A DNA stretch of 64,000 bases, from the IMG/VR virus record IMGVR_UViG_3300021963_000003, positions 1 to 64,000 of that record, one strand, 5' to 3'. Under the pieces are notes generated by a model. It searched no databases and was not told where the DNA came from. It worked only from the letters and a program-made list of their open reading frames with translations. Positions 1 to 64,000 of this stretch are shown piece by piece. How positions within the stretch are numbered: the first letter of the stretch is position 1; every line of letters starts with the position of its first letter. This DNA is from a virus. Made by a program: the position numbers and the translations under genes.

Positions 1-111
1 GGAATTATTCACGGAATAATTCACAACGAATTTACTTCTTTCCGCCCCTAGCTCTTTTGTCTCCCGCTGTATCTGATTTAGAGCCTCTATTTACGGAGGC
101 TTTTTTCATTA
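1..111. repeat. Terminal direct repeat, left copy
   Basis: These 111 bases recur exactly as the last 111 bases of the window. The left copy carries the 3' end of the rightmost plus-strand gene (stop at base 51) and the 3' part of the first minus-strand gene. The genome therefore closes into a 63,889-bp circle. This can reflect circular permutation, a terminal redundancy or an assembler overlap. The sequence alone cannot tell these apart. Bases 2-22 form a perfect 8-bp inverted repeat (GAATTATT / AATAATTC, 5-nt loop) inside the coding sequence. Confidence 0.97.
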
Positions 112-301
112 CAATACCTTTGCTAGTATGTGATGCGTCTTTTCCATCTCCGTTTCCATAAGTTCCTTTATCACGATTAACCTTAACTAACTCAACACGC
201 TTGGCACGTTGCTCAGGTTTCTTATTAAACTCTTTATTATATGCATCTTTCTTAGCCTTAGCCTCTGGATTACTTGCATAATACTTTGCAGATTTCTTCA
301 T
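32..301 (-). CDS. Small basic phage protein, late operon end
   Basis: This encodes 89 residues rich in Lys, Arg, Gly and Ser, without Cys or membrane segments. It begins MKKSAKYYASNPEAKAKKDA. Similar short basic proteins sit next to DUF6321-type genes in other phages, as far as I recall, and they may be virion-associated DNA-binding or packaging proteins. That role is inference. It is the last gene of the long minus-strand late block, and its 3' end overlaps by about 20 bp, tail to tail, the plus-strand gene that ends at base 51 (equal to 63940). The right-hand terminal repeat repeats its 3' part. Confidence 0.75.
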   Translation of the reverse strand: MKKSAKYYASNPEAKAKKDAYNKEFNKKPEQRAKRVELVKVNRDKGTYGNGDGKDASHTSKGIVMKKASVNRGSKSDTAGDKRARGGKK

Positions 302-312
302 AACACTATCAA

Positions 313-780
313 CTATTTATGATTCTTGGCTACTAAGTTACACAATTCTATGAAATATTTCTGGGTAAACGTCCACTTCATATAGTTAACATCCTTGTGA
401 AGTAGCTGTATATTTCTTTTGATGTAGCCCTTGTCGTTGTTAATCCTATCAATGCTTACTATGCCATTGTCCGTGTCTGTATCAAAGTCTAATGGTAGTC
501 CTGATAACGCACACTTCCTGTCCTGCTTAATATAAATAGTCCAGAGATATTTAATGTCAAAACCAAATTCCCTCCCCTTCTCTAGGGCTTTCTTTCTTTT
601 GATTTCAAACCAAGTAATAGGTATTTCTTTGTACTTCCCCTTGTTGTTCTTGCCTGATTTGTTATGGCAACTTATGCAGACGGTGTTATTTTTGGTCGCC
701 CTAATAAGCTCATACTTAGCTGAGTAATATTGTTTGTTCCCGCAGGACTGACAAAACTTAAACCACTCAGTTAATTTCAT
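313..780 (-). CDS. HNH-type homing endonuclease
   Basis: This encodes 155 residues. The N-terminal part has two CxxC pairs (CQSC near residue 10 and CISC near 35), which suggest a zinc-binding finger. The C-terminal half has the layout of HNH endonucleases of phage homing type: CALSGLPL, then SIDRIN with Asp-Arg, then YIKRNIQLLHKDVN. Such enzymes nick DNA and spread their own gene. It sits between two small conserved late genes, overlaps the upstream one by ATGA and leaves an 11-bp gap to the next, as expected for a mobile insertion in an operon. I do not see an intron around it. HNH is clear, but the target is unknown. Confidence 0.85.
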   Translation of the reverse strand: MKLTEWFKFCQSCGNKQYYSAKYELIRATKNNTVCISCHNKSGKNNKGKYKEIPITWFEIKRKKALEKGREFGFDIKYLWTIYIKQDRKCALSGLPLDFDTDTDNGIVSIDRINNDKGYIKRNIQLLHKDVNYMKWTFTQKYFIELCNLVAKNHK

Positions 781-1067
781 TTACTTTTTTTATGAGCATT
801 CGCAAATTTTCTTGCTGACTCAACACTTCCAAATCCCCAAGCCTTTAGAGCAAGTGCTTTTCTTGTAGGCTCTCCGTTAGGTTTCTTCATTGGTCCAGCC
901 ATCCCCGCAAACCTTGCGGCAAACGAAACACGTCTAGGATTAGTCCCTGCTTTAACGGGAGCTTTTAGATTGCCCCCAGTTTGAGCATTATAAGAAGCCC
1001 TGCCCCTAGAATTCAAGCCGCCCGCCTTGTTTTGTCCTTCTTTTCTTGTCCAAGCAGGTGTAGCCAT
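777..1067 (-). CDS. DUF6321-like small virion-region protein
   Basis: This encodes 96 residues. The pattern TPAWTRKEGQN, GGLNSRGRASY, GGNLKAPVKAG, PRRVSFAARFAGMAGPM and KPNGEPTRKALALKAWGFG matches the DUF6321 family of phage proteins as I know it. The function is not established. The protein is strongly basic and is placed in the late operon near the internal virion proteins, so a virion or DNA-associated role is plausible. Its stop overlaps the start of the HNH gene (ATGA). Confidence 0.85.
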   Translation of the reverse strand: MATPAWTRKEGQNKAGGLNSRGRASYNAQTGGNLKAPVKAGTNPRRVSFAARFAGMAGPMKKPNGEPTRKALALKAWGFGSVESARKFANAHKKSK

Positions 1068-1071
1068 ATTA

Positions 1072-2442
1072 TTATGCGTTAGAAGTTTTATTGCTCATAG
1101 ATTGGCTATTCATTGCAATTGTATTATTTAATTGAATAACATTATCTACTCCATATCTAAAAAGGAATCTTTTAAATACTGGGTCATCATTTACTTTCTT
1201 ATCTTTTAAAGCCTTATCTAGTTTTTCTTTATTAAGCTCTTCTCCAAAAGATTTTGTTATGCCAGACTTATAAAGCAAATTGCGAACACCCATAAGGTCT
1301 CCATATTGCTCACCAGAAAATTGTCTTATATTTGAGTTTTTATCATAATGAATATCACCCTTAAGTTCAATTTCGCTGTCTGTTGGTTTGGCTAATTCGA
1401 CAAACTTTTTCATTTCATTTATGTTTAATCCAGCACTTATTGGCGTTTTATTCTTTTTGGAAGTAACTGAATCCCAAAATTTAGCATTAATCCTGTCTGA
1501 TTCGGGCAATAAAGGGTAGCCCATTTCATCGAATCCGAAAAAATCACCTTTTTTTACTTTACTGTTCTTTGCACTCGAATGAGTTAATTCGTGTGCAGCA
1601 ACAGACGGTAGCCCATCTTTTGATAAAACAACTTTGTTTTCTTCAGGAGAAAAATAATTTTGAATAGAAGAATCGCCACCAATTAAAACTGGTACGGTAT
1701 TTAAATTATCTACCCTTTGTGTTCTTTTCTCTTTTGCAATCGCGGTCTCATATTTATTTTTTTGATATTTATTAGCTGCCCCTCCTATATATTGCTCAGG
1801 AAAATTAGCCTGCCTTTGTTCATACGCAGGAGAATTAATATATTTCCCCATATCTTTTTTCATTAAATCAACCATTGATTTATTGACCCCTCCTTTATTT
1901 AGTAAAATATTATAAGCCAAATATTTATTAACCTCTTCATCTGTTTGAACATTACCCAAAAGTTGTGCCATATCTTCTTGCCTTTTCTTATTTTTAATTT
2001 CTGTTTCTGCTAAATCTCCTTTTTCTTTTGGTATTTTAGTTGAATTATTAGATTCACTAGGCTTACTATTTTTATTTTCTTTATTATAAGCGTCAATTTC
2101 AGCCTGTTCTTTAGCAAATTTTTCAGACATTTTCTTGTCTTCTTGGTCAAATGAGTCTATCTCAGACGGTTCAGCTTTCTTAGATTTTACTTTTACTTTC
2201 TCGTCACTCCTAAATTGGGGAGGAAGGAACTTGGTAGTTGTTTTTTGCTTAGGGGCTTCCTCTTGCGTAGTATTTACAACATATTGCCGTGCCTCAACTA
2301 ACCCACTTGGCTCTTTACCAGAAAATAATGCATCTTGAATGTCTTTTGCATTAGGCGTCAAATTGAACGAATAGCCAACCATAACTTTCTGTAAAGGAGA
2401 ATTCCCAAACCCCGCTATGTCAGCTAAAGATTTCATTGCCAT
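1072..2442 (-). CDS. Putative zinc metallopeptidase, virion-associated
   Basis: This encodes 456 residues. Residues about 50-150 are charged, low-complexity and rich in Lys, Glu, Asn and Ser, so probably a flexible linker. Near residue 284 is the zincin motif in SVAAHELTHSSAKN, with an HExxH core preceded by hydrophobic residues. The glutamate-rich region after it could supply the third zinc ligand, but I cannot assign it. It sits among the internal-protein genes and is separated from the next gene by one base. Cell-wall or virion-protein cleavage during entry is an inference. It is one of three HExxH proteins in the late region. Confidence 0.7.
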   Translation of the reverse strand: MAMKSLADIAGFGNSPLQKVMVGYSFNLTPNAKDIQDALFSGKEPSGLVEARQYVVNTTQEEAPKQKTTTKFLPPQFRSDEKVKVKSKKAEPSEIDSFDQEDKKMSEKFAKEQAEIDAYNKENKNSKPSESNNSTKIPKEKGDLAETEIKNKKRQEDMAQLLGNVQTDEEVNKYLAYNILLNKGGVNKSMVDLMKKDMGKYINSPAYEQRQANFPEQYIGGAANKYQKNKYETAIAKEKRTQRVDNLNTVPVLIGGDSSIQNYFSPEENKVVLSKDGLPSVAAHELTHSSAKNSKVKKGDFFGFDEMGYPLLPESDRINAKFWDSVTSKKNKTPISAGLNINEMKKFVELAKPTDSEIELKGDIHYDKNSNIRQFSGEQYGDLMGVRNLLYKSGITKSFGEELNKEKLDKALKDKKVNDDPVFKRFLFRYGVDNVIQLNNTIAMNSQSMSNKTSNA

Positions 2443-2443
2443 A

Positions 2444-2932
2444 TTATTTCTTTAATAAATTAAGTCCCTTTAACTTTGCAATTATCTTATTAGCTTCTTC
2501 TTCGGCTTTACCTATTGCCTCCTCTTCTTTGTCCTTTATATTCCAATTGCTCAACAATATACTCATATGCATTGTTTCGTGCATCACAGCAGTTGCTTGT
2601 TCGCTAGGAGAATACTTTTTGAATGTACCCATATTTAAGAACAAGAAGGGCTTATAAGGGGCTTTGGCTATTAGCTTCTTGTCAGCAGGGTCATAATTTG
2701 TAAGCCCATAGATGTACACTCCGTTACCCACTGTCTTATCAACCTCTTCTGCTTGAGCATCTTTTAGATTAAGCCCGTGCATCTCTTTGACATTGTAATA
2801 TTTAAAGATATCGGTAGCGTCTTTGCCTACAATAAGGACATACTTGCCCATATCATAATGTTTCACTTTATTAGCTATACTAATTAGGCTATTGCCTTTC
2901 TTTAATTTCTGTATATCTATTAAGTTCGCCAT
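2444..2932 (-). CDS. Small HExxH (zincin-like) protein
   Basis: This encodes 162 residues with AVMHETMHMSILLSNW near residue 115, an HExxH zinc motif, followed by an acidic helix (KEEEAIGKAEEEAN) that could hold the third ligand. There is no signal peptide or membrane segment. The start overlaps the stop of the preceding small gene (TAATG). The protein is shorter than most secreted zincins, and the fold resembles the minimal peptidase domains found in phage internal or tail proteins. Activity is inferred from the motif alone. Confidence 0.6.
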   Translation of the reverse strand: MANLIDIQKLKKGNSLISIANKVKHYDMGKYVLIVGKDATDIFKYYNVKEMHGLNLKDAQAEEVDKTVGNGVYIYGLTNYDPADKKLIAKAPYKPFLFLNMGTFKKYSPSEQATAVMHETMHMSILLSNWNIKDKEEEAIGKAEEEANKIIAKLKGLNLLKK

Positions 2933-3078
2933 TACTTCTTCTTTGCAGTCTTAGCTGCTTGCTTAAATTGCTTTGCAGTAGGTGCTCCTTTAGAGCCTAC
3001 CTTTCTCATTGTTTCGCCTGAGCCAGCTTCGATTCTTTTACGCTTTGCGTTGATGTTTGCGTATAGTCCGTTCTTCAT
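2932..3078 (-). CDS. Conserved 48-residue basic phage protein
   Basis: This is a short gene encoding MKNGLYANINAKRKRIEAGS followed by GETMRKVGSKGAPTAKQFKQ and a Lys-rich tail. I recognise the KRKRIxAGSGExMRKxGSKGAPT pattern from many tailed phages with this type of late region. The function is unknown. It is extremely basic, and the stop codon overlaps the next start (TAATG), so it is translated with the late operon. Confidence 0.85.
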   Translation of the reverse strand: MKNGLYANINAKRKRIEAGSGETMRKVGSKGAPTAKQFKQAAKTAKKK

Positions 3079-3085
3079 TCTAGTA

Positions 3086-3553
3086 TTATTTAAAAGTTAA
3101 ACGATATATAGTTTGGTCTACTAGACCATTAATTTCATCTAAGATGTTTGTTAACGCAGGATTGCCGATTACTAACATTCTTGCTCCACCTGATATGTAA
3201 GACTTAAATTCCTCTAAGAAAGTCACAGGAGCATCTAATGTATAAGGCTTAACTTCCATATCACAGCCCATCATAATACGTCCATAGCATCCTTGATATG
3301 ACTCAATGAACCTGTCCATCAAATTATTAAATCCTTCGTAGAATTCACCTAAAGCTTCGTGCTCGGAAAAACTTGACGTTTGCCAATGGAATACCTTTGC
3401 TTGTGCCGATGCTTCTAACATCTCACATAACAACTCCTCTTGTGGGTCTTCTGTTTCTCCAGACTCTGAAGAGTTTTGTGAGTAGTCATTCATTAAAGTT
3501 CCAAAGGCTGATGCTCTCTTGGCTCTTTGTTGCATTTCTATTATACTTGCCAT
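3086..3553 (-). CDS. Dps/ferritin-like protein (DUF5856-like)
   Basis: This encodes 155 residues. The segment AQAKVFHWQTSSFSEHEALG followed by EFYEGFNNLMDRFIESYQG is the helix pair of ferritin-like/Dps-type four-helix bundles, in which His, Glu and Asp residues can bind metal. Phage proteins of this type are often named DUF5856. The role in the phage is unknown, with virion packaging or oxidative protection as possibilities. It has its own promoter (TAACTTTG, minus strand, 3611-3618) and a 50-nt leader with two hairpins ending two bases before the ATG, so it is probably also expressed independently of the large operon. Confidence 0.75.
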   Translation of the reverse strand: MASIIEMQQRAKRASAFGTLMNDYSQNSSESGETEDPQEELLCEMLEASAQAKVFHWQTSSFSEHEALGEFYEGFNNLMDRFIESYQGCYGRIMMGCDMEVKPYTLDAPVTFLEEFKSYISGGARMLVIGNPALTNILDEINGLVDQTIYRLTFK

Positions 3554-3594
3554 AAGTTTAACTTGTTAAACGGTGATGAGCGTTAGCGACTCAT
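3551..3594 (-). promoter_or_regulatory. Two-hairpin 5' leader of the Dps-like gene
   Basis: On the minus strand this reads ATGAG ... CTCAT (3576-3594), with AACG ... CGTT overlapping it, followed by GTTTAAC AA GTTAAAC (3556-3571), a perfect 7-bp stem whose 3' side ends TT before the ATG. The same arrangement precedes early genes at 54812 and 61865 on the other strand, with different but compensated stem bases. A role in translation control is inferred. Confidence 0.6.
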
Positions 3595-3610
3595 TAGCTT
3601 ATTATTTTTT

Positions 3611-3618
3611 CAAAGTTA
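3611..3618 (-). promoter_or_regulatory. Bacteroidota -7 promoter element
   Basis: The minus strand reads TAACTTTG, a match to TAnnTTTG. A transcript starting near 3605 would give a leader of about 50 nt for the Dps-like gene. I see no clear -33 TTG at the usual distance. Confidence 0.5.
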
Positions 3619-3622
3619 ATAC

Positions 3623-3769
3623 TTATTTTTTCTTTTTAGATGCTAAGTATTTAAAATAGTTCACCTGCTTTTCTCTCTTAGCAATTCCTTCTTTAGTCTT
3701 AGCAGTACCTAAGTTGCGTCCTGTGGTTTTGGAGACTAACTTGTAGCCTCCCTTGATTTTCTTTATCAT
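3623..3769 (-). CDS. Conserved 48-residue basic phage protein
   Basis: This short gene encodes MIKKIKGGYKLVSKTTGRNL followed by GTAKTKEGIAKREKQVNYFK and a poly-Lys tail. The KxxGGYxLxSxxTGRNLGxAKTxxGIAKREKQVxYFK pattern recurs in unrelated tailed phages next to internal virion proteins. The function is unknown. It overlaps the stop of the 3,003-residue protein gene (ATGA), so it belongs to the same transcript. Confidence 0.85.
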   Translation of the reverse strand: MIKKIKGGYKLVSKTTGRNLGTAKTKEGIAKREKQVNYFKYLASKKKK

Positions 3770-6700
3770 TTCTTTTTTATTAATTCGTTGTATATATCTT
3801 CTGTCTCGTAAGCTTCTTTAGACGATGTTCCGTAGTCAATAAGTCCGTCAATTACTTGTCTTGCTTTTGCCGCGTCATTATCGTACATATACTTAATTAA
3901 TTTAGCTTTCCCTTCTGCTCCTTTTGTGTAATGCAATATCTTAACTTCATTGGCTATATCAGATTTAATATATGACCTGTCTATAGCGTTGTTATCTATA
4001 AGATTAGCTTTTCTGTCGATACGTTCCATTAATTGGTCACTGTCCCAATATCCAGATTCCTTAGCCATCTTGTCAACATTAGTAAAGAAATTCTTAGAGT
4101 CAGCTTTATACATATTTTTTAATATAGTATCAATAGATTTATCAACATCATTATATTTCATTGACTCCTCTTTGCTCATCTTATATAATTCCTCATTGCG
4201 CCTAAATTCTGCTTTTTCTGCATCTGTAAACGTAGCAAATCTTTTGGTGACTGTCTTCAATAATTTACTACCAGAAAGACCACTCTCCCCAAATTCTCCT
4301 TCGCTTTTAGCAGGTATAATTTTATTTGCAATTTCAGATAATACACCATATCCCAATCCTATTAATATGTTGGTAGACGGAGCCGTAATAAATGTTTCAG
4401 CTACTGCCTGCATTTTCTTGGGAGATACTTGATTTTGAGATGTATTATTAGACATAGAGCGAGCCATAGCCTTATAAAAATAAGGAATGTTAGGGTCATC
4501 CTGTCCTCTCATATACGGAGACAATTCTTGGTCTCTATCGCTTTCTATCTGCTTATCTCTAAATGAATCATAATTCATTGCTCCCTTGATAACAGCATTT
4601 GCAAGCACGTGCTTAGAAATTATTTTAGGTATCGCATTCTTAATTCCTTCAATAGAAGTAACATTAGGAATAGGAATAGGTGATGCTACATTTAATAAAT
4701 CAAAGAACCTGTCTGCTGCGGGAATATCTTTTTGCTCTTTACCCTGAAGTTGCCTCATTGTCATTTCTGCAAACGTTCTTGTAACGCCTAAAAATGGAAC
4801 TAACGTTGGGTTATTTTTAACGTCAGCAGTAACAAAAATAGGATTTCCATTAGCATCTTTAACCTTGGTATCAAATGCAAACAAGAATGAATATAAATCT
4901 TTTCTGTATTCATCTAGTTCATCATATGCATCGCCCATAAGAGCCATAATAGCCATTGTGCCTAAGAACTTTCCAACAACAAGTTGCGATAACTTGGCTG
5001 CTGTTTGCCCCTTATTATCAGCAATATATTCTACTGCTGCGCCCGCCGCCTGAATACTAGAGTTTAGGTAAGCTATATTTAAATTAGGTAAGCTAGTTCC
5101 TCTCTGAGCAAAGTCCGTATAAGCCCTTGATTGAGCAGCTGCAATTTCTTGAATCTTTAAGATATCAGATTCGTTAGGATTAGCCCCTCCATTCTCATCT
5201 TGGAACTTCTTAATTAAGTTTTTCTTAGATTGGTCATACGCCGCTAATCTCATAGCTAATTCAGTCTTCTCGTTCATATAAGATAAAACTGCTTTAGCTT
5301 TTGTTTTAAGCCATTGACCTTTTTTATTTTCTTCGCCATTTACAAGTGCAATATTAATACTACGTTGGCGTTGCTCTTTCATTGTAGACATCCTGTCCAT
5401 AGCCCCACCTGCAGAAATATATTCTTGCAATGTTTTATCCACAAACTCTTTATTATTTCCAAAGAAATCAGAGAATTTAATTGCTCTTGCTAAAGCTCTG
5501 GCTCCTGCTGAGTAAACGTTTGATTCTATTATTCCTCCCTGTGTCCATATATCAGAAAAGAATACTTGCTGCTGCAAGTCCATTGAAATATTACCAATCC
5601 AGAATACAGGGTTATTTCTTGTTGCAAATCCCGTAAGTTGCCTATTAGCCCAATCTGTTGTATTGTAGTAAATATTGCTAACTGTGCCAGATAATTCCCC
5701 ATCTTTCCAAACAATATTATTCCCTTCTATTTGATTAAACATTTCTGTTTCCATCTGATAGTAATTGATAACTCCATCTTTTTTATATGGAACATTAACA
5801 AATCCTTCGTCAGCATTATTAACAGACAATTGTTTTCCGTTAGAACGTATGTTACCTTGGTTATCTCTTAGGTAATTCGCAGGACGCATAAAGGTAATTT
5901 GTTGCCCGTTCTTGCCAATTACAGCAGATTGAATTCCATTCTCATCCGTCTTAATATTCTCATCAAAAATAGCCTCTCTTAACTTATTCTTAGCTATTGC
6001 TCTTGCTGTACCTATGTAGCTTTCTGCTAATAAAAGTCTAGCATCTTGTTCCAAGAAATTCTCAGTACCTTCTTTGGATAATGCCGCCCAACCCTTAACA
6101 GATGAAACTCCATTAAGCATTGTAATAGACATATCTTGCTCCCCATATAACCTGTCTAAGGTTTTTCTATATGAATAAAAATCATCCTTGTAAGTATCTG
6201 CAATTTCTTTTGAGATTATTCCAGCATCTCTAAGTTTTATTACTTGCTCATTACCAACCTTGCGATACATATCAGCACGTGCTGTTAACATATCATATTC
6301 AGATTCGCCTATCTCTAATCTTAAAGCATCTAAGAAAGCTTCAGCAGTTTGTGACGTTGCGTCTGTTCTACCATCAAGAGTTTTACCGTGTTTCTTTACA
6401 GGAACATTAGTTCTAGCTTGTCTTGTAATTGAAGCCGACTCAATAGACGATGGCATACGACCAATAGTATCAATAAAATTAACCGTCAATTTCTCTATTT
6501 CATCTTGGTATTGCCTCTCAGTATTTTTATCTACCTGAAGTATACGCAAGTTAAATATCATTAAGTTCAATTTCTTTTCTCCTTGTTCTTGTAAGCCATT
6601 GCCAAAAATATCATTATATATCTGGCTTAATTCTTGTCCTGCTGAATAAGCGATTCCATTAAGGTTTCTTAATCTTGATTGAGCCAAACTTGTTTGAGTG

Positions 6701-9700
6701 CTAGCTTGAGCCAAATTGCGTCTTCCGTAGAACTTACTATCATACTGTAATGCAATTTCCTTCTTTGTTTTCTCCCAAAGGTTTTCAGCCCTATCTAGCA
6801 AAGATTTCTTAGCCTTATCGTATCCTTCATTATATGCATCTACAACAGAGCTTTTCTCATTTACTTTAGCTCCTTCAGGAATAGATGTATCAGGATTATC
6901 TTGAGGTAACGATGGAGTTAATGGGTCTGCAGAAGCTTTATCTACTATTCTTTGTGCGTCCTCTCTACTCATAGCAAAGGCTTCCATTAAGCCTTCAGTA
7001 AGCTCTGATTTAGAATAATTGTTTAGATTGTTTCTAACAAATTGGATACGCTTATCGTCACGATTTATATCAGAGAATTGAATAGTTTCACCTAGCTTGT
7101 TTTTCATAGAGAAATTATCTATAAATGCTTGGCTACCAAATGGAGCTTTAACGACATTCTTTGCTAACACTAATGCTCCAACCTGAATAACTTCGTCTGC
7201 AGAAACAACAGCAGTACCGTCATTTTTATCATAAAAGAAACTATGGCGGAATGGATTCATCCCAACCTGTGTCCACGCAGGGTCATTCATTAACTCAGTA
7301 GCTCTTTTGTGAACTGCCTCAGGACTTTCATTTACCCAGTCTCCGTGTATACGCGCAATCGTTGCTTTAGTTTTATCTATTGCAATGTTTATTGCACCTT
7401 GCGGCTTTGTTCTAAATTCTACATTCTTTAATACCGCCGTCTGACCATATGCTTTAATTTTATCATCAGATGACCCGTGAACAGAAACAACCCAAGTATC
7501 ATAAGCATTGTATGCTGGAATATCCAATCTACTTGCTACTCGTTCTCCATCCTTGAATGTTTTATTTAATCCAACTATACCTGCCTTAGATAATGCTCCA
7601 TCACTAAGAGCACCTACAATTTCTTTAAAAGAAGGTATCTTAGGAACTTCTGGCATTAACTTTATTGGCATATTAGTCCTTACAACAGCAACGTATTCAT
7701 CTAATGTAGCCAAACCATTATTAAGAGCTTCTACTGTTTTTTGAACTATAGGGTTCCGCTCTTGTCTTTGACTTACTTGATTTTTATCTTTCCAAGCTTG
7801 CCTCTCAGCCACTGTCATTCCCGCATCCGCAACAGTACTTTCCATTGTGTAGTTGCGGTCAAGGTCAGAATACTGTGCCTCAATATTTACGTCGCCTTTA
7901 TTTGCATCTATTCCATTCTTGAAGTCTTCATCATCAATAAGATATTGGTCCCCCATTGCACCTTCTTCAATAACTCCGTCAAGTTTCATATCAGCAAGCT
8001 TTGCTGTACCATTAATAACACTTTCTAAAGACACGTTTCCATTATTAATAGATGTAACAATTCTATTTGCGGCAGCAGAGTACGTAGAATCTTCTCGTTG
8101 CTTAACTCCAAGATATCCAAAAAGATTCTTTTCAAATATCCACAGGATAGCCTGAATATCAGAAATATCTAATTTCTCTCCTGTTGTTTCTAGTATATTA
8201 TCTTGTACTTTCTCAAAAGTCTCTTTAGTAAAAGTTCTAAAATCTTTAGCAAACTTTGTTTTATTCTTTATATCATCCGTTAATCCATCTTTAATGTCAT
8301 TAACTACGTCGGCAGATTTTGAATAAATACTCTTTCCTTGTCTATATTTAGACATCTCAGCATTTCGTTGTTCCTTTGTTAAGGATGCATAAACGCCTCT
8401 ACCACCAAGTAGTCTGTCAAATAATTTAGCGTGTGATTCTGCTAATGCTAATACATTCCCTTTAGATTGCCCCTCTAAATTATTTGCTTTTATAAATTTA
8501 TCAAAGTCTACGCTAAGAACTTTTGCCCTCATATCTCCGCGATATCTAAACATTGTCCTTATACACCATCTATCTATAGTAGGAGTGCCTCCTAGACCAG
8601 ATAGGTTAGAATAAAATGCTCCAATTTTAGGACCAAAAATAATAATAGATGTAGGCAAGACTTGTGCATCATCCCAATCTGGATTTGTTGCATAGTCAGA
8701 CGATAAAACTTTTGCATATGACGAAACGCCTAAGTGTTCTACTATAGCCTTTTTTGATTCAGATATTGGTCTAACTGTCTGTAAAAATTCTTTTAATTTT
8801 ACAGGGTTATTGTCAAAAGTTTCTAAAAGCCTATTGTATCTATTTATTGTAGTAGCAATAGCAGACAAAGCTTTACCTGTTCCAATGTCAGAAGGTATTT
8901 TACCCGTTTTCTGATATGTTTCTAGTCCATATATAACTCTCATTAAATTGGTAGATACATCTGTAGAATTTGATGCAATCGAAATAATGATTGTCGCAAT
9001 CTCTCTAACATCTTCTTTTTCTTTAATAGCTGGATATATTTCTGATATCCTATCTACCGCAGCAGCAAAATCTTCTGTATACCAACCTTTCCCAGATTTA
9101 TCCCCAAATTTCTGCATAGCAAAAACAGTTTCATCTGTAGCGTAATCTGATACTATTTTTAATGCATTGTCTCCAAAATCATCAATAGCCAATGCGTTGA
9201 ATTTTTTGTTATAATATTTATTTAATGCACTTGCTACACCATAGTTAGTTATTCCTTTTTTAGATTCTTTTGCCGCCGATATCCCAAGTTGTTCTAAGAT
9301 TCCGTCAAATACTTCATTTACCCTAAACTGCGTGCTTTCATTTGCAAATTTGCTAACGTTTTCAACGCCAACTATCTCTGATATATCTCGTCCTTCTTTT
9401 AATACATTTGAGATTTGGGTAGCTAATCTATTTAGAGCTGATTGGTCTGTATCGTTTAATACAGGATTAAATCCTAATACCTTAGCTATTTTATTAATAA
9501 AATCTACAATCGCTTGTTTTAATGAAGGCTTAACGTCATTAAGATTTAACTTTCCACTAGCAACGCGAGCAATTATTTCGACAACTAATTCGTCGTTACG
9601 AGTAAATTCATCGCCATATGATGGGCTATTCTTAATCTGTTGTAATATTTTATTTACTTCAGGATTAGTCTTAGCTTCCTCTTTAGCGGCTGATACTAAT

Positions 9701-12700
9701 TGATTATAAAGCTTAGGCTCGGTATTGCGAATAATGTTAATAATAGGGTGAGTTCCTTCGTGGAATATAACTGTCTTACCCCATTCCGATGGTAACATAC
9801 TTTCATTAATAACAACAACTCCGTCATTACTAAGAAACATACCTTGTTCAACATTTTGCTTACCATACTTAGTTCTAATACCCTCAGTATCAAGTACTTC
9901 TACTTTTATTCCTGAGCTAAATAATGATGAAGATAAACTAGCAATAGCCTGCTTATTTTCTGTCATTTCTTGGCTTTCTTCTTGAACTAGCTTTGCGGCA
10001 ATTTCTCTGATGAGCTGGGCTCTTTCTTGTTCAGCAATTGAAGGTGCTTGTTCAGTAGGTTTACCCTCTGCTGTAGTGGCAGTTTCTGTAGATTGTCTTG
10101 CAGTCTCTGCAGTTGCTGTTGCTTGTCTTGCGGCATCGTCTGCTGCTGCGGCAAGTTGGTCTCTAGTGGATTCATCAAAAAGTTGTTTTATTTTATATTT
10201 GGCATCAATAAGCATTGCCCTTGTACCCTTAATCACTCTTGTCTTTCCGCTCTGATTATCTAATTTAATAGATACAGCATTCCCGTCTGCATCATACGTA
10301 ATTGCTTTAAATGGATTCTGGCTTTTGTTAGTAAACTTATTTCCATCAATGGTCACAGAGAAATCATCCCCTATTTCCATTTCTTGAGGAATGATATCAA
10401 ACTCATCAATTGACCTGTCGCCAATATCTCTTATATTACCAAACTCATAAACTCTATTAGGGCTTTCAAATACAACAACCCCATTACCTTGCTTATAAAT
10501 CTCACCTGTTTCTCCTCTATAAGTAAACGGAATTAATTCGTCAATAGCATCACGCATTGTTCTGCCTGTTGTTATTTGTTGCTCTTCTGCTAATGGGATA
10601 ACTTCAGGCTTTGGCTGCTCTACAATAGGTTGTTCTGCAACAGCTTGACCCTCTTCAGGTTGTGGTTGAACAGCTTGTTCTGTTACCGAATCCTCTAGTC
10701 TAAGGTCGTTGTCGCTAGCAGATATTTGTTCTTGAACTCCTGATAATTTAAGCTTCTGCCCGTCATTACTAATATCTAAAATCTTTGTAGATTTATTATT
10801 AAAGAATACAGAGTCTCCAACATTATACTTATATAAGTTCTCTATTTTCTGCTGAAAACTTTCTGGTGTTATTGCTGTATTGTTTGTCTCAATATCTTTA
10901 GCTACAGATTTTAATAAATTAATTCTTCTAGCTCTTCTTTGAAACTCTTTCTCATTCTTTTGAAATGCATATTCAAATGCTAACTGATTCTTAGAATCTT
11001 TAAATATAGGTGAGCCTTGCTGTCCTAATCTTTTAATATCATCCACACTTACAATTCTTTCATTATCAGTTAATGACGCTAGTGCAGTAGAAGCCTCTTG
11101 AGCAATCCCTTGTATTTGACTAGTGTTATTTTGATTAGCTTGAATTAAAGAGTTTGGTATCATTCCCTTGAATACAGTCTGTCCATTCTCTTGCACAGGA
11201 GTTTTATCAATAAATTGAGCAAATCCTTCAGGGGCATTAGAAATCATATCAGGAACCGCAAACTCTGTAGTATTACCTGATTCTATATCATTGTTAATTG
11301 CATCTGCTGTAGGGGTCTCAATTGGAGCAACTGCTTTAGCAAATTGTAGTGCCATTTGATTTACCTCTTCAGGTACAACATTATTTTTAATATTAAATAA
11401 CTGATACCTTGTGTAAGCTGGAATCTCAGAACCTTGATTAAAAGAAGTAATATTCTGCTCCATCAAATCAATATTTCTCATTGCATTGTCGTGTCCTGCT
11501 TGGTCTATTTTACCATTAGCTAACGCTTTGCCAACTCCTTTTATTAAGTCTTCTTTAGATTCAGTTAATCCTTTTTTACCTGTTGACTCGTATGAGTTTT
11601 GTAATGTAGAGTATATAGTAGGATTAAAAGAACGAGAGTTAATAAATGTCGCTCCCGCCTGACCCATTATACCACCGTATATAGCAGCATTTAATCCACC
11701 TACAAGAGTTTGTTTACTCCACATTTCAACAGGAACATCGTTTCCATTCTCGTCTTGTGTTTTATATAAATTTGATTTTGCATTGGGGTCATCCTCATTA
11801 CGTTTAGTTTCGTAATAGTTGAATAGTTGTTGTGCCCCATTGTCGGCAACTGTCTGAACAAATTCTTCTGCTGCTTCAGGAACAAATCCTTTTGCAAACC
11901 CTACTGCTAAATTTATTGGGTTAAGTATTCCTACTGCTTTCTTAGCAGTTTCATCAAATGCTTTTTTAGTTAAAACACTTTCTGTTATTTGCTTAATAGC
12001 TTCCTTAGAACCTTGCTTTGCTATACCCTTAGAGATAAGGTTTTCAAGACCAAATTTCTTTTCAATATAAGTCTCTATTCCACCTCTTACGGCGGATTCT
12101 CCTAAAGCCCTATCTGCGGGGATACCTTGTTTTCTAGCTTCTTGATAATTATTCTCAAAGTTAGCGGCAAAATTTACCATAAGTCCAACGCCGCCCGTAA
12201 ACATATTTAATCCTAACTGTGTAAGATTGTCTCCAATTGCTTCGCCAAATGCTTCTGCGTCAGGAGCTGTGAATTTAACATCAATTCCATCTTTTAAATC
12301 GATATCAATTAGCTGAGAACTACCTTTTGCTTTTTCGAACTTATATTTTTCTAAGTCCTTGTTTGCACCCTCCGCCATCTTCATTCTCTGGTCAAAGGAT
12401 AGTTTATACTTCTCCCCTCCCGCAAATCCAGTTGGCATATTCTCGTATGGGTTCTGTAATGAAGAACCAAGTGTCATTATTCCTTGTGCACCTGTAACTA
12501 AACGACGTTCCGCCCCTTTCCCTAAACCAATAGTAGCGTCTGCAATATTAGAAGCGTATCCCTTTAATTTGTCGAACCACCCATCCTCTTCCTGACTCCC
12601 ATCCATAGAAGGTTTCGCCACAGATAAGTCCATATCGGATTGGATTGGATTTTTTTTTTGAGCCGACAAGAACTTTGCTGCTAAATCTTCTGACGGCAAT

Positions 12701-12777
12701 TGTATCTTAGAAGAATTTGATTCTAAAAATTTTGCCGCTAAATCTTCTGAAGGTAATTGAATTCTCTGCTTACTCAT
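3766..12777 (-). CDS. Giant internal/ejected polyvalent virion protein
   Basis: This encodes 3,003 residues. The N-terminus has a perfect 13-residue duplication (IQLPSEDLAAKFL at 6-18 and 25-37). Around residues 180-220 there are hydrophobic, Gly-rich helices (GLNMFTGGVGLMVNFAANF). Near residue 1005 is a zincin motif (VIFHEGTHPIINII). Near 1845-1865 is the signature NPFRHSFFYD ... ADEVIQVGALVLAKNV, typical of phage large polyvalent proteins. The C-terminal 800 residues are helical. Such proteins are packed in the capsid of short-tailed phages and ejected with the DNA, where they may form a channel, digest peptidoglycan or protect the DNA. The three genes that follow 15338 in reading order are the internal-protein set. 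The role is inferred from size, motifs and position. Confidence 0.8.
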   Translation of the reverse strand: MSKQRIQLPSEDLAAKFLESNSSKIQLPSEDLAAKFLSAQKKNPIQSDMDLSVAKPSMDGSQEEDGWFDKLKGYASNIADATIGLGKGAERRLVTGAQGIMTLGSSLQNPYENMPTGFAGGEKYKLSFDQRMKMAEGANKDLEKYKFEKAKGSSQLIDIDLKDGIDVKFTAPDAEAFGEAIGDNLTQLGLNMFTGGVGLMVNFAANFENNYQEARKQGIPADRALGESAVRGGIETYIEKKFGLENLISKGIAKQGSKEAIKQITESVLTKKAFDETAKKAVGILNPINLAVGFAKGFVPEAAEEFVQTVADNGAQQLFNYYETKRNEDDPNAKSNLYKTQDENGNDVPVEMWSKQTLVGGLNAAIYGGIMGQAGATFINSRSFNPTIYSTLQNSYESTGKKGLTESKEDLIKGVGKALANGKIDQAGHDNAMRNIDLMEQNITSFNQGSEIPAYTRYQLFNIKNNVVPEEVNQMALQFAKAVAPIETPTADAINNDIESGNTTEFAVPDMISNAPEGFAQFIDKTPVQENGQTVFKGMIPNSLIQANQNNTSQIQGIAQEASTALASLTDNERIVSVDDIKRLGQQGSPIFKDSKNQLAFEYAFQKNEKEFQRRARRINLLKSVAKDIETNNTAITPESFQQKIENLYKYNVGDSVFFNNKSTKILDISNDGQKLKLSGVQEQISASDNDLRLEDSVTEQAVQPQPEEGQAVAEQPIVEQPKPEVIPLAEEQQITTGRTMRDAIDELIPFTYRGETGEIYKQGNGVVVFESPNRVYEFGNIRDIGDRSIDEFDIIPQEMEIGDDFSVTIDGNKFTNKSQNPFKAITYDADGNAVSIKLDNQSGKTRVIKGTRAMLIDAKYKIKQLFDESTRDQLAAAADDAARQATATAETARQSTETATTAEGKPTEQAPSIAEQERAQLIREIAAKLVQEESQEMTENKQAIASLSSSLFSSGIKVEVLDTEGIRTKYGKQNVEQGMFLSNDGVVVINESMLPSEWGKTVIFHEGTHPIINIIRNTEPKLYNQLVSAAKEEAKTNPEVNKILQQIKNSPSYGDEFTRNDELVVEIIARVASGKLNLNDVKPSLKQAIVDFINKIAKVLGFNPVLNDTDQSALNRLATQISNVLKEGRDISEIVGVENVSKFANESTQFRVNEVFDGILEQLGISAAKESKKGITNYGVASALNKYYNKKFNALAIDDFGDNALKIVSDYATDETVFAMQKFGDKSGKGWYTEDFAAAVDRISEIYPAIKEKEDVREIATIIISIASNSTDVSTNLMRVIYGLETYQKTGKIPSDIGTGKALSAIATTINRYNRLLETFDNNPVKLKEFLQTVRPISESKKAIVEHLGVSSYAKVLSSDYATNPDWDDAQVLPTSIIIFGPKIGAFYSNLSGLGGTPTIDRWCIRTMFRYRGDMRAKVLSVDFDKFIKANNLEGQSKGNVLALAESHAKLFDRLLGGRGVYASLTKEQRNAEMSKYRQGKSIYSKSADVVNDIKDGLTDDIKNKTKFAKDFRTFTKETFEKVQDNILETTGEKLDISDIQAILWIFEKNLFGYLGVKQREDSTYSAAANRIVTSINNGNVSLESVINGTAKLADMKLDGVIEEGAMGDQYLIDDEDFKNGIDANKGDVNIEAQYSDLDRNYTMESTVADAGMTVAERQAWKDKNQVSQRQERNPIVQKTVEALNNGLATLDEYVAVVRTNMPIKLMPEVPKIPSFKEIVGALSDGALSKAGIVGLNKTFKDGERVASRLDIPAYNAYDTWVVSVHGSSDDKIKAYGQTAVLKNVEFRTKPQGAINIAIDKTKATIARIHGDWVNESPEAVHKRATELMNDPAWTQVGMNPFRHSFFYDKNDGTAVVSADEVIQVGALVLAKNVVKAPFGSQAFIDNFSMKNKLGETIQFSDINRDDKRIQFVRNNLNNYSKSELTEGLMEAFAMSREDAQRIVDKASADPLTPSLPQDNPDTSIPEGAKVNEKSSVVDAYNEGYDKAKKSLLDRAENLWEKTKKEIALQYDSKFYGRRNLAQASTQTSLAQSRLRNLNGIAYSAGQELSQIYNDIFGNGLQEQGEKKLNLMIFNLRILQVDKNTERQYQDEIEKLTVNFIDTIGRMPSSIESASITRQARTNVPVKKHGKTLDGRTDATSQTAEAFLDALRLEIGESEYDMLTARADMYRKVGNEQVIKLRDAGIISKEIADTYKDDFYSYRKTLDRLYGEQDMSITMLNGVSSVKGWAALSKEGTENFLEQDARLLLAESYIGTARAIAKNKLREAIFDENIKTDENGIQSAVIGKNGQQITFMRPANYLRDNQGNIRSNGKQLSVNNADEGFVNVPYKKDGVINYYQMETEMFNQIEGNNIVWKDGELSGTVSNIYYNTTDWANRQLTGFATRNNPVFWIGNISMDLQQQVFFSDIWTQGGIIESNVYSAGARALARAIKFSDFFGNNKEFVDKTLQEYISAGGAMDRMSTMKEQRQRSINIALVNGEENKKGQWLKTKAKAVLSYMNEKTELAMRLAAYDQSKKNLIKKFQDENGGANPNESDILKIQEIAAAQSRAYTDFAQRGTSLPNLNIAYLNSSIQAAGAAVEYIADNKGQTAAKLSQLVVGKFLGTMAIMALMGDAYDELDEYRKDLYSFLFAFDTKVKDANGNPIFVTADVKNNPTLVPFLGVTRTFAEMTMRQLQGKEQKDIPAADRFFDLLNVASPIPIPNVTSIEGIKNAIPKIISKHVLANAVIKGAMNYDSFRDKQIESDRDQELSPYMRGQDDPNIPYFYKAMARSMSNNTSQNQVSPKKMQAVAETFITAPSTNILIGLGYGVLSEIANKIIPAKSEGEFGESGLSGSKLLKTVTKRFATFTDAEKAEFRRNEELYKMSKEESMKYNDVDKSIDTILKNMYKADSKNFFTNVDKMAKESGYWDSDQLMERIDRKANLIDNNAIDRSYIKSDIANEVKILHYTKGAEGKAKLIKYMYDNDAAKARQVIDGLIDYGTSSKEAYETEDIYNELIKKK

Positions 12778-12803
12778 TAATTATTTGTTTATAAATTAAT
12801 ATA

Positions 12804-14390
12804 CTATTGAGATTTTAAAAAAGCAAGGTATGTAGCATCGCTCATTTTTGCATAAATGCCTGTATTTCTTCCTGGGTCAGATAGTAATTCTGAATCCGTA
12901 TATTTGCTATAAGTATTTTTAGCAACTCGTCCTGAAGCAGGAGTAGGCTTTGGCATTGTAGGCTTTTCTGTAGGATTACTATTTGTTGGCAAACTATAAA
13001 GAGTTCCAATAGCTTTTCTTACCATAGCTTTTTGCTTAGATGGGATACCTGAGCCAACATTTATTTCTTGAGAAAGTTCTGTATTAAATTCATCAAAGTT
13101 AGAAACTTTCTTCCATTTAAATCCAGCTCCCCTTTCACTCTTATCCATTTTTGCGGATATTTTATTTCCACGATTATGCCAAGCTTCTACCCACACTCCT
13201 CCGTTTTCATCTCTAGCAACAGATTTTATAATTCCTTGTTGTCCATTTATGTTAAGACTTATGTCTTTTCCAATAGGATACTTTGTTAGATTAACTTGAT
13301 TTCCCGTTGAGCTTCCTTTAAATGATACTTTGGTAAAATCCTTATATGGGTCGTACATCATATCAACTTCCTCTTGGTCAGCTTTTTTATTATAATAATT
13401 AGCTGAAGCCCAAGACGATGCTGCACTAGCCGCCTTAGCATTTAAATCAGATTTTAATATTAATCCTTGATTTTCAGTTGCAAATCTAGCTGATTCTGCT
13501 TTATATTGTTCTGTTTCAGTTTCTGCTTTAGACTTAACTTGAGTAGATTGAACAGTCATTGGAATCTTATCAATAGATGCCTTAACTATTTCTTTATCAC
13601 TTAAATTCTGACCTTCAAACCCTGCCTGCTTTCTCATTAACACTAATTGCTCAGGACTAGTAGCTTGTATTCTAGCTAACTCTTGGTCAGCGTAATCCAT
13701 TGTAACTTGCTGCCCATTAACAATCATAGTCTTTGGTTCAGGAGGTATTATGTTACCCTGTGCTCCAAAACTCCATCCTGCAGGCAACTCAGCTTGCACT
13801 CTCATTAAAGCCCCTGTCTTAGGGTCTACAATATCACGAGCGGTTTTTTTATATGGATTAGATGACAAGTAAGACTTGCCAAACATCTTAAACGAATCTA
13901 AGTTGTTAGTATAAGTGTCCGCTAAAGCCTTCTGTAAGTCTTGTGGATTCTTAACTAAGTTCTCGTCTCCCATCTTAGCAGACAAGTCCTTGTAGAACTT
14001 TTCAAAGCTAACTAAGTTGTCCTTATTAGCAACTCCTAGCTGCAACATCCTCTCATATTCCTTAGCCCCCACGTCATAACCTTGCTTAAGGTCTCCTATC
14101 TCGGACACTTGCTGACGTATATCCCCTAATGCAGAATAGTCTAGTTTACCGTTCTTCATTATTGCAGAACTTGTCTTACCTAACAAATCATTTGCCTTAG
14201 AGGTAATAGACTTCTGACCAAATATATTTAAGTTCTTTTTAAGAGCCTCAATGTTTTGGAAAGCGTTCTCAGCTAAGTTGTAGTCCCTTTGTTGTTGTGC
14301 AATAACTTGTGTAAATATATTACCAACTCCAGAAGCTGCTTGCTGGAATCCTTGTTGAATGTTTTGCGACGGGTCGTATGTGTATGCCAT
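12804..14390 (-). CDS. Internal virion protein candidate
   Basis: This encodes 528 residues. It begins MAYTYDPSQNIQQGFQQAAS and is Gln-, Lys- and Asn-rich, with long predicted helices (residues about 20-110) and a more mixed C-terminal half with beta-type segments around 340-420. No enzymatic motif is visible. It lies between the 310-residue Gln-rich protein and the giant protein, the usual place of gp15-like internal proteins in podovirus-type genomes. The start is two bases after the previous stop. Assignment is by context only. Confidence 0.6.
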   Translation of the reverse strand: MAYTYDPSQNIQQGFQQAASGVGNIFTQVIAQQQRDYNLAENAFQNIEALKKNLNIFGQKSITSKANDLLGKTSSAIMKNGKLDYSALGDIRQQVSEIGDLKQGYDVGAKEYERMLQLGVANKDNLVSFEKFYKDLSAKMGDENLVKNPQDLQKALADTYTNNLDSFKMFGKSYLSSNPYKKTARDIVDPKTGALMRVQAELPAGWSFGAQGNIIPPEPKTMIVNGQQVTMDYADQELARIQATSPEQLVLMRKQAGFEGQNLSDKEIVKASIDKIPMTVQSTQVKSKAETETEQYKAESARFATENQGLILKSDLNAKAASAASSWASANYYNKKADQEEVDMMYDPYKDFTKVSFKGSSTGNQVNLTKYPIGKDISLNINGQQGIIKSVARDENGGVWVEAWHNRGNKISAKMDKSERGAGFKWKKVSNFDEFNTELSQEINVGSGIPSKQKAMVRKAIGTLYSLPTNSNPTEKPTMPKPTPASGRVAKNTYSKYTDSELLSDPGRNTGIYAKMSDATYLAFLKSQ

Positions 14391-14392
14391 TT

Positions 14393-15325
14393 TTAATAAG
14401 GAGCTTCTTGATTAAATTCTTTATTATAAGGATTGTAATTCTGAAAGGGATTATTAACTTTAACAAGATTAGTTTGAAATCCTTGTCCCGCAAATAAAGG
14501 ATTTATCATATTTTGCCCCGTAGGTCCTAATAATAAATTTCCTGTAAGTTCATTTGTTTTCTTCCCACCTCCATATATCTGACCTAGCATGGCTAAGTTG
14601 TCTTTTTGATTCTTCATCTGAGTTAAACCTCCACCTATAGTAGAAGCAACCCCTCCAATACCAGACCATATAGCAGACCTAGCATTTTGTACCGCAGCAG
14701 CCGATGCTTGCTGTTGTTCAAATAATGATTGGTCTAACGCCATCCCACCTTGAAATTGTTGCTGAGACAACCCTAATAATTGTTGTTGTTTCCCAGCTTC
14801 AGATTCAAACTGAAGTCCTGCTTGTTGTGCTTGTGCTGCAGCAGTCTGACCTAAAGATTGTAGGTAGTTCTGTTGAGCTTGTTGCCCCATCTGTTGACGT
14901 TGTTGTTGAGATGTGATGTCGATGTTTTGCATCTGAGCACCTTCTTGTTGTTGCCCCATCAAAGCGGCTGTTAGCAAGTCAGAGGATGAACCTCCTGCAC
15001 GTTGCGATGCGGCTAATGTATTAGCTGTAGACTGCCTAACTTGCTCTCTCATTATATCCTCTCCTGCTACGCGACCACCGCCTGCCATACGCTTACCTAA
15101 CTCAGCCGCTTGCTCTGCCTTAACAAACTTGCTTATATCTCCTTGATATGTTTTAAGCCCTTGGGCTTGATTAATTAAGTCTCCGTATCCTTTTGTAAAG
15201 GCAGACTTCTGTTGCTTACCAAATTCGGTTTGGCGGTCAAATTGTCTTTTAGCTTCCGCCTTCTGACCAACTGCCCCAATTACACTTCCTACAGCACCTA
15301 ATCCTTGTAATATAGCACCTATCAT
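14393..15325 (-). CDS. Gln/Ala-rich internal virion protein (gp14-like)
   Basis: This encodes 310 residues. The N-terminus is a hydrophobic Gly-rich helix (IGAILQGLGAVGSVIGAVGQ), followed by about 200 residues very rich in Gln, Ala and Gly (for example QQQRQQMGQQAQQNYLQSLG), and another Gly-rich hydrophobic segment near 225-240 (IWSGIGGVASTIGGG). This design matches gp14-type internal proteins that insert into the host envelope during DNA ejection. It is followed by two larger internal-protein genes. The function is inferred from composition and order. Confidence 0.65.
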   Translation of the reverse strand: MIGAILQGLGAVGSVIGAVGQKAEAKRQFDRQTEFGKQQKSAFTKGYGDLINQAQGLKTYQGDISKFVKAEQAAELGKRMAGGGRVAGEDIMREQVRQSTANTLAASQRAGGSSSDLLTAALMGQQQEGAQMQNIDITSQQQRQQMGQQAQQNYLQSLGQTAAAQAQQAGLQFESEAGKQQQLLGLSQQQFQGGMALDQSLFEQQQASAAAVQNARSAIWSGIGGVASTIGGGLTQMKNQKDNLAMLGQIYGGGKKTNELTGNLLLGPTGQNMINPLFAGQGFQTNLVKVNNPFQNYNPYNKEFNQEAPY

Positions 15326-15337
15326 TTTGTTAATATT

Positions 15338-18300
15338 TTATGAGTGTCCTGTTATTGGGCTTACTTCTATGTCTATTGAATTAACACGCATATTCTGTGT
15401 TTTATCTTTCAAAGTTAATAAGAAATTATTTAAATAACCCACAATATAATTACCTTCTATTATCCCACCTGTAGAACTACTATCTCTCATTACGTGGGCA
15501 TATATTCTATTGTCTTCTAAAAGCCAATTAGTTTCGTTTATTGCACTTGTTTGACCGTTGTCGTTTGTGATATCTATCGTCAACAAAGAGCTTTTAATGT
15601 AGTTAGGTTGGTTGTAGTCTATCACGTTCATGTCGTGGAGCACAGCCACATTTAATGGCATCACAGGCAGTTGGCTATTGACAACAAACTTAATGTTACC
15701 ATTAGAAGCCGTAGCCCCTAAGAACGCATTATAATCATTCTTACTGCCACTCTCTAGTGACCTATAAAGAACACCGCTCTTAAACAACAACATCCTGTCT
15801 CCATAGCTCTCTGCAAAGTTTGGAACAAAGTCATACGCTGCAATCCAACGCTTTAAGTTATCTGAATACCCTAAAGACTGAGTCTCGCTACCTACTGCAA
15901 TAAAGCACATATTATGGAACGGGTCGTAAGAGAACGTTGCTATACCGCTCTTGCTTCTAAATGTAGAACGCATATAAGTATCACTTGGTAGCTCTAGTCC
16001 ATCTGGGGTGTACTTAACTACCTTCTTGTTAAAGTCGTCCCACCACCATATAACTCCCTTGTAGTTCATCACAGACCTCTTATCTATCATACCTAGGTTA
16101 TTGCCAAAGTTTCTGATAGTACCAATCATATTGGCTGTTAACGAACGAATAGAGGCGTTGTTTCCTTGAGATAGTTCTTGCTCTCCTAGCATTATATAGG
16201 CGGACTCACGCTTACATAACACAATCATCATACTACCGTTTCCTTGTAGCCTAGATGCTCTCTGTAGTCCTGTGATTTCTCCGTTCTCAATAGCTACATC
16301 GTTGCTATCTAAGGAGAAGAATGAGCTTATATTATTAATCTTAGTCCCTTGCACATAATTGCCCCCGTACCTAATTGTATTAGTCCTTGGAGTTGTCACA
16401 ATGTTTTGTGCTGAAAGTAATGGCTTACCTGAAGAAGTGTTCCACTGAGGATTAGTTATTGCGTTTGATATAGAGCGGAACAAGTACTTAGTCTTAGTTG
16501 CCGATACCTCTGCATTATAATTATAAGATGTAATACTATTAACAGGAGTTCTGTCTCCGTTTAAGGTAATAACAACACTGTTAGCAGACGCTGACCTTCT
16601 AGCAACTGTAATGCTAGCTGTATTTATTGCCCCTTGAAATTCTACGGTTAATGTAAATCTAACTTCAAACCTATCATTTGGATTAATGTCCTTCTTTAAC
16701 TTATTTAATTCAATAGTATGAGTTCCAACATAATCCATAGTTGGGGTACTCGGAGGCAAATTAACGCTATCCGCAGTAATATAAACTTCGTCTCCAAATG
16801 TTTCAGAGCCTAAGTCATATTTATTTGTTGTGTTATTATAAGGAACTTTATATACTTGCATTTTTAATGCCCAATCAAACTTGCCCTCTACTTCAGTTCC
16901 TGTAGGAGTATTCTGCGACAAAGCCTTAGTTACCTGTAAGTTATACGCAACCGTCATCTTGTTTACTCCAGCATCTTGCTCACCAACAATATAATATCCA
17001 GTTGTCTTAAACGAGGTTCCTGTAGAGTTTGCTACGTTACTTGAGTTTAATATTACATCTGAATACGAACTTGAAATAGAGGTAAATACAGGACTTTCTA
17101 GCTTTACGACAGTACCAATTGATGAGAAAGACGCAGTTAAATCAGAAAAGTTATGCGTTGAGTTAACGGTAGTAACTACGTCCTCTACTACAGGACTTCC
17201 CTTAGAAACGTCTGTTATGAATGGGGATGTCACATAAGTAGGCATATCTATTGTAGAGAACACCATATCCCCTAATAGCTTGCTTCCTGATGCAGGACCA
17301 TTTAGTGGACCCCCCGCCGTAACGGCAATAGATGTTGTGGGAGTTGGTCCTGTTGTTACTATAGGAATTAAGTTTCCGTATTCATAAAACACCAAAGACT
17401 CATCCTCTTGTTGTTGCTTAGGGGTATATATCTCAAAGGCTAAAGTAGATGGGTCTACCGTAGTAGTATTTGTCATTACGTCGCCTGAATACGCACAATA
17501 GATTAAGTTATCATTCTGCCCTATAATCTTTAAATCAAGAACTCCATTAGGAGTCTTAACAGATACATAGTCTCCTTGCTGCCAAGTATATATTCTTCCC
17601 GCACGAATCATTCCCATCATATCAATAACAAACGCATTAATTTCTTTTAGGTCATCCTTAGTTACAGACTGAACAAAACTTAATAACGTCGTTACCTCCT
17701 TAGTCTTCTCGTCTACAGTAGTCTTCTTTAATTCAAAGAATATACTACTAGCATACCCTTCAAAGATATACGACTTAGATATATTCTTAGTATATACGAA
17801 TTGGGCAAACTTAACCCAAGTTGGAATGTTTGCTACGGTTGCCGTTATATTAGGGACAAGAGGCACAGTACTTGTGATGTCACCCCCGAATTTACCTGTA
17901 TTAAACTTAATGTATTTTTCTACACCCCTAGTCTTCATTGCCTTGTCATAGTAGGCAAGACCTATTGCATAAGTTGAATTATTTGCAAATGGCTTAACGT
18001 ACGCAGAAGCTCCTGTCTCACTACTTGCTACCACAGCAGAATCGCCTAAGTAGGATTTATGTGTAGAACCAGCAGGCAAGGTATACCCTAAAGAAGCTGT
18101 TGGGTCAGAAAATGTTATAGTTCCAACGTTTGCATCGTAGTCGTCTTGAATATTAGCTAGGAATATTCTATTCTTAGCTATCTCTATATTCTTTGTCCAT
18201 ACAGGTACTGCATCAAATGGCTTTCCTGTAGTAATAATATCTAAACTTTCAAATATCTGCCCTGTCCAAATAAACGTAAGAGCATCTCCTGTACTATCTG

Positions 18301-19066
18301 TTTTATTAGAATCAATCCTTCTCCACGTGCCATTATTTCCTATTCGTACGTATACTTCTAGATATAATGCATAGTCAGGTTTATTTGCGTGAGTATATGT
18401 AAATGTATATTTTTCTGTATTCTTTTCTCCCTTATACATTTGAGTGTAGTTCCCTAATGCAGAGTACTCGTAGTTATCATACTGATACCTATAAGCAAAC
18501 TGAAAATCGGCAGACTCTAAGAATTCTACTCCTTTGTTCGTAGAAGATAATGACTTAACAATAGTTGCTACATTATTAGGAGTAGTCTTTTGTAATGTTA
18601 AGTTTTCTATCGTTACAGTCTTAGGGTCAGTTAATTGCCTCTTTGCCCAAAAAGATAAAGGAGTTCCACTGCCCGCATAATTCCAAACCAAACTCTCGCC
18701 AATAATTCTTAGGTCAGGAATTAATCCTTCTGCAGCTCCGTGAGTGTAGTTAAGTACAAGTGCGGGATTTACTAATGCACCTGTTGAAGAGTTAACTGCT
18801 ATTTTATAAATAGAAGCTACAGTAGATACAACAGCTAGTACATAAATAGAACCGTCCGTGTCTTGTGCTGTAGCTACAATTGTGCCTGAGATAGCTGTAA
18901 GTCCTGTAGTCTTGATAGAGTCCAACATCCTAATAGCTCCTGCTCCTCCGTCTTTACCAGAATCAAATATAATGTTATTGGCTGAAAGGTAGTCTCCCTC
19001 AGGTAGGTTATTAGGGTCAATGTCTTGGTTTAAACCACCAGTCGCTCTTAGACTTATCTTAGCCAT
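15338..19066 (-). CDS. Large tail hub / stabilization protein
   Basis: This encodes 1,242 residues. The N-terminus MAKISLRATGGLNQDIDPNN followed by LPEGDYLSANNIIFD is the typical start of podovirus tail tubular B or stabilization proteins (GGLNxDxxxxxLPxGxYxxAxNxxxx). The middle is beta-rich with several Thr/Ser-rich repeats. The C-terminal third (DDFNKKVVKYTPDGLELPSD, then ATFSYDPFHNMCFIAVG) looks like the propeller end that contacts the tail. It directly follows two connector-like genes. Family assignment is by N-terminal pattern and position. Confidence 0.7.
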   Translation of the reverse strand: MAKISLRATGGLNQDIDPNNLPEGDYLSANNIIFDSGKDGGAGAIRMLDSIKTTGLTAISGTIVATAQDTDGSIYVLAVVSTVASIYKIAVNSSTGALVNPALVLNYTHGAAEGLIPDLRIIGESLVWNYAGSGTPLSFWAKRQLTDPKTVTIENLTLQKTTPNNVATIVKSLSSTNKGVEFLESADFQFAYRYQYDNYEYSALGNYTQMYKGEKNTEKYTFTYTHANKPDYALYLEVYVRIGNNGTWRRIDSNKTDSTGDALTFIWTGQIFESLDIITTGKPFDAVPVWTKNIEIAKNRIFLANIQDDYDANVGTITFSDPTASLGYTLPAGSTHKSYLGDSAVVASSETGASAYVKPFANNSTYAIGLAYYDKAMKTRGVEKYIKFNTGKFGGDITSTVPLVPNITATVANIPTWVKFAQFVYTKNISKSYIFEGYASSIFFELKKTTVDEKTKEVTTLLSFVQSVTKDDLKEINAFVIDMMGMIRAGRIYTWQQGDYVSVKTPNGVLDLKIIGQNDNLIYCAYSGDVMTNTTTVDPSTLAFEIYTPKQQQEDESLVFYEYGNLIPIVTTGPTPTTSIAVTAGGPLNGPASGSKLLGDMVFSTIDMPTYVTSPFITDVSKGSPVVEDVVTTVNSTHNFSDLTASFSSIGTVVKLESPVFTSISSSYSDVILNSSNVANSTGTSFKTTGYYIVGEQDAGVNKMTVAYNLQVTKALSQNTPTGTEVEGKFDWALKMQVYKVPYNNTTNKYDLGSETFGDEVYITADSVNLPPSTPTMDYVGTHTIELNKLKKDINPNDRFEVRFTLTVEFQGAINTASITVARRSASANSVVITLNGDRTPVNSITSYNYNAEVSATKTKYLFRSISNAITNPQWNTSSGKPLLSAQNIVTTPRTNTIRYGGNYVQGTKINNISSFFSLDSNDVAIENGEITGLQRASRLQGNGSMMIVLCKRESAYIMLGEQELSQGNNASIRSLTANMIGTIRNFGNNLGMIDKRSVMNYKGVIWWWDDFNKKVVKYTPDGLELPSDTYMRSTFRSKSGIATFSYDPFHNMCFIAVGSETQSLGYSDNLKRWIAAYDFVPNFAESYGDRMLLFKSGVLYRSLESGSKNDYNAFLGATASNGNIKFVVNSQLPVMPLNVAVLHDMNVIDYNQPNYIKSSLLTIDITNDNGQTSAINETNWLLEDNRIYAHVMRDSSSTGGIIEGNYIVGYLNNFLLTLKDKTQNMRVNSIDIEVSPITGHS

Positions 19067-19083
19067 TTGTTAAATATTAAGTG

Positions 19084-19842
19084 TTAGTTTTTAAGACTAC
19101 CAACAATTCCGTTTCTTATTGAACCAAGTACTTCTGCAAAGTCTGTAGCATTCATCCTAGACCTAAATATTCTACGAGCATTGTCGTATTCTTGTTTAGC
19201 TAGTTGATACTTACCTAGTGTACTTCCCTCTGCCTTAACTGCCATCATTTGTATGTACTTTGTAATTACATCTGTAGCATAAGGAGTTACTACATTAGCT
19301 GTAGAGCGGGACACTGCCGAGGTCATATATGTTAACGTAACCTTAGTTAGTATCATTCCGTTACTAAACACAATCTCTTGGTTAGTCTCGTCTATGTCAT
19401 ACGTTAACTTGGGAAACCTTGCCCTACCGTAGTACCTTCCTACAAGCTCGCCCCTAGTGTTCATATTATTAGAACCTGAGATTAAGTTGTAGTTTATTTC
19501 TGCGTCGTAGTTTATGCTAGTAGATGACTCGTAAGGAATCTTATTACCTGCTGAATCGTAGTTGTATCTTTTATTTAAAGTACGTTCTCTTTCCATTGGA
19601 AGTACCCTCTCTCCGTGCTTAGCTGATATATCTATAAAGTCAATAAAGTCAGCAGGTAAGATAGCTCTTTGGTAAGACGTTACATCTAACTCAACCACCT
19701 TTACGTTGCCTAAGTTAAAGTCCATAGACAACTCGTCCGCGATTCTTAATGCGTGGTGTAAGTACCTAGTGTAGTAATGTAATGGAAGCCCGTTGTCTAA
19801 CAACGCATCTCTAACAATTATATTTATAGACTTAGTTTTCAT
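19084..19842 (-). CDS. Head-tail adaptor / tail tubular A-like protein
   Basis: This encodes 252 residues. The N-terminal half (RYLHHALRIADELSMDFNLG, LPADFIDFIDIS) and C-terminal helices (TKYIQMMAVKAEGSTLGKYQ, AKQEYDNARRIFRSR) follow the architecture of phage adaptor proteins with an N-terminal alpha bundle, a beta insertion and a helix that docks to the portal. It lies two bases after the 214-residue gene and 17 bases before the hub gene. No close family was recognised, and the role is inferred from context and helix pattern. Confidence 0.6.
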   Translation of the reverse strand: MKTKSINIIVRDALLDNGLPLHYYTRYLHHALRIADELSMDFNLGNVKVVELDVTSYQRAILPADFIDFIDISAKHGERVLPMERERTLNKRYNYDSAGNKIPYESSTSINYDAEINYNLISGSNNMNTRGELVGRYYGRARFPKLTYDIDETNQEIVFSNGMILTKVTLTYMTSAVSRSTANVVTPYATDVITKYIQMMAVKAEGSTLGKYQLAKQEYDNARRIFRSRMNATDFAEVLGSIRNGIVGSLKN

Positions 19843-19844
19843 AT

Positions 19845-20489
19845 CTATTGAGCTTGTTGTTGACTAGCTAGTTCTGCTTGTGAAACCCTACCTCCGCTAA
19901 TTATATTTAATACCTCTGTAATTACAGCAGACTCTACCTCAGGAGATATAGGTAACATATCATTGTCCGCAAACTGAGAAAAGTCAGATGCTAGTATGTT
20001 AATTATAACAGAACTTATTGAACCGTTTCCTGCTAATGTAAGGTCTTTAGTAAAGAAAACCTTCTTGCCTTGAACGTAGTATCCAATTTGACCTTCTAAG
20101 TAACTTAGGTTAGCTCCTTGAAATACCAACACATCTTGTGAAGGAATAGGGATATACGGAGTCAGTGCAGCACCTGATGCAGCTATATTCCATATACCCA
20201 TATCTAAGGGTAATGTTAATGGAATAACAGGTAATGTTATAAAAGAACGGTTGTTAGGTGCGTCAGCAGTTACCGATGCAGTATATTGAATAAGACTACA
20301 CTTAGGTATATCTACTAATCCTGCCTTAAATGACTCAGCTACTTCAAGCTTTAATATCTTGTTGATAGCTTGGCTCACAAGAAGCATAACCTCCCTAATA
20401 TCTATTGTATCTGACTCATTTCCGCGGTCCAAGAATCGAGTATAGATTCGCTGCACTTGCTCCGATAAAATTGCTTTTGTAACTGCCAT
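19845..20489 (-). CDS. Head-tail connector-region structural protein
   Basis: This encodes 214 residues with an N-terminal helical part (EQVQRIYTRFLDRGNESDTI, LLVSQAINKILKL), a beta-rich centre with many Pro, Ile and Thr residues and a Gln/Ala C-terminus. It shares its layout with the neighbouring 252- and 224-residue proteins, so it may be a paralogue or a stacked adaptor ring. Its ATG overlaps the stop of the homing endonuclease gene (TAATG). Confidence 0.55.
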   Translation of the reverse strand: MAVTKAILSEQVQRIYTRFLDRGNESDTIDIREVMLLVSQAINKILKLEVAESFKAGLVDIPKCSLIQYTASVTADAPNNRSFITLPVIPLTLPLDMGIWNIAASGAALTPYIPIPSQDVLVFQGANLSYLEGQIGYYVQGKKVFFTKDLTLAGNGSISSVIINILASDFSQFADNDMLPISPEVESAVITEVLNIISGGRVSQAELASQQQAQ

Positions 20490-21304
20490 TATGCGTATCT
20501 TAAATATGTGTTGTTCTTACATTTTCCATAAAGCTTTAATTTCAACATACTGTAACTTATATTGTATGAATCCGAAGCTTGTTTTATAGAATCGTATATT
20601 ACTCCATTTTCTGTATTATAAATATATATTTTATTCTTTCTATTTTGAGACATCTTTAGCTTAACCTGTTCTGAATTTCTTTTTCCATAGTTAGCATTTT
20701 TGTTGCCAATTCTATCTTCAGACATTTTTGCTTTTGTTTCTATAGTATGAGTCTTCCCTTTTATGGTTTGCCTCATTTTCTCTTTTGATTCTTCTGAATG
20801 ATTTTTACCAAACATAGGATTATTTTCTCCTCCAAATGCAATGCTATGCTTCTTCAATCTCTCTGGAGACATTTTTTTGCCAAGTAATTTTTCTGAAATT
20901 TTTGCCTTACATTCTGCTGTACGAGTTTTTCCAAATTGAGGATGCCTTTCTTTTGCTAATTTACCTTTCATTGAATCACTCATCTTGTCTAATCTTTCTT
21001 GAGTAAAAACTACACCAAGAACCCCTTCGCCTCCATCAGTAAAATTACACAATATTCCATTATTTAAATTAATCCTTCCATATAATGAAATAAGCTCTTT
21101 TTCTTTTTCGCAAGCACTTTCCCAAGAAATATCATCCATTACAATATCTATTTTATAACCATACTTTTCAGAAATTCTATTCCAAAGTTCATTTCTTCCA
21201 TATTTATAATTAGCCCTATAATAATCTCCATTATCATCGCTTCCAATTCCAATATAGAACGGCTCGTTTTTGTCTAATCTTATATGTCTATAAACGTATG
21301 CCAT
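20489..21304 (-). CDS. GIY-YIG homing endonuclease with NUMOD3 repeats
   Basis: This encodes 271 residues. Residues 1-90 form the GIY-YIG nuclease module, with YVYRHI and FYIGIG as the two strand motifs, then RANYKYGRNELW and EKELISLYGR with the catalytic Arg and Glu candidates. Residues about 100-215 hold repeated NUMOD3 modules (PQFGKTRTAECKAKISEKL, NPMFGKNHSEESKEKMRQT, NANYGKRNSEQVKLKMSQN). The C-terminal 45 residues look like a NUMOD1 DNA-binding motif (YIYNTENGVIYDSIKQASDS). It is free-standing, fitting between two connector genes with a TAATG overlap on each side. The neighbours are not interrupted. Confidence 0.95.
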   Translation of the reverse strand: MAYVYRHIRLDKNEPFYIGIGSDDNGDYYRANYKYGRNELWNRISEKYGYKIDIVMDDISWESACEKEKELISLYGRINLNNGILCNFTDGGEGVLGVVFTQERLDKMSDSMKGKLAKERHPQFGKTRTAECKAKISEKLLGKKMSPERLKKHSIAFGGENNPMFGKNHSEESKEKMRQTIKGKTHTIETKAKMSEDRIGNKNANYGKRNSEQVKLKMSQNRKNKIYIYNTENGVIYDSIKQASDSYNISYSMLKLKLYGKCKNNTYLRYA

Positions 21305-21978
21305 TATCGTTCGTCATTTGACTGGTTAGCGTCCTTAATTTGTTCTGTCTGAAGAAGTATAGGACTGTCCAAAGTTACTCCCAAGTACATTAATGTTCTT
21401 GCGTAGATGTCTCCTAAGAATCTATCTGAGATATCTAAATCTACAGAACCTCCTCCAGCATATGTTATATTACCATTAGGTGCAGTAAAATTAAAAACTG
21501 CCGTAGTAGGCTTCTTTACATACACAAGTGTGTAATCCAAAGTTCCCGAAACGGGAACAGGGGCAAACTGAATCTTAGCAGTATTTGCACTATCCATAAA
21601 AATAGTTGCCGCAGGATATGAAGTAGATGGGGTTAATATCTTTGAGTTTGTTATCTCTAGGAACTCATCCCAATTGTACAATGTCCCTTCAACTAGGTTA
21701 CCGCTAACCGTTAAATAAACAGTCAATCCTTCTAAGTAGTCAGCAGGCAAGTTTTGTGTCCCATTTCCTGAAGTTACTGAAAAAGAAGTTCTCTTAGTTA
21801 GCAAGTGGTCGTAGTCAAATTTCTTTGTCTTCTTATACTTAAAAACAATAGCCGAAATCCAATCGGAAACAGCTCTGTTTAGATACAAGTCTATATCTGA
21901 CGGAGACACGAATCCAGCCCTATTCTTTTTTAGAATGCTTCTAATAAACTTATGTGCCTCTTCAATTGAAACTGCCAT
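21304..21978 (-). CDS. Head-tail connector-region structural protein
   Basis: This encodes 224 residues. The N-terminal helices (EEAHKFIRSILKKN, PSDIDLYLNRAVSDWISAIV) are followed by a beta domain (VTSGNGTQNLPADYLEGLTV) and a C-terminal helix (ISDRFLGDIYARTLMYLGVT). The layout resembles adaptor proteins of short-tailed phages and the two genes downstream. It is preceded by a well-formed Bacteroidota promoter 24 bp upstream and a hairpin, so it heads the tail/internal-protein transcript. Confidence 0.55.
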   Translation of the reverse strand: MAVSIEEAHKFIRSILKKNRAGFVSPSDIDLYLNRAVSDWISAIVFKYKKTKKFDYDHLLTKRTSFSVTSGNGTQNLPADYLEGLTVYLTVSGNLVEGTLYNWDEFLEITNSKILTPSTSYPAATIFMDSANTAKIQFAPVPVSGTLDYTLVYVKKPTTAVFNFTAPNGNITYAGGGSVDLDISDRFLGDIYARTLMYLGVTLDSPILLQTEQIKDANQSNDER

Positions 21979-22001
21979 ATTATTATTCTTTTAATTTAGA
22001 C

Positions 22002-22033
22002 CAAAGTTAATGATTTTTTGTTATATACGACAA
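22002..22033 (-). promoter_or_regulatory. Bacteroidota-type promoter for the tail module
   Basis: The minus strand has TTG (22031-22033), a 21-nt spacer, then TAACTTTG (22002-22009). This agrees with the -33/-7 consensus (TTG, 19-21 nt, TAnnTTTG). Transcription would begin near 21996, just ahead of the gene starting at 21978. Confidence 0.75.
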
Positions 22034-22061
22034 TCCCTCAACTCATAGAATCAAGGGATTG
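22031..22061 (-). terminator. 8-bp inverted repeat between lysis and tail modules
   Basis: CAATCCCT (22031-22038) and AGGGATTG (22054-22061) can form a perfect 8-bp stem. There is no T-tract right after it on the minus strand, only a run of A residues further on, so it may be a weak terminator or an operator. Its left arm contains the -33 TTG of the promoter above. Confidence 0.4.
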
Positions 22062-22088
22062 CTAAAATATTAATGAAAAAACTATTTA

Positions 22089-22226
22089 CTATTTGCCCTG
22101 ACCTGCGTAAGGCTTTCTGTAGTTCTTGCTACCCTTTGACGAGGATGTCTTTGTCTTTGCGTGAATACCCTTGTTATTCTTCTTGGGCTTACTCTTAAAT
22201 ATTGTTACGTTTAGTGCCTTTGCCAT
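22089..22226 (-). CDS. Small basic protein, 45 residues
   Basis: This is a short gene with protein MAKALNVTIFKSKPKKNNKG followed by IHAKTKTSSSKGSKNYRKPY and AGQGK. It is Lys-, Ser- and Gly-rich, highly basic and without membrane segments. A similar Lys/Ser-rich protein ending in a YxGQGK-like tail is often seen near lysis genes of Bacteroidota phages. The function is unknown. The sequence before the ATG (TTTAAACTT) resembles the leaders of other genes in this genome. Confidence 0.75.
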   Translation of the reverse strand: MAKALNVTIFKSKPKKNNKGIHAKTKTSSSKGSKNYRKPYAGQGK

Positions 22227-22235
22227 AAGTTTAAA

Positions 22236-22712
22236 TTATCTCCCAAATATATACTTAAAGTATAAGAATCCAATGATTAATAAACTCTCTAATATAAATG
22301 CAGTAACTAGCCACGATGGGTAGGTTACTTTTGTAATAATTTTTGCAGAATTGGTGACGTTAGAAGTTTCCATATAACGATACTTTTTCTCATATACACT
22401 TCTAATAGAGTCGATGTTTACGGTGGCTTGAATCTTGCCTCTGTAAGACCTTATAATTATCTTTCCTTGTGGTAGTGTTATCTTGCTATAGAAAGTCGTT
22501 AAGATGCCAGCAGAATCGCAAGGATTGTCTATAGTTAGCGTGTCGTGGATAGCGTTAAATTTAACGATTGTTCTTTCGTTTATAATCGTATCAATGCGTA
22601 TCTTTTCGGATACAACTGTTACTACCTTAGATGGCTTGCAAGAACCAAGAAATATGATAAATAATAGTAAGTAAATCGGTAAACTTCCGAATTTGGCTAG
22701 TTTATTTTCCAT
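22236..22712 (-). CDS. Unimolecular spanin (u-spanin) candidate
   Basis: This encodes 158 residues. An N-terminal hydrophobic stretch ends in a lipobox, LGSC at residues 22-25 with Cys25 to be lipidated and KPSK following. A beta-rich periplasmic part follows with many Ile, Thr and Val residues. A C-terminal transmembrane helix (residues about 135-155, WLVTAFILESLLIIGFLYFK) precedes a short basic tail. A lipoprotein anchor at one end and an inner-membrane helix at the other is the defining layout of one-piece spanins (T1 gp11 type), which fuse the two membranes in the last step of lysis. It follows the endolysin gene directly. Confidence 0.8.
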   Translation of the reverse strand: MENKLAKFGSLPIYLLLFIIFLGSCKPSKVVTVVSEKIRIDTIINERTIVKFNAIHDTLTIDNPCDSAGILTTFYSKITLPQGKIIIRSYRGKIQATVNIDSIRSVYEKKYRYMETSNVTNSAKIITKVTYPSWLVTAFILESLLIIGFLYFKYIFGR

Positions 22713-22742
22713 AATTTGTCAAATTTTGATAATTATTTTCCA

Positions 22743-23162
22743 TTATATTTTTGATAGTTGAAAGTGCATACCATCTTTTCTTTTCCATATTCCGCCCCAA
22801 TCAAATCCTGAGCTTGTAAAGCATTCTACAAACTCTTTAGATAATTTAGGCATTTGATTAAGTCCGTTTTCAAAAGCGTTTACGTCCACAGCCAAACCCC
22901 ACGAGTGTAAGCTCATAGAACTCAAGCCTCGCTTCTTTCTAATATTAAAGCATCCATCCCACGTCTTTAATTCATTGACACAATTAGTGTCTATGAGTTT
23001 TTTAAATGCGTTAGATAATGGAACAACCATATCCTTATTACAATAAATACGCTTAGGAATTACTCCTATCTCTAGTTCGCTTGGTACGTCCCACAGGACC
23101 ATATTCGGGTTGCTCGCACTCGGCATCCCATACTTCTTCATTGCTTGTTGGCTCGTAATCAT
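22743..23162 (-). CDS. Endolysin, peptidase M15 family
   Basis: This encodes 139 residues from MITSQQAMKKYG. The core SLHSWGLAVDVNAFENG contains the His and Asp zinc ligands (HxxxxxxD), and GFDWGGIWKRKDGMHFQLS holds the second His. This is the M15 (D-Ala-D-Ala carboxypeptidase / L-Ala-D-Glu endopeptidase) fold used by many phage endolysins. It has no signal peptide, so it needs a holin. A start 10 codons upstream is possible. The chosen ATG is preferred because the family usually begins there. It overlaps the upstream membrane-protein gene by about 110 bp. Confidence 0.92.
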   Translation of the reverse strand: MITSQQAMKKYGMPSASNPNMVLWDVPSELEIGVIPKRIYCNKDMVVPLSNAFKKLIDTNCVNELKTWDGCFNIRKKRGLSSMSLHSWGLAVDVNAFENGLNQMPKLSKEFVECFTSSGFDWGGIWKRKDGMHFQLSKI

Positions 23163-23349
23163 TTTGTTTTGAAAATTTAGATGCGGTAGCATTAATTAAC
23201 GATGCTGATATAATAATTGCCATTAGGTTCTGTAAACCACTATTGTCAGGATAATATATAAAAGCCCCGAAAATAACAAAAGACCCAATTATAGAAATGA
23301 GCCTTGTGTGAGAATATACTTTTTTATGTTTAAAGAAATCAGTCAACAT
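23053..23349 (-). CDS. Putative holin, two membrane segments
   Basis: This encodes 98 residues from MLTDFFKHKK. There are two hydrophobic segments (residues about 18-33, ISIIGSFVIFGAFIYY, and 41-55, NLMAIIISASLINATA) joined by a short loop, then a charged hydrophilic C-terminal tail. Size, topology and position before the endolysin fit a holin. The start overlaps the stop of the preceding gene by 11 bp, and the 3' part is read in another frame as the start of the endolysin gene. A longer upstream start would run far into the preceding gene and is unlikely. Confidence 0.65.
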   Translation of the reverse strand: MLTDFFKHKKVYSHTRLISIIGSFVIFGAFIYYPDNSGLQNLMAIIISASLINATASKFSKQNDYEPTSNEEVWDAECEQPEYGPVGRTKRTRDRSNS

Positions 23350-23536
23350 CTTTCTTAGTCTTGAGAACTTCTTCTGTTTTATGATAATAGTATCTAATAG
23401 CAAACGAACCTGATATAATTGCAACTACTCCCGCTATAATTCCTACAAAACTTTGAATACTTGCTAGGGAAACTGCGGCACTAATTAAACTAAGAGCTAC
23501 GTTTACTATTCCTGTTTCTGGACTACTATTATTCAT
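23339..23536 (-). CDS. Small membrane protein (holin candidate)
   Basis: This encodes 65 residues with one or two membrane segments (residues about 10-28 and 30-48, SFVGIIAGVVAIISGSFAIR), then a charged tail ending KTKKDVD. It could be the holin, an antiholin or a pinholin. It has its own promoter only about 20 bp upstream (TTTTG, 19 nt, TATCTTTG), so it heads the lysis transcript. Confidence 0.6.
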   Translation of the reverse strand: MNNSSPETGIVNVALSLISAAVSLASIQSFVGIIAGVVAIISGSFAIRYYYHKTEEVLKTKKDVD

Positions 23537-23556
23537 TTATCTTGTAAGTTATGATA

Positions 23557-23588
23557 CAAAGATAAACCACTTTAATCCTATCTCAAAA
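23557..23588 (-). promoter_or_regulatory. Bacteroidota promoter of the lysis cassette
   Basis: The minus strand has TTTTG (23584-23588), then 19 nt, then TATCTTTG (23557-23564), an almost ideal match to the -33/-7 consensus. The start site would be near 23550, 14 bp before the membrane-protein gene. It overlaps the 3' end of the preceding 44-residue gene. Confidence 0.8.
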
Positions 23589-23712
23589 TCTTTTTATAGG
23601 TAATCTCCCAATCTTTTTGGAATCTCCAAATATTATACACTAGGAAGGCGATAAAACTTACGCATACCGCCCCCCAAAATATAGCAAACCAAATTAGTTG
23701 GTTATCAGTCAT
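23578..23712 (-). CDS. Small single-span membrane protein, 44 residues
   Basis: This short gene encodes MTDNQLIWFAIFWGAVCVSF followed by IAFLVYNIWRFQKDWEITYK and KILR. One transmembrane helix (residues about 5-28) and a basic cytoplasmic tail are visible. It overlaps the upstream gene's stop (8 bp), so translation is coupled. It lies just before the lysis cassette, so an antiholin or lysis-timing role is possible, but this is inferred from context only. Confidence 0.7.
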   Translation of the reverse strand: MTDNQLIWFAIFWGAVCVSFIAFLVYNIWRFQKDWEITYKKILR

Positions 23713-24154
23713 TATCTTTAGCCAAGTATTCCTTAACTAATTTGAATACTAAGTTGTAATTCCCTTCAGAATCAATCTTCTCTAAGTCGCTTACAGTCAA
23801 AGGATTGTATTCAACCTCTTCTTCTTCAGATAACAACTTAGCCCACTCGTCTTGGAATTCAATAAACTTAGGGTTAACCTTTGTTTTCTCTTCGTCTAAG
23901 AATGTTTCGATTCCGATACTCCCATCCTTCTCTTCGCCAAACTTCTTGATAAGTTCGTCACGCAAAGTTTCGATAGTTTTCTTCTTAGCAGTTAACTTAT
24001 CAGATAACTTTGTTAGCCAATACTTAGTAGCTAAGTTCAATTTCTCTTTAAGAAATCCTGATAAAATTTGTTCTCCTGATTGAGGATTTACATAGCCATT
24101 TAACTCGGCTTCTAATGTTAGCAATTCTGCTAATGACAATTTAATCTTTTCCAT
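23705..24154 (-). CDS. Helical acidic protein, unknown function
   Basis: This encodes 149 residues, almost entirely helical, with heptad-like Leu and Lys patterns (LSLAELLTLEAELN, TAKKKTIETLRDELIKKFG) and an acidic C-terminal part (LLSEEEEVEYNPLTVSDLEK). There are no Cys residues, no membrane segments and no known motif that I recognise. It has a -7 promoter element 22 bp upstream and lies ahead of the lysis genes. Assembly chaperone or structural protein is possible, but not shown. Confidence 0.55.
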   Translation of the reverse strand: MEKIKLSLAELLTLEAELNGYVNPQSGEQILSGFLKEKLNLATKYWLTKLSDKLTAKKKTIETLRDELIKKFGEEKDGSIGIETFLDEEKTKVNPKFIEFQDEWAKLLSEEEEVEYNPLTVSDLEKIDSEGNYNLVFKLVKEYLAKDND

Positions 24155-24175
24155 TCTGTTTGATTTAAAATTTTA

Positions 24176-24183
24176 CAAATATA
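24176..24183 (-). promoter_or_regulatory. Bacteroidota -7 element
   Basis: The minus strand reads TATATTTG, matching TAnnTTTG, about 20 bp before the ATG at 24154. The -33 region is not clear. Confidence 0.5.
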
Positions 24184-24186
24184 ATA

Positions 24187-24450
24187 TTAATTCTCCCATT
24201 TTTCTAACGGGCACTTTTGTTCTTTTGGACTATCTACGGGTGTATATATCTTACCTTGCAAGGGGCATCCACAGCTACCACATAAGAAGTAGTTATTAAC
24301 TAGTCCTCCTGTCATATTCTTTACGTCAACCTCCTGTAGTGATGGGCAAGTAGAACAAACCGCAGAACGCTTGTCAGCTAATTCTTTCTGTTCGTCTGTA
24401 TGAAAAACGGCTATACCCCAAGCCTTTGCAATCATTAGAAATTTATTCAT
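24187..24450 (-). CDS. Cys-rich zinc-ribbon-like small protein
   Basis: This encodes 87 residues with CSTC near residue 32, CGSCGCPLQGK near 57 and a final CPLEKWEN. The spacing of the Cys pairs suggests a structural zinc site. I recall proteins with the CGxCGCPLxxK ... CPxxKW ending in many Bacteroidota phages, always small and of unknown function. It is preceded by two tandem -7 promoter elements (24471-24501) and lies between the surface-protein gene and the lysis region. Confidence 0.7.
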   Translation of the reverse strand: MNKFLMIAKAWGIAVFHTDEQKELADKRSAVCSTCPSLQEVDVKNMTGGLVNNYFLCGSCGCPLQGKIYTPVDSPKEQKCPLEKWEN

Positions 24451-24470
24451 CTCTCTTTTGTTTGGTTGTG

Positions 24471-24501
24471 CAAATGTAATCTGTTTTGTTGTGCAAATAT
24501 A
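24471..24501 (-). promoter_or_regulatory. Tandem -7 promoter elements
   Basis: The minus strand carries TATATTTG (24494-24501) and TACATTTG (24471-24478), each followed by GCACAAC, so the block is a 23-bp imperfect direct repeat. Either may drive the small Cys-rich gene that begins at 24450. The second element overlaps the transcript from the first, which suggests either two promoters or an operator repeat. Confidence 0.55.
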
Positions 24502-24519
24502 AGAATAAAAACAATAATA

Positions 24520-27360
24520 TTAACAAGTGTATGCTTCTTGTACACTAGCTCCGTTACCGTAGTTGCTTATGGATACCGAATACTCATTTACGCAAGGAGT
24601 CTGTCCAATAACTCCCGAAGAGTTAGCGTAGAAACTAAAGTACCCTAGACCACCATTACAGTAAGTAAAAGAACCATCAACGTAGTATCCCTCGTCATAA
24701 GCAATGATGTCATATACCTTACATACCTGAATAGCTGTACAAGAACCTACTGCATTAGCATTGTTCTGCCCGTCGTTAGGGAAGTTAGCGTCAGCCGTTG
24801 CGTTAGCTCCTGCTTGATTAAGTATTCCTGTGTACGAGTAAGTGTTTGAGTAATTAACTACCCCTCCAACATATCCCGCCCCGCAGTTATTTCTTGTAAA
24901 GTTTTGACTTTTGTAAGCATAGAATGTACAAGGGTCTCCTCCGAATTCATTAGATGTGAATTGTACCTCGTCTGCTCCATTTCTATATTGGTATTGGTCT
25001 CCGCCTCCACATCCATTTGTATCTTCGTATACGTTGTAATTTGTTCCATTAAAGCATCTAACTCCTCTAGATATACCATAACTACTATTTGTGTTGCAAC
25101 CTCCTCTTGATGGCTCTGTCGTTCCTACGCTAGCTCCATTAACAATGTATCGCCCACCTGTTCCAGAACATCTATTTCCGTCATAATATACTGTAAATGT
25201 TGTGCAGTTTACGCAAGTATCATAACCTGTAGGAGAAAGTTCTTGTGAGCCTGCGTCGCAACCACAGTTGATTCTATTTGTAGCCCCTGTAGCAACTCCA
25301 TTACAATTATATTTCTGTACAAACACCTTGTCTCTATTGTCGCAAACAAAATCTGTATAGTATGTACCTTGACAATTTTGATTACAACCGCAAGAATTGT
25401 ATTCTGTTGGTGTTGTATTTCTATAAGAACCATCGCAGGTATTTCTTTCTCTGTTGCCTAAGTAATTACATCCATCGCAAACAGGGTCTGCAACAAAACA
25501 ACAACAAGTTCCGTTAGCGTTAGCAAAGTTCTGCCCGTTAGCGTTTACGTTTGCTACTGCCATATTATAAGCAGCCGATGCTGCAGAAGCTACCGCTGCT
25601 TCGCAAGATGTTGTAGACACAGCAGAAGCATACTGAGTAGGAGATGGGTAATTTACAGTTCCATTACCATAGCAGTTAGCTCCACAGTTATTCCTAGTAA
25701 AGTTAGCATCATAGTTGCCCGTTATATTAGATGCAGTCCAAGTACAGAATCCTTCTGCATTAAACTTTGCTTGCAAGCCTGCTTCATAAGCAGCGTTTGA
25801 TATATTTTGTGCTTGAGTATTTGCGTCTGTTTGAGAAATAGTTGATGTGTATGTCCCCGTTGTTGTATAAGAAGGATATCCTGCCTGATTTAAATAAACA
25901 GTACTTCCTGCTACACTTGTCTGAGGATAGCAATTATTAGTACAATTTAACTTAGTTCCTACTGATGGCAGAGTTGTAGTAGCATTTCCTACAAAAGTAC
26001 AAGCTCCGTTAGAAGGTGGGGTGGTTCCTACACTTACATTATTTACATAATAATGGTCTATAGTAGTAGAGTTAACATTTGTATCCCTAAAAACCTCATA
26101 CGTTACTCCAGAAGAACAAGTGTAAGACCCTTGTGGTGTTAATGTAGGAGTTCTCTTAAAGTCAATGTAGTTAGTCTTAGTGGCACTTGTAGCAAAAGAG
26201 TTGGTTCCAGATACACTTGCAGTATTACTAATATTAGTATTTTCTGATGTAGCCCTTACTTTTATTTTAATAGGATAGCTGCCTTGATAAACAACGCTGT
26301 TAGCATTTGCATTTACAGTAACAGTTTGCCCTGATACAGTTGCAGTCCATCCTGGGGGTATTTCAGCAATAGAGACAAATGTTACTCCTGATGGTAAAAC
26401 GTCGGTAAACACTACCCCCGTTGCAGCAACTGTACTAGAGTTAGAAATTACTATTGAGTAGTCAAACTCTTGATTAAATGTTATTGTTGTTGGATATGGG
26501 TTTGTCTTTGTTATTGTTAAAGACGCATAATTCAAACTAATATAAAAGTCGGAGCTTAGTGGCTTATTAATAGCATACGGAGTTGTTGATACCGTTGGTA
26601 AATAAACTATAGCAGGCGGAGGTGCTCCATTGTCCCAACCTGAATTCAAATAAGAAGTCATCAATACGCTTATATGATAAGCGGTAGGATTGTTTACTAT
26701 ATCGTACCCAAATACTTGTGCTGTAATAGTAATGGTTAAAGTGTTACCAACCAATGTAGCAGCTGTACTTGGTGTCATAACACTACCATTTTTAAGATGA
26801 AGCACTATAGGCTGCCCTCCTGACAAAACACAAGACAATCCGTTTGGAATTGTTAATGTAAACACAACGTTGCCTTGTGTGACTAATGGACCTGTATTTA
26901 AAAAATGGAATGCGTAATAGAATTGTTGTCCAATTGTATAGTTAGATGCCTGACTTCCTAATGAACCAGAAGAGGTTTGAGATACCCTATATCCTGTGCT
27001 ATTAAAGTTAGCTTTATTGTTATTACTTAAAATATTATACGCAGCTGGCAATATAGTCCTTGCCTCGTAACCGATGTTGGGTCTAAAGGATACTATATCT
27101 CTTCTTGCAATTAATTGTTTAGCTGTCTTTGCGTAAAAATAAGGAGCGGTACTTGTGCTATCAAGATAAACTACTCCCGCTATCCTTTCCTTAGTTAAAG
27201 TTTTTTTAGCATTACCTGTTGCAACCCAAGTTCCGCCCGTATATGTTGCAATATTTGATATATTGACATTTGGAACTAGTTTTTCATCATTAACTGCGTC
27301 GATAACATTCTCGTCAGTAATGATTTTTAACGCAGGAATGGTATCCCAATTAGTTGGCAT
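24520..27360 (-). CDS. Cys-rich DUF11/DUF5977-type surface protein
   Basis: This encodes 946 residues. Residues about 100-380 hold DUF11-type beta sandwiches (SLTITKTNPYPTTITFNQEF, VFTDVLPSGVTFVS, GYPIK region). From about residue 390 to the end it is very rich in Cys, Asn, Gly and Tyr, with repeats like QNFTRNNCGAGYVGGVVNYS (and variants NFTRNNCGANCYGNGTVNYP) that fit DUF5977. The protein starts directly after the second S74 fibre gene, with an 11-bp overlap (27350-27360), so it is probably a virion surface or receptor-binding part. Cys pairs suggest disulphides or bound metal. The domains are recognised by pattern only. Confidence 0.75.
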   Translation of the reverse strand: MPTNWDTIPALKIITDENVIDAVNDEKLVPNVNISNIATYTGGTWVATGNAKKTLTKERIAGVVYLDSTSTAPYFYAKTAKQLIARRDIVSFRPNIGYEARTILPAAYNILSNNNKANFNSTGYRVSQTSSGSLGSQASNYTIGQQFYYAFHFLNTGPLVTQGNVVFTLTIPNGLSCVLSGGQPIVLHLKNGSVMTPSTAATLVGNTLTITITAQVFGYDIVNNPTAYHISVLMTSYLNSGWDNGAPPPAIVYLPTVSTTPYAINKPLSSDFYISLNYASLTITKTNPYPTTITFNQEFDYSIVISNSSTVAATGVVFTDVLPSGVTFVSIAEIPPGWTATVSGQTVTVNANANSVVYQGSYPIKIKVRATSENTNISNTASVSGTNSFATSATKTNYIDFKRTPTLTPQGSYTCSSGVTYEVFRDTNVNSTTIDHYYVNNVSVGTTPPSNGACTFVGNATTTLPSVGTKLNCTNNCYPQTSVAGSTVYLNQAGYPSYTTTGTYTSTISQTDANTQAQNISNAAYEAGLQAKFNAEGFCTWTASNITGNYDANFTRNNCGANCYGNGTVNYPSPTQYASAVSTTSCEAAVASAASAAYNMAVANVNANGQNFANANGTCCCFVADPVCDGCNYLGNRERNTCDGSYRNTTPTEYNSCGCNQNCQGTYYTDFVCDNRDKVFVQKYNCNGVATGATNRINCGCDAGSQELSPTGYDTCVNCTTFTVYYDGNRCSGTGGRYIVNGASVGTTEPSRGGCNTNSSYGISRGVRCFNGTNYNVYEDTNGCGGGDQYQYRNGADEVQFTSNEFGGDPCTFYAYKSQNFTRNNCGAGYVGGVVNYSNTYSYTGILNQAGANATADANFPNDGQNNANAVGSCTAIQVCKVYDIIAYDEGYYVDGSFTYCNGGLGYFSFYANSSGVIGQTPCVNEYSVSISNYGNGASVQEAYTC

Positions 27361-29593
27361 TTAATTTTCTTTCTAGTTCTGCAATACGCTTCTGTAAAGA
27401 TAATATAAGTAGTGTATGTGTGTCTGTATAGTTAACAGATAAATATCCTTCGGCATCTGTGTTAACTAACTCAGGACATAAATCGTGTACCTCTTGAGCT
27501 GAGTATCCGTAACGAATCTTATCTTTATCGTGGGTAGTTCTTAGATACTTAATTACATCTAATTTAGACAAATCTACGTTAGGATTTTCTCCTAGTACCG
27601 TCTTTAGTCGAATGTCAGAAGATTCAAAGAATGCATTTGCTGTGATAACAAATCCTGTAGCGTTTGAACCTATCGCACAAACTTGTGCTAATGAAGGAAC
27701 TGCCCCTGCTGTAGAGTTTATTGTTACTACTCCCGAACTATTACTAATTGTTATTCCTGTCCCTTCTACAATAGAGGTAACTACATTTGCATAATAAGGA
27801 ATACTTAATGCTCCTGTGGCGGAGTTAAATGTTGCTTGTACGCTTCCTGATGTAATTAAGGGGGTAGTTAATGTAATAGTTGCTTGCTTACCATTAAAGG
27901 TAGTCCAATCAGTTGAAGATAAGTACCCATTTGTTGAAGTAGTTGCCTGAGTAATTGATATTGCATTAGTAGTTCTAACTAACGGAGCAGTAAATGTTAA
28001 TACACTTTCTTTTCCATTAAATGTATTCCAATCGGTACTTGAAAGATAGCCATTAGAAGACGTTGTGGCTTGCGATATACTATATAATCCATTTGAATAA
28101 GATAATGGAGCAGTCGCACTAAATAGCTCCTTAATCGAAGTGCTCGTTCCGTTATAAGGAGTATAACCTAAAGCATTAGTAACGTCAGACGATACTAACG
28201 AAACATCCCCTGTTCTACCAAATACACTTGTAACCGTATCTGTAAACGAGGCAGTTAACGTAGTTCCGTTCTGCTTAGTTAATGTTATTGTCTTTGTTGT
28301 TGTACCGCCTACAGCTAACGTTATAGCAGACCTGTCATACGCTGTATTCCAATTAGAGATGTTAGTATTAGTAATACCAAACGAAGGGGATGCTGTAAAG
28401 ATTGGGTCTGTCTCAGCGTTAGAAATTTGCTGATAAGTAATATTAGTTGTCCCAATAGTTATAGCAGTTAGGTTTGTATTTCCGTACCTAACGTTAATAA
28501 AAGTACCTGCTGTAATTAAGTACTGATAGCCTCTAAGTTCTGCGTCAGTATCTGAATCTGTAGACCTTGTCCAACCTCCCGACGCTGCGTCATAGACACC
28601 GTTCTCAGTAGCATTTGTTTGCCCTATAACAAGGATTCTATCTCCCGCTATAGGAGTATATCCATTGACAGCAGAAAGTCCGCTAAGACCAACGTTTGAG
28701 GTTGCTACGGTCTTGATAGAAGCTCCAAGTCTTAATCCTGTTAAGACGGTGTCGTCAACGTACTGCTTAGAGGCTGCGTGGGTTGCATCTACAGGTGTTA
28801 CAGGAACATTTACGTTTGAGGTATATGTCCAAGTGTTGTTAGCTGTAATGCCCGCTGCGTTGCCAATAACAGGAGTAATTAAACTTGTTGAAGCTCTTAC
28901 TGTACCGTTAACATCTAATGTGTAAGCGGGAGTATTTGTTAGAATACCTAACCTATTGTTGGTATCATTCCAAAAGAAATGGGCAGGGTCTGAGGCTAAG
29001 GTAGTTCCGTCTGAGAACAGTACTGAGCCAGTCACAGGCATTGTAAAGGTTGTAACTAAGCCCGTATCGCCAATACCAAGTATCCTTGTCTTTGTAGTGG
29101 GTGTAACAGGAATTAACCCCGCAATGATAAGCGAGAATAAGTTAATAATATTAAGCTTAGTAGCGTCTCCTAAGTAGATAGTCTTTAGAGTAGAACTTGC
29201 GGAGGCTACTAGTAGGCTATTTATCCTGTACCCGTTAGGTAAGCTAGATGAGCCTATGTTAATTGAGTCTCCCTTTACGTCTAATAGGTAAGAAGGTGAC
29301 TTTGTATTTAACCCGATTTTGTTAGCGTTCTGATATGCAACAGAATTGATTAAGTTATCTTGGGAGGCGTTAGCCATCGTAAGATAATTAGGGTCTGCCT
29401 CTATAGCTACGCTTGTCTCAATGGTAGTGTTAATAACTTCCGCTTTAGGTTGCTTTCCTGAAGGGATTACAACGGGGGCAGAGACTACAGTAGTGGTGGT
29501 TGCTGATATAAAGTCAGATACGGGAACAGATACTACTGCCCCCGCATTGTCAACCATCATAATTGAAACTATATTATCGGGTATTTTTGCCAT
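27350..29593 (-). CDS. Tail fibre with S74 chaperone domain, 747 residues
   Basis: An N-terminal capsid- or tail-binding part (AKIPDNIVSIMMVDNAGAVV) is followed by beta-rich repeats (NGYLSSTDWNTFNGK, NGYLSSTDWTTFNGK; TPVDATHAASKQYVDD). Residues about 655-747 form a peptidase S74 intramolecular chaperone (SSDIRLKTVLGE ... YGYSAQEVHDLCPEL ... LLILSLQKRIAELERK), which trimerises the fibre and is then cleaved off at the Ser of SD-RLK, with the conserved Lys. It follows the DUF7936-like gene with a one-base overlap. It is the second S74 fibre in the genome. Confidence 0.9.
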   Translation of the reverse strand: MAKIPDNIVSIMMVDNAGAVVSVPVSDFISATTTTVVSAPVVIPSGKQPKAEVINTTIETSVAIEADPNYLTMANASQDNLINSVAYQNANKIGLNTKSPSYLLDVKGDSINIGSSSLPNGYRINSLLVASASSTLKTIYLGDATKLNIINLFSLIIAGLIPVTPTTKTRILGIGDTGLVTTFTMPVTGSVLFSDGTTLASDPAHFFWNDTNNRLGILTNTPAYTLDVNGTVRASTSLITPVIGNAAGITANNTWTYTSNVNVPVTPVDATHAASKQYVDDTVLTGLRLGASIKTVATSNVGLSGLSAVNGYTPIAGDRILVIGQTNATENGVYDAASGGWTRSTDSDTDAELRGYQYLITAGTFINVRYGNTNLTAITIGTTNITYQQISNAETDPIFTASPSFGITNTNISNWNTAYDRSAITLAVGGTTTKTITLTKQNGTTLTASFTDTVTSVFGRTGDVSLVSSDVTNALGYTPYNGTSTSIKELFSATAPLSYSNGLYSISQATTSSNGYLSSTDWNTFNGKESVLTFTAPLVRTTNAISITQATTSTNGYLSSTDWTTFNGKQATITLTTPLITSGSVQATFNSATGALSIPYYANVVTSIVEGTGITISNSSGVVTINSTAGAVPSLAQVCAIGSNATGFVITANAFFESSDIRLKTVLGENPNVDLSKLDVIKYLRTTHDKDKIRYGYSAQEVHDLCPELVNTDAEGYLSVNYTDTHTLLILSLQKRIAELERKLNAN

Positions 29594-29964
29594 TATACTG
29601 TAGGTGTTGGTTCTACAATTGGTTCTTCAACGATAGGAGCTTCTACTACAGGAACCCAAGGCAAGTGTTTAACCACCACAGGCGGATTGATTTGATTATC
29701 AATATCCTGCTGTAGTCCTGCATCAATAGATGCTGTATCGAGCCCATTTTCCAACCAGCCACATACTTGCTCAAATGTCAAGTCAGGATAGGCAGTAAAG
29801 TCTGTCTCAGAAGGAGTGGCACACCCCATTGTTCCATAAGAATACGCTGTGTATTCTCCTTCTACTGCTGTTCTACCATAGTGAACTGTGATAACCACAT
29901 CAGTAAGTCCGTCGAGAGTCGGAGCTGTATCAAGTTGATATACGCTCCAAAAAAAGTTTGTCAT
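29593..29964 (-). CDS. DUF7936-like small fibre-cluster protein
   Basis: This encodes 123 residues. WSVYQLDTAPTLDGLTDVVI followed by TVHYGRTAVEGEYTAYSYG matches the DUF7936 pattern in phages (W-V--Ld--P---gL--VV--VhW-------). The C-terminus is a Pro/Glu/Val-rich tail. It lies between the two S74 fibre genes, and similar proteins accompany fibre genes elsewhere, so an accessory or assembly role is inferred. Confidence 0.7.
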   Translation of the reverse strand: MTNFFWSVYQLDTAPTLDGLTDVVITVHYGRTAVEGEYTAYSYGTMGCATPSETDFTAYPDLTFEQVCGWLENGLDTASIDAGLQQDIDNQINPPVVVKHLPWVPVVEAPIVEEPIVEPTPTV

Positions 29965-29965
29965 A

Positions 29966-32900
29966 TTATTTGTTTTTTAATAAGTTAATTTCTGTAGATA
30001 ATTCTTGGATAGCTTTAACAAGTACAGGTACTATTTTGGAATAGTCAACGCCTTGCATTCTTTCTTCATCTTTTTGTCCTGTTACTGCATAAGATAATAT
30101 TTCAGCAAATTCGTGTGCTACAACTCCATACATTCTTGTTTTATCAGACTTCCATTTGTAATCGTATGTTTTTATTCTGTTTATTAAATCAATGCCTACA
30201 AAGTCTTTTAAATCTTCTTTTAATCTGTAGTCAGATGCTGTAGCATAGTTAGTTGTTGAACCATTAGTGCTAATCCCTCCGACATAAGTGCCATTTACAA
30301 AATGAGCAGTAAAATCACCACTTGTATAACCTGAAGCCTTTGACCAATAATGATTTGAGTTGTTATTAACTTGTGATGAAGTTACACCCCCACCAATTGT
30401 TACACCTACGTTTACAGATGAACCTGTACCATTTCCTGTGGCATTTGTAGTTCCAAATAATACTGAACCCCCACTTAAAATTCGCATACGTTCACTTCCA
30501 TTTGTATAAAATGCTAAAGGAATATTTGCCTCTACATTCCATCTTACTTGAGTATCGCTCCAATCTATATATCCAAGTCTTGTAACTTTATTTGTATTAT
30601 AAAATAATATATCGGAATATCCACTTGCTCCACTACCTATAAATTCCATATTATCGCCAGTTGCCCCTCTTTGAATAGATAATAAGGATGCAGGCGAACT
30701 CGTTCCAATTCCTACGTTGCCAGCAGAAGTAATTGTCATTCTTGCAGTTTGGTTAGTACCAAATTGTAAAGCAGTATTTGAAACTGATTGCAAAAGTGTA
30801 GCATAAGCTAAACTTCCAATCATTAAATCTGAGCCTACATTATTTTCTATCCCAAAGGACGCAATTCCCGATGTATTAGAGGCTCTATAAGCATTAACTG
30901 AACCAGTTGTTGCACCATTACTATTAAAATTTGCAGACGAACTACCCAAACTACTTGTAACACTACTCGAAAACGTAGCTGCGCCTGTGGAGGCAATAGT
31001 TAATCTTGTCGTACCAGCATTTTTAATTAATAAAGCTCCTGAATTTTGAATAGAAAATATTTCATTAGTAGCATTATCTTCTATGATAAAAGCATAATTT
31101 GTAGATGTTGAACTTGTTGCTCTTAATAATAAAGTTGTACTAGCGTATGTTGCTCCACTTGTTGCTAACCCTAAATTTGTACCATTATCAAATATTAAAC
31201 TATTACCAATTGTAGTACTTGAAGTAAATTTAGCGTGATAATTAGTCGTTCCACTTAATGTAGCAGCCTTAGCATTTAATTGAGTTTGGATAGCACTTGT
31301 AACTCCCTTTACATAAGATAGTTCTGTAAGTGAAGGATATGTTGCAACCGCTAAACTTGCTATTGAAGTTGTACTATTAAAATAAGCCAACTCATTTATT
31401 GTACCCGTTCCCGTTACGGGATTGGTAATAATTGTTTGGTAAGTACTTGATGCACTTGCGGTAGTTAAATAAGTGCTATTGTCGTAAGATATAGTTGTAC
31501 CACTTATTTTAACAAATCCCGTACCATTTAAAGCAGGTTGCCCACCTAAACCAACTAACGTATAAGTTGGAATATTCAGTACGTTAGAAACTAATGTAGC
31601 CGCACCACTTGAACCTGTAACTGTTAACGAAGTAATTCTGTTAGTATAAGCCGTATCCCAAGTTGCAATAGATGCAGTTGTTGGTATCTCGTAACCAGCA
31701 GTTAGACTAAATACTCCTGTTGTATTGGTATATGTAAGTCCTGTAGCAGAAGAAGATAGCCCCGTTAATGTTATATAATTAGAACCGTTTGTTAGTTGGC
31801 TATTATTAGTAGGAATTGTTATTACTCCTGTTGTAGAATTATATCCTCCACTTCCTGCTACAAAACTTAATGACGCTAATGTTATGTAATTAGAACCGTT
31901 TGTTAAATGAGTGTTGTTTGTAGGAATTGTTATAACCCCTGTAGTGTTATTATATGCTCCACTTCCCGCTACAAAACTTAATGCAGTTAAAGCAATATAA
32001 TTATTTGGGTTAGTTGCATTATAAGGTGTAAAACCTAACGTTGTCGCAATAGACTTCTTTTCCCATAAACTATTAGATGTATTATATGCTATAATATCAT
32101 TATTAGCAGGAGATTGAGCCGATACATTATGAATCTCATCTAGTTCATATCCGTTCTGAATCTTAACTTCTATCTGTCCTAATGAAACGTGGCTTCTTGT
32201 AACAATACCTATGTAAACTAAGTGGATAGGGGCATATTGTTTTGTAGCAGTATATGTTCCTGCAACGGTTCCTGACAAGTAAAGTTGTTGCCCTTCAGTA
32301 AATGCAGAAGTATCTAATCCAACTAAGTCTCCTGTTATTACAACGTAGCCTTCCGCATTATTAGCAATGTTTGCTTGACATAATCCAAAGGTCTGTGCTG
32401 ACGTAGAATCTCCTGTAGCTAATGCCTTGCTTACAATAGGATTGTTTCCCGTAGCACCACTTATGTAGACAACCGTTCCCTTAGTTAAGGTAGCACCTGT
32501 CTGATTTCTTACAAGTCTAACTAAAGAACCTGACTGCCCAGCCACAGGGAAAGTAATTAAACTTCCATCTCCCGCCACATATTGAGCAGTTGTTCCCGTA
32601 GGGTTTGGATAGTAAGTAGCGGTATCATAAGAAATTGTACCTGCAATAGATTTAACAAAACCTGTACCCGATAAACTCGCTTGCTTGGCGTTTAATGCGG
32701 TCTGTAAGTCAGTTTGATTAGATAATGTTCCTGTGATACCACCCCATATAGTTCCAACCGTAGGGGAAACCTCAATGTAAGTAGCCCCGCTCCAGCGATA
32801 TATCTTGTTAGTATCTAATGCAACGTATATCTTACCCGTCTCTCCTGTAGCAGGTAGTGCCGCTAAGTTAGCAAACTCCAACACATCGTCTACATAAGAA

Positions 32901-35155
32901 GGCAACTGAGTAGAAGGAACTAATCCTCCTCCATCTAAGGAAGCGTAGCCATTAGCAATACCTTTATTCGCTGCGTTCTCAGGTGTAAACCCTAGGGCAG
33001 TAGTTACGTTACCACTTGTGATACCCGTTATGTATCCAGCCCCATTTGTAATTTGATTGTTATTAGTAGGGATAGTTATAACACCTGTAGTATTATTGTA
33101 CGCTCCACTTCCTGCTGCAAAACTTAAAGAAGTCAAGGCAATATAAGCGGACGGATTTGTTGCGTTGTAGGGGGTATACGTTAACGCAGTTGTAACATCA
33201 GAACTTGTTAAGGTGATTGCACCAGTTCGTGTATTAAAGCTCGTTACACCGCCTTGATAAGCGGGAATATTTAGGACTCCTGTAGTATTATTATAGGTAG
33301 CACTTCCGCTTGTTCCTGTAGTAGTAAGACTTATGGCAGCTCGTGCTCTAGCGTCTGTGTAATAAAGGTTAGTTACCTCCGTAACCAACGCTGTAGTATA
33401 GTCTCCCGCTGTAGGAGTGATAGCACCTGTCCTAGAATTAAACGAGGTAACACCACTAGCTATAGTCCAACTCCTATCAGCAGACAAGTCAAAGCTAACT
33501 CCATTAATGGTTAGATTTCTATTGGTAGGAACTGGCGTATAAGTTAATGCTGTTGTGACATCTGCACTAGACAAAACTATCGCACCAGTCCTAGTATTAA
33601 AGGAGGTTACACCCCCAATATAAGAAGGGATATTTAATACCCCTGTTGTATTATCGTAAGTAGCTGCTCCTGTAGTGCCTGTAGTAGTTAAGCTTATAGA
33701 AGTCCTAGCTCTTGCACTAGTAAAGTATAGGTTAGTGTTTTCAGGTACGTTTGCAGTATTTAATGTAGCCAAAGCCCCTGCTCCCGTAATATATTGAGCT
33801 GAATTACCCGTTGCAGCTATAGCAAGCGTACCTGCAGTAGTTATAGGAGAACCCGTAATACTAAATGCCGCAGGAACAGTTAAAGCTACACTTGTAACAG
33901 TACCTACGTTAGCAGTAGCACCTGAAGCAATCCCATCTAACTTAGTCTTATCAGACGCACTCATCGCTCCCGCACTACCTGTAGTAGCAGCAGCTAACGA
34001 AAGAGCCTGAGTAGAGATGCTTAGTCCATTAGCAGTACCAATGGTAACAGGGTTATGAAACCTTGAGTCGTTACCTTGAGCAAATGTATTTATTAGTGTG
34101 CCAAAGGTAGGGGAGTAGGTAATATTATTATTTGTAACTATAGGCACTAGTGCCGCATTCCCCGAAACAAATGTTAAAGTACTTCCTAGTGGAACAGCGT
34201 CTGTATTTGTGCCGTCAGATATATTGAATGAGTTAGCCCCCGAAACAGCTAACGAAAATGTTAGCATCTTAGTTGACTGGTAGGTATATGTTCCTGAATA
34301 AGGCTCAAGTATTGACAACAACTCTCTTAGGATAGGCTCAGAACCATCTTGTGTGGTGGTCTGGTGCATAGCAATCAAGTGAGAATATAACGCAATAACT
34401 AAGTCATACTGCTCACTTAATAAATTAAATTGCGTGTCATTAGTCTCCTTATATGCATCTATAATTACCCTATAAGCATTAATCTTTTGAACTAACTCTA
34501 GTTGATTAGGACATTTCCTAATATCAAACGTCTTAGAGAAAGTTCTTGTATATAAGATTGTTAGCCAAGCGTTAGAAGTATGGGTATAGGCTACAGATAC
34601 AGCACTTGTAGGAGTATAAACCCCCTCATAATAGTTTGCTCCAGAAACAACCGTAACTGTATTTGTTGACGTAGATGTTACAGGAGAGCTAGCTGACACC
34701 TCAGAAGTGCTAGGGAATGAACCAGTAATAGTTCTTGTAAGAGCCCCCGTAAAACTACCAATAGGAGAATAAGAAGTAAGGTCTTTAAATACTACTTCGG
34801 GAGTAATAACATCTGAGAAGTTAGTAAGTCCATTACTTGGTTCAACCCAATTAAAATCAAATGTTCTTACTAATGGGGTCTGCCCAGCAGAAAGATTATT
34901 TATAACCGCATAAGATATAATATAAGTACCTGTAACTACGTTGCCACTTGCATCTACTTCGCAAGGAACATCTATAAAATTTCCAGCAGTAGATATATCA
35001 GGAGTACTAAAGTCAGGTAAGTTTCTAACAACTCCGTTAGGAAACTCTACTTTAAAGCATCCTTTGCCGTATGTAAAGCCTGTTGAGGTGTCTGTTAAGC
35101 GAATAACTTTTGTCGCAACGCTTATTCTAAACTGTATATTGAATGTTACTGCCAT
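29966..35155 (-). CDS. Giant tail fibre with S74 chaperone, 1,729 residues
   Basis: The N-terminus (residues 1-300) is beta-rich (VTFNIQFRISVATKVIRLTD). Residues about 330-1200 hold many near-repeats such as TTGTTGAATYDNTTGVLNIP, TSFNTRTGAITLTSSDVTTA and NNTTGVITIPTNNNQ. Residues about 1640-1729 form a peptidase S74 domain (SDYRLKEDLKDFVGIDLINR ... YGVVAHEFAEIL ... VPVLVKAIQELSTEINLLK) ending in a coiled coil. The S74 domain guides trimerisation and is self-cleaved at Ser in SDYRLK. This is the main receptor-binding fibre candidate. The internal DNA repeats make recombination or length variation likely. Confidence 0.92.
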   Translation of the reverse strand: MAVTFNIQFRISVATKVIRLTDTSTGFTYGKGCFKVEFPNGVVRNLPDFSTPDISTAGNFIDVPCEVDASGNVVTGTYIISYAVINNLSAGQTPLVRTFDFNWVEPSNGLTNFSDVITPEVVFKDLTSYSPIGSFTGALTRTITGSFPSTSEVSASSPVTSTSTNTVTVVSGANYYEGVYTPTSAVSVAYTHTSNAWLTILYTRTFSKTFDIRKCPNQLELVQKINAYRVIIDAYKETNDTQFNLLSEQYDLVIALYSHLIAMHQTTTQDGSEPILRELLSILEPYSGTYTYQSTKMLTFSLAVSGANSFNISDGTNTDAVPLGSTLTFVSGNAALVPIVTNNNITYSPTFGTLINTFAQGNDSRFHNPVTIGTANGLSISTQALSLAAATTGSAGAMSASDKTKLDGIASGATANVGTVTSVALTVPAAFSITGSPITTAGTLAIAATGNSAQYITGAGALATLNTANVPENTNLYFTSARARTSISLTTTGTTGAATYDNTTGVLNIPSYIGGVTSFNTRTGAIVLSSADVTTALTYTPVPTNRNLTINGVSFDLSADRSWTIASGVTSFNSRTGAITPTAGDYTTALVTEVTNLYYTDARARAAISLTTTGTSGSATYNNTTGVLNIPAYQGGVTSFNTRTGAITLTSSDVTTALTYTPYNATNPSAYIALTSLSFAAGSGAYNNTTGVITIPTNNNQITNGAGYITGITSGNVTTALGFTPENAANKGIANGYASLDGGGLVPSTQLPSYVDDVLEFANLAALPATGETGKIYVALDTNKIYRWSGATYIEVSPTVGTIWGGITGTLSNQTDLQTALNAKQASLSGTGFVKSIAGTISYDTATYYPNPTGTTAQYVAGDGSLITFPVAGQSGSLVRLVRNQTGATLTKGTVVYISGATGNNPIVSKALATGDSTSAQTFGLCQANIANNAEGYVVITGDLVGLDTSAFTEGQQLYLSGTVAGTYTATKQYAPIHLVYIGIVTRSHVSLGQIEVKIQNGYELDEIHNVSAQSPANNDIIAYNTSNSLWEKKSIATTLGFTPYNATNPNNYIALTALSFVAGSGAYNNTTGVITIPTNNTHLTNGSNYITLASLSFVAGSGGYNSTTGVITIPTNNSQLTNGSNYITLTGLSSSATGLTYTNTTGVFSLTAGYEIPTTASIATWDTAYTNRITSLTVTGSSGAATLVSNVLNIPTYTLVGLGGQPALNGTGFVKISGTTISYDNSTYLTTASASSTYQTIITNPVTGTGTINELAYFNSTTSIASLAVATYPSLTELSYVKGVTSAIQTQLNAKAATLSGTTNYHAKFTSSTTIGNSLIFDNGTNLGLATSGATYASTTLLLRATSSTSTNYAFIIEDNATNEIFSIQNSGALLIKNAGTTRLTIASTGAATFSSSVTSSLGSSSANFNSNGATTGSVNAYRASNTSGIASFGIENNVGSDLMIGSLAYATLLQSVSNTALQFGTNQTARMTITSAGNVGIGTSSPASLLSIQRGATGDNMEFIGSGASGYSDILFYNTNKVTRLGYIDWSDTQVRWNVEANIPLAFYTNGSERMRILSGGSVLFGTTNATGNGTGSSVNVGVTIGGGVTSSQVNNNSNHYWSKASGYTSGDFTAHFVNGTYVGGISTNGSTTNYATASDYRLKEDLKDFVGIDLINRIKTYDYKWKSDKTRMYGVVAHEFAEILSYAVTGQKDEERMQGVDYSKIVPVLVKAIQELSTEINLLKNK

Positions 35156-35204
35156 ATCAGAGCCAAGTATAATTTGTGTAAATATACTATAATTTATTAA
35201 CCTA

Positions 35205-35238
35205 TAAAAAAAGAAAGAGACTACAATATGTAGCCTCT
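35205..35238 (-). terminator. Rho-independent terminator after the capsid module
   Basis: The minus strand reads AGAGGCTACA TAT TGTAGTCTCT, a 10-bp stem with one G-T pair and a 3-nt loop (35216-35238), followed by TTCTTTTTTTA. It lies in the 130-bp gap between the 271-residue gene and the fibre gene, so it would end the capsid transcript. The fibre gene is likely transcribed from its own promoter, not identified. Confidence 0.85.
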
Positions 35239-35285
35239 TCTAATTAACCTAAACCAAACAAAAAAATGCCAATCCTGTGACGGAT

Positions 35286-36101
35286 TTAACCTAATCGGTT
35301 CTTGATAGCTTCTAGCTCATCTGGGGCATTCTCTTCTAGGTAGTCGGCTAAGTCCTTAATGTAATTCTTATTCGGAGCTTTCTTGTACTTCATTAACTCC
35401 TTTCCTGTCTCAGACCAAGAAAATACTTGGGCGTTAACGTCGTTCTTAATTACACCTTTCTTGATAGCTTCTTTAATCATTGTCTCTAAGCTAAGTGAAG
35501 CCCTCTCAACAATATCCATAAACTCTTCAGGATTCTCCTCTGAGAAGTCCTCTAATTGGTTCCGAATCTCTTCAATTGTCTCCGCATCAATTCCTAATGC
35601 CATTGCCACTTCCTTCGCTCTCTTGTCGTCTAATTCTAAAGCCGTGTTAACTGCCTTAACAATTAACTTACGTAAACTTCTTTCCTCTATAGCTTCTTTC
35701 TTGTTGTCTACCCTATAAAAGATAGCCTCATTTTCATCGTTTTTATCCTTGTTAGAAGAATTAAAGTTACATAACTCTACAAACTGATAAATCTTTTGGT
35801 GAGTAGGATTACTTCCATTTAAGAACAAGTAGCCTAAGTTAGATGCCGTAAAAACAATGTTTAAAAATACTGGATTACCATCATTGTCTATTCTTTCAAT
35901 AGCTGCAATAGTAACAAATTCACCTTTAGCCTTGTCGTACACTACATCTGTAGATGGTATCTGATAGGCTGCAGGCATTAAAAACTTGCCAAAATTATCT
36001 GGGTCAGGTCTTACATTAAGTACCCTGTAGCTAGCCCTTTCGTCTGGTTTTAATTTTTTCTGCATACTAGCAGAAAACTGATTGTATTCTGATGCTTTCA
36101 T
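35286..36101 (-). CDS. Capsid-region protein of unknown function
   Basis: This encodes 271 residues. The N-terminal half is beta-rich (SYRVLNVRPDPDNFGKFLMP, FLNIVFTASNLGYLFLNG), and the C-terminal half is a set of acidic helices (RNQLEDFSEENPEEFMDIVE, DLADYLEENAPDELEAI). No enzyme motif is visible. It lies just after the major capsid gene. Candidates are a head-completion or decoration protein or an assembly factor. It is bounded by terminator-like hairpins on both sides, which suggests separate expression. Confidence 0.5.
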   Translation of the reverse strand: MKASEYNQFSASMQKKLKPDERASYRVLNVRPDPDNFGKFLMPAAYQIPSTDVVYDKAKGEFVTIAAIERIDNDGNPVFLNIVFTASNLGYLFLNGSNPTHQKIYQFVELCNFNSSNKDKNDENEAIFYRVDNKKEAIEERSLRKLIVKAVNTALELDDKRAKEVAMALGIDAETIEEIRNQLEDFSEENPEEFMDIVERASLSLETMIKEAIKKGVIKNDVNAQVFSWSETGKELMKYKKAPNKNYIKDLADYLEENAPDELEAIKNRLG

Positions 36102-36130
36102 CTTTATTATTGTTTGGTTTTAAAATTATT

Positions 36131-36161
36131 TTTTAAAAAGAGGAGAGAATTTCTTCTCCCC
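36131..36161 (-). terminator. Rho-independent terminator after the major capsid gene
   Basis: The minus strand has GGGGAGA (36155-36161), an 8-nt loop, TCTCCTC (36140-36146), then TTTTTA. The stem is 7 bp with one G-T pair. It lies 28 bp beyond the capsid stop and would limit read-through, raising capsid expression relative to the next gene. Confidence 0.7.
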
Positions 36162-36188
36162 CCTTCCTAATTAATTGCACTAGGTAAA

Positions 36189-37520
36189 CTAAATGTTATA
36201 CTTAATGAAGTGCTCATTGCCTACCGACTCAAATCCTTCGATAGAGCTGTACACGATATCAAGTGTATCAGTATCAGAAGTAGGAGTTGGGGCTAACCCT
36301 CCAAGCATCTTTTCTCTAAAACGAGAATTAACGCCATCAGCCATCTCTAGGTAACGAATCATCATACGGTCTACTTGACCACCGCCTTGCTCAACCTTAA
36401 TCTTTCCTGCAGGAACTAAGTAAGCTTCTTTAGCGTAGTTTACGTTAGTTGCAGTAGAAGTAACTTGAGGATGAGATAAAGCATTTAAACGCTTCTTGTG
36501 GAAAGTACGTCCGAAAGCAGCAAGAGACTGAACGCCTAATGCGATAGCTACATCTTTCTTACCACCGAATGCTCCGTAGTTAATAGCTCCGTTAATGAAT
36601 TGAGTAGCACCAGTAATTGATGTATCAAAAGCATTATCAAAGTCAGCACCAGCCCATAATTGATACTCAGAAGGGCAACGGTTAGCGTCCATCAAACGAG
36701 ACAAAGCAGACAAGTCAGACAAAGCAACTGTACCAGCAGATGCAACGTTAGAAGTAATACCTCCAGCGTTGATGATAGTATCACGCAATCCACGAGTTGT
36801 GTTGATTGCATTACCAGCAGCATCAGTTAAGCCAGCAGACTCACGACCAAACAAGATAGAATAAAGGATATCCATTCTATGCTTCAAATAAGCATCGTGT
36901 TGTTGCTTTAAGAAGTAGTAAGGCTTTCCTTTAAATTCAACCTCAATCTTAGAACCGTAAGCGATATCTGTAACAGATGTCTTAGTCTTGAAGATTTGAA
37001 GTTTGTTAGAACGCTTAATCAAATCTGATTTACGCATTTGGTTAGAACCAGTTCCTTCAGCATATGCATTAGAGAAGAAAGATAATTTCGCTCCAGTTGC
37101 AGCCGCAGGAATTGCGTCAGCAGAGTTAACAGGCTTGATAGTAAGAACAGAATCAGTAGCTGAAGAAGCTGCAGAAACATAACCTACAACACCGTTAGCG
37201 AACAAAATTAATTCTCCTACTACAGGCTTAACAGAAGTTGAACCAACAATAGTGATGTCTACAGAAGCACCAGCAGCACCCGCAGAAGTCCCTGGAGTTT
37301 TAACTGTAGCCATTGCATACAAGAAGTTGTTTTGTACTGTGAAGTACTCAGTTTGAGCAGTAGCCTTAGCCTTACCTGTCCAATCCATAATATCAAGCAT
37401 AGACGCTTCCTCATCATAGATGTCAAGAACGTCCTTTAAAATTTCACGCTGCTCTAGCGTGTTTGTGAAAGAAACCGTAGATAAAAAACTACGGTCAATA
37501 TTACCTGCTCCAATAGCCAT
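36189..37520 (-). CDS. Major capsid protein
   Basis: This encodes 443 residues. The order scaffold-like acidic gene, this gene, terminator, and its position after the portal fit the major capsid gene of tailed phages. The N-terminal MAIGAGNIDRSFLSTVSFTN (then LEQREILKDVLDIYDEEASM) is a helical arm. The central part has beta-rich segments (LTIKPVNSADAIPAAATGAK, VDITIVGS) and a long helix (FFLKQQHDAYLKHRMDILYS) of HK97 type. The C-terminus SIEGFESVGNEHFIKYNI has the tail pattern of phage capsid proteins. HK97 fold is inferred. The family name is unsettled. Confidence 0.8.
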   Translation of the reverse strand: MAIGAGNIDRSFLSTVSFTNTLEQREILKDVLDIYDEEASMLDIMDWTGKAKATAQTEYFTVQNNFLYAMATVKTPGTSAGAAGASVDITIVGSTSVKPVVGELILFANGVVGYVSAASSATDSVLTIKPVNSADAIPAAATGAKLSFFSNAYAEGTGSNQMRKSDLIKRSNKLQIFKTKTSVTDIAYGSKIEVEFKGKPYYFLKQQHDAYLKHRMDILYSILFGRESAGLTDAAGNAINTTRGLRDTIINAGGITSNVASAGTVALSDLSALSRLMDANRCPSEYQLWAGADFDNAFDTSITGATQFINGAINYGAFGGKKDVAIALGVQSLAAFGRTFHKKRLNALSHPQVTSTATNVNYAKEAYLVPAGKIKVEQGGGQVDRMMIRYLEMADGVNSRFREKMLGGLAPTPTSDTDTLDIVYSSIEGFESVGNEHFIKYNI

Positions 37521-37547
37521 TTTAGTAATAATTTAAATGTGAATAAC

Positions 37548-38639
37548 TTATTTTCTTACAGTCATTCCTCTTAAAAAGTCTACAGGGTTATCGAAAGGGT
37601 TTGTATTTTCGTTACTTTCAATAACTTCCTTAGAGTTTGTCGGTGGAGTGACATTTTTCAATTCAGCCTCCATCATTTTTCTGCCAAGTGATTTACCGTG
37701 TTTAATTAGTTCACTTATAAATTGTGTTGGATTCTCAGCGAATGCAACAACCTTAGTCCATTTATCCCAATCAACTTGTCCGTCCTTAGCAAAAGTAGAT
37801 AAAAACTTACTTGAGTCTAACGCGTAATCTACAACTTTAGTAGTGTCGCCAATTTGGTAGTTAATACCTTCCCCATTAGCTTCAACTTTAATTAAGTTGT
37901 TTTTAACAACTCCCGATATTCCACTTTGAATAATCTTTCTGCTCTCAGCTTGCTGCGCTTCTAATTCTTCTGGTGACGGTTGTTGTTCTTGTTGTCCTTG
38001 TCCCTGTGGCTGTATTGACTGAATGAATTGCTGTTGCTCTTCTTTCAAGGCTTTACGTAACTTACCTGCATCTCGCTTTAGTAGTGCGTTACCAACCTCT
38101 GTGTCATCCTCGTCGTAGGATTCAAGATTATATTTATCAAGTTCTTTTTCAAAAAGCCTATTTCTTGCCTTTTCACTTAGGTCTGAGTTCTCTTTGTCAA
38201 AGTTGGCTTTTAATAAATCAACATCTGACATAGCGTCGTAGTCCTTGCTAGTGGCTTCTAGGAACGGTGTTAGATTTCCATACGTATCGTAGTAGTCTAC
38301 CGCTTTCTTAATGAAGTCGTCCTTAAATTTATACTCAGCAGTTGGTTGTGGTTCTACAGATTCTTCTGTCGTAGTAGATTCCTCTTCAATGGTATCCATT
38401 GCTTGGTTTCCTATTTCTACGGCATCCTCTATAGGCTCTTCCTCCTGCGTGGTACTCTCGTCTAATTGATTCTGCTCGTTCGTAGAATCATCTTCAATAG
38501 TATCACCACTTCCTTGCTCTTCGCTAGTAGCATCTTCAGCAGAAACCTGCTCGGATGCGGGGGTGATATCTCTTGGTTTCTTTTCTTCAACGGTATTACT
38601 AGGTAATAATTCGTCTAAATTTATAGTATTCTCTTCCAT
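37548..38639 (-). CDS. Acidic scaffold-like head protein
   Basis: This encodes 363 residues. The N-terminal 110 residues are extremely acidic and low complexity (Glu, Asp, Ser and Thr, for example EEQGSGDTIEDDSTNEQNQL). The middle is helical with a Gln-rich segment (QQQFIQSIQPQGQGQQEQQP), and the C-terminus (FDNPVDFLRGMTVRK) is short and basic. This composition and the position between portal and capsid are characteristic of scaffolding proteins. No protease motif is visible, so it may be removed without cleavage. The assignment is by composition and order. Confidence 0.75.
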   Translation of the reverse strand: MEENTINLDELLPSNTVEEKKPRDITPASEQVSAEDATSEEQGSGDTIEDDSTNEQNQLDESTTQEEEPIEDAVEIGNQAMDTIEEESTTTEESVEPQPTAEYKFKDDFIKKAVDYYDTYGNLTPFLEATSKDYDAMSDVDLLKANFDKENSDLSEKARNRLFEKELDKYNLESYDEDDTEVGNALLKRDAGKLRKALKEEQQQFIQSIQPQGQGQQEQQPSPEELEAQQAESRKIIQSGISGVVKNNLIKVEANGEGINYQIGDTTKVVDYALDSSKFLSTFAKDGQVDWDKWTKVVAFAENPTQFISELIKHGKSLGRKMMEAELKNVTPPTNSKEVIESNENTNPFDNPVDFLRGMTVRK

Positions 38640-38667
38640 TGTTTACTCTATTTTCTGTTTGGTGGTA

Positions 38668-38675
38668 CAAAACTA
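38668..38675 (-). promoter_or_regulatory. Possible -7 promoter element before the scaffold gene
   Basis: The minus strand reads TAGTTTTG, matching TAnnTTTG, about 30 bp upstream of the scaffold-like gene and immediately after the portal stop. No good -33 element is seen, so this is a weak call. Confidence 0.3.
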
Positions 38676-38678
38676 AAA

Positions 38679-40970
38679 CTATTTTTTCAATTCCGACATC
38701 TTTTGATTTTTTATTTGTTGGACAAATTCGCGGCTGTCTGATTCTATTTTGGATACATTTATTTTCCCTTCTATTCTACCTTGTTCCATTAATGCTTCTC
38801 CTTGTTGTTTTTGTGCAAGCAATTGAGACTCAAGTTGTTTCTCCATCTGGATTACCTGCATCTTAATTTGAGCTTCCATCTGAAGTGTTTGTTGCTTAGC
38901 TTGTTCTGCTGCCATTGCTGACTGCTGTTGAATCTGCCCGTTCATTTGTTGTGCTTCCATTGCCCTTTGTTGAGTCTCCTCTTGGTTCTTTTTAATTCTA
39001 TATCCAAGAAGCACCTCAGCGTACTTAAGGTTCTCTAGGTTTTCAATCATCATAGCGTCAGCTAAGGTAATCTGGTTTGATTGGATAGCCTGCTCAATTC
39101 TTCTTGATAGTTTTTCTTTCTCAAACTCAGTTGGCTTCTGGCGTATCTTTAGTCCGCACTCGTATGCTGAAACCTCGGGGTCTAACTTAAAGAACTGAAC
39201 GCTCTCGCTTCCTAGTGCTCTGATATAACCTGATATTGTGCCGTTTATTGCACTATCTTGTATCCTAAGTGTTAAATCATAACATAATCTTTCCAACAAG
39301 TCTCTTTCGGCTCTCTTGATAAAGTCTAATGAGTTGTTAGTAGACTCACTTGCGTACTTAGCCACCCCGTTTAATGTGCGTGGGTCAGGAGTAGAGCCGT
39401 CTGTAATCTCGTTAAATCCTAGAATGTCCCTAAGTAAATCAATATTCTGTTTAATAATATTAAAGTACTGTACAGCCTCGTTTCCAATACCGTTATCAAG
39501 TTCTTCAATAGGCTTGTAATTACTTGCTTGCCCTTCGTCATTTAATCTTCTATAAACTAAGTTACCTGTCTGATTGTATAAGTCTAAAATCTCCATTGGC
39601 TTTAATGCACGTCCTGCCTTTCCTAATGGAACGCCTTCGAGTGCACCAAGCTCAATCATAATACCTCTAGGTCTAGCCCTTAGCATTACGTTCTGTAGCT
39701 TGTACCACGCTAACTGTATTTGGTCAGCTAAACTCTTCATCTGGTCTCCTAGTGAGTAGGTAGCCATCTGGTACATATTAGGTGCTGCAATATGATAAGA
39801 AAGAGATGTGTCTGTTAACGACGACTTTGCTCTTTTCATATTTGTAGCAAGACCGCAGTCAAAAAATACATCTGAGCCTAGGACCCACTTTCCCTTGTAG
39901 ACAACCTTGTAGTCTGTCTTAGAATACTTCTTATCTGAACGGTTAGCCTTTGCTTTCGCCGCCCTTCCTACGACTGTGTTGCCTTTGGAGTTTACTCTCT
40001 CTTCTAGCACCATTGAGTTATAAGAAAAGAACTCTAAGTCCATAACCTTAATTCTAAACCCGTCGTATATCCCGTCGTTGTTGTTATTGAGGTCTCGCAT
40101 TGCAGAACTTGTATTATACTTGTTCGCATACTTTTCTGAAATCATTTGGTAGTCCTCGTCACTTATCTTGTCTCCTGCCATCTGCTTCAAGTCCGCAATT
40201 GTCATCTCGGTTACTTCGCCTACGTACTGAATGTCCTTGAAGTTAGGGTCAGTAGTGTAGCTCATTACCAAGTTCATTGGATTAATTCGCTTAATCTTAA
40301 TGTTACCTTGTGCGTCAAAGTATTCCTTGTATCCCCCTATGCCCCAGTCGTGTAAGTCTTCTACAACCTTAACCCTTTCGTTATCAAACTTATTTAGACT
40401 CATTATAAGTTCAAGCCCCTGCTCCATCTCAATTGCCATCCTGTGCTTGTATGAGTAGTTCATATACATATCAAGCTCCTGCATACTAGATGCATCCATC
40501 TCTGGGTCGGGTACTATCTCTGGGTCTACCCCTTGTTTTTCAAATTCTTTTTTTAAGATTATCTTAGCAGCGTTGTCGGCATAAAATTTCTGCTTGTCGT
40601 CCTGTGCTACGGGGTCAACCGCGTCTACAGAAATAGAAAAGTCGGTTTTAAGCAAGGTAGCTAAGGCTATCCTCCTAAACTTAGGGATGATAGGGAGTAT
40701 GTCCCAGTTAATGTTAATCCAAGACTGGTCCTCGTTGGCGACTTCCCTCGGCTGTAGCAACTTCTTGTATCTACTAACCGACTGTTTACCATACATATAC
40801 AACTTAATCTCGTGGTACTTGTCCCTTCCGTTGTACATCTGGTTAGGGTAGTAGGTTGAAAAGTCTGACCACGCAGCCTTAATGTATTGAGCAACCCAAT
40901 TCTTATCTTTTAGATTTGAGTCAATGGTGTGGCTAGGAAAGCCGTTGATAACTGGACTTGTTTCGTTCAT
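38679..40970 (-). CDS. Portal protein
   Basis: This encodes 763 residues. It lies between the large terminase and the scaffold and capsid genes. Its size, the central beta/alpha portal region (INPMNLVMSYTTDPNFKDIQ, LADQIQLAWYKLQNVMLRAR) and the long Gln/Glu-rich coiled coil at the C-terminus (QMNGQIQQQSAMAAEQAKQQ) fit the large portal proteins of podovirus-like Bacteroidota phages. It forms the dodecameric DNA channel, to which the adaptor proteins dock. The assignment is by order, size and structure pattern. Confidence 0.85.
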   Translation of the reverse strand: MNETSPVINGFPSHTIDSNLKDKNWVAQYIKAAWSDFSTYYPNQMYNGRDKYHEIKLYMYGKQSVSRYKKLLQPREVANEDQSWININWDILPIIPKFRRIALATLLKTDFSISVDAVDPVAQDDKQKFYADNAAKIILKKEFEKQGVDPEIVPDPEMDASSMQELDMYMNYSYKHRMAIEMEQGLELIMSLNKFDNERVKVVEDLHDWGIGGYKEYFDAQGNIKIKRINPMNLVMSYTTDPNFKDIQYVGEVTEMTIADLKQMAGDKISDEDYQMISEKYANKYNTSSAMRDLNNNNDGIYDGFRIKVMDLEFFSYNSMVLEERVNSKGNTVVGRAAKAKANRSDKKYSKTDYKVVYKGKWVLGSDVFFDCGLATNMKRAKSSLTDTSLSYHIAAPNMYQMATYSLGDQMKSLADQIQLAWYKLQNVMLRARPRGIMIELGALEGVPLGKAGRALKPMEILDLYNQTGNLVYRRLNDEGQASNYKPIEELDNGIGNEAVQYFNIIKQNIDLLRDILGFNEITDGSTPDPRTLNGVAKYASESTNNSLDFIKRAERDLLERLCYDLTLRIQDSAINGTISGYIRALGSESVQFFKLDPEVSAYECGLKIRQKPTEFEKEKLSRRIEQAIQSNQITLADAMMIENLENLKYAEVLLGYRIKKNQEETQQRAMEAQQMNGQIQQQSAMAAEQAKQQTLQMEAQIKMQVIQMEKQLESQLLAQKQQGEALMEQGRIEGKINVSKIESDSREFVQQIKNQKMSELKK

Positions 40971-40974
40971 AATT

Positions 40975-42981
40975 TTATAGGAATATCTCCCTTACGTCAT
41001 ATAACTTTACTTTCTGTTCTGCCTTCTGAGCAAACTTTGACTTACTAGCCGCAATTAACGTATAACCTGCAGCCATCGCCGCATCAAATTTAGTTGTTTT
41101 ATTTATATTAAAGTGCAACCAGTCGTCTAATAATTCTGTAAAAATAACTTTCTTTAGGTTGTCTGTTATATAGGACTCCGTCTCTTCTGCTATCTGCTGG
41201 TGTGTCTTTACAGTTGCGGAAATACCGTACTTACTAGCATTAGGCATCTTTGTAAGAAATCTTTCATAACCCCTATATTCAAAATATTTAATCAATCCAA
41301 CCTTGTTGTCCTCAGACAGGACCTCGCATCCAAAAAAATGGGCGAGCTTAATCATGTCCTCGTAAAATATTTCTGCTTTGTCTGGTCGGTTAATGTACTG
41401 AACTAAAAACGTTTCACTCAGCTCGTCTATAGCGTCATACCTCCTATATGCGTAGCCTGCTCCATCTGAACGCTCATTACTTGTGGTGATGGAATGGTCA
41501 AAGGGGTCAACTGCAATGGCGTACTTCTTTGTTTCCTTGGGTACTTTTTTAGTGCCGTAGTCCTCAACTTGGTTATAAAAGTTGTAGTCGTGGACATTGG
41601 CTTTGGAGTGGACCTTGAATTTACCGTTTGCTTTTTCAACAAACAGAACCCTTGTGTCCCTCTCTCCCTTTTCCCAAACAAAGTCCCCTTGCAAATATAG
41701 TTCTTTTTTATCAATCCAAGTGATACTTTCTTTTTGTCTATTTAACGCAAGTGCGTCGTAGATACAACTCTCTGCTTCAGAAAAGAAAGCCTCCTCAATA
41801 GTAAAGGGATTCTTGCGTATAAAGGAAGCTAAAGCCCTGTTGTCGTCCATCAAGGCGTTACGCTCTCCCATATAAAACTCCTTAGCTTTTTCTTCGTCAG
41901 GGATGCCGTACTTGTCGTAGAACAAGGTCTTATAGGCGGGCATAAAGTACTGATATAGACCCGACTTGGTTCTACCGTTAGTGTTCTTCTTTCTTTGGTC
42001 AGATGCCTGCCATAGAGCCTTGAAGGATTCCCCTCCGTCTTCCATCTCCTCAACAGTTGTCGTATATAAAGCCTTGCCGATAATAGTCTCCTCTTGTTGC
42101 AAACAGAACTGAACAACTTGGTGACGCTCATACACGTCAACGTTCTTTGTCTTACCCGCCTCGTCAGCTAGGTAGCGATGTAATTTCATTCCGTCGTAAG
42201 CAAACTTGTCAGAGGACTTGAATGTTATCATTGACTCTAGCTCTACCTTCTCGGTAAAGATGTCGTCGTTAGCCCCGCGTTTGTTTGTCTTAAAAAACCT
42301 AAGCTCCCCTTTGGGGGTCATGCCCTTTTCGGTGTCGTAGATGGGTATAAAGAAGTCGGGTAGGTATTTAAATGGCATAATCACTCCCTTAGCAAACACG
42401 TTGTCCTTGGCGTCGTCAAATGTCTTGCTTTGGATACCTGCGTTCTTGTTCTTGCTTCTAGAGGTCAACTCAAATAAGAAAGCTCCTGCTCTCATCGTCT
42501 TTCCCTGACGACGCTTGGTGACCTCAATCATCCCCATACAATTCGGGTCTTGGATGCAGTACTCTAAAAAATAAAAGAAATGCAAGTCGGTAATCCTAAA
42601 CTCGGGGTATCCAACGTCTAGCTTCCAATGGGTCAAGTAGAAGTAATGGAGCCCTGTTAGATATGTTCCCCTTCCGTTGTTGTAAAACCACAAGCCATTA
42701 AGCCTTCGGTCCCATTCTTGGTTACGATAGTTCTGAAGCTCAGGGTTGTAGTACTCAGGATTATTCTTTTGAACTAATATCTCCTTCTTTCTCTTAGTCT
42801 CGTAGTCAGCAGGTGGCTGAGGTCTTTCCCAATACTGATAGGCAGGCTTAGCAGAACGGCTAAGTATATCCCTCTCCTCCCACTTGTTTGTCATTATGTT
42901 AAAGACAACCCCGTTAGGGGGGATATTAATTTTTATCCCGTTTAATTCTATCTCTCTATTCCTCTTGTGTTTACGATACAT
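40975..42981 (-). CDS. terL: Terminase large subunit
   Basis: This encodes 668 residues. Near residue 157, EVTKRRQGKTMRAG is a Walker A-like loop. Near 273, RYLADEAGKTKN is the Walker B with the catalytic Glu. Near 490, KYAIAVDPFDHS carries the first nuclease Asp, and a DNKVGLI motif near 560 could supply another acidic residue. The product is the packaging motor with ATPase and nuclease halves. It starts one base after the upstream gene's stop and lies directly before portal, the typical order. The sequence is unlike the common lambda or T4 types, so family-level assignment is open. Confidence 0.93.
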   Translation of the reverse strand: MYRKHKRNREIELNGIKINIPPNGVVFNIMTNKWEERDILSRSAKPAYQYWERPQPPADYETKRKKEILVQKNNPEYYNPELQNYRNQEWDRRLNGLWFYNNGRGTYLTGLHYFYLTHWKLDVGYPEFRITDLHFFYFLEYCIQDPNCMGMIEVTKRRQGKTMRAGAFLFELTSRSKNKNAGIQSKTFDDAKDNVFAKGVIMPFKYLPDFFIPIYDTEKGMTPKGELRFFKTNKRGANDDIFTEKVELESMITFKSSDKFAYDGMKLHRYLADEAGKTKNVDVYERHQVVQFCLQQEETIIGKALYTTTVEEMEDGGESFKALWQASDQRKKNTNGRTKSGLYQYFMPAYKTLFYDKYGIPDEEKAKEFYMGERNALMDDNRALASFIRKNPFTIEEAFFSEAESCIYDALALNRQKESITWIDKKELYLQGDFVWEKGERDTRVLFVEKANGKFKVHSKANVHDYNFYNQVEDYGTKKVPKETKKYAIAVDPFDHSITTSNERSDGAGYAYRRYDAIDELSETFLVQYINRPDKAEIFYEDMIKLAHFFGCEVLSEDNKVGLIKYFEYRGYERFLTKMPNASKYGISATVKTHQQIAEETESYITDNLKKVIFTELLDDWLHFNINKTTKFDAAMAAGYTLIAASKSKFAQKAEQKVKLYDVREIFL

Positions 42982-42982
42982 C

Positions 42983-43543
42983 TTATATGTTGGCTATTGA
43001 CTCTGGGGTGTAGTTGATAATCTTGTCCTTCTCCTGCTTGTTGTCCCCAAAGATTTTGTCCTCGTAGGACTCAATCCTTTTTATGATTGCGTCGCACTCT
43101 GCCATTAACTTACTTTTAATTTCAAGGGCTTGCAACTTGTCCTTGTCATTCTTGAAATTTACGATAGGAGTCAAAAGTTCTTGTTGGTATTGCCACAGTA
43201 CTTCCTCGTTGGCTGCGAGAATAGCCCATACCTTCGACGATTGGTAGCGGAGGTATACGTTGATATACCCAAGCAATTTATCGTTGCTTAAATCAAAGAT
43301 TTCGAGCTTGCCGTCTTTTATGTTAGCCATCTCAGCACACTCCTCTTTTCTTTCTACGATGTCAGGTATCTTTAATCGCAGTGGAGACTTGATATCATAA
43401 AGCAATGCAATGTACCTAAGCATCGGAATGTCGTCGGCTGAGACCTTGCCAAATATCTGGTTAACAAGTGGGTTCTTGTGAAGGTCCTTGTCGTTCACGG
43501 GTAGTAGGATGCTGTTGTATTCTGAATCTGTAAATATTGCCAT
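42983..43543 (-). CDS. Putative terminase small subunit
   Basis: This encodes 186 residues. It is mostly helical with a long C-terminal coiled region (KLQALEIKSKLMAECDAIIK). It has no recognisable HTH, but it precedes the large terminase by one base and lies next to a GC-rich island and a repeat array. Position is the main reason for the call. The leader just before the ATG (TTAATTTATTAATCTTATGG) resembles those of early genes. Confidence 0.55.
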   Translation of the reverse strand: MAIFTDSEYNSILLPVNDKDLHKNPLVNQIFGKVSADDIPMLRYIALLYDIKSPLRLKIPDIVERKEECAEMANIKDGKLEIFDLSNDKLLGYINVYLRYQSSKVWAILAANEEVLWQYQQELLTPIVNFKNDKDKLQALEIKSKLMAECDAIIKRIESYEDKIFGDNKQEKDKIINYTPESIANI

Positions 43544-43571
43544 AAGATTAATAAATTAATTACTGTTTTGT

Positions 43572-43612
43572 CGGAGCTCGCCGAACCGCGCCGCCGCCCG
43601 CCAGTTCCTCTT
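43572..43612. other. GC-rich island upstream of the terminase genes
   Basis: About 40 bases (cggagctcgccgaaccgcgc and ccgccgcccgccag) are almost pure G and C in an otherwise AT-rich genome. The start, TCGG AGCTCG CCGA, is a small palindrome. It contains no reading frame and lies 30 bp upstream of the putative small terminase. A packaging recognition site or a structured RNA is possible, and nothing else in the sequence decides between them. Confidence 0.5.
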
Positions 43613-43672
43613 TGCTTTGCTAACTAGATTTGGTGTTTAGTAAGACTGCGTCTTCCTTTTCAAACTCAAAAA

Positions 43673-43749
43673 AAAATCGCAACTCTATTGTTCTTTTTTA
43701 CTATTATTCTTTATTACTATTATTCTTTATTACTAAGGGGTGCGATTTT
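43673..43749. repeat. Inverted repeat enclosing tandem 16-bp repeats
   Basis: AAAATCGCA (43673-43681) and TGCGATTTT (43741-43749) form a 9-bp inverted repeat. Between them, TTACTATTATTCTTTA is repeated at 43698-43713 and 43714-43729, followed by TTACTA. The right arm of the inverted repeat runs straight into the 15-bp iterons. Confidence 0.8.
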
Positions 43750-43797
43750 CGAACGTTCGATTTTCGAAGGTTCGATTTTCGAACGTTCGATTTTCGT
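43746..43797. repeat. 15-bp palindromic iteron array (locus A)
   Basis: Three tandem copies of TTTTCGAACGTTCGA lie at 43746-43760, 43761-43775 (C changed to G in the centre) and 43776-43790, followed by TTTTCG. Each contains the 12-bp palindrome TCGAACGTTCGA. The same 15-mer appears, in reverse orientation, inside the replication initiator gene at 51598-51665. The array fits an initiator or repressor binding site. Confidence 0.85.
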
Positions 43798-43833
43798 ACT
43801 ATGGTATTTTGTTTACATTGATACATTTTATAC

Positions 43834-44496
43834 CTATACGCTTTCTAACTCCATCTTTTTACCAAATATATCAGATTGCCTAACTGTAAAATATTCTACA
43901 TCTTCAATCTTATTTATAAAATTTGAGTTCTTAGCAAGTACTACCGTATCACCCTGCTTTACGTCCAATTCTTTTTGATTCAACAAGGGCTTGCCAATAT
44001 AAGAAAGCTTCGCAAACTTGACAGACTTCTTCTTTTGAATTGAAGTGACAAGACCCGCGCCGCTTAGTGTCGCCTGTATCGTGCGACCCCCGACCTCCAC
44101 GCTCTCAAACTCTTCCTCCTCTTCAACAATCTGACTACATAAAGTCCACCCTCCAACAGGTAATATATTGCCGTCCCTAACAACACAAAAAATCCAATAG
44201 TAAGGTACTTTATAACTATTGCCGTATACACAATTTGTTTCATCTGACGTAGTTAAATAATGAAAATAAACTTTGTCTCCAACTCTCACCTCCTGCTCTA
44301 TCTCAAAGCCTTCCTCGTTGTAGCACTTGCCTTGCGGGATAGCCTCGACTATACCATAAATTCTTGCGTGATGTGTTGGGTTAAAAAGAGGGTCAATAAA
44401 CACCTCTAAACTTCCGTGTTTGTAGGTCGAGTCTAATGCCTCCTCAACGCGTACGATGACAGCATTTACTGCTGATTGCTTGATGTTGTAGTTCAT
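43834..44496 (-). CDS. GroES-like co-chaperonin candidate
   Basis: This encodes 220 residues from MNYNIKQSAVNAV. It appears as two GroES-type beta barrels in tandem. The first (EQEVRVGDKVYFHYLTTSDE followed by WIFCVVRDGNILPVGGWTLC) and the second (LDVKQGDTVVLAKNSNFINK followed by VEYFTVRQSDIFGKK) each have the GDxVxF/L ... xxxVRxxDIxG pattern. Phage co-chaperonins help fold the capsid protein with host GroEL, and this gene heads the head module. A start 33 codons upstream is possible. I chose this ATG because a promoter core (TAACTTTG) lies at 44526-44533, inside that extension. The function is inferred. Confidence 0.6.
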   Translation of the reverse strand: MNYNIKQSAVNAVIVRVEEALDSTYKHGSLEVFIDPLFNPTHHARIYGIVEAIPQGKCYNEEGFEIEQEVRVGDKVYFHYLTTSDETNCVYGNSYKVPYYWIFCVVRDGNILPVGGWTLCSQIVEEEEEFESVEVGGRTIQATLSGAGLVTSIQKKKSVKFAKLSYIGKPLLNQKELDVKQGDTVVLAKNSNFINKIEDVEYFTVRQSDIFGKKMELESV

Positions 44497-44525
44497 CTTA
44501 TTAATTATTGTCTGGTTTGTAAATT

Positions 44526-44533
44526 CAAAGTTA
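44526..44533 (-). promoter_or_regulatory. -7 promoter element for the leftward (late) operon
   Basis: The minus strand reads TAACTTTG, matching TAnnTTTG, 29 bp upstream of the GroES-like ATG. A TTG occurs only about 12 nt upstream, closer than the usual spacing, so the -33 match is poor. Confidence 0.5.
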
Positions 44534-44888
44534 TATAATATTTCCCAATATATCCACCATACTTTGCGTCTAAGCAACTTAAATAGTTTAGACAATAGAT
44601 TGCCTTAAGTTTGTTTTTTAGTAGCGTAGGGTTGTCGAAAAAGGGTTATATATATTATCCGACACCAACCAAATGAAAACGACAAACGACATTTATTTAC
44701 CGAGTGGGGTCAACTTCCTTAATCCAAATTCCAAAATTCCTAGGACATTTAGATAGTTGTCTAATTAACTAATTCTATACTTAGCCATTTTGCTAATTAG
44801 TTGTTTAGCTAACTATATATTTAGTCAATCATCTAACCAAAAGAAAAACTATGTTACCATATATTAGAAAGGAAATCTATATTTCTAT

Positions 44889-44905
44889 TGTATCATTGTG
44901 ATACA
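44889..44905. repeat. 7-bp palindromic hairpin
   Basis: TGTATCA TTG TGATACA is a perfect 7-bp inverted repeat with a 3-nt loop. It may be a protein-binding site or an RNA hairpin. Confidence 0.8.
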
Positions 44906-44923
44906 TTATATATTAGTAGGGAA

Positions 44924-44967
44924 ATGTGGCTCTATGTCGTTTAAAGGGGGATAATCCCCTTCCACAT
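44924..44967. repeat. Two-tier inverted repeat
   Basis: ATGTGG (44924-44929) pairs with CCACAT (44962-44967), and inside it AAGGGG (44944-44949) pairs with CCCCTT (44956-44961). Both stems are perfect. Confidence 0.75.
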
Positions 44968-45120
44968 ACCCTTTATATAACAAAACCCGCATTAACTGTA
45001 TTATGTAGGTGTTTATCCTACATCCATTTTAAGCCACCATATCTTTGATTTAAGAGACTTTACCCCTCTAAATGTCCAATCATAAGGGCTATGTCAAGAT
45101 AATTGTTTACACGCAATTTC

Positions 45121-45188
45121 AGTACTTTATTACCGATTATTTCCCTTATACATATAGTATATAAAGGGGAGTTTCTTGATAAAGTACT
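45121..45188. repeat. 10-bp inverted repeat with nested stem
   Basis: AGTACTTTAT (45121-45130) and ATAAAGTACT (45179-45188) are perfect inverted repeats. Inside, CCCTTATA (45143-45150) can pair with TATAAAGGG (45160-45168) with one bulged A. A large cruciform or RNA hairpin is possible. Confidence 0.8.
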
Positions 45189-45227
45189 ATTTCGCTATAA
45201 ATCTGTTGTACTATTCTAATAAAATGG

Positions 45228-45259
45228 GTATTTCGTCGACACATTCCTGTATTTCGTCG
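45228..45259. repeat. 11-bp direct repeat
   Basis: GTATTTCGTCG occurs at 45228-45238 and 45249-45259, 21 bp apart (two helical turns). This is typical for side-by-side protein binding just upstream of the rightward promoter. Confidence 0.6.
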
Positions 45260-45288
45260 CTATTCTATGATATTATTATTGCTATGTA

Positions 45289-45318
45289 TTGTATAAATAA
45301 AAAGGTTTAGTACATTTG
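45289..45318 (+). promoter_or_regulatory. Bacteroidota-type promoter of the structured RNA
   Basis: TTG (45289-45291), 19 nt, then TACATTTG (45311-45318). This is an exact match to the -33/-7 consensus of the phylum's primary sigma factor. Transcription would start near 45324, inside or just before the first hairpin of the RNA, and could read on into the anti-restriction gene. Confidence 0.85.
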
Positions 45319-45320
45319 TA

Positions 45321-45735
45321 ATGTCGAACGAGACATATGGTTGCCACTACTTGAGTGGTGCAAAGGATAAGGGGGCTGAGGTGTAAATTAAGCGGGTTTC
45401 GTACCTAGCTGAGGAACGCTGATAAAGTAGGGTGTAAGTACTCGAAAAAGTCACACAGGTTTAGAGCCAACGCCCCCCGATAGTATGCTTAAAGCGTTCT
45501 TTGATTTATTGACTTATAAGTTATAAGCGTCACAGCCACGAAACGGCTGACTCCACAGGTAGATAGGGGACACCCCGCACCTGTACGCACTGAACTCCTG
45601 TGTTGTCGAGAGGTAGTCTAGCTTACTAGACGGACAAAGCCAAACCGCAACACTAACCGCAAGGTAGTTGACCCGAAAGCGTAGCAACGAATAGATTGGA
45701 TGCAGGGCGGTTCGATTCCGTCCCTATTCGCTACA
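45321..45735 (+). ncRNA. Ornate structured RNA candidate, ~415 nt
   Basis: No open frame covers this block, and base composition is more GC-rich than the flanks. Perfect or near-perfect stems seen by eye: ATGTC/GACAT (45321-45336), CCACT/AGTGG (45344-45358), GGGGGC/GCCCCC closing about 100 nt (45371-45376 with 45472-45477), CTTATAA/TTATAAG (45513-45527), CAGCC/GGCTG (45533-45549), ACAGGT/ACCTGT with GGGG/CCCC nested (45555-45584), GTGTTG/CAACAC (45600-45653) enclosing GTCTAG CTTA CTAGAC (45616-45631), and the T-arm hairpin at the end. It could be a free RNA or a long leader of the ArdC operon. No family was recognised, and it is shorter than GOLLD or ROOL. Confidence 0.75.
45681..45734 (+). 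ncRNA. tRNA-like acceptor plus T-arm hairpin
   Basis: GTAG, a 3-nt bulge, CGAATAG on the 5' side pair with CTATTCG CTAC on the 3' side (11 bp). Inside, after a 10-nt one-sided bulge ATTGGATGCA, GGGCGG TTCGATT CCGTCC forms a 6-bp stem with the canonical T-loop sequence TTCGATT. Only an acceptor-like stem and T-arm are present, so it is not a complete tRNA. It resembles the 3' part of a tmRNA. Confidence 0.7.
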
Positions 45736-45758
45736 CAACAATGTGTAAATATATCGAT

Positions 45759-45776
45759 TCGGTCTAGGTTAACCGA
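45759..45776 (+). promoter_or_regulatory. Hairpin before the anti-restriction gene
   Basis: TCGGT CTAGGTTA ACCGA, a 5-bp stem, ends 12 bp before the ArdC ATG at 45789. It could tune translation of the first early gene. Confidence 0.4.
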
Positions 45777-45788
45777 TACATTAAAGCT

Positions 45789-46742
45789 ATGGCAACATAC
45801 ACAAAAACAGAAAAATTAACTCAGTCGCAAATCATTGACAGCATCAACGACAGGGTAATCGCAGGACTACAGGACAAGGGACTTAGTTGGTTCAAACCAT
45901 TTAAGGACGGCGTAACAGGTAGCTTTCAAGCTCTCTCCGCATATGGCAGGGCTTACAAGGGTTGGAATCAATTTATCCTTTCGTCTATTGCTTTAGAGCG
46001 CGGCTGGGTCAACAAGTGGTACACCTTTGCACATATCCAAAAATGCGAGGGCTACATTAATAAAGGCGAGTCAGGTACTAACATCTTTATGTGGCAAATA
46101 AGCTACGCAGTTGAGCGTAACGGAAAGACCACGTTTTACCCTGTGTTAGCGAGCGTACCTGACGCCGACAAGAAAGACGCTAAGAAAGTATTCTACCTTA
46201 AGCAGTGGAAAGTATGGTCTATATCACAGACTAACATACCACACAGCACACCTAACCTGCCTGTGACAGAGGAAGAGACGGAGCTTGACTCCCACGCAGA
46301 CGCTGAGGCTATCCTGCAGGGTTGGGGCAAGGTTGTCCCTACCAAGCACACGAATCAAGGGCGGGCTTATTACTCCCCGTCTGCTGACTTTATCCATATG
46401 CCTGAAAAGACATCTAAGATGTGGCAGTCAAGCGGTGACTATTACAAGGTATTCTTTCACGAGGCTATCCACAGCACAGGTCACAAGTCTAGACTTAACC
46501 GCCTTGAGGAGACCGCGCGATTTGGTAACGAGGAGTACAGCAAAGAGGAACTAGTGGCGGAACTTGGAGCGTTGTACCTAGAGACTATCACAGGAATCGA
46601 TTGCCTAGTGGACGACTTCAAGAACAGCCAAGCATACATCAACGGATGGATTAAGGCAATCGCTAACGACAAGAACCTTATAATGCAGGCATCTAAGAAA
46701 TCACAAGAGGCTGTAGCTTTAATATTATCTAACGTAAACTAA
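45789..46742 (+). CDS. ArdC-type anti-restriction protein
   Basis: This encodes 317 residues. The N-terminal half (residues about 8-150, RVIAGLQDKGLSWFKPFKDG, then GYINKGESGTNIFMWQISY) fits the ssDNA-binding ArdC N-terminal domain. The C-terminal half has a zincin site, VFFHEAIHSTGHKSRLNRLE near residue 224 and EELVAELGALYLE as the third-ligand helix. ArdC proteins protect entering DNA from host restriction. It is the first early gene after the structured RNA, in keeping with a role at entry. Confidence 0.9.
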   Translation: MATYTKTEKLTQSQIIDSINDRVIAGLQDKGLSWFKPFKDGVTGSFQALSAYGRAYKGWNQFILSSIALERGWVNKWYTFAHIQKCEGYINKGESGTNIFMWQISYAVERNGKTTFYPVLASVPDADKKDAKKVFYLKQWKVWSISQTNIPHSTPNLPVTEEETELDSHADAEAILQGWGKVVPTKHTNQGRAYYSPSADFIHMPEKTSKMWQSSGDYYKVFFHEAIHSTGHKSRLNRLEETARFGNEEYSKEELVAELGALYLETITGIDCLVDDFKNSQAYINGWIKAIANDKNLIMQASKKSQEAVALILSNVN

Positions 46743-46784
46743 TCTAAAACCTTGCGGAGTACAGGTCAACCGCTAACTAAAATC

Positions 46785-46973
46785 ATGACTAAAATTATCT
46801 TATCAATCGTAGCGGTAGCGTTTACTTTACTTTACATCTTTTGTGCATTTGTATCTTGGGACTTAGGTGTCCTAGCCCACACCACAGAGGGCTGTCGCAT
46901 AGGCTTTGTTTTATCAGGTCTATTCCTGTCAAGCATTGGAACTATTATATACTCAGAAACTCAAGAATCATAA
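46785..46973 (+). CDS. Small membrane protein, two segments
   Basis: This encodes 62 residues from MTKIILSIVAVAF. Two hydrophobic segments (residues about 4-24 and 38-55) are joined by a polar loop. A longer start 11 codons upstream is possible, but it lacks the A-rich sequence that precedes this ATG. Its stop overlaps the next start (TAATG), and an envelope-modifying or host-takeover role is inferred only. Confidence 0.6.
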   Translation: MTKIILSIVAVAFTLLYIFCAFVSWDLGVLAHTTEGCRIGFVLSGLFLSSIGTIIYSETQES

Positions 46974-47104
46974 TGAGAAAGCTATTTAATCTAATCAAAG
47001 AAATCTACCAAACAGATAAACAAGGCTTATATTTTATGGTAGCGTGGGCGGTAATGTTCTACGTATTGTATTGGCTTATCTTACCTATAATTAGGGGCGT
47101 GTAG
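46973..47104 (+). CDS. Small single-span membrane protein, 43 residues
   Basis: This encodes MRKLFNLIKEIYQTDKQGLY followed by FMVAWAVMFYVLYWLILPII and RGV. It has an amphipathic N-terminus and one transmembrane helix. It is coupled to the gene before by TAATG. The function is unknown. Confidence 0.6.
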   Translation: MRKLFNLIKEIYQTDKQGLYFMVAWAVMFYVLYWLILPIIRGV

Positions 47105-47123
47105 GTTCACGTTCCACTATCAT

Positions 47124-47163
47124 CTTTAACCTCACGATGTATAGGCAATCGTTATATTATATT
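47124..47163 (+). promoter_or_regulatory. Repeated early leader, copy 1
   Basis: CTTTAACCTCACGATGTATA then GGCAATCGTTATATTATATT lead directly to the ATG at 47164. CACGAT/ATCG-type bases can form a short hairpin (CGAT ... ATCG) with GTATAGGCA in the loop. Near-identical copies lie before the genes at 47716, 48266 and 49213. The apparent start MYRQS inside it is probably not used. Confidence 0.75.
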
Positions 47164-47376
47164 ATGGAATATTGGAAAGTTATTGAAGGAAATCACAACA
47201 CCCACACCGATGGGCTAAGTTTTGCAGAGGCAAGCAATCTTGCAATGGAATTAAATGATGATTTCCCAAACAAATTTTATTGTCCGTTTCCCGACCCCGA
47301 CTACAGAGAACCACAACAACTGCGTTTCGTTCCAAGAGGTACGATGGATGGATGGGAAGACCAATTTGATTATTAA
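47164..47376 (+). CDS. Hypothetical early protein, 70 residues
   Basis: The start ATG follows the repeated leader and gives MEYWKVIEGNHNTHTDGLSF. The protein is acidic and aromatic (FYCPFPDPDYREPQQLRFVP), with no recognised domain. It may be a small adaptor or inhibitor. I would not assign more. Confidence 0.6.
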   Translation: MEYWKVIEGNHNTHTDGLSFAEASNLAMELNDDFPNKFYCPFPDPDYREPQQLRFVPRGTMDGWEDQFDY

Positions 47377-47394
47377 ACTTAAACAAAATACATT

Positions 47395-47670
47395 ATGAAA
47401 ACACCATTTGAACAAGCAGTTGAACAAGTTAGACAAGGTCGAATACAAGCACCCAAAGTATTAATGGGGAAAATGGATATGGATTACTTTGCCTATCAGC
47501 TAGTAGTCCATAAATATAATCTAGGAATTATGGCTATGGGGATGACGTGTACAGGCGTCAAGTTTACAGACATCAAGAAGTACTACGGACTCAAGGGTCG
47601 GTCAGCTAAGGCTTGTAAGCCTGAGATTGAAGAGTTATTTAATAAGTACAAATCAAGTTTAAATCAATAA
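47395..47670 (+). CDS. Hypothetical early protein, 91 residues
   Basis: The sequence MKTPFEQAVEQVRQGRIQAP is followed by a helical region and a Lys-rich C-terminus (LKGRSAKACKPEIEELFNKY). The K-x-x-D-I-K-K-Y-Y-G-L-K-G stretch suggests a small DNA-binding or HTH-type fold, but I do not recognise a family. It lies between two leader-bearing genes. Confidence 0.55.
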   Translation: MKTPFEQAVEQVRQGRIQAPKVLMGKMDMDYFAYQLVVHKYNLGIMAMGMTCTGVKFTDIKKYYGLKGRSAKACKPEIEELFNKYKSSLNQ

Positions 47671-47672
47671 AC

Positions 47673-47715
47673 CTTTAACCTCACGATGTATAGGCTAATC
47701 GTTGTATTATCTAAT
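47673..47715 (+). promoter_or_regulatory. Repeated early leader, copy 2
   Basis: TTTAACCTCACGATGTATAG, then GCTAATCGTTGTATTATCTA before ATG at 47716. Compared with copy 1 a T is inserted in the loop, while the ACGAT and ATCGT arms are kept, which suggests the stem is conserved. Confidence 0.75.
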
Positions 47716-48222
47716 ATGAGAACAATTGAAATTAACCTTTACAAGTTCGACGAACTTAATGAGCAGGCTCAAGCTAAAGCAATTAAAGCCCATCAAGAAA
47801 ATACCAATTATGATTGGTGGGATTCTATCGAGATTAATGCAGAAGAAAGCGGTGTTATTATAGAATCCTTTGACACAGACAAGGAAGACATAAGCGTATC
47901 ATTCAAGTGGGAGGCTCACGATGTAGCTAACGCTTTGGTTAAGTTTTGGGGAGCAGATAGCGACATAGGTAAGATATGTCAAACGTTCCTTGATAAAAGA
48001 AATGTATTATATAAAAAGTATGCGGGAGATGAGGCTAGTACATACAATGAGAAGTTGTATGAATCGGAAGATGAATTGGTGGATGATTTCCATGCCGACG
48101 TGTCCCATTACTTTCTTAAGCAATTAAAGAATGAGTTAGAATGGATTGAATCCGACGATTACGCAAGGGGATACCTAAGCGATATGGACTACGACTTTAT
48201 GGAAGACGGAACTGAATATTAA
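47716..48222 (+). CDS. Early protein with stability-system-like N-terminus
   Basis: This encodes 168 residues from MRTIEINLYKFDELNEQAQA, then KAIKAHQENTNYDWWDSIEI. The pattern LYKFDELxEQAxxKAIxxHxE...WW occurs in phage and mobile-element proteins annotated near toxin-antitoxin stability systems, but the function is not established. The rest is acidic and helical (YLSDMDYDFMEDGTEY at the end). A longer start 10 codons upstream would begin inside the repeated leader and is rejected. Confidence 0.6.
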   Translation: MRTIEINLYKFDELNEQAQAKAIKAHQENTNYDWWDSIEINAEESGVIIESFDTDKEDISVSFKWEAHDVANALVKFWGADSDIGKICQTFLDKRNVLYKKYAGDEASTYNEKLYESEDELVDDFHADVSHYFLKQLKNELEWIESDDYARGYLSDMDYDFMEDGTEY

Positions 48223-48223
48223 A

Positions 48224-48265
48224 CCTTTAACCTCACGATGTATAGGTCAATCGTTGTATTATATT
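48224..48265 (+). promoter_or_regulatory. Repeated early leader, copy 3
   Basis: CCTTTAACCTCACGATGTAT, then AGGTCAATCGTTGTATTATA precede ATG at 48266. Again ACGAT and ATCGT are conserved and the loop differs, as in copies 1 and 2. Confidence 0.75.
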
Positions 48266-48673
48266 ATGACTAGAGAAGAAGATATTTGGGCTTGCACTGA
48301 CTGCGGGCAATTGTACGGGCGTCACGATATGTGGTTTGAGGGCGAAATATGCGAGAAATGTTACGCAGAGATTAACTACGCTGTAGTAGACTACGACAAG
48401 ATGCAGTTGACTCTATGGTTTAAAAAAGAAGAGTTTGTCTTTGACTTAACCAATGGCGACATCGGGGACTTTTGGGACGGGTTCGAGACATCAGACGAGG
48501 AGGTCTATGACGTTAACTACCTTAAAGAAAAAGGATTCGATGACGGCGTCGAAGTATTCGGAACTTTCTTAGACGAAGACGGGTGTTTTAATATAGACAC
48601 ATCTAACTCATACTTTATTAATATCAAAGAAAGAATAGGAGACGAAAATAATTATCTAAACTACAGAAAATGA
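48266..48673 (+). CDS. Zinc-finger early protein, 135 residues
   Basis: The N-terminus MTREEDIWACTDCGQLYGRH, followed by DMWFEGEICEKCYAEI, contains two CxxC pairs (CTDC and CEKC), a likely zinc ribbon. The remainder is acidic (DIGDFWDGFETSDEEVYDVN). Protein-protein or nucleic-acid contact is possible. The start is fixed by the repeated leader. Confidence 0.65.
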   Translation: MTREEDIWACTDCGQLYGRHDMWFEGEICEKCYAEINYAVVDYDKMQLTLWFKKEEFVFDLTNGDIGDFWDGFETSDEEVYDVNYLKEKGFDDGVEVFGTFLDEDGCFNIDTSNSYFINIKERIGDENNYLNYRK

Positions 48674-48912
48674 AAGAGCAAATAAAGAACTTAAAGTCAA
48701 TGATTGACGCCTGCTACGCCTACGAGGGAGCAGAGCGGGACTCGTACAACTACCATACATACATCAAACAATTTGAAGGCATATTAGGTAGCGTATTATT
48801 TGAGAAGGTCTATACAGAATACCTTCAGCACCTTAAGGATAATTTTAAAATAGTTGAGTCAATATACAAAGACTCCGACGGACTAACATACAACTCACTA
48901 CAAGCAATATGA
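48670..48912 (+). CDS. Hypothetical early protein, 80 residues
   Basis: The sequence MKEQIKNLKSMIDACYAYEG and following is helical and acidic/aromatic. Its ATG overlaps the previous stop (ATGA) and its stop overlaps the next start (ATGA). No domain was recognised. Confidence 0.55.
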   Translation: MKEQIKNLKSMIDACYAYEGAERDSYNYHTYIKQFEGILGSVLFEKVYTEYLQHLKDNFKIVESIYKDSDGLTYNSLQAI

Positions 48913-49163
48913 ACAAGCAAATATTTAAGATAGGCAGGGCGGACGTAATCAAGTACTACGCCACCTCTCCAAGCGGTAAGCTAATCACACGCTACCAAGA
49001 GGACGACGGCTTTACGTCACATCGTTCAGTAATATCTAAGGTCGTGGAGGCTCTACCCGATTGGTACGACGAGGGGATGGTATACGTCCACATCGTATGC
49101 GAGGACAAGGGTATAGCTAAGGACATCGGCGTCAGACTACCTAAGTTCACGTACAACAATTAA
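48909..49163 (+). CDS. Hypothetical early protein, 84 residues
   Basis: MNKQIFKIGRADVIKYYATS, then SGKLITRYQEDDGFTSHRSV: a mixed alpha/beta pattern with the final segment VYVHIVCEDKGIAKDIGVRL. No family was recognised. It is translationally coupled to the gene before by ATGA. Confidence 0.55.
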   Translation: MNKQIFKIGRADVIKYYATSPSGKLITRYQEDDGFTSHRSVISKVVEALPDWYDEGMVYVHIVCEDKGIAKDIGVRLPKFTYNN

Positions 49164-49179
49164 TCCCACTAGCAACAAT

Positions 49180-49212
49180 AACCTCTCGATGTATAGGCAA
49201 TCGTATACTAAA
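49180..49212 (+). promoter_or_regulatory. Repeated early leader, copy 4 (diverged)
   Basis: AACCTCTCGATGTATAGGCA, then ATCGTATACTAAA before ATG at 49213. The core CGATGTATAGGCAATCG is kept, while the 3' extension differs from copies 1-3. Confidence 0.65.
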
Positions 49213-49479
49213 ATGAATGTAAGAGAAATGTTTGAGGGCAACGACGCCCAAATAAAGAACAGCTACGCCTACATAATCGGCAGGTTTGCGTATCGTCGGA
49301 TGTACACCAAGAACGAGACTCCAGAAGACCACGCAATTAAAAAGATTTGCGACATCTACTTTTATGCTCCTGAGATGATATCAGTCAAGCAGTTAGATTG
49401 GGTCATTAGGTACGCCACTAAGTTTAGGATTGAATATCCTATTACGTCGGCACAATCAGTGGTTTCGTCTACAAATTAG
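49213..49479 (+). CDS. Hypothetical early protein, 88 residues
   Basis: From MNVREMFEGNDAQIKNSYAY, then IIGRFAYRRMYTKNETPEDH, it is helical with a basic patch (FRIEYPITSAQSVV at the end). No recognised domain. The start codon is set by leader copy 4. Confidence 0.55.
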   Translation: MNVREMFEGNDAQIKNSYAYIIGRFAYRRMYTKNETPEDHAIKKICDIYFYAPEMISVKQLDWVIRYATKFRIEYPITSAQSVVSSTN

Positions 49480-49530
49480 GTAATATATTAAAACAAGTAC
49501 GTAAATTTAAATTCAACTAAACCAACAAAA

Positions 49531-49761
49531 ATGACAAATCAGAGAACAAAGATTATCGACTGCATCATGGAATGCACTCTACCCGAGACACAAGCACACT
49601 CAATTGATTCAATAGCTAGGATGTACACCGACGACCTAGTGGATGTACTTATCACTGAGTATTATCTTTTGCGTGAGCAATACGACAATTTAATAATCAA
49701 ATCAAACGAGGACTCTCAGAAACTTTTAGATAAGATAGAGCAACTCAATTCAAGGCTATGA
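49531..49761 (+). CDS. Hypothetical early protein, 76 residues
   Basis: MTNQRTKIIDCIMECTLPET followed by helices ending EDSQKLLDKIEQLNSRL, coiled-coil-like. The ATG is preceded by A-rich sequence (CCAACAAAA), the usual start context here. It overlaps the next gene by ATGA. Confidence 0.55.
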   Translation: MTNQRTKIIDCIMECTLPETQAHSIDSIARMYTDDLVDVLITEYYLLREQYDNLIIKSNEDSQKLLDKIEQLNSRL

Positions 49762-50096
49762 TGCACACACTAGACGGGATGTTTGAGAATCCAATGGATG
49801 ACTTGAACAAGATTTTAAAGGATTTAAATATTAAAAAAACAAGAGGAGTAATGACAAAATTAGTATTATATATTAATCCATTTATTTGTACGATAGCTAT
49901 ATCGGCTAGGATTAATAAGGTAGAGGAGCGTTCGGTTACCGACTACAATCCATTTGACTACCCAAGCGTGTCTTATTTCTCTTTGGCAGACAGGACATTT
50001 AAGTTAACAGTGGATTATAACGACTCCTTTGAGGTACTTGTAGAAGACCACGACGATGGAACGGCTCAACCTATGACAATCAAGTACGTAAAATGA
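49758..50096 (+). CDS. Hypothetical early protein, 112 residues
   Basis: The first 20 residues are hydrophilic, then MTKLVLYINPFICTIAISAR is hydrophobic and may be a beta strand or membrane-associated. The C-terminal half is beta-rich (LADRTFKLTVDYNDSFEVLV). No known domain. It overlaps neighbours by ATGA on both sides. Confidence 0.5.
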   Translation: MMHTLDGMFENPMDDLNKILKDLNIKKTRGVMTKLVLYINPFICTIAISARINKVEERSVTDYNPFDYPSVSYFSLADRTFKLTVDYNDSFEVLVEDHDDGTAQPMTIKYVK

Positions 50097-50185
50097 AGAA
50101 AGATAACACCTATTCAGAACTAATAGAATGTGTCGTGGCTATATTCTTTGTGGCACTTGCATACTATGTAATTGTACTACTATAA
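50093..50185 (+). CDS. Tiny membrane protein, 30 residues
   Basis: MKKDNTYSELIECVVAIFFV then ALAYYVIVLL: one predicted transmembrane helix. It overlaps the upstream stop (ATGA). Real coding is supported by the ATGA coupling and position, but it is very short. Confidence 0.45.
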   Translation: MKKDNTYSELIECVVAIFFVALAYYVIVLL

Positions 50186-50199
50186 ACTAATCTAAACTT

Positions 50200-50373
50200 A
50201 TGAAAACATTACTAATAACGTCGGGGTTCACGTTCCTCGCATCACTTGTCGGTTGTTCTATTACAGAAGACCAAGCATTTAAGAATGACCTATGTGTCTT
50301 TGGGTTGATGTGTCTATTCTCGTTTATGTATGCGTCACACCTAGTCGGAACTAATAAACAAAATAGGAAATAA
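50200..50373 (+). CDS. Small lipoprotein or membrane protein, 57 residues
   Basis: MKTLLITSGFTFLASLVGCS is a signal-like stretch with LVGC as a possible lipobox; a second hydrophobic segment (LCVFGLMCLFSFMYASHLVG) follows. It could be a superinfection-exclusion or envelope protein, which is an inference. The preceding TCTAAACTT sits just before the ATG. Confidence 0.5.
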   Translation: MKTLLITSGFTFLASLVGCSITEDQAFKNDLCVFGLMCLFSFMYASHLVGTNKQNRK

Positions 50374-50375
50374 TT

Positions 50376-50660
50376 ATGAAAGAAAACAAAAGACTTATCA
50401 TTGAGGCTATCGCCTTTGCAATATTGCTTGTGTCGGCTCTAATTATATGGGTCAATACGATTCTAAAGGAACCCGAAAGAACCTTCAAGCAAGAGCCATT
50501 AACGGCGTCACAAGTGGACGTTAAGATGTTAGAGTACGACGGCTACGAGAATGTATACAAAGAGATGGGAACTCTACAATCTGAGGACATATATCCAGAA
50601 TCCATTGACAATAGATTATATACTACAAAAGGAAGATTAAAAAACAATTTAAATAAATGA
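50376..50660 (+). CDS. Single-span membrane protein, 94 residues
   Basis: One N-terminal hydrophobic helix (LIIEAIAFAILLVSALIIWV), then a hydrophilic domain (residues about 35-94). Type II-like topology. It follows the small lipoprotein-like gene by two bases. The function is unknown. Confidence 0.55.
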   Translation: MKENKRLIIEAIAFAILLVSALIIWVNTILKEPERTFKQEPLTASQVDVKMLEYDGYENVYKEMGTLQSEDIYPESIDNRLYTTKGRLKNNLNK

Positions 50661-50663
50661 ACA

Positions 50664-51038
50664 ATGTTTAACACGAACAGAAAGATTGAGTACACCTATA
50701 TGGGAGGCACTAAGAAACTAGTAAGTAAGATTATTGACGGGGTTAGAATGGACACGTGGGTTACGAGCAGTGACCACAGAGAGATGTGCATCTACAAGAT
50801 TCAAGACCATAACGTAAACCTAAGGGAACTTAGACAGGACGGAGACTCGTTTAGGAAGACCAAGTATAGGGTCAAGTATCTTTTGCTCCATAAAATTGAG
50901 ATGGAAAACATTGGAGAGTTTATCCACGCGTCTGAGGACTACAGGACTATGTGGTTCACCAATCCGTCACACCCCGAGGGCAAGAAGATAGGCATACCTA
51001 TTATGAACATTGTCTCCTGCGAAAAGGTAAGGGACTAG
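50664..51038 (+). CDS. Hypothetical early protein, 124 residues
   Basis: MFNTNRKIEYTYMGGTKKLV and onwards: beta-rich with a basic middle (FRKTKYRVKYLLLHKIEMEN). No recognised domain. Its TAG stop overlaps a GTG start of the next gene (TAGTG). Confidence 0.55.
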   Translation: MFNTNRKIEYTYMGGTKKLVSKIIDGVRMDTWVTSSDHREMCIYKIQDHNVNLRELRQDGDSFRKTKYRVKYLLLHKIEMENIGEFIHASEDYRTMWFTNPSHPEGKKIGIPIMNIVSCEKVRD

Positions 51039-51283
51039 TGGCTCTGTCTGAAGACGACATCGCCTACTACAATGAATTTGTAGGGGCGTCTGCGTTGCAT
51101 CAGCAATGTGACAGGGCGGTAATGCAGTTGCATAAACTGCACAGAGAGAGGGAGCTAGATGAATGGGCAAGAGTCCTAAGCTACGCAACACCTGATATGC
51201 CAGCGTTTGAGATTATCCTTAATAAAGTAGAGGACTTAGTGGACTCTATTGACAAGGCTAATGCAATACTAAAATTGATATAA
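51038..51283 (+). CDS. Hypothetical helical early protein, 81 residues
   Basis: I start this gene at GTG 51038 (VALSEDDIAYYNEFVGAS), which overlaps the preceding TAG; a longer start lies inside the previous gene. The protein is helical (QLHKLHRERELDEWARVLSY, KVEDLVDSIDKANAILKLI). The function is unknown. Confidence 0.5.
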   Translation: MALSEDDIAYYNEFVGASALHQQCDRAVMQLHKLHRERELDEWARVLSYATPDMPAFEIILNKVEDLVDSIDKANAILKLI

Positions 51284-51288
51284 ATCTT

Positions 51289-51324
51289 ATGAGAAAGACA
51301 CCGATTAATAAATTAATCTTATGA
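51289..51324 (+). CDS. Possible 11-residue upstream leader frame
   Basis: ATG 51289 reads MRKTPINKLIL and its TGA overlaps the ATG of the replication initiator (ATGA). The sequence is also the hairpin leader (GATTAA/TTAATC), so the frame may be incidental. A translated leader would couple to the initiator. Confidence 0.25.
   Translation: MRKTPINKLIL
51303..51320 (+). promoter_or_regulatory. Start-codon hairpin of the initiator gene
   Basis: GATTAA TAAA TTAATC TT, perfect 6-bp stem ending two bases before ATG 51321. It matches the leader family seen at 3551, 54794 and 61847. Confidence 0.6.
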
Positions 51325-52010
51325 GCAAGACTAAAATAAGCGGACACTTTGGGCAGGCACCTAACGAACTACTAAACGACCCTGCTATAAGTTTAAAGGC
51401 TAAGGGGCTTTATGTTTATATGCAATCTAAGCCCGACGATTGGGTGTTTTCTCTTGACAGGATTTGTTCACAAAATAAAGACGGCAAGGCGTCGGTTCGC
51501 AACAGCATTAATGAGCTATGCGACGCGGGGTTCTTGTCTAAAGAAAGGCTGAATAAAGAAGAGGGAGGGACTATTTATTTATATAGACTAACAGACCCAT
51601 CGTTCGAAAATCGAACGTTCGAAAATGCGACGATGGGAAAATCGAACGTTCGAAAATCGAACGACTTAGTAATAAAGAATAACAGCAAGAAAGAAATAAT
51701 AGAAACAAAGATAGTAGATGACCGATTCGAAAAGTTTTGGATTCTATACAACAAGGAGATTCAAAAGGACAAGTGCTATAGCGAATGGAAGTTTATAAAC
51801 ACAATAGACAAGGACAAGATTCTTAAGACCCTACCGCTATACATCGAGTCAACTCCAGATGTACAATTTAGAAAGCACCCATTGACCTACCTAAGAAACA
51901 AGGCTTGGTTAGACAAAGTCTTTATTCCTAAAAGCCAAAACCAAGACGCGAAAGCAACTCCAAGACCCGCCGAGCCCGCCGACAGAATTATTGTACCTGA
52001 TAACTATTAA
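51321..52010 (+). CDS. Replication initiator (HTH, DnaD/O-like) containing iterons
   Basis: This encodes 229 residues. The N-terminal part (residues about 8-95) fits a winged-helix initiator domain (GQAPNELLNDPAISLKAKGL then YVYMQSKPDDWVFSLDRICS). The C-terminal half (RFEKFWILYNKEIQKDKCYS then EWKFINTIDKDKILK) resembles the helicase-loading part found in phage replication proteins. The middle (residues about 93-115) is encoded by a run of 15-bp iterons, as in the lambda O gene where the origin lies within the initiator gene. The DnaB gene follows 12 bp later. Function is inferred from domains and order. Confidence 0.8.
   Translation: MSKTKISGHFGQAPNELLNDPAISLKAKGLYVYMQSKPDDWVFSLDRICSQNKDGKASVRNSINELCDAGFLSKERLNKEEGGTIYLYRLTDPSFENRTFENATMGKSNVRKSNDLVIKNNSKKEIIETKIVDDRFEKFWILYNKEIQKDKCYSEWKFINTIDKDKILKTLPLYIESTPDVQFRKHPLTYLRNKAWLDKVFIPKSQNQDAKATPRPAEPADRIIVPDNY
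51598..51665. repeat. 15-bp palindromic iteron array (locus B)
   Basis: Copies of TCGAACGTTCGAAAA at 51611-51625 and 51642-51656, with partial copies at 51601-51610 (CGTTCGAAAA) and 51657-51665, separated by TGCGACGATGGG. This is the reverse complement of the locus A repeat and encodes residues around FENRTFENATMGKSNVRKSN of the initiator. Likely replication origin. Confidence 0.85.
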
Positions 52011-52022
52011 TCCAAAAAGAGA

Positions 52023-53450
52023 ATGAAGAACACACTTGTTGACACAATGCTAGAGGACGACGTTATTAGCTACCTACTAGAACAAACACACTACATTAAA
52101 GAAGCTAATAAAATAATAGATGCCGACTCGTTTACTAGCACACTAGCTAGGGCGTCATACGTTGCGATGGTTGAATTATCTCAGGTCAGCAATACGTTCA
52201 CACGTTTCGATGTATTTCGTGTGCTTAAATCAAAAGAATCGGAGTTAGGCGTTGACACCTCTGCGGTACTAAAGATGATGAGCAAGAGAATATTTGACTT
52301 GACGGACGTATGCTTTCAGTTGAAGGAGCTTGAGGTCAAGCGTAACATTGCGGGCATCATATCTAGGGTAAACTCTCAGATACTTAACGGCGAGGACTCG
52401 GCTATGATTCAGTCTACTTTGTTTAGTGGAGTTGATTCGTTGCAGGCAGAGAAGACCAACGAGGAGGTTACGTCTATCAAGGACATATACGACAACGTAA
52501 TCAAGGACTTGGGCGACAACGCGGGAAAGAACAAGTTCTCAGGCATCGACACAGGAAGCAGGCTACTTAACTACACGTTAGGTGGATGGCAGAGCGGTAT
52601 GATAGTAATCGCGGCTCGACCTTCGATGGGTAAGACTATTGTAGGCTTGGAACACGCTAAGGCAGGGGCTAAGTCTGGGGCTAATGTATTGTTTCTTTCA
52701 TTAGAGATGCCAAAGGAGTCCTTGTTGTATCGAGTTATCTCGTCTGAGGCAACTGACTATAAGTACTCAGACTTGGGGGCATACAGGATAAGCAAGGAAG
52801 ACATCGATATAATTTCTAAGTCAGACGCTAGGGGTCTAAGGGACTTGCCCATATTCTTTTATGATTCAGATAACAGGGATATGAACTATCTTTCCACTAT
52901 CATCACCGCTGAGTGCAGGAAGAACAAGATAGACCTAGTCATCATAGACTATATGCAACTAATCAGGGACAATCAGATTAAAGACCAGAGCGACTTTGCT
53001 CAGGTGTCATCTGTATCAAGTAAGATTCAAAAGCTAACACGTAAGCTCAACATCCCTATCATTGCATTGTCTCAGCTATCACGTTCAATAGAGTCTAGGA
53101 CTGACAAGCGACCAAGTTTATCTGACCTGCGTTCAAGTGGCAACATCGAGCAGGACGCGTCTATTGTCATAGGGCTATACCGCCCTGACTACTACGCAAT
53201 GTCAGAGGCAAGAGCTCAGAACCTACCTGACCCCGAGTTTACCCACGAGCTAGACTATGTGATACTCAAGAACAGGAACGGACGCACAGGTTCAGCTATT
53301 AGGTATTGTGACGTGATGACCAACAGAGTAAGCGACGACAAGGAGACCTTGTTTAGGTTCACCCAACCTGATATATTATTTAGGGACTCGGTGATTAATA
53401 CGATTGACAACGGATTTGATAATAACACCATAGTAGAAACCCCATTTTAA
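52023..53450 (+). CDS. dnaB: Replicative helicase, DnaB type
   Basis: This encodes 475 residues. The C-terminal RecA-fold domain has Walker A ARPSMGKT near residue 199, LSLEMPKESLLYRV, Walker B LVIIDYMQLI near 305, and IIALSQLSRSIESRTDKRPS then LSDLRSSGNIEQDAS, all standard for DnaB. The N-terminal 150 residues are the primase/loader-binding helical domain. It unwinds DNA ahead of the host polymerase. The gene starts 12 bp after the initiator and ends two bases before the MTPKEKA gene array. Confidence 0.97.
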   Translation: MKNTLVDTMLEDDVISYLLEQTHYIKEANKIIDADSFTSTLARASYVAMVELSQVSNTFTRFDVFRVLKSKESELGVDTSAVLKMMSKRIFDLTDVCFQLKELEVKRNIAGIISRVNSQILNGEDSAMIQSTLFSGVDSLQAEKTNEEVTSIKDIYDNVIKDLGDNAGKNKFSGIDTGSRLLNYTLGGWQSGMIVIAARPSMGKTIVGLEHAKAGAKSGANVLFLSLEMPKESLLYRVISSEATDYKYSDLGAYRISKEDIDIISKSDARGLRDLPIFFYDSDNRDMNYLSTIITAECRKNKIDLVIIDYMQLIRDNQIKDQSDFAQVSSVSSKIQKLTRKLNIPIIALSQLSRSIESRTDKRPSLSDLRSSGNIEQDASIVIGLYRPDYYAMSEARAQNLPDPEFTHELDYVILKNRNGRTGSAIRYCDVMTNRVSDDKETLFRFTQPDILFRDSVINTIDNGFDNNTIVETPF

Positions 53451-53451
53451 A

Positions 53452-53625
53452 ATGACACCAAAAGAAAAAGCAGAAGAAATGTATAGGACATATATTGACT
53501 ATACTCATGGACATTTTAATTGTAAACAATGTGCATTAATTGCAGTAGATGAGATGATAGAATTATGCGAGTCTTATGTAGCACCTTATTATTATGAAGT
53601 TAAAAAAGAAATAGAGAAACTATGA
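53452..53625 (+). CDS. MTPKEKA-family small protein, copy 1 (57 residues)
   Basis: MTPKEKAEEMYRTYIDYTHG and CKQCALIAVDEMIELCES; ends YYYEVKKEIEKL. Two similar genes follow in tandem. Each has MTPKEKA, then CALIAVDEI, then YW.EVK.EI..L, a family I have seen in many Bacteroidota phages without known function. ATGA overlap with copy 2. Confidence 0.75.
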   Translation: MTPKEKAEEMYRTYIDYTHGHFNCKQCALIAVDEMIELCESYVAPYYYEVKKEIEKL

Positions 53626-53813
53626 CACCAAAAGAAAAAGCAAAAGAACTTGTAGATAAGTTCACTGTTGTAGGATTACAACAAAGAGCAGAAGGCTATC
53701 AATGTGCATTAATTGCAGTAGACGAGATACTAAAAGTAGTATTAATTTATAATGATACGCAAGCAGAAGTTACTTATTGGCAAGAAGTTAAACAAGAAAT
53801 AGAAAAGCTATGA
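53622..53813 (+). CDS. MTPKEKA-family small protein, copy 2 (63 residues)
   Basis: MTPKEKAKELVDKFTVVGLQ, then YQCALIAVDEILKVVLIYND and YWQEVKQEIEKL. It is a tandem paralogue of copies 1 and 3, overlapping both by ATGA, with translational coupling through the array. Confidence 0.8.
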   Translation: MTPKEKAKELVDKFTVVGLQQRAEGYQCALIAVDEILKVVLIYNDTQAEVTYWQEVKQEIEKL

Positions 53814-54058
53814 CACCAAAAGAAAAAGCAGAACAATTAGTTGTTGAATTTTATAGAAATATTCCAAACGATGAAATAGGAGAAGATAAAGAATCAGCTA
53901 AAAAATGTGCATTAATTGCAGTTGACGAAATAATTAAATCAAATCCTACCTACCCATGGGCTAAAGATGTTGGAGCAAAAGCACAAGGCTTATATGAAAA
54001 TGTAATATTCCCAACAAATTACTGGAGAGATGTAAAATCAGAAATATTACAACTATGA
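53810..54058 (+). CDS. MTPKEKA-family small protein, copy 3 (82 residues)
   Basis: MTPKEKAEQLVVEFYRNIPN, AKKCALIAVDEIIKSNPTYP, and a final NYWRDVKSEILQL. It is longer than copies 1 and 2 by insertions in the loops. Its stop overlaps the next start (ATGA). Confidence 0.8.
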   Translation: MTPKEKAEQLVVEFYRNIPNDEIGEDKESAKKCALIAVDEIIKSNPTYPWAKDVGAKAQGLYENVIFPTNYWRDVKSEILQL

Positions 54059-54204
54059 GCATACTAAAGAAAATGAAAAAGAAATGGTATGCTTTAAACT
54101 CGCATCGAATAGATGAGATAAAAGACCGAAAGGCAGGAGAAGCATTAATAAGAATTGTTAATGAATTAGATAACATTATAAACAACAAGACAAATGGAAA
54201 CTAA
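54055..54204 (+). CDS. Small basic protein, 49 residues
   Basis: MSILKKMKKKWYALNSHRID then EIKDRKAGEALIRIVNELDN: basic N-terminus and helical C-terminus. ATGA overlap with the gene before and an 11-bp overlap with the next. The function is unknown. Confidence 0.5.
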   Translation: MSILKKMKKKWYALNSHRIDEIKDRKAGEALIRIVNELDNIINNKTNGN

Positions 54205-54451
54205 GCAAATGACATTTAAGGAAGCATTAAAGATTCTTAACATTGAAGAATATGAAGAAAGAATATTTAAAAGCAATTCCCACGGAGAATTATATCACCT
54301 ACAAGATTATATTGGTCTAGCTAATTTCTTCAAAGATTATCCAACAGCAGTTCCTGTATTCAAAAAGTACTTTGAGGAAGCAGTAAAAGATGCATACCAA
54401 AATTGGGAAAGACCACAGTCTGTATTTCAGCATATAAGAGAATTTTTTTAA
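54194..54451 (+). CDS. Hypothetical early protein, 85 residues
   Basis: METKQMTFKEALKILNIEEY then helices (YHLQDYIGLANFFKDYPTAV). No domain recognised. It starts inside the previous gene's 3' end and is preceded by an A-rich stretch. Confidence 0.55.
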   Translation: METKQMTFKEALKILNIEEYEERIFKSNSHGELYHLQDYIGLANFFKDYPTAVPVFKKYFEEAVKDAYQNWERPQSVFQHIREFF

Positions 54452-54463
54452 ACAACAAGACAA

Positions 54464-54766
54464 ATGAGATTATACACAGAAGAACAAGTAAACGAACTGA
54501 TGGCTCAACTACAAAAAGCTACTTTGCCTGAGAATAGAGAATGCGATGGGGCATTCTGTATGGGATGCTGGAAGGATGTCGTAAGAGAAACTCTTAAAAG
54601 TATGACTAATCTAACCCCCATCGAACTACCAAGTGACGATGATATTTGCGATGAAGCAGAAAGCATTGCTCATAACTATTTTGTAATGCAACGCAATCAT
54701 TACCAAGGCTTAGAAGAAGGGGCTAAGCGGATGGCATACTGGTTAATGAAACACTTTAAAAAATAA
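54464..54766 (+). CDS. Hypothetical early protein, 100 residues
   Basis: MRLYTEEQVNELMAQLQKAT, a Cys-containing centre (CDGAFCMGCWKDVV), then PIELPSDDDICDEAESIAHN. A pattern ELPSDxxIxxEA followed by an aromatic helical tail (EGAKRMAYWLMKHFKK) is common in small phage proteins of unknown function. Confidence 0.6.
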   Translation: MRLYTEEQVNELMAQLQKATLPENRECDGAFCMGCWKDVVRETLKSMTNLTPIELPSDDDICDEAESIAHNYFVMQRNHYQGLEEGAKRMAYWLMKHFKK

Positions 54767-54771
54767 GACAA

Positions 54772-54811
54772 ATGCTCACCTTCGGTTCACACCGATTAAT
54801 AAATTAATCTT
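54772..54811 (+). promoter_or_regulatory. Two-hairpin leader of the 106-residue gene
   Basis: TCGG TTCACA CCGA forms a 4-bp stem, and GATTAA TAAA TTAATC (54794-54809) a 6-bp stem, ending TT before ATG 54812. A short frame (MLTFGSHRLIN) is also present. Sequence and layout match 61825-61864, where stem bases differ but pairing is kept. Confidence 0.6.
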
Positions 54812-55132
54812 ATGACAATAGAAACTAAATTTAACATAGGCGACTACATTTACTTTGGAAACGAGGAATCATGTAATCAGGGATATGTGAAAGATATTAA
54901 CATTACCTTTTTTGGAGGCAATCACATAATAAGATATACAGTTGACACAATGTTTAATATTCTACCAAGATTAATTACCAACGAAAAAGATAGGTATAGA
55001 GACTTTGATGAGTCAGTGCTTCATTCATCTCCTAATGAATTATTGCAAAGGCAAATCAAAAGATATGAGGTTAAGATAAAGAATATGAATGACAAGATAG
55101 AAGAAATCAAAAAACAAATTAAACCTCTATAA
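54812..55132 (+). CDS. Hypothetical early protein, 106 residues
   Basis: MTIETKFNIGDYIYFGNEES, a small beta domain (GYVKDINITFFGGNHIIRYT), then a Lys-rich coiled coil (RYEVKIKNMNDKIEEIKKQI). A coiled-coil protein with a KOW- or SH3-like N-terminus is one reading. The start follows the two-hairpin leader. Confidence 0.55.
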   Translation: MTIETKFNIGDYIYFGNEESCNQGYVKDINITFFGGNHIIRYTVDTMFNILPRLITNEKDRYRDFDESVLHSSPNELLQRQIKRYEVKIKNMNDKIEEIKKQIKPL

Positions 55133-55134
55133 GA

Positions 55135-55908
55135 ATGAATGTATTTAAAGAGTTAGCAAAGTTTAATATCATTAAGTACCACGACGCACCCCATAAGTAT
55201 TTTATCGGAGAGCAGGAACTTATATCAGGTACTGCATTTATTGAGCAGTTCAAAGTAAAGTTCGACAAGCAGGGCACTGCAACCAAGTCAGCCAAGAAGA
55301 AGAATATTCCTGTCGACGAGGTGCTATCTGATTGGGCATACAAGGGAGACTTTGCTCGCACAAAAGGAACGCTCCTGCATAACTACGCTGAGAACTATTG
55401 GCAGAACAAGGTGTATCCGTACGACGACACTATCTACACAGAAAGATTCGGCGAGGGGGCAATGGCTGAGAGATTAGATGCGTGCAAGGCACACTTCCAT
55501 AACTTCTATTTGAAGGCTAAGAAGAACCTAATACCTGTAGCAATGGAGCTAGTTATTGGGGATGCCGAGATAGGGATTGGTGGGATGGTTGACTGTTTGT
55601 TTTGGAACGACAAGTACAATGAATATCAAATCTGGGACTACAAGACTAACAAGGAAATCAACGAGTTCTCTAAGTTCAGGACACGACTCAAAGCACCCCT
55701 AAATTTCTTGCACGAGTGCGAGCTTGAGACCTACTCAATACAACTAAACTTGTACAAGTATATCATCCAAAAGAATACCGACATCAAGATAGGGAAGTGC
55801 TTTCTGGTGCACCTGCACGAAGAACAGGAGGACTACAACATCATTGAATGCAAGGAGTACCAAGAAATAATACAACTACTTATCAACTACGTAAAGAAAA
55901 CTAAGTAA
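55135..55908 (+). CDS. PD-(D/E)XK exonuclease-like protein
   Basis: This encodes 257 residues. Motifs of the RecB/lambda-exonuclease-like fold: KGTLLHNYAE near residue 78 (helix before the active site), MELVIGDAEIGIGGMVDCLF near 138 with Glu/Asp, QIWDYKTNKEI with the Asp-x-Lys core near 170, and ELETYSIQLNLYKYII near 200. This fits a PDDEXK_1/RecB-type nuclease used in recombination or DNA end processing. The start follows the 106-residue gene by two bases. Confidence 0.8.
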   Translation: MNVFKELAKFNIIKYHDAPHKYFIGEQELISGTAFIEQFKVKFDKQGTATKSAKKKNIPVDEVLSDWAYKGDFARTKGTLLHNYAENYWQNKVYPYDDTIYTERFGEGAMAERLDACKAHFHNFYLKAKKNLIPVAMELVIGDAEIGIGGMVDCLFWNDKYNEYQIWDYKTNKEINEFSKFRTRLKAPLNFLHECELETYSIQLNLYKYIIQKNTDIKIGKCFLVHLHEEQEDYNIIECKEYQEIIQLLINYVKKTK

Positions 55909-55964
55909 ACATTTTGAATTATAAATAATAATGTTTAATTTCACTCACCAAACAAAAAGAAATA
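55907..55964 (+). promoter_or_regulatory. Promoter-like AT-rich block
   Basis: ATTTTGAATTATAAATAATA followed by ATGTTTAATTTCACTCACCA AACAAAAAG. The block TTTTGAATTATAAATA matches the strong promoter region at 60398-60420. A -7 element is weaker (TAATTTCA). Confidence 0.45.
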
Positions 55965-56762
55965 ATGAAAATAAGCCATAGAAGCCATCCTATACTAGAA
56001 AAGCTACATAATGGTAGCTTAGGAACAATACCTACGTTAGCAATAGACAATCTATTTGTTCATACAAGTTTTCCTGATTTCAATAAACATTGGAATTTGT
56101 ATTATAAAGATTTTTCGTCAGAAATAAATATAATAACAGAACCATTTGCAGAGGCTGCCCAAAAAGCACAAAAAAAACTGATAGAATTGGCTGCAGATAT
56201 TTTTAGAGATGATAAGTTTGATTTTTCTATTAAAGGATGTTATGTATACGACGGATTTACTTATATGGTTAGGCAAATCGTAAGCCAAGGAAGCCCTCAT
56301 GCTGAGCTAGCATTTTATATGTTTAGTAATGACGGGATTCCAATAGCTTATTATATTAATAATTCGGAATTAGATTATCAATCTGGATGGATAAGCCAAT
56401 TTATAAATTTAGAAAAAGAAAATGAGACACTTGAGTCTTGGATTTATAGACAATATGGTAAGATATTAGCACTTGCTATGTTTAAATCTTACGCACAAGT
56501 CGAGACTAAGATTCTGTTGCCGAATTCTAAGACCAAGGGAATCTTATGTAAGTACGTTAATCAAACAAAACTTAAACTAACGTACCTAGATAGCAAGTGG
56601 TTTACCAATCTAGTTAAGTCAGACGGGTTCAATGTTAGAGGGCACTTCAGGCTACAGCCTATGAAGAAGGACGGGGAATGGACCAAGGAACTTATTTGGA
56701 TAGCAGAATTTGAGAAAACAGGATACACCGCACCTGCAAGAAAGATTGCGGCTTACGCTTAA
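55965..56762 (+). CDS. Conserved phage protein with VRGHFRLQ motif, 265 residues
   Basis: The N-terminal 180 residues are mixed alpha/beta, including TPTLAIDNLF and MVRQIVSQGSPHAELAFYMF. The C-terminus has VRGHFRLQPMKKDGEWTKEL (residues about 228-248) then IWIAEFEKTGYTAPARK, a motif I recognise from phage proteins of unknown function. No catalytic residues are obvious. It is preceded by promoter-like sequence. Confidence 0.5.
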   Translation: MKISHRSHPILEKLHNGSLGTIPTLAIDNLFVHTSFPDFNKHWNLYYKDFSSEINIITEPFAEAAQKAQKKLIELAADIFRDDKFDFSIKGCYVYDGFTYMVRQIVSQGSPHAELAFYMFSNDGIPIAYYINNSELDYQSGWISQFINLEKENETLESWIYRQYGKILALAMFKSYAQVETKILLPNSKTKGILCKYVNQTKLKLTYLDSKWFTNLVKSDGFNVRGHFRLQPMKKDGEWTKELIWIAEFEKTGYTAPARKIAAYA

Positions 56763-56792
56763 TGTTAGATAATCAAACAAACAATTAATCTT

Positions 56793-57089
56793 ATGGAAAA
56801 GCAATTAGAGGTCGTAGAAGACCTAGTTCAAGAGGCAGAGATTTGTATCAGAGACGCCTACTATCGTGGGTACGAGGAAGGGGCTAAGATAAATAACCTG
56901 TCCTTCATTACTAAGGGAGAACTTCTAAAGAAATTCGACTCTTATGCAAACAAATACATAAGGCTCACAGGAGATGAAGAGGGAGCGGTATTTGTACCTA
57001 GACAACCTGATGGTATGCGACTAGGAATTACTTTAGACACATTGATTAAGAACTTTTTACTAAGCTACGACGATGAGGGGACAAATTAA
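56793..57089 (+). CDS. Hypothetical early protein, 98 residues
   Basis: MEKQLEVVEDLVQEAEICIR, then YEEGAKINNLSFITKGELLK: helical and acidic. It overlaps the next gene by about 17 bp. No domain recognised. Confidence 0.5.
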   Translation: MEKQLEVVEDLVQEAEICIRDAYYRGYEEGAKINNLSFITKGELLKKFDSYANKYIRLTGDEEGAVFVPRQPDGMRLGITLDTLIKNFLLSYDDEGTN

Positions 57090-57333
57090 GGCAAGCAAGG
57101 AGATACAGAAGTACCTAGACTTACACGGCATCCCATATCTTAAATTAGATGGAACAATAAACCTACTAGTAATGAGAGCCAATAGCAGTTCGCACTACGC
57201 AGTCATTGAATTCTTTGAGATGAGCGACGATTACTATCGTTCTGATAAAATGAAACCCTTCACGTTCAGCAGATTGTGGGGGACAACAAAAGAGACAATA
57301 GTAACAAGATTGAATAACTATTTAAATAATTAA
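57073..57333 (+). CDS. VRR-NUC-like small protein candidate, 86 residues
   Basis: MRGQIKASKEIQKYLDLHGI, PYLKLDGTINLLVMRANSSS and YAVIEFFEMSDDYYRSDKMK. An alpha/beta pattern; a Holliday-junction or VRR-NUC-like fold would have E...K...D residues, but I do not see a clean match. Low certainty. Confidence 0.35.
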   Translation: MRGQIKASKEIQKYLDLHGIPYLKLDGTINLLVMRANSSSHYAVIEFFEMSDDYYRSDKMKPFTFSRLWGTTKETIVTRLNNYLNN

Positions 57334-57344
57334 ATAAAGCAGTA

Positions 57345-57361
57345 ATTCGGAAATACCGAAT
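57345..57361 (+). repeat. 6-bp hairpin in a short spacer
   Basis: ATTCGG AAATA CCGAAT, a perfect 6-bp stem in the spacer 57334-57429, which also has two ACGAGAGTAA repeats (57378 and 57405 region). No T-tract, so terminator status is unsure. Confidence 0.5.
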
Positions 57362-57429
57362 AACCACCTTAAATCAACGAGAGTAAGAATTACTTTTATA
57401 TCTTAAACGAGAGTAAAACATAAAAGAAA

Positions 57430-57654
57430 ATGATAGAAAAGAAAACAAAATTAAGTTTGTCGGCAAACGGCACAACAATGTCAATCGAATTTGACAACTG
57501 GGATATTGATTTAGACCAATACTTTCAAGCGTTTAAGACCTTATTAGTTGGGGTAACCTTTACTGAGGAGCAAATAAACGATTGGATTATAGACGAAGGC
57601 GAAGTATTGGTTTCAGATAAAGAAATTGATAAAGCTAATAGTAATTTATTTTAA
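57430..57654 (+). CDS. Hypothetical acidic protein, 74 residues
   Basis: MIEKKTKLSLSANGTTMSIE, YFQAFKTLLVGVTFTEEQIN then DWIIDEGEVLVSDKEIDKAN. Common small phage protein with FKTLLVGVTFTEEQ, function unknown. Confidence 0.6.
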   Translation: MIEKKTKLSLSANGTTMSIEFDNWDIDLDQYFQAFKTLLVGVTFTEEQINDWIIDEGEVLVSDKEIDKANSNLF

Positions 57655-57672
57655 CAATAAACAATAAATAAA

Positions 57673-57888
57673 ATGATAAAAACAAGAGTAGGTAAACTTG
57701 TCGTGGTTAAGAATCAGGGCAAAAAAGCAGGAGCAAATGAAACTTATCAGGCGGTCATATTAAACAGCAACGGGCAATACAACCCATATCTTTTTACAGA
57801 TATTGAGATTGCTGTAGCGTACGAAAGGGCTAGAAAGAATATTGAAGACCAAGTGACTCGGAGTATAGTTTCGGCGATGCTTGATTGA
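57673..57888 (+). CDS. Hypothetical basic protein, 71 residues
   Basis: MIKTRVGKLVVVKNQGKKAG, NETYQAVILNSNGQYNPYLF, then helix AVAYERARKNIEDQVTRSIV. Resembles small DNA-binding proteins with a beta hairpin start, but no family was recognised. Confidence 0.55.
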   Translation: MIKTRVGKLVVVKNQGKKAGANETYQAVILNSNGQYNPYLFTDIEIAVAYERARKNIEDQVTRSIVSAMLD

Positions 57889-58018
57889 TTACATTTTATA
57901 AATGTACGCCATATTGTAAAACATATTTAATGTTATGATGATGGAAAATTCCAACAGTAATTGGGGTCTTGCCATATAATGAGGGGAAAATCCAACATCT
58001 GGTGTAACAAAGTTAGGG

Positions 58019-58069
58019 TAGATTTGTGACAGAACTTCGTAACATATATAGGCGTATATTTGTGACAGA
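58019..58069 (+). promoter_or_regulatory. Tandem promoter/operator-like repeat
   Basis: TAGATTTGTGACAGA (58019) and TATATTTGTGACAGA (58055) share 11 bases and the TAnnTTTG pattern, spaced 36 bp. Two promoters or operator half-sites are possible. The -33 elements are poor. Confidence 0.5.
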
Positions 58070-58274
58070 TTTTGGTAGTAATACTACTGAGATTATATGC
58101 AATCGGGTATAGACATTTAATATTTTGAATAATTATACGCTTTAAGGTATAATTAACACACAACATTATTTTATAATTAACCCACAAAAAAAGCAAAGGT
58201 ATAGCTTAACAAAATCACAAAAAAGTAAAGGTGTAGCTTAAAAAAACAAAAAAATGCTCACCTATCGGCTCACA

Positions 58275-58323
58275 ACGTTTAATAAATTAATCTTATGAAT
58301 ACAACGTTTAATAAATTAATCTT
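58275..58323 (+). promoter_or_regulatory. Duplicated start-proximal leader
   Basis: ACAACGTTTAATAAATTAAT CTTATGA occurs twice in a row, 27 bp apart, the second copy ending at ATG 58324. The first copy also carries a start codon (58295) followed by a short frame. The stem bases are disrupted compared with other leaders. Confidence 0.6.
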
Positions 58324-58548
58324 ATGACAAAGAAAATTAAATTAATGCATTACCGACTAGACGACGAGGTCTGTGTCGTGGACTACAACGACTTAAAGGT
58401 TTCTTACTACGGAAAGAACGGGCATCACTACAACTTATTAGGGGCAGTGAGCGACAGAATTGAAGCTTTTTTAATGAGAAGAGGTTGGATTAAGACTACA
58501 GCAGCTACCTTTGCTAAACTAAAAGAGGAACTATATGAGGTGGCTTAA
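58324..58548 (+). CDS. Hypothetical early protein, 74 residues
   Basis: MTKKIKLMHYRLDDEVCVVD, YNDLKVSYYGKNGHHYNLLG then a helical tail. The start is the second ATG of the duplicated leader. Function unknown. Overlaps the next gene. Confidence 0.55.
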   Translation: MTKKIKLMHYRLDDEVCVVDYNDLKVSYYGKNGHHYNLLGAVSDRIEAFLMRRGWIKTTAATFAKLKEELYEVA

Positions 58549-58834
58549 TCCTAAAACAATTATCTGGTACAAGTCCAAGGATACCTTCTGTGTGAGAGTA
58601 TTTGGTTGGGGGATATATGGAATTAATACTAAAGCCAATTGGGTTCCGTTCTCAATCAGGGCTGGCTTCAAAAAGCTACCAATTATCAAGGGACACTTTA
58701 TCGAATTTATGATACCGTTATGGCTGCAGAAAATGAAAAATACCATCAGATGGCGATTGCTTGGGGCGAAAAGTACCTCGCTTCCAAAGAAACCTCAGAG
58801 GTCTTCAATCATAAAAAAGGGGAAACAATCTTAG
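58535..58834 (+). CDS. Hypothetical protein, 99 residues (overlapping frame)
   Basis: MRWLNPKTIIWYKSKDTFCV and RVFGWGIYGINTKANWVPFS suggest a small beta domain. The C-terminal part overlaps the next gene by 115 bp in a different frame and is basic and low in conservation signals, so the true end could be earlier. Real, but its 3' end is uncertain. Confidence 0.5.
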   Translation: MRWLNPKTIIWYKSKDTFCVRVFGWGIYGINTKANWVPFSIRAGFKKLPIIKGHFIEFMIPLWLQKMKNTIRWRLLGAKSTSLPKKPQRSSIIKKGKQS

Positions 58835-58968
58835 ACGACCGCCATTTTGTGGCAGTTCAGGTAGAAAGAATTAAGCACTGCAAGGGAGCTGAACTTCACG
58901 GAGCCTATAATAGACTAAGGGTATTTAAACACTTCTACGAGACCTTAATTAAAAAAGAAGATGAGTAA
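58720..58968 (+). CDS. Hypothetical helical protein, 82 residues
   Basis: Start at MAAENEKYHQMAIAWGEKYL (an ATG 27 codons upstream lies inside the previous gene and is rejected). Helices with KGAELHGAYNRLRVFKHFYE near the end. ATGA-type coupling to the next gene. Function unknown. Confidence 0.55.
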   Translation: MAAENEKYHQMAIAWGEKYLASKETSEVFNHKKGETILDDRHFVAVQVERIKHCKGAELHGAYNRLRVFKHFYETLIKKEDE

Positions 58969-59155
58969 GGAACATATAGTTAAATGTCAGAACACCGAAT
59001 GCCCGTCGTCAGATAGTTGCCATAGGGTTATAGCTGTACCGTCCACATTTAAACAGGTGTACCTAGAGTTTACCCCTGAAAAGGGAGCAGACAGGTGTAT
59101 ATATTTTATCCAAACAAGAGATGAGGAAGGACAACCTACACTGCCCCTACTGTAA
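58961..59155 (+). CDS. Small zinc-finger protein, 64 residues
   Basis: MSKEHIVKCQNTECPSSDSC, HRVIAVPSTFKQVYLEFTPE, then RCIYFIQ. Cys residues at 9, 14, 20 and near 46 suggest a zinc site. Overlaps both neighbours; function unknown. Confidence 0.6.
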   Translation: MSKEHIVKCQNTECPSSDSCHRVIAVPSTFKQVYLEFTPEKGADRCIYFIQTRDEEGQPTLPLL

Positions 59156-59570
59156 GCTCCTATACGACGAGGAGTTCATTGAACCCTTGATATGTAGGTC
59201 GTTTATCTGCAAGGAATGTCAGGGCAAGATAAGGGTCAAGTTAAAGACAGGAGGTTGGATTGTGATGCACAAAAGACAGGATAGGATGTACCACGTGACT
59301 AAGATAAGAAACCAAGAAGAGGACTTCAAGTACCTACATAAAGTAAGAAAGAAGTATATGCTTAGGGTCAAACGCAGGCACAACGACGCACTAGTAGACG
59401 AGTTCTTTAAGTACGGCAAACGTACTTGGATTATCAAGGCAAGGTCAATGTTTATTCAGGAGGTTACAATGCTTGGAATTCCGTACACCACTATCATCGA
59501 ATTTTTTAAACAGAACGGAGGGACAATAAATTTTAGAACAATTAAAGTATATATCAATAGTTATGACTAA
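59121..59570 (+). CDS. Zinc-ribbon protein, 149 residues
   Basis: MRKDNLHCPYCKLLYDEEFI, then CRSFICKECQGKIRVKLKTG: CxxC pairs at residues 8-11 and 30-33 form a zinc ribbon. The C-terminal helical part (AKTWIIKARSMFIQEVTMLG type) may be an HTH. Possible DNA-binding regulator. Overlaps the gene before by 35 bp. Confidence 0.6.
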   Translation: MRKDNLHCPYCKLLYDEEFIEPLICRSFICKECQGKIRVKLKTGGWIVMHKRQDRMYHVTKIRNQEEDFKYLHKVRKKYMLRVKRRHNDALVDEFFKYGKRTWIIKARSMFIQEVTMLGIPYTTIIEFFKQNGGTINFRTIKVYINSYD

Positions 59571-59922
59571 CAAGGAAAGTAAAGAAATCCAGAATATGGT
59601 AACGTACTTCACATTATGTTCGCACCTGCGGGACTACATAGAAGAGAATGTAAGCTCCTCTAAGTTTAATTTTAACAAGGTTAAGATGATAACAAACCAG
59701 CTAGCAAGGGAGCTAGAGAAAAGCATTGACATTGTGTTTGACGCAAAGGAGTTCTCAGAAGAAGACAAGGCGGATATGTTAGATAACTTTGTTAATAGCA
59801 CTCGCTTTATGGAGTACTACTTTAGAAAAGGATTACAACTACAACACATCGAACCAACATTAGTATCAGAACTATCAGACAAAATAAACGAAATCTTTAA
59901 AGATTATGGAATCAACGAGTAA
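59563..59922 (+). CDS. Hypothetical helical protein, 119 residues
   Basis: MTNKESKEIQNMVTYFTLCS, KVKMITNQLARELEKSIDIV, then FSEEDKADMLDNFVNSTRFM. All-helical with EELE-like patterns; no motif recognised. Overlaps the next gene by 17 bp. Confidence 0.5.
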   Translation: MTNKESKEIQNMVTYFTLCSHLRDYIEENVSSSKFNFNKVKMITNQLARELEKSIDIVFDAKEFSEEDKADMLDNFVNSTRFMEYYFRKGLQLQHIEPTLVSELSDKINEIFKDYGINE

Positions 59923-60310
59923 CGAGAACGTAACAACGTTTACAGACAGTATTGTATTTGATGTCATTAAGGACATTGCATCTAGAGCAGAGCTAGGTCT
60001 AGCCAAGTACAACAAAACAATGGACAGAGAAGACTTAATAGCTTCCGATTGGGTACAACACGCATACGAGGAGTGCTTAGATATGGCACTATATCTTAAG
60101 AGATTAAGAAAAGATATGTTGGCTATGGAAGAGGAGCTTCGGGCATTTAAAACTCAGTCTATGATTAAGGAGCAATGGAAAGAAATAGAAGTGGAGGATA
60201 AAAATAGAAGGCTAAAATATAAGTATGGCATAGGAGTTGCAGATAGCGATGTACCTGAACCAAACGAAGAAAAACCGCCAATTAATATTAAATATACTTG
60301 GCACAGATAA
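59906..60310 (+). CDS. MazG-like helical NTP pyrophosphatase candidate
   Basis: This encodes 134 residues with DIASRAELGLAKYNKTMDRE, then DWVQHAYEECLDMALYLKRL near residue 50. The KYxxTxxREDLxxxDWxxHAxEExxDxxxYLxxL pattern is that of small phage MazG-type all-alpha enzymes, where Glu/Asp bind metal. They hydrolyse nucleotides. The rest is charged and ends DVPEPNEEKPPINIKYTWHR. Motif-level only. Confidence 0.55.
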   Translation: MESTSNENVTTFTDSIVFDVIKDIASRAELGLAKYNKTMDREDLIASDWVQHAYEECLDMALYLKRLRKDMLAMEEELRAFKTQSMIKEQWKEIEVEDKNRRLKYKYGIGVADSDVPEPNEEKPPINIKYTWHR

Positions 60311-60339
60311 TAAGGGTTAAAATGGTTTAATTGTCAGAA

Positions 60340-60370
60340 AGGCATCCTGTTCTACGGGGTGTCTTTTTTT
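60340..60370 (+). terminator. Rho-independent terminator
   Basis: GGCATCC (60341-60347), loop TGTTCTACG, then GGGTGTC (7-bp stem with G-T pairs) and TTTTTTT. Placed 30 bp after the MazG-like stop. It separates the large early operon from the SSB-like operon. Confidence 0.9.
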
Positions 60371-60397
60371 GTACCTTGAAAAATAATTTATGTAAAT

Positions 60398-60429
60398 GTT
60401 TTGAATTATAAATAAAATAGTTAACTTTG
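60398..60429 (+). promoter_or_regulatory. Bacteroidota promoter of the SSB operon
   Basis: TTTTG (60399-60403), an 18-nt spacer, then TAACTTTG (60422-60429). It starts right after the terminator and reads into the 59-residue gene at 60447. Confidence 0.8.
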
Positions 60430-60446
60430 TAACACCAAACAAGAAA

Positions 60447-60626
60447 ATGAAAAAACAAACATACAGCGATGTGCTCTGCAAGGCAGAGGCTATCGTATCT
60501 AATCCAAAGAATCGTTTATCAAACGGAAACCTTAAAGCACCTGTACAAAGAAGAGTAGAGAAGCTAACGTTTAAAGTAGCGTACCTATCTCAATTTGCTA
60601 CACCAGAAAGTAACTATCAATATTAA
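60447..60626 (+). CDS. Small basic protein, 59 residues
   Basis: MKKQTYSDVLCKAEAIVSNP, KNRLSNGNLKAPVQRRVEKL, then FKVAYLSQFATPESN. Basic and helical. First gene of the SSB operon; function unknown. The start lies close to the promoter with A-rich context. Confidence 0.65.
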   Translation: MKKQTYSDVLCKAEAIVSNPKNRLSNGNLKAPVQRRVEKLTFKVAYLSQFATPESNYQY

Positions 60627-60648
60627 TTTAAACTAAACAAAACAAATT

Positions 60649-61350
60649 ATGTCAAGAGCAGACGCTTATCGCACAACAGTTGAGTCACCAGTTAAGAAGT
60701 ACTTATCTTGGTCGTCCAACGACAAATGTTTTACCTTCTACGACAAGGAAACAAAGGAGAACAAGAAGTTAACTCTACCGTTAACATTAATTCACTTAGA
60801 CGAGATGTCTACAGTTAAGGGATGGCACGACTCATCTTCCTCAGGAATCTATTCTAACGAGGTGCGTTCTACTAAGAACGAAGAACTAAACGTAAGAGCA
60901 TTTAAAGGAGGGGACTTGGCTAAAGGTATCTACCAAGACATTAAGTTAAAAATCCAGTCATTAGGTGGTCACTACTGTGTTAGCATCTACGCATTTGTTG
61001 ACAACGAGATTGTTAATATCTCTTTAAAGGGTTCAGCTTTGATGACTTGGTCTGACTTTACTAAGGACAATCGCAAGGCTTTCTTAGGCAACGTAATCGA
61101 AGTTAAGTCAGCATCTGAAGGAAAGAAGGGAGCAGTTAAGTACACAACTCCTACATTCACATTAGGTGGTGCTATTGGTCTAGATGTAAGCGAGAAAGCT
61201 GAGGCGGCTTATGATTTGCTGAAAGCATACCTAGACTCACGCAAGGCTTCACAAGAAGTATCTCACGAGGAGGTTCCTCAGGCTGAAACGTTTCAACCAA
61301 TATTTGCAGAGCCTGTATTAGAGAAAGAAATTGATACTCTTCCCTTCTGA
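60649..61350 (+). CDS. ssDNA-binding protein (SSB-like) with acidic tail
   Basis: This encodes 233 residues. The N-terminal 190 residues are beta-rich with aromatic and basic residues (YLSWSSNDKCFTFYDKETKE, HYCVSIYAFVDNEIVNISLK). The last 50 residues are Glu/Pro-rich and end EIDTLPF, an acidic tip with a terminal Phe as in bacterial SSB C-terminal tails that recruit repair and replication proteins. OB-fold is inferred. It belongs with the recombination genes around it. Confidence 0.75.
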   Translation: MSRADAYRTTVESPVKKYLSWSSNDKCFTFYDKETKENKKLTLPLTLIHLDEMSTVKGWHDSSSSGIYSNEVRSTKNEELNVRAFKGGDLAKGIYQDIKLKIQSLGGHYCVSIYAFVDNEIVNISLKGSALMTWSDFTKDNRKAFLGNVIEVKSASEGKKGAVKYTTPTFTLGGAIGLDVSEKAEAAYDLLKAYLDSRKASQEVSHEEVPQAETFQPIFAEPVLEKEIDTLPF

Positions 61351-61351
61351 T

Positions 61352-61822
61352 ATGAACGAACTAGCATTACTTAAAACAAACCCAATTGTCTCGGCGGACA
61401 AGGAAGGATTATCCTCGATGGTTAGCTCCTATATTCAGGAGTTAGCCTTCAACGGGGGAGAGCCTTTGAACGACTTAGCTATATGTAGAAAATATATATA
61501 TGTGCTAGAGGAATTAGAGAAGGGACTTAAGGACTACGCAATCTCTGAGTTAAGTAACTTTGACAAGCAGGAGGCTGAGATACTAGGTGCATCTTTAAAG
61601 GTAATAGAGACAGGAGTTAAGAATGATTATAGTGCAACTCCATCTTGGTTATCTCAAAAAGAAGTGGTAGACTTGGAGACTAAGAAACTAAAAGAAATCG
61701 AGGCTATGGCTAAGAGTCTTAAAGGTAAACTTGTCGTAGTAGACGAGGAGACAGGAGAGACAAAAGAGTTCTACCCACCTGTTAAAACAAGTTCAACATC
61801 AGTTCGTGTAACAATTAAATAA
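61352..61822 (+). CDS. Helical protein beside SSB, 156 residues
   Basis: MNELALLKTNPIVSADKEGL, LEELEKGLKDYAISELSNFD, EIEAMAKSLKGKLVVVDEET. Start chosen at MNELALL, one base after the SSB stop; a start 21 bp upstream is inside SSB. Helical coiled-coil type; possible recombination mediator or inhibitor. Not assigned. Confidence 0.55.
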   Translation: MNELALLKTNPIVSADKEGLSSMVSSYIQELAFNGGEPLNDLAICRKYIYVLEELEKGLKDYAISELSNFDKQEAEILGASLKVIETGVKNDYSATPSWLSQKEVVDLETKKLKEIEAMAKSLKGKLVVVDEETGETKEFYPPVKTSSTSVRVTIK

Positions 61823-61824
61823 TA

Positions 61825-61864
61825 ATGCTCACCTACGGCTCACACCGTTTAACAAGCTAAACTT
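61825..61864 (+). promoter_or_regulatory. Two-hairpin leader of the 51-residue gene
   Basis: ACGG CTCACA CCGT and GTTTAAC AA GCTAAAC (61847-61862) then TT ATG 61865. Equivalent to 54772-54811 with compensated bases. A short frame MLTYGSHRLTS is present. Confidence 0.6.
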
Positions 61865-62020
61865 ATGGAAAGAACATTTAATCAGGTGTACCAGCATATC
61901 TACAACCAACTAGATTTACACCACCAAACAAAAATACAGCAAGCTAAGGACAAGTTTGAGAAACAAAAGCAGGCTGAGAAAAACGAAAAATCAAATTATG
62001 AATATTATAAAAGATATTAG
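61865..62020 (+). CDS. Small coiled-coil protein, 51 residues
   Basis: MERTFNQVYQHIYNQLDLHH, then QTKIQQAKDKFEKQKQAEKN: Lys/Gln-rich helix. Overlaps the HTH gene by 23 bp. Function unknown. Confidence 0.5.
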   Translation: MERTFNQVYQHIYNQLDLHHQTKIQQAKDKFEKQKQAEKNEKSNYEYYKRY

Positions 62021-62225
62021 AACAGAGTTAGGGATGACCCAAGCAGCCTTTGCTAAGGTATCTGGATTCAATAAAGTACAGCAGGTATCAGGACTAGAGA
62101 ACAACGTAAAGGGCTTAGGGTTCTTCCTACTAAGTAAGATAGTAAGACACCTTGCCTCCAATGGAATTGACGCTTCACTTGATGTGATACTTACAGTCAA
62201 CCAAAAGAAAATAAGAATACATTGA
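61998..62225 (+). CDS. XRE-like HTH regulator, 75 residues
   Basis: MNIIKDIRTELGMTQAAFAK, then VSGFNKVQQVSGLENNVKGL: helix-turn-helix of the Cro/CI (XRE) type. A longer N-terminal extension upstream would overlap the previous gene further, so MNII is preferred. Likely operator-binding repressor or activator; the iterons are a candidate target. Confidence 0.75.
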   Translation: MNIIKDIRTELGMTQAAFAKVSGFNKVQQVSGLENNVKGLGFFLLSKIVRHLASNGIDASLDVILTVNQKKIRIH

Positions 62226-62422
62226 CAAATCCTAGTAATCTAAAACCAGCTGAAAAGCTAGAAGAGATAATGAGGCTATCCCAAGAGTACGGGGTACGCT
62301 ACATTATCTCTTATTTTTTAACCGAGTTAGCAGAAAATGCAAATTATGCAAGTTTTGATGATAAGTGTTATTGGAAAGACGTAGAAGATGAATTTAAATC
62401 AAGACTAAAAAATGGCAGATGA
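62222..62422 (+). CDS. Hypothetical protein, 66 residues (TTG start)
   Basis: The start TTG at 62222 overlaps the preceding stop. MTNPSNLKPAEKLEEIMRLS then YWKDVEDEFKSRLKNGR. The final YWKDVEDEFKSRL resembles the end of the MTPKEKA family, so this may be a distant relative. No ATG is available nearby. Confidence 0.45.
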   Translation: MTNPSNLKPAEKLEEIMRLSQEYGVRYIISYFLTELAENANYASFDDKCYWKDVEDEFKSRLKNGR

Positions 62423-62777
62423 AATTGTATTTGAGTGGCACGACATAGACGTGTCATTAAACAAGTTCTTTGCAGGTAAGCATTGGACAATACGTAACAA
62501 AATTAAAGACCAATTCCATTCTCTATTTGGAAAATTGCTAACAGGTAAATACAGAAAGATTAACGAGTACTCTGTTCGGCTTGAGTACAATTCAAGGTTA
62601 GACCCTACCAACACCATTATATTAATTAAGATTGGCGAGGACTTCCTTAGACATATTGATATTCTTACAGACGACACCAAGAAGTTCTGCAAGAGTGTAA
62701 CTATTGTTCCTGTACTCACTATGGGAAAGAAGCATTATAAGATGACATTCTCAATTATATCCTATGCAAATAACTAA
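62412..62777 (+). CDS. RusA-like Holliday junction resolvase candidate
   Basis: This encodes 121 residues: EWHDIDVSLNKFFAGKHWTI, RNKIKDQFHSLFGKLL. The SLNKxxxxKHWxxRxxxKxxxH pattern resembles RusA-type resolvases, which have conserved Asp residues (DID near 11, DPTNT near 61). Mg-dependent cleavage of branched DNA would fit replication and packaging. Not certain, since a clean Asp triad is not seen. Confidence 0.5.
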   Translation: MADEIVFEWHDIDVSLNKFFAGKHWTIRNKIKDQFHSLFGKLLTGKYRKINEYSVRLEYNSRLDPTNTIILIKIGEDFLRHIDILTDDTKKFCKSVTIVPVLTMGKKHYKMTFSIISYANN

Positions 62778-63297
62778 AGTAGAGTTAATCCCGCCGACTT
62801 TATACCAAGAGTCTTTATGTAATGCATTTGCGGATGCCGTATACTTTAGCAATAAGAGTACGTACGACAAACGTAAGCAAACTAATGAGCTCAAGGTAAA
62901 GGCAGACATATACATAGGCAAGATGGCGGAGTTTGCGGTGTATAACTTCTTAGTAGAAAAGGACAGGGTAGTGACTCAGCCTGATATAATGATATACTCA
63001 GTTAAGAGGAAGTCGTTTGATGCTGACCTATTTGTAGACGAGAAGACTCCTATCCACGTCAAGTCCTGTATGAGTGTTAGGGACCAAGAAAACTCTTGGG
63101 TGTTCCAACCTACCGACAAACTTGTTTGCTTGCCCTCTGCTGACGATATAATTGCCTTGGTGGTAATATCTGACCTTAAGGTGTTTTCGGCTTATCTAGT
63201 CAAAGCTATTGATGTTATGGGGCTATACAAGCCGCCAAGGATAGAGGGGTTGGACAAGAAAGTATTATATGAAGAAATTTTAAACGAACAAAAATAA
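62764..63297 (+). CDS. PD-(D/E)XK-type nuclease candidate, 177 residues
   Basis: IGKMAEFAVYNFLVEKDRVV (Glu in a helix), TQPDIMIYSVKRKSFDADLF (Asp), and TPIHVKSCMSVRDQ (the x-V-K core). Order E...PD...D-x-D...HVKS fits a PD-(D/E)XK fold. No DNA target is evident. Overlaps the previous gene by 14 bp and precedes a small acidic gene. Confidence 0.6.
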   Translation: MQITKVELIPPTLYQESLCNAFADAVYFSNKSTYDKRKQTNELKVKADIYIGKMAEFAVYNFLVEKDRVVTQPDIMIYSVKRKSFDADLFVDEKTPIHVKSCMSVRDQENSWVFQPTDKLVCLPSADDIIALVVISDLKVFSAYLVKAIDVMGLYKPPRIEGLDKKVLYEEILNEQK

Positions 63298-63302
63298 ACA
63301 AA

Positions 63303-63620
63303 ATGAAAGTAAAAGATTTAAATGAAGCTCAAATAAAGCAAATATTCTGTTCTGCTATGGGATGGCATAGCCGACTTAATGAACAAGGCGAAGTTGGTTC
63401 AAAATTTGACGAATTCTACGACCAGATTACATACGAATGGGATGAAGATAGGTGGACAATCTGTGGGGATATGGCTCAAATTGAAATTACAGAAAACCTA
63501 TACTTTAGATGTGGAATGAGATACGCACACTATGGAATAGGGGGAACAGCGTTTGATTTAAAATCTGTTTTTGAATGCCTTGTATCATTAGGACTATTGC
63601 CTTTAAACGAACAAAAATAA
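63303..63620 (+). CDS. Hypothetical protein, 105 residues
   Basis: MKVKDLNEAQIKQIFCSAMG, WHSRLNEQGEVGSKFDEFYD, then EWDEDRWTICGDMAQIEITE. Acidic. Stop overlaps the next start (TAATG). Function unknown. Confidence 0.55.
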   Translation: MKVKDLNEAQIKQIFCSAMGWHSRLNEQGEVGSKFDEFYDQITYEWDEDRWTICGDMAQIEITENLYFRCGMRYAHYGIGGTAFDLKSVFECLVSLGLLPLNEQK

Positions 63621-63940
63621 TGGAACAACAAACAAGATACAGAATATCGGTAGCCCTAAAACGATTTAAAGATTCGTTAAAGCCACACACAGGACAAATA
63701 CTAGAATACGAATCTATCCCATTTACCGTTTATACAAGTAACGACAAGTATATAATATTAGATGCTGTATTTTTAGATTCTAAACAATATTTAAATACTA
63801 TGCGAGTATTAGAAAAGACTAAGCCATTTATATGTAAGTCTTGGATTCCCCATAAGAAAGATGGGGTTGAAACATATCCTGAATACAGCGGAATTATTCA
63901 CGGAATAATTCACAACGAATTTACTTCTTTCCGCCCCTAG
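63620..63940 (+). CDS. Last early gene, 106 residues, spans the terminal overlap
   Basis: MEQQTRYRISVALKRFKDSL, QILEYESIPFTVYTSNDKYI and a C-terminus GIIHGIIHNEFTSFRP encoded in the 111-bp repeat. The start ATG overlaps the previous stop. The gene's 3' end meets the first minus-strand gene tail-to-tail in the circular map. Function unknown. Confidence 0.7.
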   Translation: MEQQTRYRISVALKRFKDSLKPHTGQILEYESIPFTVYTSNDKYIILDAVFLDSKQYLNTMRVLEKTKPFICKSWIPHKKDGVETYPEYSGIIHGIIHNEFTSFRP

Positions 63941-64000
63941 CTCTTTTGTCTCCCGCTGTATCTGATTTAGAGCCTCTATTTACGGAGGCTTTTTTCATTA
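63890..64000. repeat. Terminal direct repeat, right copy
   Basis: Identical to 1-111. It carries the end of the last plus-strand gene and part of the minus-strand gene at 32-301, which is cut off at the window edge. Confidence 0.97.

Follow-up and report, generated by a model that had tools for sequence, protein, structure and literature searches.

A Likely Second Copy of a Rep-Specific Origin Element Beside the Terminase Genes of a Probable Bacteroidota Phage

Organization of the Locus

The window, meaning the whole stretch of DNA that was analyzed, comprises 64,000 of the 64,016 bases of a virus record. Its terminase large subunit (TerL; 40975–42981, minus strand; PHROG 6681, 2e-82) is about 31% identical to the TerL of Flavobacterium elemo phages, and a Bacteroidota phage is therefore likely; elemo phages are absent among the Rep homologues listed. 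Directly upstream of TerL lies a TerS-like gene (42983–43543, minus strand, 186 aa), assigned as the small terminase by position only, whose product has no Pfam or PHROG match and is 65–77% identical in relatives. A non-coding spacer (43544–43833, delimited from the ORF map and the sequence) separates it from the gene of a GroES-like co-chaperonin (43834–44595, minus strand; Cpn10, 4e-11). This spacer contains the element under study, and an array is present there in all relatives examined.

Where the initial annotation counted three copies of a 15-mer, the spacer holds two exact copies of TTTTCGAACGTTCGA (43746–43760 and 43776–43790), between them a third with one mismatch (43761–43775) and, in addition, a fourth, degenerate unit reaching 43804. 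As claimed, the units recur at a strict 15-bp period. The basic unit is better read as the 13-bp palindrome TTCGA-AAA-TCGAA, and the array as four such palindromes at 15-bp spacing (43741–43753, 43756–43768, 43771–43783, and 43786–43798, minus strand), two of them perfect and the others each carrying a single mismatched pair. These iterons are flanked toward TerS by an AT-rich block of three 16-bp repeats of the CTATTATTCTTTATTA type (43685–43732, minus strand), a putative DNA unwinding element defined by its repeat family and by alignment with the initiator gene. Taken together, the element (43685–43804) is non-coding, belongs to the late region, adjoins the TerS-like gene and TerL, and is organized like its counterpart in the initiator gene. 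Just upstream of the TerS-like gene, positions 43568–43615 stand out as the window's single stretch in which 30 bases include 23 or more G+C. A GC-rich block of the GGGACGCCGCGCCGCC type occupies the same spot in nearly all relatives (spacers of L013–L025 and L029) and is a candidate packaging site or terminator.

The replication initiation gene rep (51321–52010, plus strand, 229 aa) neighbors a gene for a DnaB-like replicative helicase (52023–53450, plus strand; DnaB_C, 8e-64; PHROG 19). Rep was identified by its matches to Pfam HTH_36 (3e-6, 27.4 bits, above the cut-off of 25) and to PHROG 270, replication initiation (E 6e-26 over aa 11–215), and by its AlphaFold model; matches to O-like PHROGs are weak only (391, 0.0013; 678, 0.0048). 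The model (mean pLDDT 67) consists of a winged helix (aa 8–92), a low-confidence linker (aa 93–129), and a helical C-terminal part, and the predicted helix at aa 56–68 is taken as the recognition helix. A fold search of the PDB gave 0 matches at E ≤ 0.001, the weak ones including the DnaD N-domain, the DnaB primosome protein, and RctB domain 1.

The same 15-mer does recur in reverse inside rep, as the initial annotation stated; the minus strand carries it exactly twice (51611–51625 and 51642–51656), with degenerate units alongside, and the spacing of these exact copies is 31 rather than the regular 15 of the spacer. The in-gene iterons (51597–51664, plus strand) comprise perfect palindromes at 51603–51615 and 51649–51661 with degenerate units between them, and on their DnaB side lies an AT-rich block (51665–51711, plus strand), again a putative DNA unwinding element, defined by alignment with the spacer. 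The codons of the linker modelled as disordered (51597–51707) coincide almost exactly with iterons plus AT-rich block, and in this model the DNA element appears to take precedence over the protein linker. The proposed lambda-O-like internal origin array in the initiator gene is thus supported.

Similarity and Genomic Context of the Two Elements

The two elements lie 8 kb apart in inverted orientation, with their AT-rich sides facing away from the 8-kb interval. Positions 43692–43804 match 51597–51711 over 115 aligned columns at 85% identity (E 8.7e-31). The similarity covers the iterons plus the AT-rich 16-bp repeats, so that the shared repeat, at about 115 bp, is larger than the 15-mer array first described. 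Chance repetition had been judged unlikely, and the scan of the window for TTTTCGAACGTTCGA with up to 3 mismatches bears this out: it returned 10 matches, against 1.42 ± 1.18 in 100 shuffles (maximum 5). No further cluster was detected in the 64,016-bp record. Two 18-mer matches (L010, L011) look like chance. Palindrome centers and spacings differ between the two copies.

Between the two elements, positions 45789–46742 encode an ArdC-like anti-restriction protein (ArdcN + MPTase-PolyVal). A repeated motif, ACACCGATTAATAAATTAATCTTATG, stands before several early genes (51298–51340, 54789–54831, 58272–58343, and 61842–61884), with a close variant ahead of the TerS-like gene, and is likely a shared promoter or ribosome-binding leader. 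Another intergenic motif of the early region, TTTAACCTCACGATGTATAGGC, occurs in four copies (47114–47152, 47663–47701, 48215–48253, and 49166–49204) and possibly represents a promoter family. In one relative (G012), homologues of genes from both window ends are no more than 3 kb apart, and the relatives vary in where their contigs end; the map is therefore probably circular or circularly permuted.

Diversity of the Arrays Among Relatives

Searches with TerL and Rep yielded 15 related contigs with both elements, among them near-duplicates such as G003/G004 and G005/G014. All 15 carry the array in the GroES–TerS spacer, inverted relative to rep and with the AT-rich sides outward. In 11 of 11 relative loci with both elements, the sequence outside rep that best matched its linker was the TerS spacer, on the opposite strand. 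In a check for host or prophage copies, no TerL relative was confirmed among the genome contigs.

The iterons themselves vary by phage: spacer palindromes of 16 bp have half-sites that include TGGTGT, TGGTAA, TGTCCC/TGCCCC, TGATGC, and TGCTAC, and more distant relatives have iterons of the TTGGA or CGTTCAAC types. In the L008/L009 lineage, the iterons within the gene belong to the TTGGA...TCCAA type. An AT-rich block is retained in the spacer of every close relative. Agreement between the two sites is not uniform. In G009 the spacer matches rep mainly over about one iteron and the AT-rich block, and in G017 (L064, 2895–3176 and 10001–10645) the spacer is only partly matched to its own Rep class. 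The Rep of this phage is nearly identical to that of G006, its spacer belongs mainly to the TGCTAC class with shared GGGGCA half-sites, and the mismatch possibly reflects a recent exchange of rep. Among phages with distant Rep homologues, a second copy was found in none of five, and the paired arrays are therefore a lineage trait rather than a rule of the family.

Covariation of Iterons with the Initiator

When every spacer was paired with its own rep, the summed score exceeded all 20,000 permutations. The correlations were computed on ten close genomes with TerL about 96% identical (mean difference 4%). Their p values are permutation-based and derive from few, non-independent genomes, which makes them strong but imprecise. 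Spacer iterons covaried both with their in-gene counterparts (r 0.71, p 0.0006) and with Rep aa 39–75 (r 0.59, p 0.0004). In the same ten genomes, no covariation was detected with TerS, TerL, the N-terminal 38 aa of Rep, or the Rep C-terminus, nor was any detected with GroES or with ArdC (the latter in seven genomes). Since neither GroES nor ArdC covaries, a swap of the intervening 8 kb is disfavored as the source of the covariation.

These data also bear on which protein reads the spacer. The initial annotation proposed as a binder the small HTH protein encoded at 61998–62225, and this protein (HTH_3) is a plausible DNA binder; the small terminase, whose gene adjoins the array, could likewise read it as a packaging site. 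The HTH orthologues, however, are about 97% identical across several unrelated iteron classes and show no correlation with the spacer iterons (r = −0.04, p = 0.55, eight genomes). TerS, besides lacking covariation, is 98–99% identical between phages with unrelated iterons (G002/G006 and G003/G013). Both proteins were rejected as readers, and recognition of the array by either of them is scarcely credible. Rep, on the other hand, likely reads both sites, judging from the sequence comparison, and the suggestion of a matching array 8 kb away, probably with the same reader, gains strong support from the covariation across relatives.

The same comparison was applied to the origin of the similarity. 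Against a spacer copy that is a functionless product of neutral recent duplication or of ongoing gene conversion, the AT-rich blocks resemble each other by locus (about 61 for the same locus across phages, and 32.3 for the two copies within a genome, not better than the 30.9 for other genomes). Iterons show the reverse and match within genomes (75.9 against 34.1). Selection through the shared reader, Rep, would account for this pattern, unlike copying of the whole element. The differing palindrome centers and spacings, and the persistence of the array in every relative with the spacer, also speak against a neutral copy. In its favor, one 6.3-kb contig (L071, 3982–5058) runs from GroES through spacer iterons directly into the C-terminal part of rep, a junction as expected from inversion between the two arrays. 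Whether a real recombinant or an assembly chimera, it indicates that recombination or misassembly between the arrays can happen. Overall, duplication or conversion without function is very improbable.

Proposed Mechanism and Alternative Roles of the Spacer Array

The window most probably contains two copies of one Rep-specific origin element, the spacer copy being a second Rep-bound origin or a replication switch. As envisaged, the origin element would combine an array of Rep iterons with an AT-rich unwinding block after it, and would be placed once in the linker codons of rep and once, inverted, in the spacer. The winged helix of Rep would bind the palindromic iterons at both copies, as the covariation suggests. 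At the in-gene copy, by analogy with lambda O and SPP1 gp38, Rep would melt the AT-rich side and load the neighboring DnaB, and theta replication would start. The spacer copy may act as a second origin similar to oriR of SPP1 or as a Rep-bound switch. Judging from the outward AT-rich sides, forks started there would travel to the left across the late genes and to the right across the early ones, in the direction of transcription on each arm. Cumulative GC skew has its minimum near 45–46 kb, a position confounded with the switch of gene orientation.

A spacer array that never fires is possible, though clearly the less likely reading: bound by Rep, it would form a roadblock, halting theta forks and setting off the change to rolling-circle (sigma) replication, which would yield concatemers for packaging. 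Such a model has been proposed for oriR of SPP1 (PMC6316719, PMC3485210), the array sits beside the terminase genes, and a phage exonuclease (PHROG 298) is encoded at 55135–55908 of the window. An AT-rich block would be superfluous in a roadblock but is kept in the spacer of each close relative; this objection is weak, as oriR of SPP1 keeps one too. The array could in principle serve as second origin and fork-stalling switch alike.

The location of the array directly upstream of the late operon would also suit a Rep operator that couples replication to terminase and late transcription, running leftward from the array. Four phased palindromes with an AT-rich block, in the layout of the in-gene origin, would be unneeded for this purpose, and such a role is unlikely.

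Two iteron arrays with one reader also recall copy control or origin pairing, both raised by the initial annotation, in which Rep would bridge (handcuff) the two arrays or be titrated by the second one, limiting initiation, as with incA/incC or crr of P4. Iteron plasmids do use handcuffing and titration for copy control. Neither process requires an AT-rich block, and tight control matters less to a lytic phage, which makes this explanation rather improbable. For the partition role suggested at the same time, nothing in the analysis provides support. The retained AT-rich block of the spacer instead would favor melting rather than a role limited to roadblock, operator, or titration site, in line with the preferred reading of a second Rep-bound origin or switch.

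On a broader scale, and more tentatively, the system may be a replicator of two inverted, outward-directed origins whose specificity has been switched repeatedly at both sites and in the recognition domain of Rep, while the flanking genes remained nearly identical. If this were true, it would point to selection on origin specificity, such as escape from origin-targeting nucleases, satellites, or Rep-titrating competitor phages (cf. PLE and Odn). The series of close relatives constitutes genetic evidence for one protein reading both sites and offers a ready-made set for decoding initiator specificity. It also opens to experiment the questions of why phages retain a second origin and what makes origin specificity change so quickly.

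Comparison with Known Systems

Lambda O resembles Rep in that iterons and an AT-rich block occupy the initiator codons between the DNA-binding and the helicase-contact parts (PMC3349717). Rep probably differs in belonging to another initiator sequence family, its matches to O-like PHROGs being weak. Lambda is not known to have a second matching array, unlike the phage described here. In satellite phage P4, as here, two distant iteron regions (ori and crr) are bound by one initiator; P4 alpha, however, is a primase-helicase, and neither P4 site is known to lie inside its gene.

Rapid joint change of origin and initiator specificity, as seen among these relatives, is known from the PLE satellites of Vibrio cholerae (PMC8263062). 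In PLE, the DNA-binding domain of RepA covaries with the ori iterons while its C-terminal part is conserved; specificity has been swapped repeatedly, and an origin-directed nuclease is thought to drive the switching of the RepA/ori modules (PMC8263062). PLE differs from the present case in having one intergenic origin and a RepA_N initiator, in being a satellite rather than a phage, and in that cognate specificity was tested experimentally (PMC8263062).

The closest precedent is the Bacillus subtilis phage SPP1, which in the literature searched is the documented case of a phage with a dual origin and one initiator. Its gp38 (G38P) binds oriL inside its own gene 38 and oriR in a spacer of the late region, and oriR-bound gp38 has been proposed to stall forks and lead to sigma replication (PMC6316719, PMC3485210). 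Both phages have origin-type repeats with an AT-rich block inside the initiator gene, a DnaB-type helicase encoded nearby, and a second, similar element in a late spacer, which in SPP1 consists of direct repeats and an AT-rich region about 12–13 kb away (PMC6316719, PMC3485210). The present phage differs in its palindromic iterons and in a host group that looks unrelated. Early and late genes are divergent here, whereas SPP1 transcribes nearly all genes in one direction, and no separate gp39-like loader was identified in our phage. The inverted placement of its two elements, AT-rich sides outward, is a possible further difference. No description of such paired origins in Bacteroidota phages was found in a literature search of incomplete coverage. 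The architecture is already known from SPP1; as far as could be found, what is new is the lineage of phages, the inversion of the pair with its outward-facing layout, iterons that are palindromic, and a natural series of relatives in which specificity has switched at both sites.

Follow-up and report, generated by a model that had tools for sequence, protein, structure and literature searches.

What is the block of DNA at positions 45321-45735, wedged between an early promoter and the first gene behind it, and what could an RNA copied from it do for the phage? The block lies in the window, the whole 64-kb stretch of phage DNA analysed here, and coordinates throughout are positions in this window, on the plus strand unless stated. 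A leftward cluster holding terminase, portal and other genes lies on one side of the block, and on the other a rightward early operon begins with an ArdC-type gene.

Genomic setting

The following features frame the block:
45289-45318, plus strand: Bacteroidota-type promoter of the early operon, TTG-N19-TACATTTG, an exact pattern match
45759-45776, plus strand: hairpin TCGGT-ctaggtta-ACCGA before the ArdC start, seen in the sequence; similar hairpins stand before many early genes of relatives
45789-46742, plus strand: ArdC-type antirestriction gene, with Pfam ArdcN and MPTase-PolyVal domains
63969-63992, plus strand: strongest forward terminator-like site, a 9-pair stem followed by a T run, identified by consensus match only

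The original prediction described a noncoding block behind an exact promoter and shortly before ArdC, and this outline was borne out. No sense open reading frame of at least 50 amino acids lies within 45321-45735, the promoter is found at 45289-45318, the pattern TTG-N19-TANNTTTG has 9 matches in the whole window against 1.7 expected, and about 53 nt separate the end of the block from the ArdC start at 45789. The G+C fraction is 0.45-0.48 in the block versus 0.28-0.36 in the preceding spacer. Judged from its sequence, the site at 63969-63992 is probably the end of the early operon, which up to that point spans about 18.7 kb.

A Bacteroidota-type promoter also precedes most homologous leaders in relatives. 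It is replaced by a sigma-70-like TTGACT-N18-TATAAT at the leaders of L010 (upstream of 3009) and L039 (reverse strand, upstream of 5790). Repeats of the type TTTCGTC(G/T)ACACA, about 20 nt apart, occur upstream of early promoters at 45231-45265 and 49442-49475, and the same type of motif is found upstream of the relatives' leaders; these repeats are possible operator or activator sites. Furthermore, a hairpin with a TAGGT(N)AA-type loop and a varying stem recurs about 10 nt 5' of early start codons, in the window at 45759-45776, ~46760, 47125 and 48225, and in L003 at 3675, 4035, 4369 and 4707. The divergent neighbour, a minus-strand gene at 43834-44595, carries a Cpn10 (GroES-like) domain at its C-terminus.

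A structured leader RNA and its relatives

Comparison with homologues confirms the block as a genuine structured RNA that had not been catalogued before, with these parts:
45320-45733, plus strand: leader RNA, predicted to extend from about the transcription start to an N-C-N-A end, with covarying homologues in 14 other contigs
45343-45359, plus strand: 5' hairpin CCACT...AGTGG in the consensus fold, kept in L043, L001 and L171
45371-45477, plus strand: long-range helix GGGGGC/GCCCCC (45371-45376 with 45472-45477) closing nested stems, in the consensus fold with L043, with one one-sided change and no break
45555-45584, plus strand: nested hairpin CAGGT...ACCTG with GGGG/CCCC in the consensus fold

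The long-range closing helix was already drawn in the original prediction. That the stems exceed chance finds no support from the single sequence and good support from alignments with relatives. Folded alone, the block has an MFE z of -0.93, and 17 of 100 shuffles fold equally well; because folding energy does not separate it from shuffled sequence, a list of stems is by itself no evidence. A decayed tRNA cluster, a group I intron or stems formed by chance in a spacer rich in G+C would sit well with this low score. Against such origins, ARAGORN found no tRNA or tmRNA in the block, an Rfam search of the block (gathering threshold and E<=10) returned no intron and no other family apart from one chance match, and the covariation described below, present in five subgroups and in the tRNA-like element, contradicts them unless the alignments are artefacts. 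We therefore find these origins very hard to credit.

Relatives were collected from viral contigs by ArdC, terminase, upstream-motif, and RNA-module/boxA-module pattern searches. The leader RNA occurs in 14 other contigs at the same position, just downstream of the early promoter, and all leader-bearing relatives are metagenomic contigs. When 50,697 phage records were searched by blastn with the window block and three further leader types, no real match came up, so no cultured phage with the leader RNA was found. The nearest homologue is in L043 (reverse strand, 4727-5147), with 87% identity over the aligned block, and more distant subgroups are formed by L001/L171, L007/L008, L003/L004/L174, L005/L011 and L006/L009/L010/L039. 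Leader lengths in the relatives' subgroups range from 196 to 482 nt.

Alignment folds of the subgroups were scored against column-shuffled alignments. The consensus fold of the window and L043 reaches a z of -3.7, and its 110 pairs include 5 compensatory changes, 7 one-sided changes and none that is broken, such that all 17 substitutions at paired positions preserve pairing; that none is broken is in part a consequence of predicting the structure from the same sequences, and the shuffles serve as the control. Two of the compensatory pairs fall in a hairpin behind the boxA-like word and two in the acceptor stem of the tRNA-like element (both described below). The other alignments gave z of -4.1 with 15 compensatory pairs (L001/L171), -3.7 with 14 compensatory pairs and a break in 17 of 108 pairs (L003/L004/L174), -4.4 (L005/L011) and -2.9 (L006/L009/L010/L039), while the L007 and L008 leaders are near-identical and so carry no covariation information. 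A lack of covariation in homologues had been named beforehand as one outcome that would refute a structured RNA with its own promoter, either a new class or a long leader. With covarying homologues, no Rfam family and a constant place at the head of the early operon, this claim stands.

Absence from related phages had been named as a second such test, and here the outcome is mixed. Against the 14 contigs with the RNA stand L021, L022 and L026, which on inspection keep the upstream region and have a gene directly next with no leader RNA, and L033, in which motif and model scans found no element. Since some relatives that share the upstream region are without it, the leader RNA is optional rather than essential.

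The gene behind the leader also varies, with ArdC further downstream in, for example, L003, L006, L007 and L010. This bears on whether the RNA is a cis-regulatory leader, a riboswitch or attenuator whose alternative folds control ArdC and whose tRNA-like end is a regulatory fold rather than a cut site. Its position directly upstream of ArdC in the window and its high degree of structure would suit such a role; the changing gene behind it and the lack of any terminator-like site on the plus strand in 45321-45789 do not, and we regard it as quite improbable.

A boxA-like signal inside the leader

About half-way along the leader, two features resemble rRNA antitermination signals:
45496-45511, plus strand: boxA-like GTTCTTTGATTTATTG, matching the Bacteroidota rRNA spacer boxA at 14 of 16 positions, with 0 of 300 shuffles as good
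45513-45527, plus strand: hairpin directly after boxA, boxB-like in position, with two compensatory pairs between the window and L043

GTTCTTTGATTTATTG is the only match in the window to the pattern GTTCTTTGANNTNNTG, for which 0.02 were expected. Scanning bacterial genomes with AAGTTCTTTGACATATTGGA returned mostly Bacteroidota rRNA operons, with the word 40-215 nt before the 23S start, and related words such as GTTCTTTGAAAGTTTGG stand about 90-160 nt before the 16S in a subset of those operons. In E. coli rRNA operons, boxA occupies these two positions and is necessary and sufficient to load antitermination factors (PMC10250234). A NusB gene is present in all 31 sampled genomes of the phylum. 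Our literature search on Bacteroidota boxA found no direct precedent.

Ten of the 15 leaders carry boxA, as GTTCTTTGA in nine and as GCTGTTTAACATAACG in the tenth, the latter close to the E. coli boxA form TGCTCTTTAACA. The exact word has 20 matches in ~870 kb of these phages, 8 of them in leaders, and otherwise occurs at background level. In the subgroups L003/L004/L174 and L005/L011 only chance-level matches were found, so that boxA is not shared by all members, and because it is missing in these two subgroups the leader must do more than serve antitermination. In the predicted fold of the window's subgroup, a conserved TTAAAG just upstream can pair with part of boxA, a pairing that might regulate boxA or might be a prediction artefact.

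The incomplete distribution of boxA also speaks for a different reading, in which the block encodes a free-standing ornate noncoding RNA with a trans function like that of GOLLD or ROOL, its tRNA-like end merely releases the RNA, and boxA is incidental or serves folding. The RNA is large, covarying and diverse in its domains, and GOLLD and ROOL are likewise phage RNAs found near tRNAs (PMC12286853). Several observations weigh the other way: the leader is always the first element of the early operon, some relatives do without it, and in L009 it is down to 196 nt, yet retains the boxA-like word and the tRNA-like end. Moreover, GOLLD and ROOL are both in Rfam and neither was matched, so that the likeness drawn in the original prediction is not supported and the window RNA is better described as a promoter-proximal leader. 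We rate a free-standing RNA as rather unlikely.

A minimal tRNA-like element at the 3' end

The leader ends in a compact element followed by a hairpin:
45689-45733, plus strand: minimal tRNA-like element, from a pair table over 15 leaders and a model built from relatives' copies
45732-45747, plus strand: hairpin TACACA-ACAA-TGTGTA directly behind the element, seen in the sequence; a hairpin likewise stands behind the element in L001, L043 and L174

The T-arm hairpin of the original prediction is present and proves to be one component of this larger element. What that first reading missed were the two informative parts, namely the boxA-like signal and the place of the T-arm in a minimal tRNA-like element that recurs and has hammerhead counterparts in relatives. 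In the window, the element consists of the acceptor strands GAATAGA/CCTATTC, a mini D-loop TTGGA, the T-arm GGCGG-TTCGATT-CCGTC and the end GCTA; a 10-nt linker replaces the D and anticodon arms, so that it does not form a tRNA cloverleaf.

The same order is found at the end of all 15 leaders: a first acceptor strand of 7 nt leads through a 10-36 nt linker into a T-arm (5-bp stem, 7-nt loop), behind which come the other acceptor strand and N-C-N-A. Of the 12 stem pairs, 11 are preserved in 80% or more of the copies, in several cases as two or three pair types; the exception is the innermost acceptor pair, which forms in 8 of 15 leaders and is a mismatch in the window. These leader-type counts were made by script, because MAFFT was unable to align the acceptor strands across unequal linkers, and the percentages lean towards structure, since the strands were assigned by the pairing itself. 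In the same table the CCA end is usually incomplete. The T-loop reads TTCGNNT in 11 leaders and YTCGCAA in L006, L009, L010 and L039. Most copies have GG inside a very small D-loop (TTGGA, TGGC) in the linker, which would be expected if these bases contact the T-loop.

A second, intergenic form, NNNCTAG-CTTGGAGC-T-arm-CTAGNNN, lies between early genes in L006, L010, L011, L039, L043 and the contig G022 (L174/L188), the last with seven intergenic copies in one operon plus the leader copy; several intergenic copies overlap stop codons. The statistics of these copies and the covariance-model search are independent of the pairing-based assignment of strands. Across 11 distinct intergenic copies, pairing is 100% versus 89.6% in shuffles, with 16 two-sided changes versus 4.0, and sliding the partner columns abolishes the pairing. 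A covariance model built from those 11 copies alone has its sole match in the 64-kb genome at 45690-45729 (E 5.6e-5) and also recovers the element of the L043 leader (E 1.7e-4), both E-values being rough owing to a short calibration. The element model R1 found none in 296 genomes of the phylum of Pedobacter (L050) at E 1e-4, a search with stricter filters and no positive control included, and likewise had no match within the 42 kb scanned of a cultured Flavobacterium phage (L194).

Four exact matches to the T-arm pattern in viral contigs showed no sign of relation, and at least one of them lies within an ordinary tRNA. The word TGTTCCACGTGAAACA in the hairpin behind the L001 and L043 elements is one letter off the ParB site parS; it is better read as the usual hairpin, CGTGG...CCACG, and the likeness is probably coincidence. 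Elsewhere in related phage contigs (L180, L186, L187, L190, L191 and L193) unusual tRNA-like genes stand in arrays; several of them carry insertions or lack a recognisable anticodon arm, and hairpins GACAGCTGGAAAGACAGC are repeated between some of them.

Hammerheads at the same kind of site

Hammerhead_1 matches lie above the Rfam cutoff in L003 and L005 and below it in two further contigs, and core motifs can be made out in L171 and, as a further copy, in L003; the hammerhead covariance model found none in the window. The L003 hammerheads are at 3982 and 4317, and that of L005 is at 4049. Like the intergenic tRNA-like copies, the hammerheads sit at or over a stop codon and are followed by a hairpin and then the next start codon. 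Along L003, a tRNA-like element comes first, followed by three genes that are separated from one another by two hammerheads. Hammerhead clusters around single prophage genes, one of them ardA, have been read as cutting transcripts gene by gene (PMC3088659).

Since hammerheads occupy the same kind of site as the tRNA-like copies, cleavage is the most natural shared role of the two. This same evidence, together with the mostly incomplete CCA end, tells against the elements being uncut tRNA mimics, whether these would divert host or defence enzymes, be charged at the 3' end or couple translation at stop codons. The stop-codon overlap of several intergenic copies and the 3' tRNA-like structures of plant-virus genomes (PMC11143913) lend that reading something, and we hold it to be improbable.

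Proposed mechanism

We give an even chance to the following reading: the leader recruits the host's antitermination complex of the rRNA type, after which host RNase P or RNase Z cleaves at the tRNA-like element and so parts it from the ArdC mRNA. The early-operon leader would be transcribed from its own Bacteroidota-type promoter. The boxA copy half-way along the leader and the hairpin behind it would then bring NusB-S10 and other Nus factors onto RNA polymerase, and the modified polymerase would read through the long early operon, as in rRNA operons. Host tRNA-processing enzymes would cut the element, RNase P on the 5' side and/or RNase Z on the 3' side, so that the folded leader would come free and the ArdC mRNA would start at or just before the hairpin at 45732-45747. 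In relatives, the polycistronic early RNA would be divided between genes by either a tRNA-like element or a hammerhead. Beyond this, the leader may serve some additional function.

Phage RNAs and polycistronic RNAs are known targets of RNase P (PMC11143913). A cut on the 3' side, by RNase Z, would be the better fit, because an RNase P-type 5' cut would fall inside the stop codon of several intergenic copies. In the window the element sits between two noncoding stretches, so a cut on either side would free the leader. RNase Z scores above its curated cutoff in only 15 of 31 sampled genomes, which counts against the proposal, as do the two leader subgroups without boxA, the possible pairing of boxA with TTAAAG and the poorly kept innermost acceptor pair.

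Extended to a group of Bacteroidota phages, the proposal is that minimal tRNA mimics are cut marks between protein genes, replaceable by self-cleaving hammerheads, at which host tRNA-processing enzymes would split a single long early transcript into mRNAs of one gene each. The leader at the head of that transcript would mimic pre-rRNA in its boxA, folded RNA and tRNA-like end. We advance this generalisation tentatively, at somewhat short of an even chance.

Comparison with known systems

The closest counterparts of the leader are rRNA boxA and lambda nut sites, with which it shares a boxA-like word in the nascent leader, an adjacent hairpin and a long downstream operon; the put site of HK022 is another phage nut-type site. 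In Bacteroidota the host word precedes both the 16S and the 23S, the places that boxA takes in E. coli (PMC10250234). Unlike nut and rrn signals, the phage boxA is embedded in a folded leader of 196-482 nt that ends in a tRNA-like element. The hairpin follows boxA here, and known systems are themselves unlike in this respect (boxA-boxB in nut versus boxB-boxA-boxC in rrn). In further contrast to nut systems, no N-like protein was identified here, and boxA is missing in two leader subgroups.

The proposed cut marks recall prophage hammerhead clusters (PMC3088659), which are likewise intergenic elements that would yield gene-sized mRNAs, with one published cluster flanking ardA; the main element here, however, is a tRNA mimic that would need a host enzyme, and hammerheads occur in some relatives only. 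The leader resembles M3 RNA and C4 antisense RNA of P1/P7, known RNase P substrates from phages (PMC11143913), in being a phage noncoding RNA that host RNase P is predicted to cut, whereas here a compact tRNA-like element recurs between many genes and its cleavage is a prediction. The tRNA-like domain of tmRNA shares the acceptor stem, T-arm, reduced D-loop and absence of a normal anticodon arm, but in our case no tag reading frame or pseudoknots were detected, both acceptor strands lie within ~45 nt, and ARAGORN and Rfam were negative. GOLLD and ROOL (PMC12286853) are also large folded phage RNAs associated with tRNAs; the window leader differs in being shorter, promoter-proximal and variable, with its own tRNA-like end and no Rfam match.

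Each ingredient thus has a known counterpart, while the combination, and a reduced tRNA mimic used as intergenic punctuation, appear to be undescribed in the literature searched, where we found no direct precedent for phage tRNA-like intergenic punctuation. If the proposal is true, the boxA copy would clearly exemplify how a Bacteroidota phage takes over the host rRNA antitermination signal, for which we found no literature in this phylum, and the elements would offer RNase P or RNase Z natural substrates of minimal size. In mitochondria, transcripts are cut at the tRNAs that lie between genes; a phage operon punctuated by tRNA mimics would connect this mitochondrial tRNA punctuation with the hammerheads placed around prophage genes.

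What the first reader, a model, noticed from the sequence alone, without database searches (positions are those of the whole stretch)
47124..49215. Four-copy early leader with a conserved hairpin
A ~40-bp element (core AACCTCACGATGTATAGGC then AATCGTTGTATTATATTATG) precedes the ATG of four small genes (47164, 47716, 48266, 49213). The ACGAT and ATCGT arms remain while the loop varies, suggesting RNA structure. It contains ATGTATAGG, which creates false upstream starts. It may be a phage-specific promoter, a translation enhancer or a regulator-binding leader.
Basis: seen in the sequence. Interest (0 to 1): 0.7.

Follow-up and report, generated by a model that had tools for sequence, protein, structure and literature searches.

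The report
Phage mRNA pseudoknot before start codons
Viruses of Bacteroidota and some other bacteria carry a tiny conserved folded RNA, about 26 letters long, just before the start codons of many unrelated genes; it probably helps control how those genes are translated, and we found no earlier description of it.

Summary
The window has five copies, not four; the fifth, at 46746-46774, has a different but still self-complementary stem (GCGG/CCGC instead of CGAT/ATCG). Scans of viral contigs and bacterial genomes gave 283 aligned elements. All five stem pairs show two-sided changes (94.9-95.7% of pair cells standard). The element lies 7-13 nt before an ATG in 216 of 283 cases, against 71 of 1154 control positions. 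Two blocks, CCU just 5' of the stem and AGG in the loop, stay fixed even when scan patterns leave them free, while the other loop bases can vary; this fits a small H-type pseudoknot. When no gene lies close upstream, a Bacteroidota promoter box often precedes the element, so it is usually transcribed leader rather than promoter. Downstream genes share no function, and orthologous genes gain, lose or swap the element. Rfam 15 has no match. Best reading: a portable cis-acting RNA module acting on translation initiation, mostly in phages of hosts that do not use Shine-Dalgarno pairing. Against a simple Shine-Dalgarno substitute: some phages carry it upstream of a genuine Shine-Dalgarno sequence. 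Function, transcription and the pseudoknot are untested.

The parts
46746..46774 (+). element copy 1 (new; GCGG/CCGC class), directly after the stop of the ArdC-like gene (46742)
   Evidence: R1 31.2 bits; R2 40.4 bits, E 6.4e-8
46785..46973 (+). 62-aa ORF downstream of copy 1 (ATG 11 nt after the stem)
   Evidence: ortholog in L248 also has the element
47126..47153 (+). element copy 2 (ACGAT/ATCGT)
47164..47376 (+). 70-aa ORF downstream of copy 2 (11 nt)
47675..47703 (+). element copy 3 (ACGAT/ATCGT)
47716..48222 (+). 168-aa ORF downstream of copy 3 (13 nt)
48227..48255 (+). element copy 4 (ACGAT/ATCGT)
   Evidence: R2 40.8 bits, E 4.9e-8
48266..48673 (+). 135-aa ORF downstream of copy 4 (11 nt)
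   Evidence: orthologs in L491/L502 carry the GCGGT class
49178..49205 (+). element copy 5 (TCGAT/ATCGT, outer pair lost)
   Evidence: R2 35.9 bits, E 8e-7
49213..49479 (+). 88-aa ORF downstream of copy 5 (8 nt)

Best explanation
A 26-29 nt cis-acting mRNA leader module. Shown by sequence comparison: a five-base-pair stem with compensatory changes, an invariant CCU just 5' of it (one base between) and an invariant AGG in its loop, placed in most cases 7-13 nt before a start codon that has no Shine-Dalgarno sequence. Inferred: CCU pairs with AGG, giving an H-type pseudoknot (3-bp stem, 1-nt first loop, 4-nt second loop, 2-3-nt third loop) that sits at the mRNA exit side of the 30S subunit and acts on initiation at the next AUG, most likely raising it for single cistrons inside long phage transcripts in hosts that do not use Shine-Dalgarno pairing. 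The fold would also hide the AUG that the CGAT class carries at its stem-loop junction.
For: Spacing: 142 of 198 elements have the ATG 8-11 nt after the stem; 216 of 283 at 7-13 nt versus 71 of 1154 control positions. None of those 216 has a strong Shine-Dalgarno sequence, and the start context is A-rich at -3 (67%) and -6 (59%), the Bacteroidia start context given in PMC9976891 (passages). Deposited gene starts in a capybara microvirus and two crAss-like phages lie 8-9 nt after the element. RNA fold; with both arms left free, 13 of 17 non-CGAT matches with an ATG in place pair at 4 or more of 5 positions, against 14 of 68 without such an ATG and 17% in shuffles. CCU/AGG: 53 of 54 distinct matches when those bases were free, the exception (GGG) still able to pair; other loop bases are replaceable, with the ATG still at 7-13 nt in 22 of 32 such variants. 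Portable: orthologous genes gain, lose or stem-swap the element; downstream genes share no common family. It occurs in microviruses of about 6 kb and 0 of 19 records encode bS21, so a host factor such as the ribosome is likelier than a dedicated phage factor.
Against: No expression or binding data. Of 45 elements 14-80 nt from the ATG, 11 have a strong Shine-Dalgarno sequence in between, so a pure Shine-Dalgarno substitute does not cover all cases. In a group of 30 distant or start-less elements, 6 have a -7 box downstream of the element (1.4 expected), so some copies lie upstream of a promoter. The hairpin alone is weak (-2.4 to -4.7 kcal/mol, about as good as shuffles). CCU/AGG never swap to another Watson-Crick pair, so the pseudoknot has no covariation proof. 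Published Bacteroidia rules favour low structure near the start, which a nearby fold would seem to disturb.
Confidence: 0.5

Rival explanations
1. The fold is the binding site of a trans-acting regulator (a host RNA-binding protein, or a phage protein) that represses or times translation of the following gene, as in operator hairpins of other phages.
For: Invariant CCU, AGG and the nearly invariant A before the 3' arm with freely changing stem look like a recognition surface; position next to the start codon suits repression.
Against: The same element in microviruses, crAss-like phages, Flavobacterium and Riemerella phages and bacterial genomes needs a very widely conserved factor; no shared regulator gene was looked for beyond bS21.
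Confidence: 0.2
2. An mRNA processing or 5'-end protection element: it marks or stabilises the 5' end of single cistrons cut from long phage transcripts.
For: About half the copies lie within 20 nt of the upstream stop codon (98 of 201); a hammerhead-like hit lies 17 nt upstream of one copy (L101) and a twister-P1-like hit upstream of an ArdC-like gene in L482, so some of these phages may cut their transcripts.
Against: Protection does not need a fixed distance to the ATG; the ribozyme hits are only two and below the Rfam gathering score.
Confidence: 0.15
3. A very small riboswitch whose ligand stabilises the pseudoknot and so controls the adjacent start site.
For: Compact candidate pseudoknot with invariant bases; lies directly 5' of the initiation region both with and without a Shine-Dalgarno sequence.
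Against: Downstream genes share no pathway; many copies per genome on unrelated genes; no Rfam match.
Confidence: 0.08
4. A phage-specific promoter or DNA operator.
For: Conserved sequence upstream of genes; in a few loci a -7 box follows the element.
Against: Compensated stem changes; strand asymmetry in the outer pair (G-U 33 versus 53.4 expected, A-C 7 versus 23.5 expected); promoter boxes upstream of the element in 25 of 103 loci without a close upstream gene (4.7 expected).
Confidence: 0.04

Closest known systems
STAXI motif (RNA motif in PMC2864571, section 26 read)
   Same: Pseudoknot-based motif found near antirestriction and other DNA-handling genes; here one copy follows an ArdC-like antirestriction gene in the window and in L482.
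   Different: STAXI is tandem (two to three pseudoknots) and often has UUCG tetraloops; this is a single unit per gene without UUCG, spaced to a start codon.
Shine-Dalgarno sequence and its non-use in Bacteroidia (PMC9976891, abstract and passages)
   Same: Short element a fixed distance before the start codon.
   Different: No anti-Shine-Dalgarno complementarity at that place (0 of 216 strong); a folded RNA instead; sometimes present in addition to a Shine-Dalgarno sequence.
Pseudoknot operators and small riboswitches such as the T4 gene 32 leader and preQ1-I (recalled, no call)
   Same: Short H-type pseudoknot in a leader.
   Different: Sequence, size and gene context differ; Rfam, which by recall holds preQ1-I, gives no match.
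Candidate structured RNAs of human microbiomes (PMC8040213, passages)
   Same: Same kind of evidence; some candidates in Bacteroidetes near phage genes.
   Different: The named examples in the passages are longer (40-132 bp); the supplementary tables could not be searched, so overlap cannot be excluded.

Membership tests
Any Rfam 15 family | match to a covariance model | tested here: not met
   window 44000-51000: 0 matches at E<=5; no listed match at an element in 7 loci and 7 more loci
STAXI | two or three tandem pseudoknots | tested here: not met
   single units hundreds of bases apart, one per gene
STAXI | UUCG tetraloops | tested here: not met
   loop is GUANAGG or a variant
cis-acting structured mRNA leader (kind) | conserved helix with compensatory changes | tested here: met
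   5 of 5 pairs with two-sided changes; covariation 0.385 versus 0.145 shuffled and 0.469 versus 0.164
cis-acting structured mRNA leader (kind) | lies in transcribed RNA 5' of a start codon | tested here: inconclusive
   promoter boxes and stop codons upstream support it; no transcript data; a minority lies upstream of a promoter box
cis-acting structured mRNA leader (kind) | changes expression of the downstream gene | not testable with these tools
   needs reporters or toeprints
H-type pseudoknot | second helix between loop and 5' flank | tested here: inconclusive
   CCU/AGG in 53 of 54 matches when free but no covariation
Shine-Dalgarno element | complementarity to the 16S 3' end just before the ATG | tested here: not met
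   0 of 216 strong

The most novel reading that the evidence does not exclude
A family of 26-nt pseudoknots works as a ribosome-docking initiation module in bacteria that cannot use Shine-Dalgarno pairing: a prokaryotic counterpart of a minimal internal ribosome entry element, spread horizontally among tailed phages, microviruses and genomic islands and placed in front of any gene.
Probability: 0.3. Interest if true: 0.92.

Novelty: new variant of a known kind. Interest (0 to 1): 0.76.

Why it matters
How Bacteroidota choose start codons without Shine-Dalgarno pairing is an open question. A portable, tiny RNA that phages place at a fixed distance before start codons gives a direct handle on it, a candidate tool for tuning expression in gut Bacteroides, and a marker for finding unannotated small phage genes.

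Tried and rejected
Rejected: phage-encoded bS21 as partner (0 of 19 records). Upstream reading frame from ATGTATAGG: the frame differs in the copy at 48227 and the ATG is absent from the GCGG class. Plasmid element: no plasmid hit. Acinetobacter phage AbIPP1 hit: 8.9 bits, not an element. Enterobacterial, Bacillus and Vibrio hits cover only 16-19 nt of the query and were taken as chance. Genome hits L378 (archaeon) and L433 (Solirubrobacteraceae) lack the start context and look like chance. DNA search of the leader region against named phages: no match. CsrA-like GGA binding site considered and dropped: the base after AGG is free. Hosts of the Shine-Dalgarno-bearing phages could not be settled.

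Rows dropped before counts: seven weak model hits (L066:2155, L156:5672, L074:11092, L101:8165, L248:6202, L021:2178, L013:11); these plus L401:1843 and length outliers; duplicates removed (printed list). Eight coding-region chance matches (L140, L150, L153, L157, L170, L181, L188, L189) were left out of the model set, L126 also from the source lists, and A1, whose 3' arms were not aligned, was not used for a model.

Limits: A7 and A8 are fitted to the stem, so their pair counts lean towards it; searches are the controls with free bases. In the model search of genomes the first-look filter let only 25 candidates per genome be scored.

Full report
What is there. The four reported copies are real (four matches, none in 100 shuffles). 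The window is a virus record of 64,016 bases with terminase, portal and head genes on the minus strand and an ArdC-like antirestriction gene, a replication initiator and a DnaB-like helicase on the plus strand. A covariance model from relatives found a fifth copy at 46746-46774. A second model, R2, built without window rows, gives five hits at E 4.9e-8 to 1e-6 and none further up to E=3 with filters off. All five are on the plus strand within 2.5 kb. The ATG follows the stem by 11, 11, 13, 11 and 8 nt.

It is an RNA fold. A scan with the core showed stems A..T, T..A and C..G at the outer pair. A scan with both arms free gave fully changed but complementary stems such as CCAGT/ACTGG, CCTGT/ACAGG, TCCAT/ATGGA, TCAAT/ATTGA, GCAAT/ATTGC and TCTGT/ACAGA. 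On that free set, leaving out the CGAT stems, 13 of 17 matches with an ATG at the right place pair at 4 or more of 5 positions, against 14 of 68 without one and 17.4% in shuffled pairings. On model alignments, 95.7% (132 distinct rows) and 94.9% (118 distinct rows) of cells pair, all five pairs have two-sided changes, and sliding the partner destroys this. Those alignments are fitted to the stem, so one search is the fairer test. In 244 distinct elements the fourth pair is A-U 152, G-C 91, U-G 1, with no break.

A pseudoknot is likely, not proven. CCU before the stem and AGG in the loop are nearly invariant. With those six bases left free, 33 of 34 distinct matches in the CGAT class and 20 of 20 in the GCGG class keep CCU/AGG, and the exception, CCU/GGG, can still pair. 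With the other four loop bases free, GUAN is commonest (99 of 131 distinct matches) but others occur, and 22 of those 32 still have an ATG 7-13 nt on. Fixed CCU and AGG with a replaceable linker is what pairing between them would give. The hairpin alone is weak.

Where it sits. Of 283 elements, 267 have an ATG with an open frame of 25 or more codons within reach and 216 of these lie at 7-13 nt; at 1154 control positions the figure is 71. None of the 216 has a strong Shine-Dalgarno sequence. Of 45 at 14-80 nt, 11 have one, between element and ATG. Of 201 elements with enough flank, 98 lie within 20 nt of an upstream stop codon and 3 of these have a TAnnTTTG box upstream (4.0 expected); of the other 103, 25 have one (4.7 expected), mostly 20-50 nt upstream. 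So transcription probably starts before the element in those cases. The reverse also occurs: among 30 elements far from a start, 6 have such a box downstream (1.4 expected), for example in Flavobacterium phage snusmum. TAnnTTTG as the Bacteroidota -7 box is recalled.

Who has it. Named carriers: Flavobacterium columnare phages, snusmum and hattifnatt phages, a Riemerella phage and a tortoise microvirus (five of these records confirmed by model); porcine and capybara microviruses and the crAss-like phages 'frurule' and cr50_1 (five of six fetched records confirmed, the sixth, AbIPP1, not). Deposited gene starts lie 8-9 nt after the element in capybara microvirus, frurule and cr50_1. In bacterial genomes, 88 stretches match; of the 80 with printed titles 74 name Bacteroidota, two look like chance (L378, L433) and four have other or unclear labels (L371, L380, L387, L409). 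It is sporadic in hosts: 2 of 296 and 2 of 395 genomes of the centre's phylum (the centre is a Prevotella genome and is itself counted), 1 of 398 in the phylum of the Clostridia-labelled genome (the centre itself), 0 of 296 in a third phylum. Some carriers use Shine-Dalgarno sequences and their hosts are unknown. Several phages have many copies, 13 in G301 and 10 in G302 at E<=0.1, the weakest of which may be chance.

What it is attached to. Pfam finds 8 families over 102 viral downstream proteins, none in more than 2, and over 93 proteins from genome loci mainly BspA-type leucine-rich repeats (10) and PD-(D/E)XK nucleases (5); PHROGs gives no common function. Among orthologs of window genes the element comes and goes: the gene at 47395 lacks it in the window but has it in L469, L052 and L500; the gene at 49213 has it in L043 and, with the other stem, in L052, but not in seven other relatives; the gene at 48266 has the other stem in L491 and L502 and none in L470. 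This fits a portable module rather than a gene-specific switch.

Mechanism. Fixed spacing, lack of Shine-Dalgarno sequences, A at -3 and -6 (rule from PMC9976891, passages) and gene independence point to translation initiation. A dedicated phage partner is unlikely because microviruses of about 6 kb carry the element and bS21 is absent from 19 of 19 records tested. I infer docking of the fold at the 30S exit side, or a host factor doing the same. Whether the effect is activation or repression is not shown.

Novelty. No Rfam match. Literature searches and a search for the core letters (two plant papers, seen in the listing only) found no description. Papers were seen as listings except PMC8040213 and PMC9976891 (passages) and PMC2864571 (passages and section 26). 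The library lacks most subscription journals, and supplementary tables could not be read, so an unlabelled entry in a large motif survey cannot be excluded.

Noticed in passing
L101:1361-1409 (+): Hammerhead-like ribozyme hit (31.6 bits, gathering 34) 17 nt upstream of an element copy at L101:1426; possible self-cleavage of the phage transcript just before the element.
   Followed up: partly
L482:7820-7871 (-): Type-P1 twister-like hit (39.7 bits, gathering 67.2) upstream of an ArdC-like gene that is followed by the element.
   Followed up: no
L450:5155 (Tortoise microvirus 14): Unannotated 62-aa ORF preceded by a TAnnTTTG box and the element; the element can reveal missed small genes.
   Followed up: partly
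L447:3998-4026, L436:7677-7705: Copies that lie upstream of a Bacteroidota-type -7 box rather than downstream; unexplained subgroup.
   Followed up: partly
window 45789-46742: ArdC-like antirestriction gene directly before element copy 1; the same order occurs in L482, a phage with a Shine-Dalgarno-like sequence after its element.
   Followed up: partly
window around 45000: GC and AT skew change sign between the minus-strand structural arm and the plus-strand arm.
   Followed up: no
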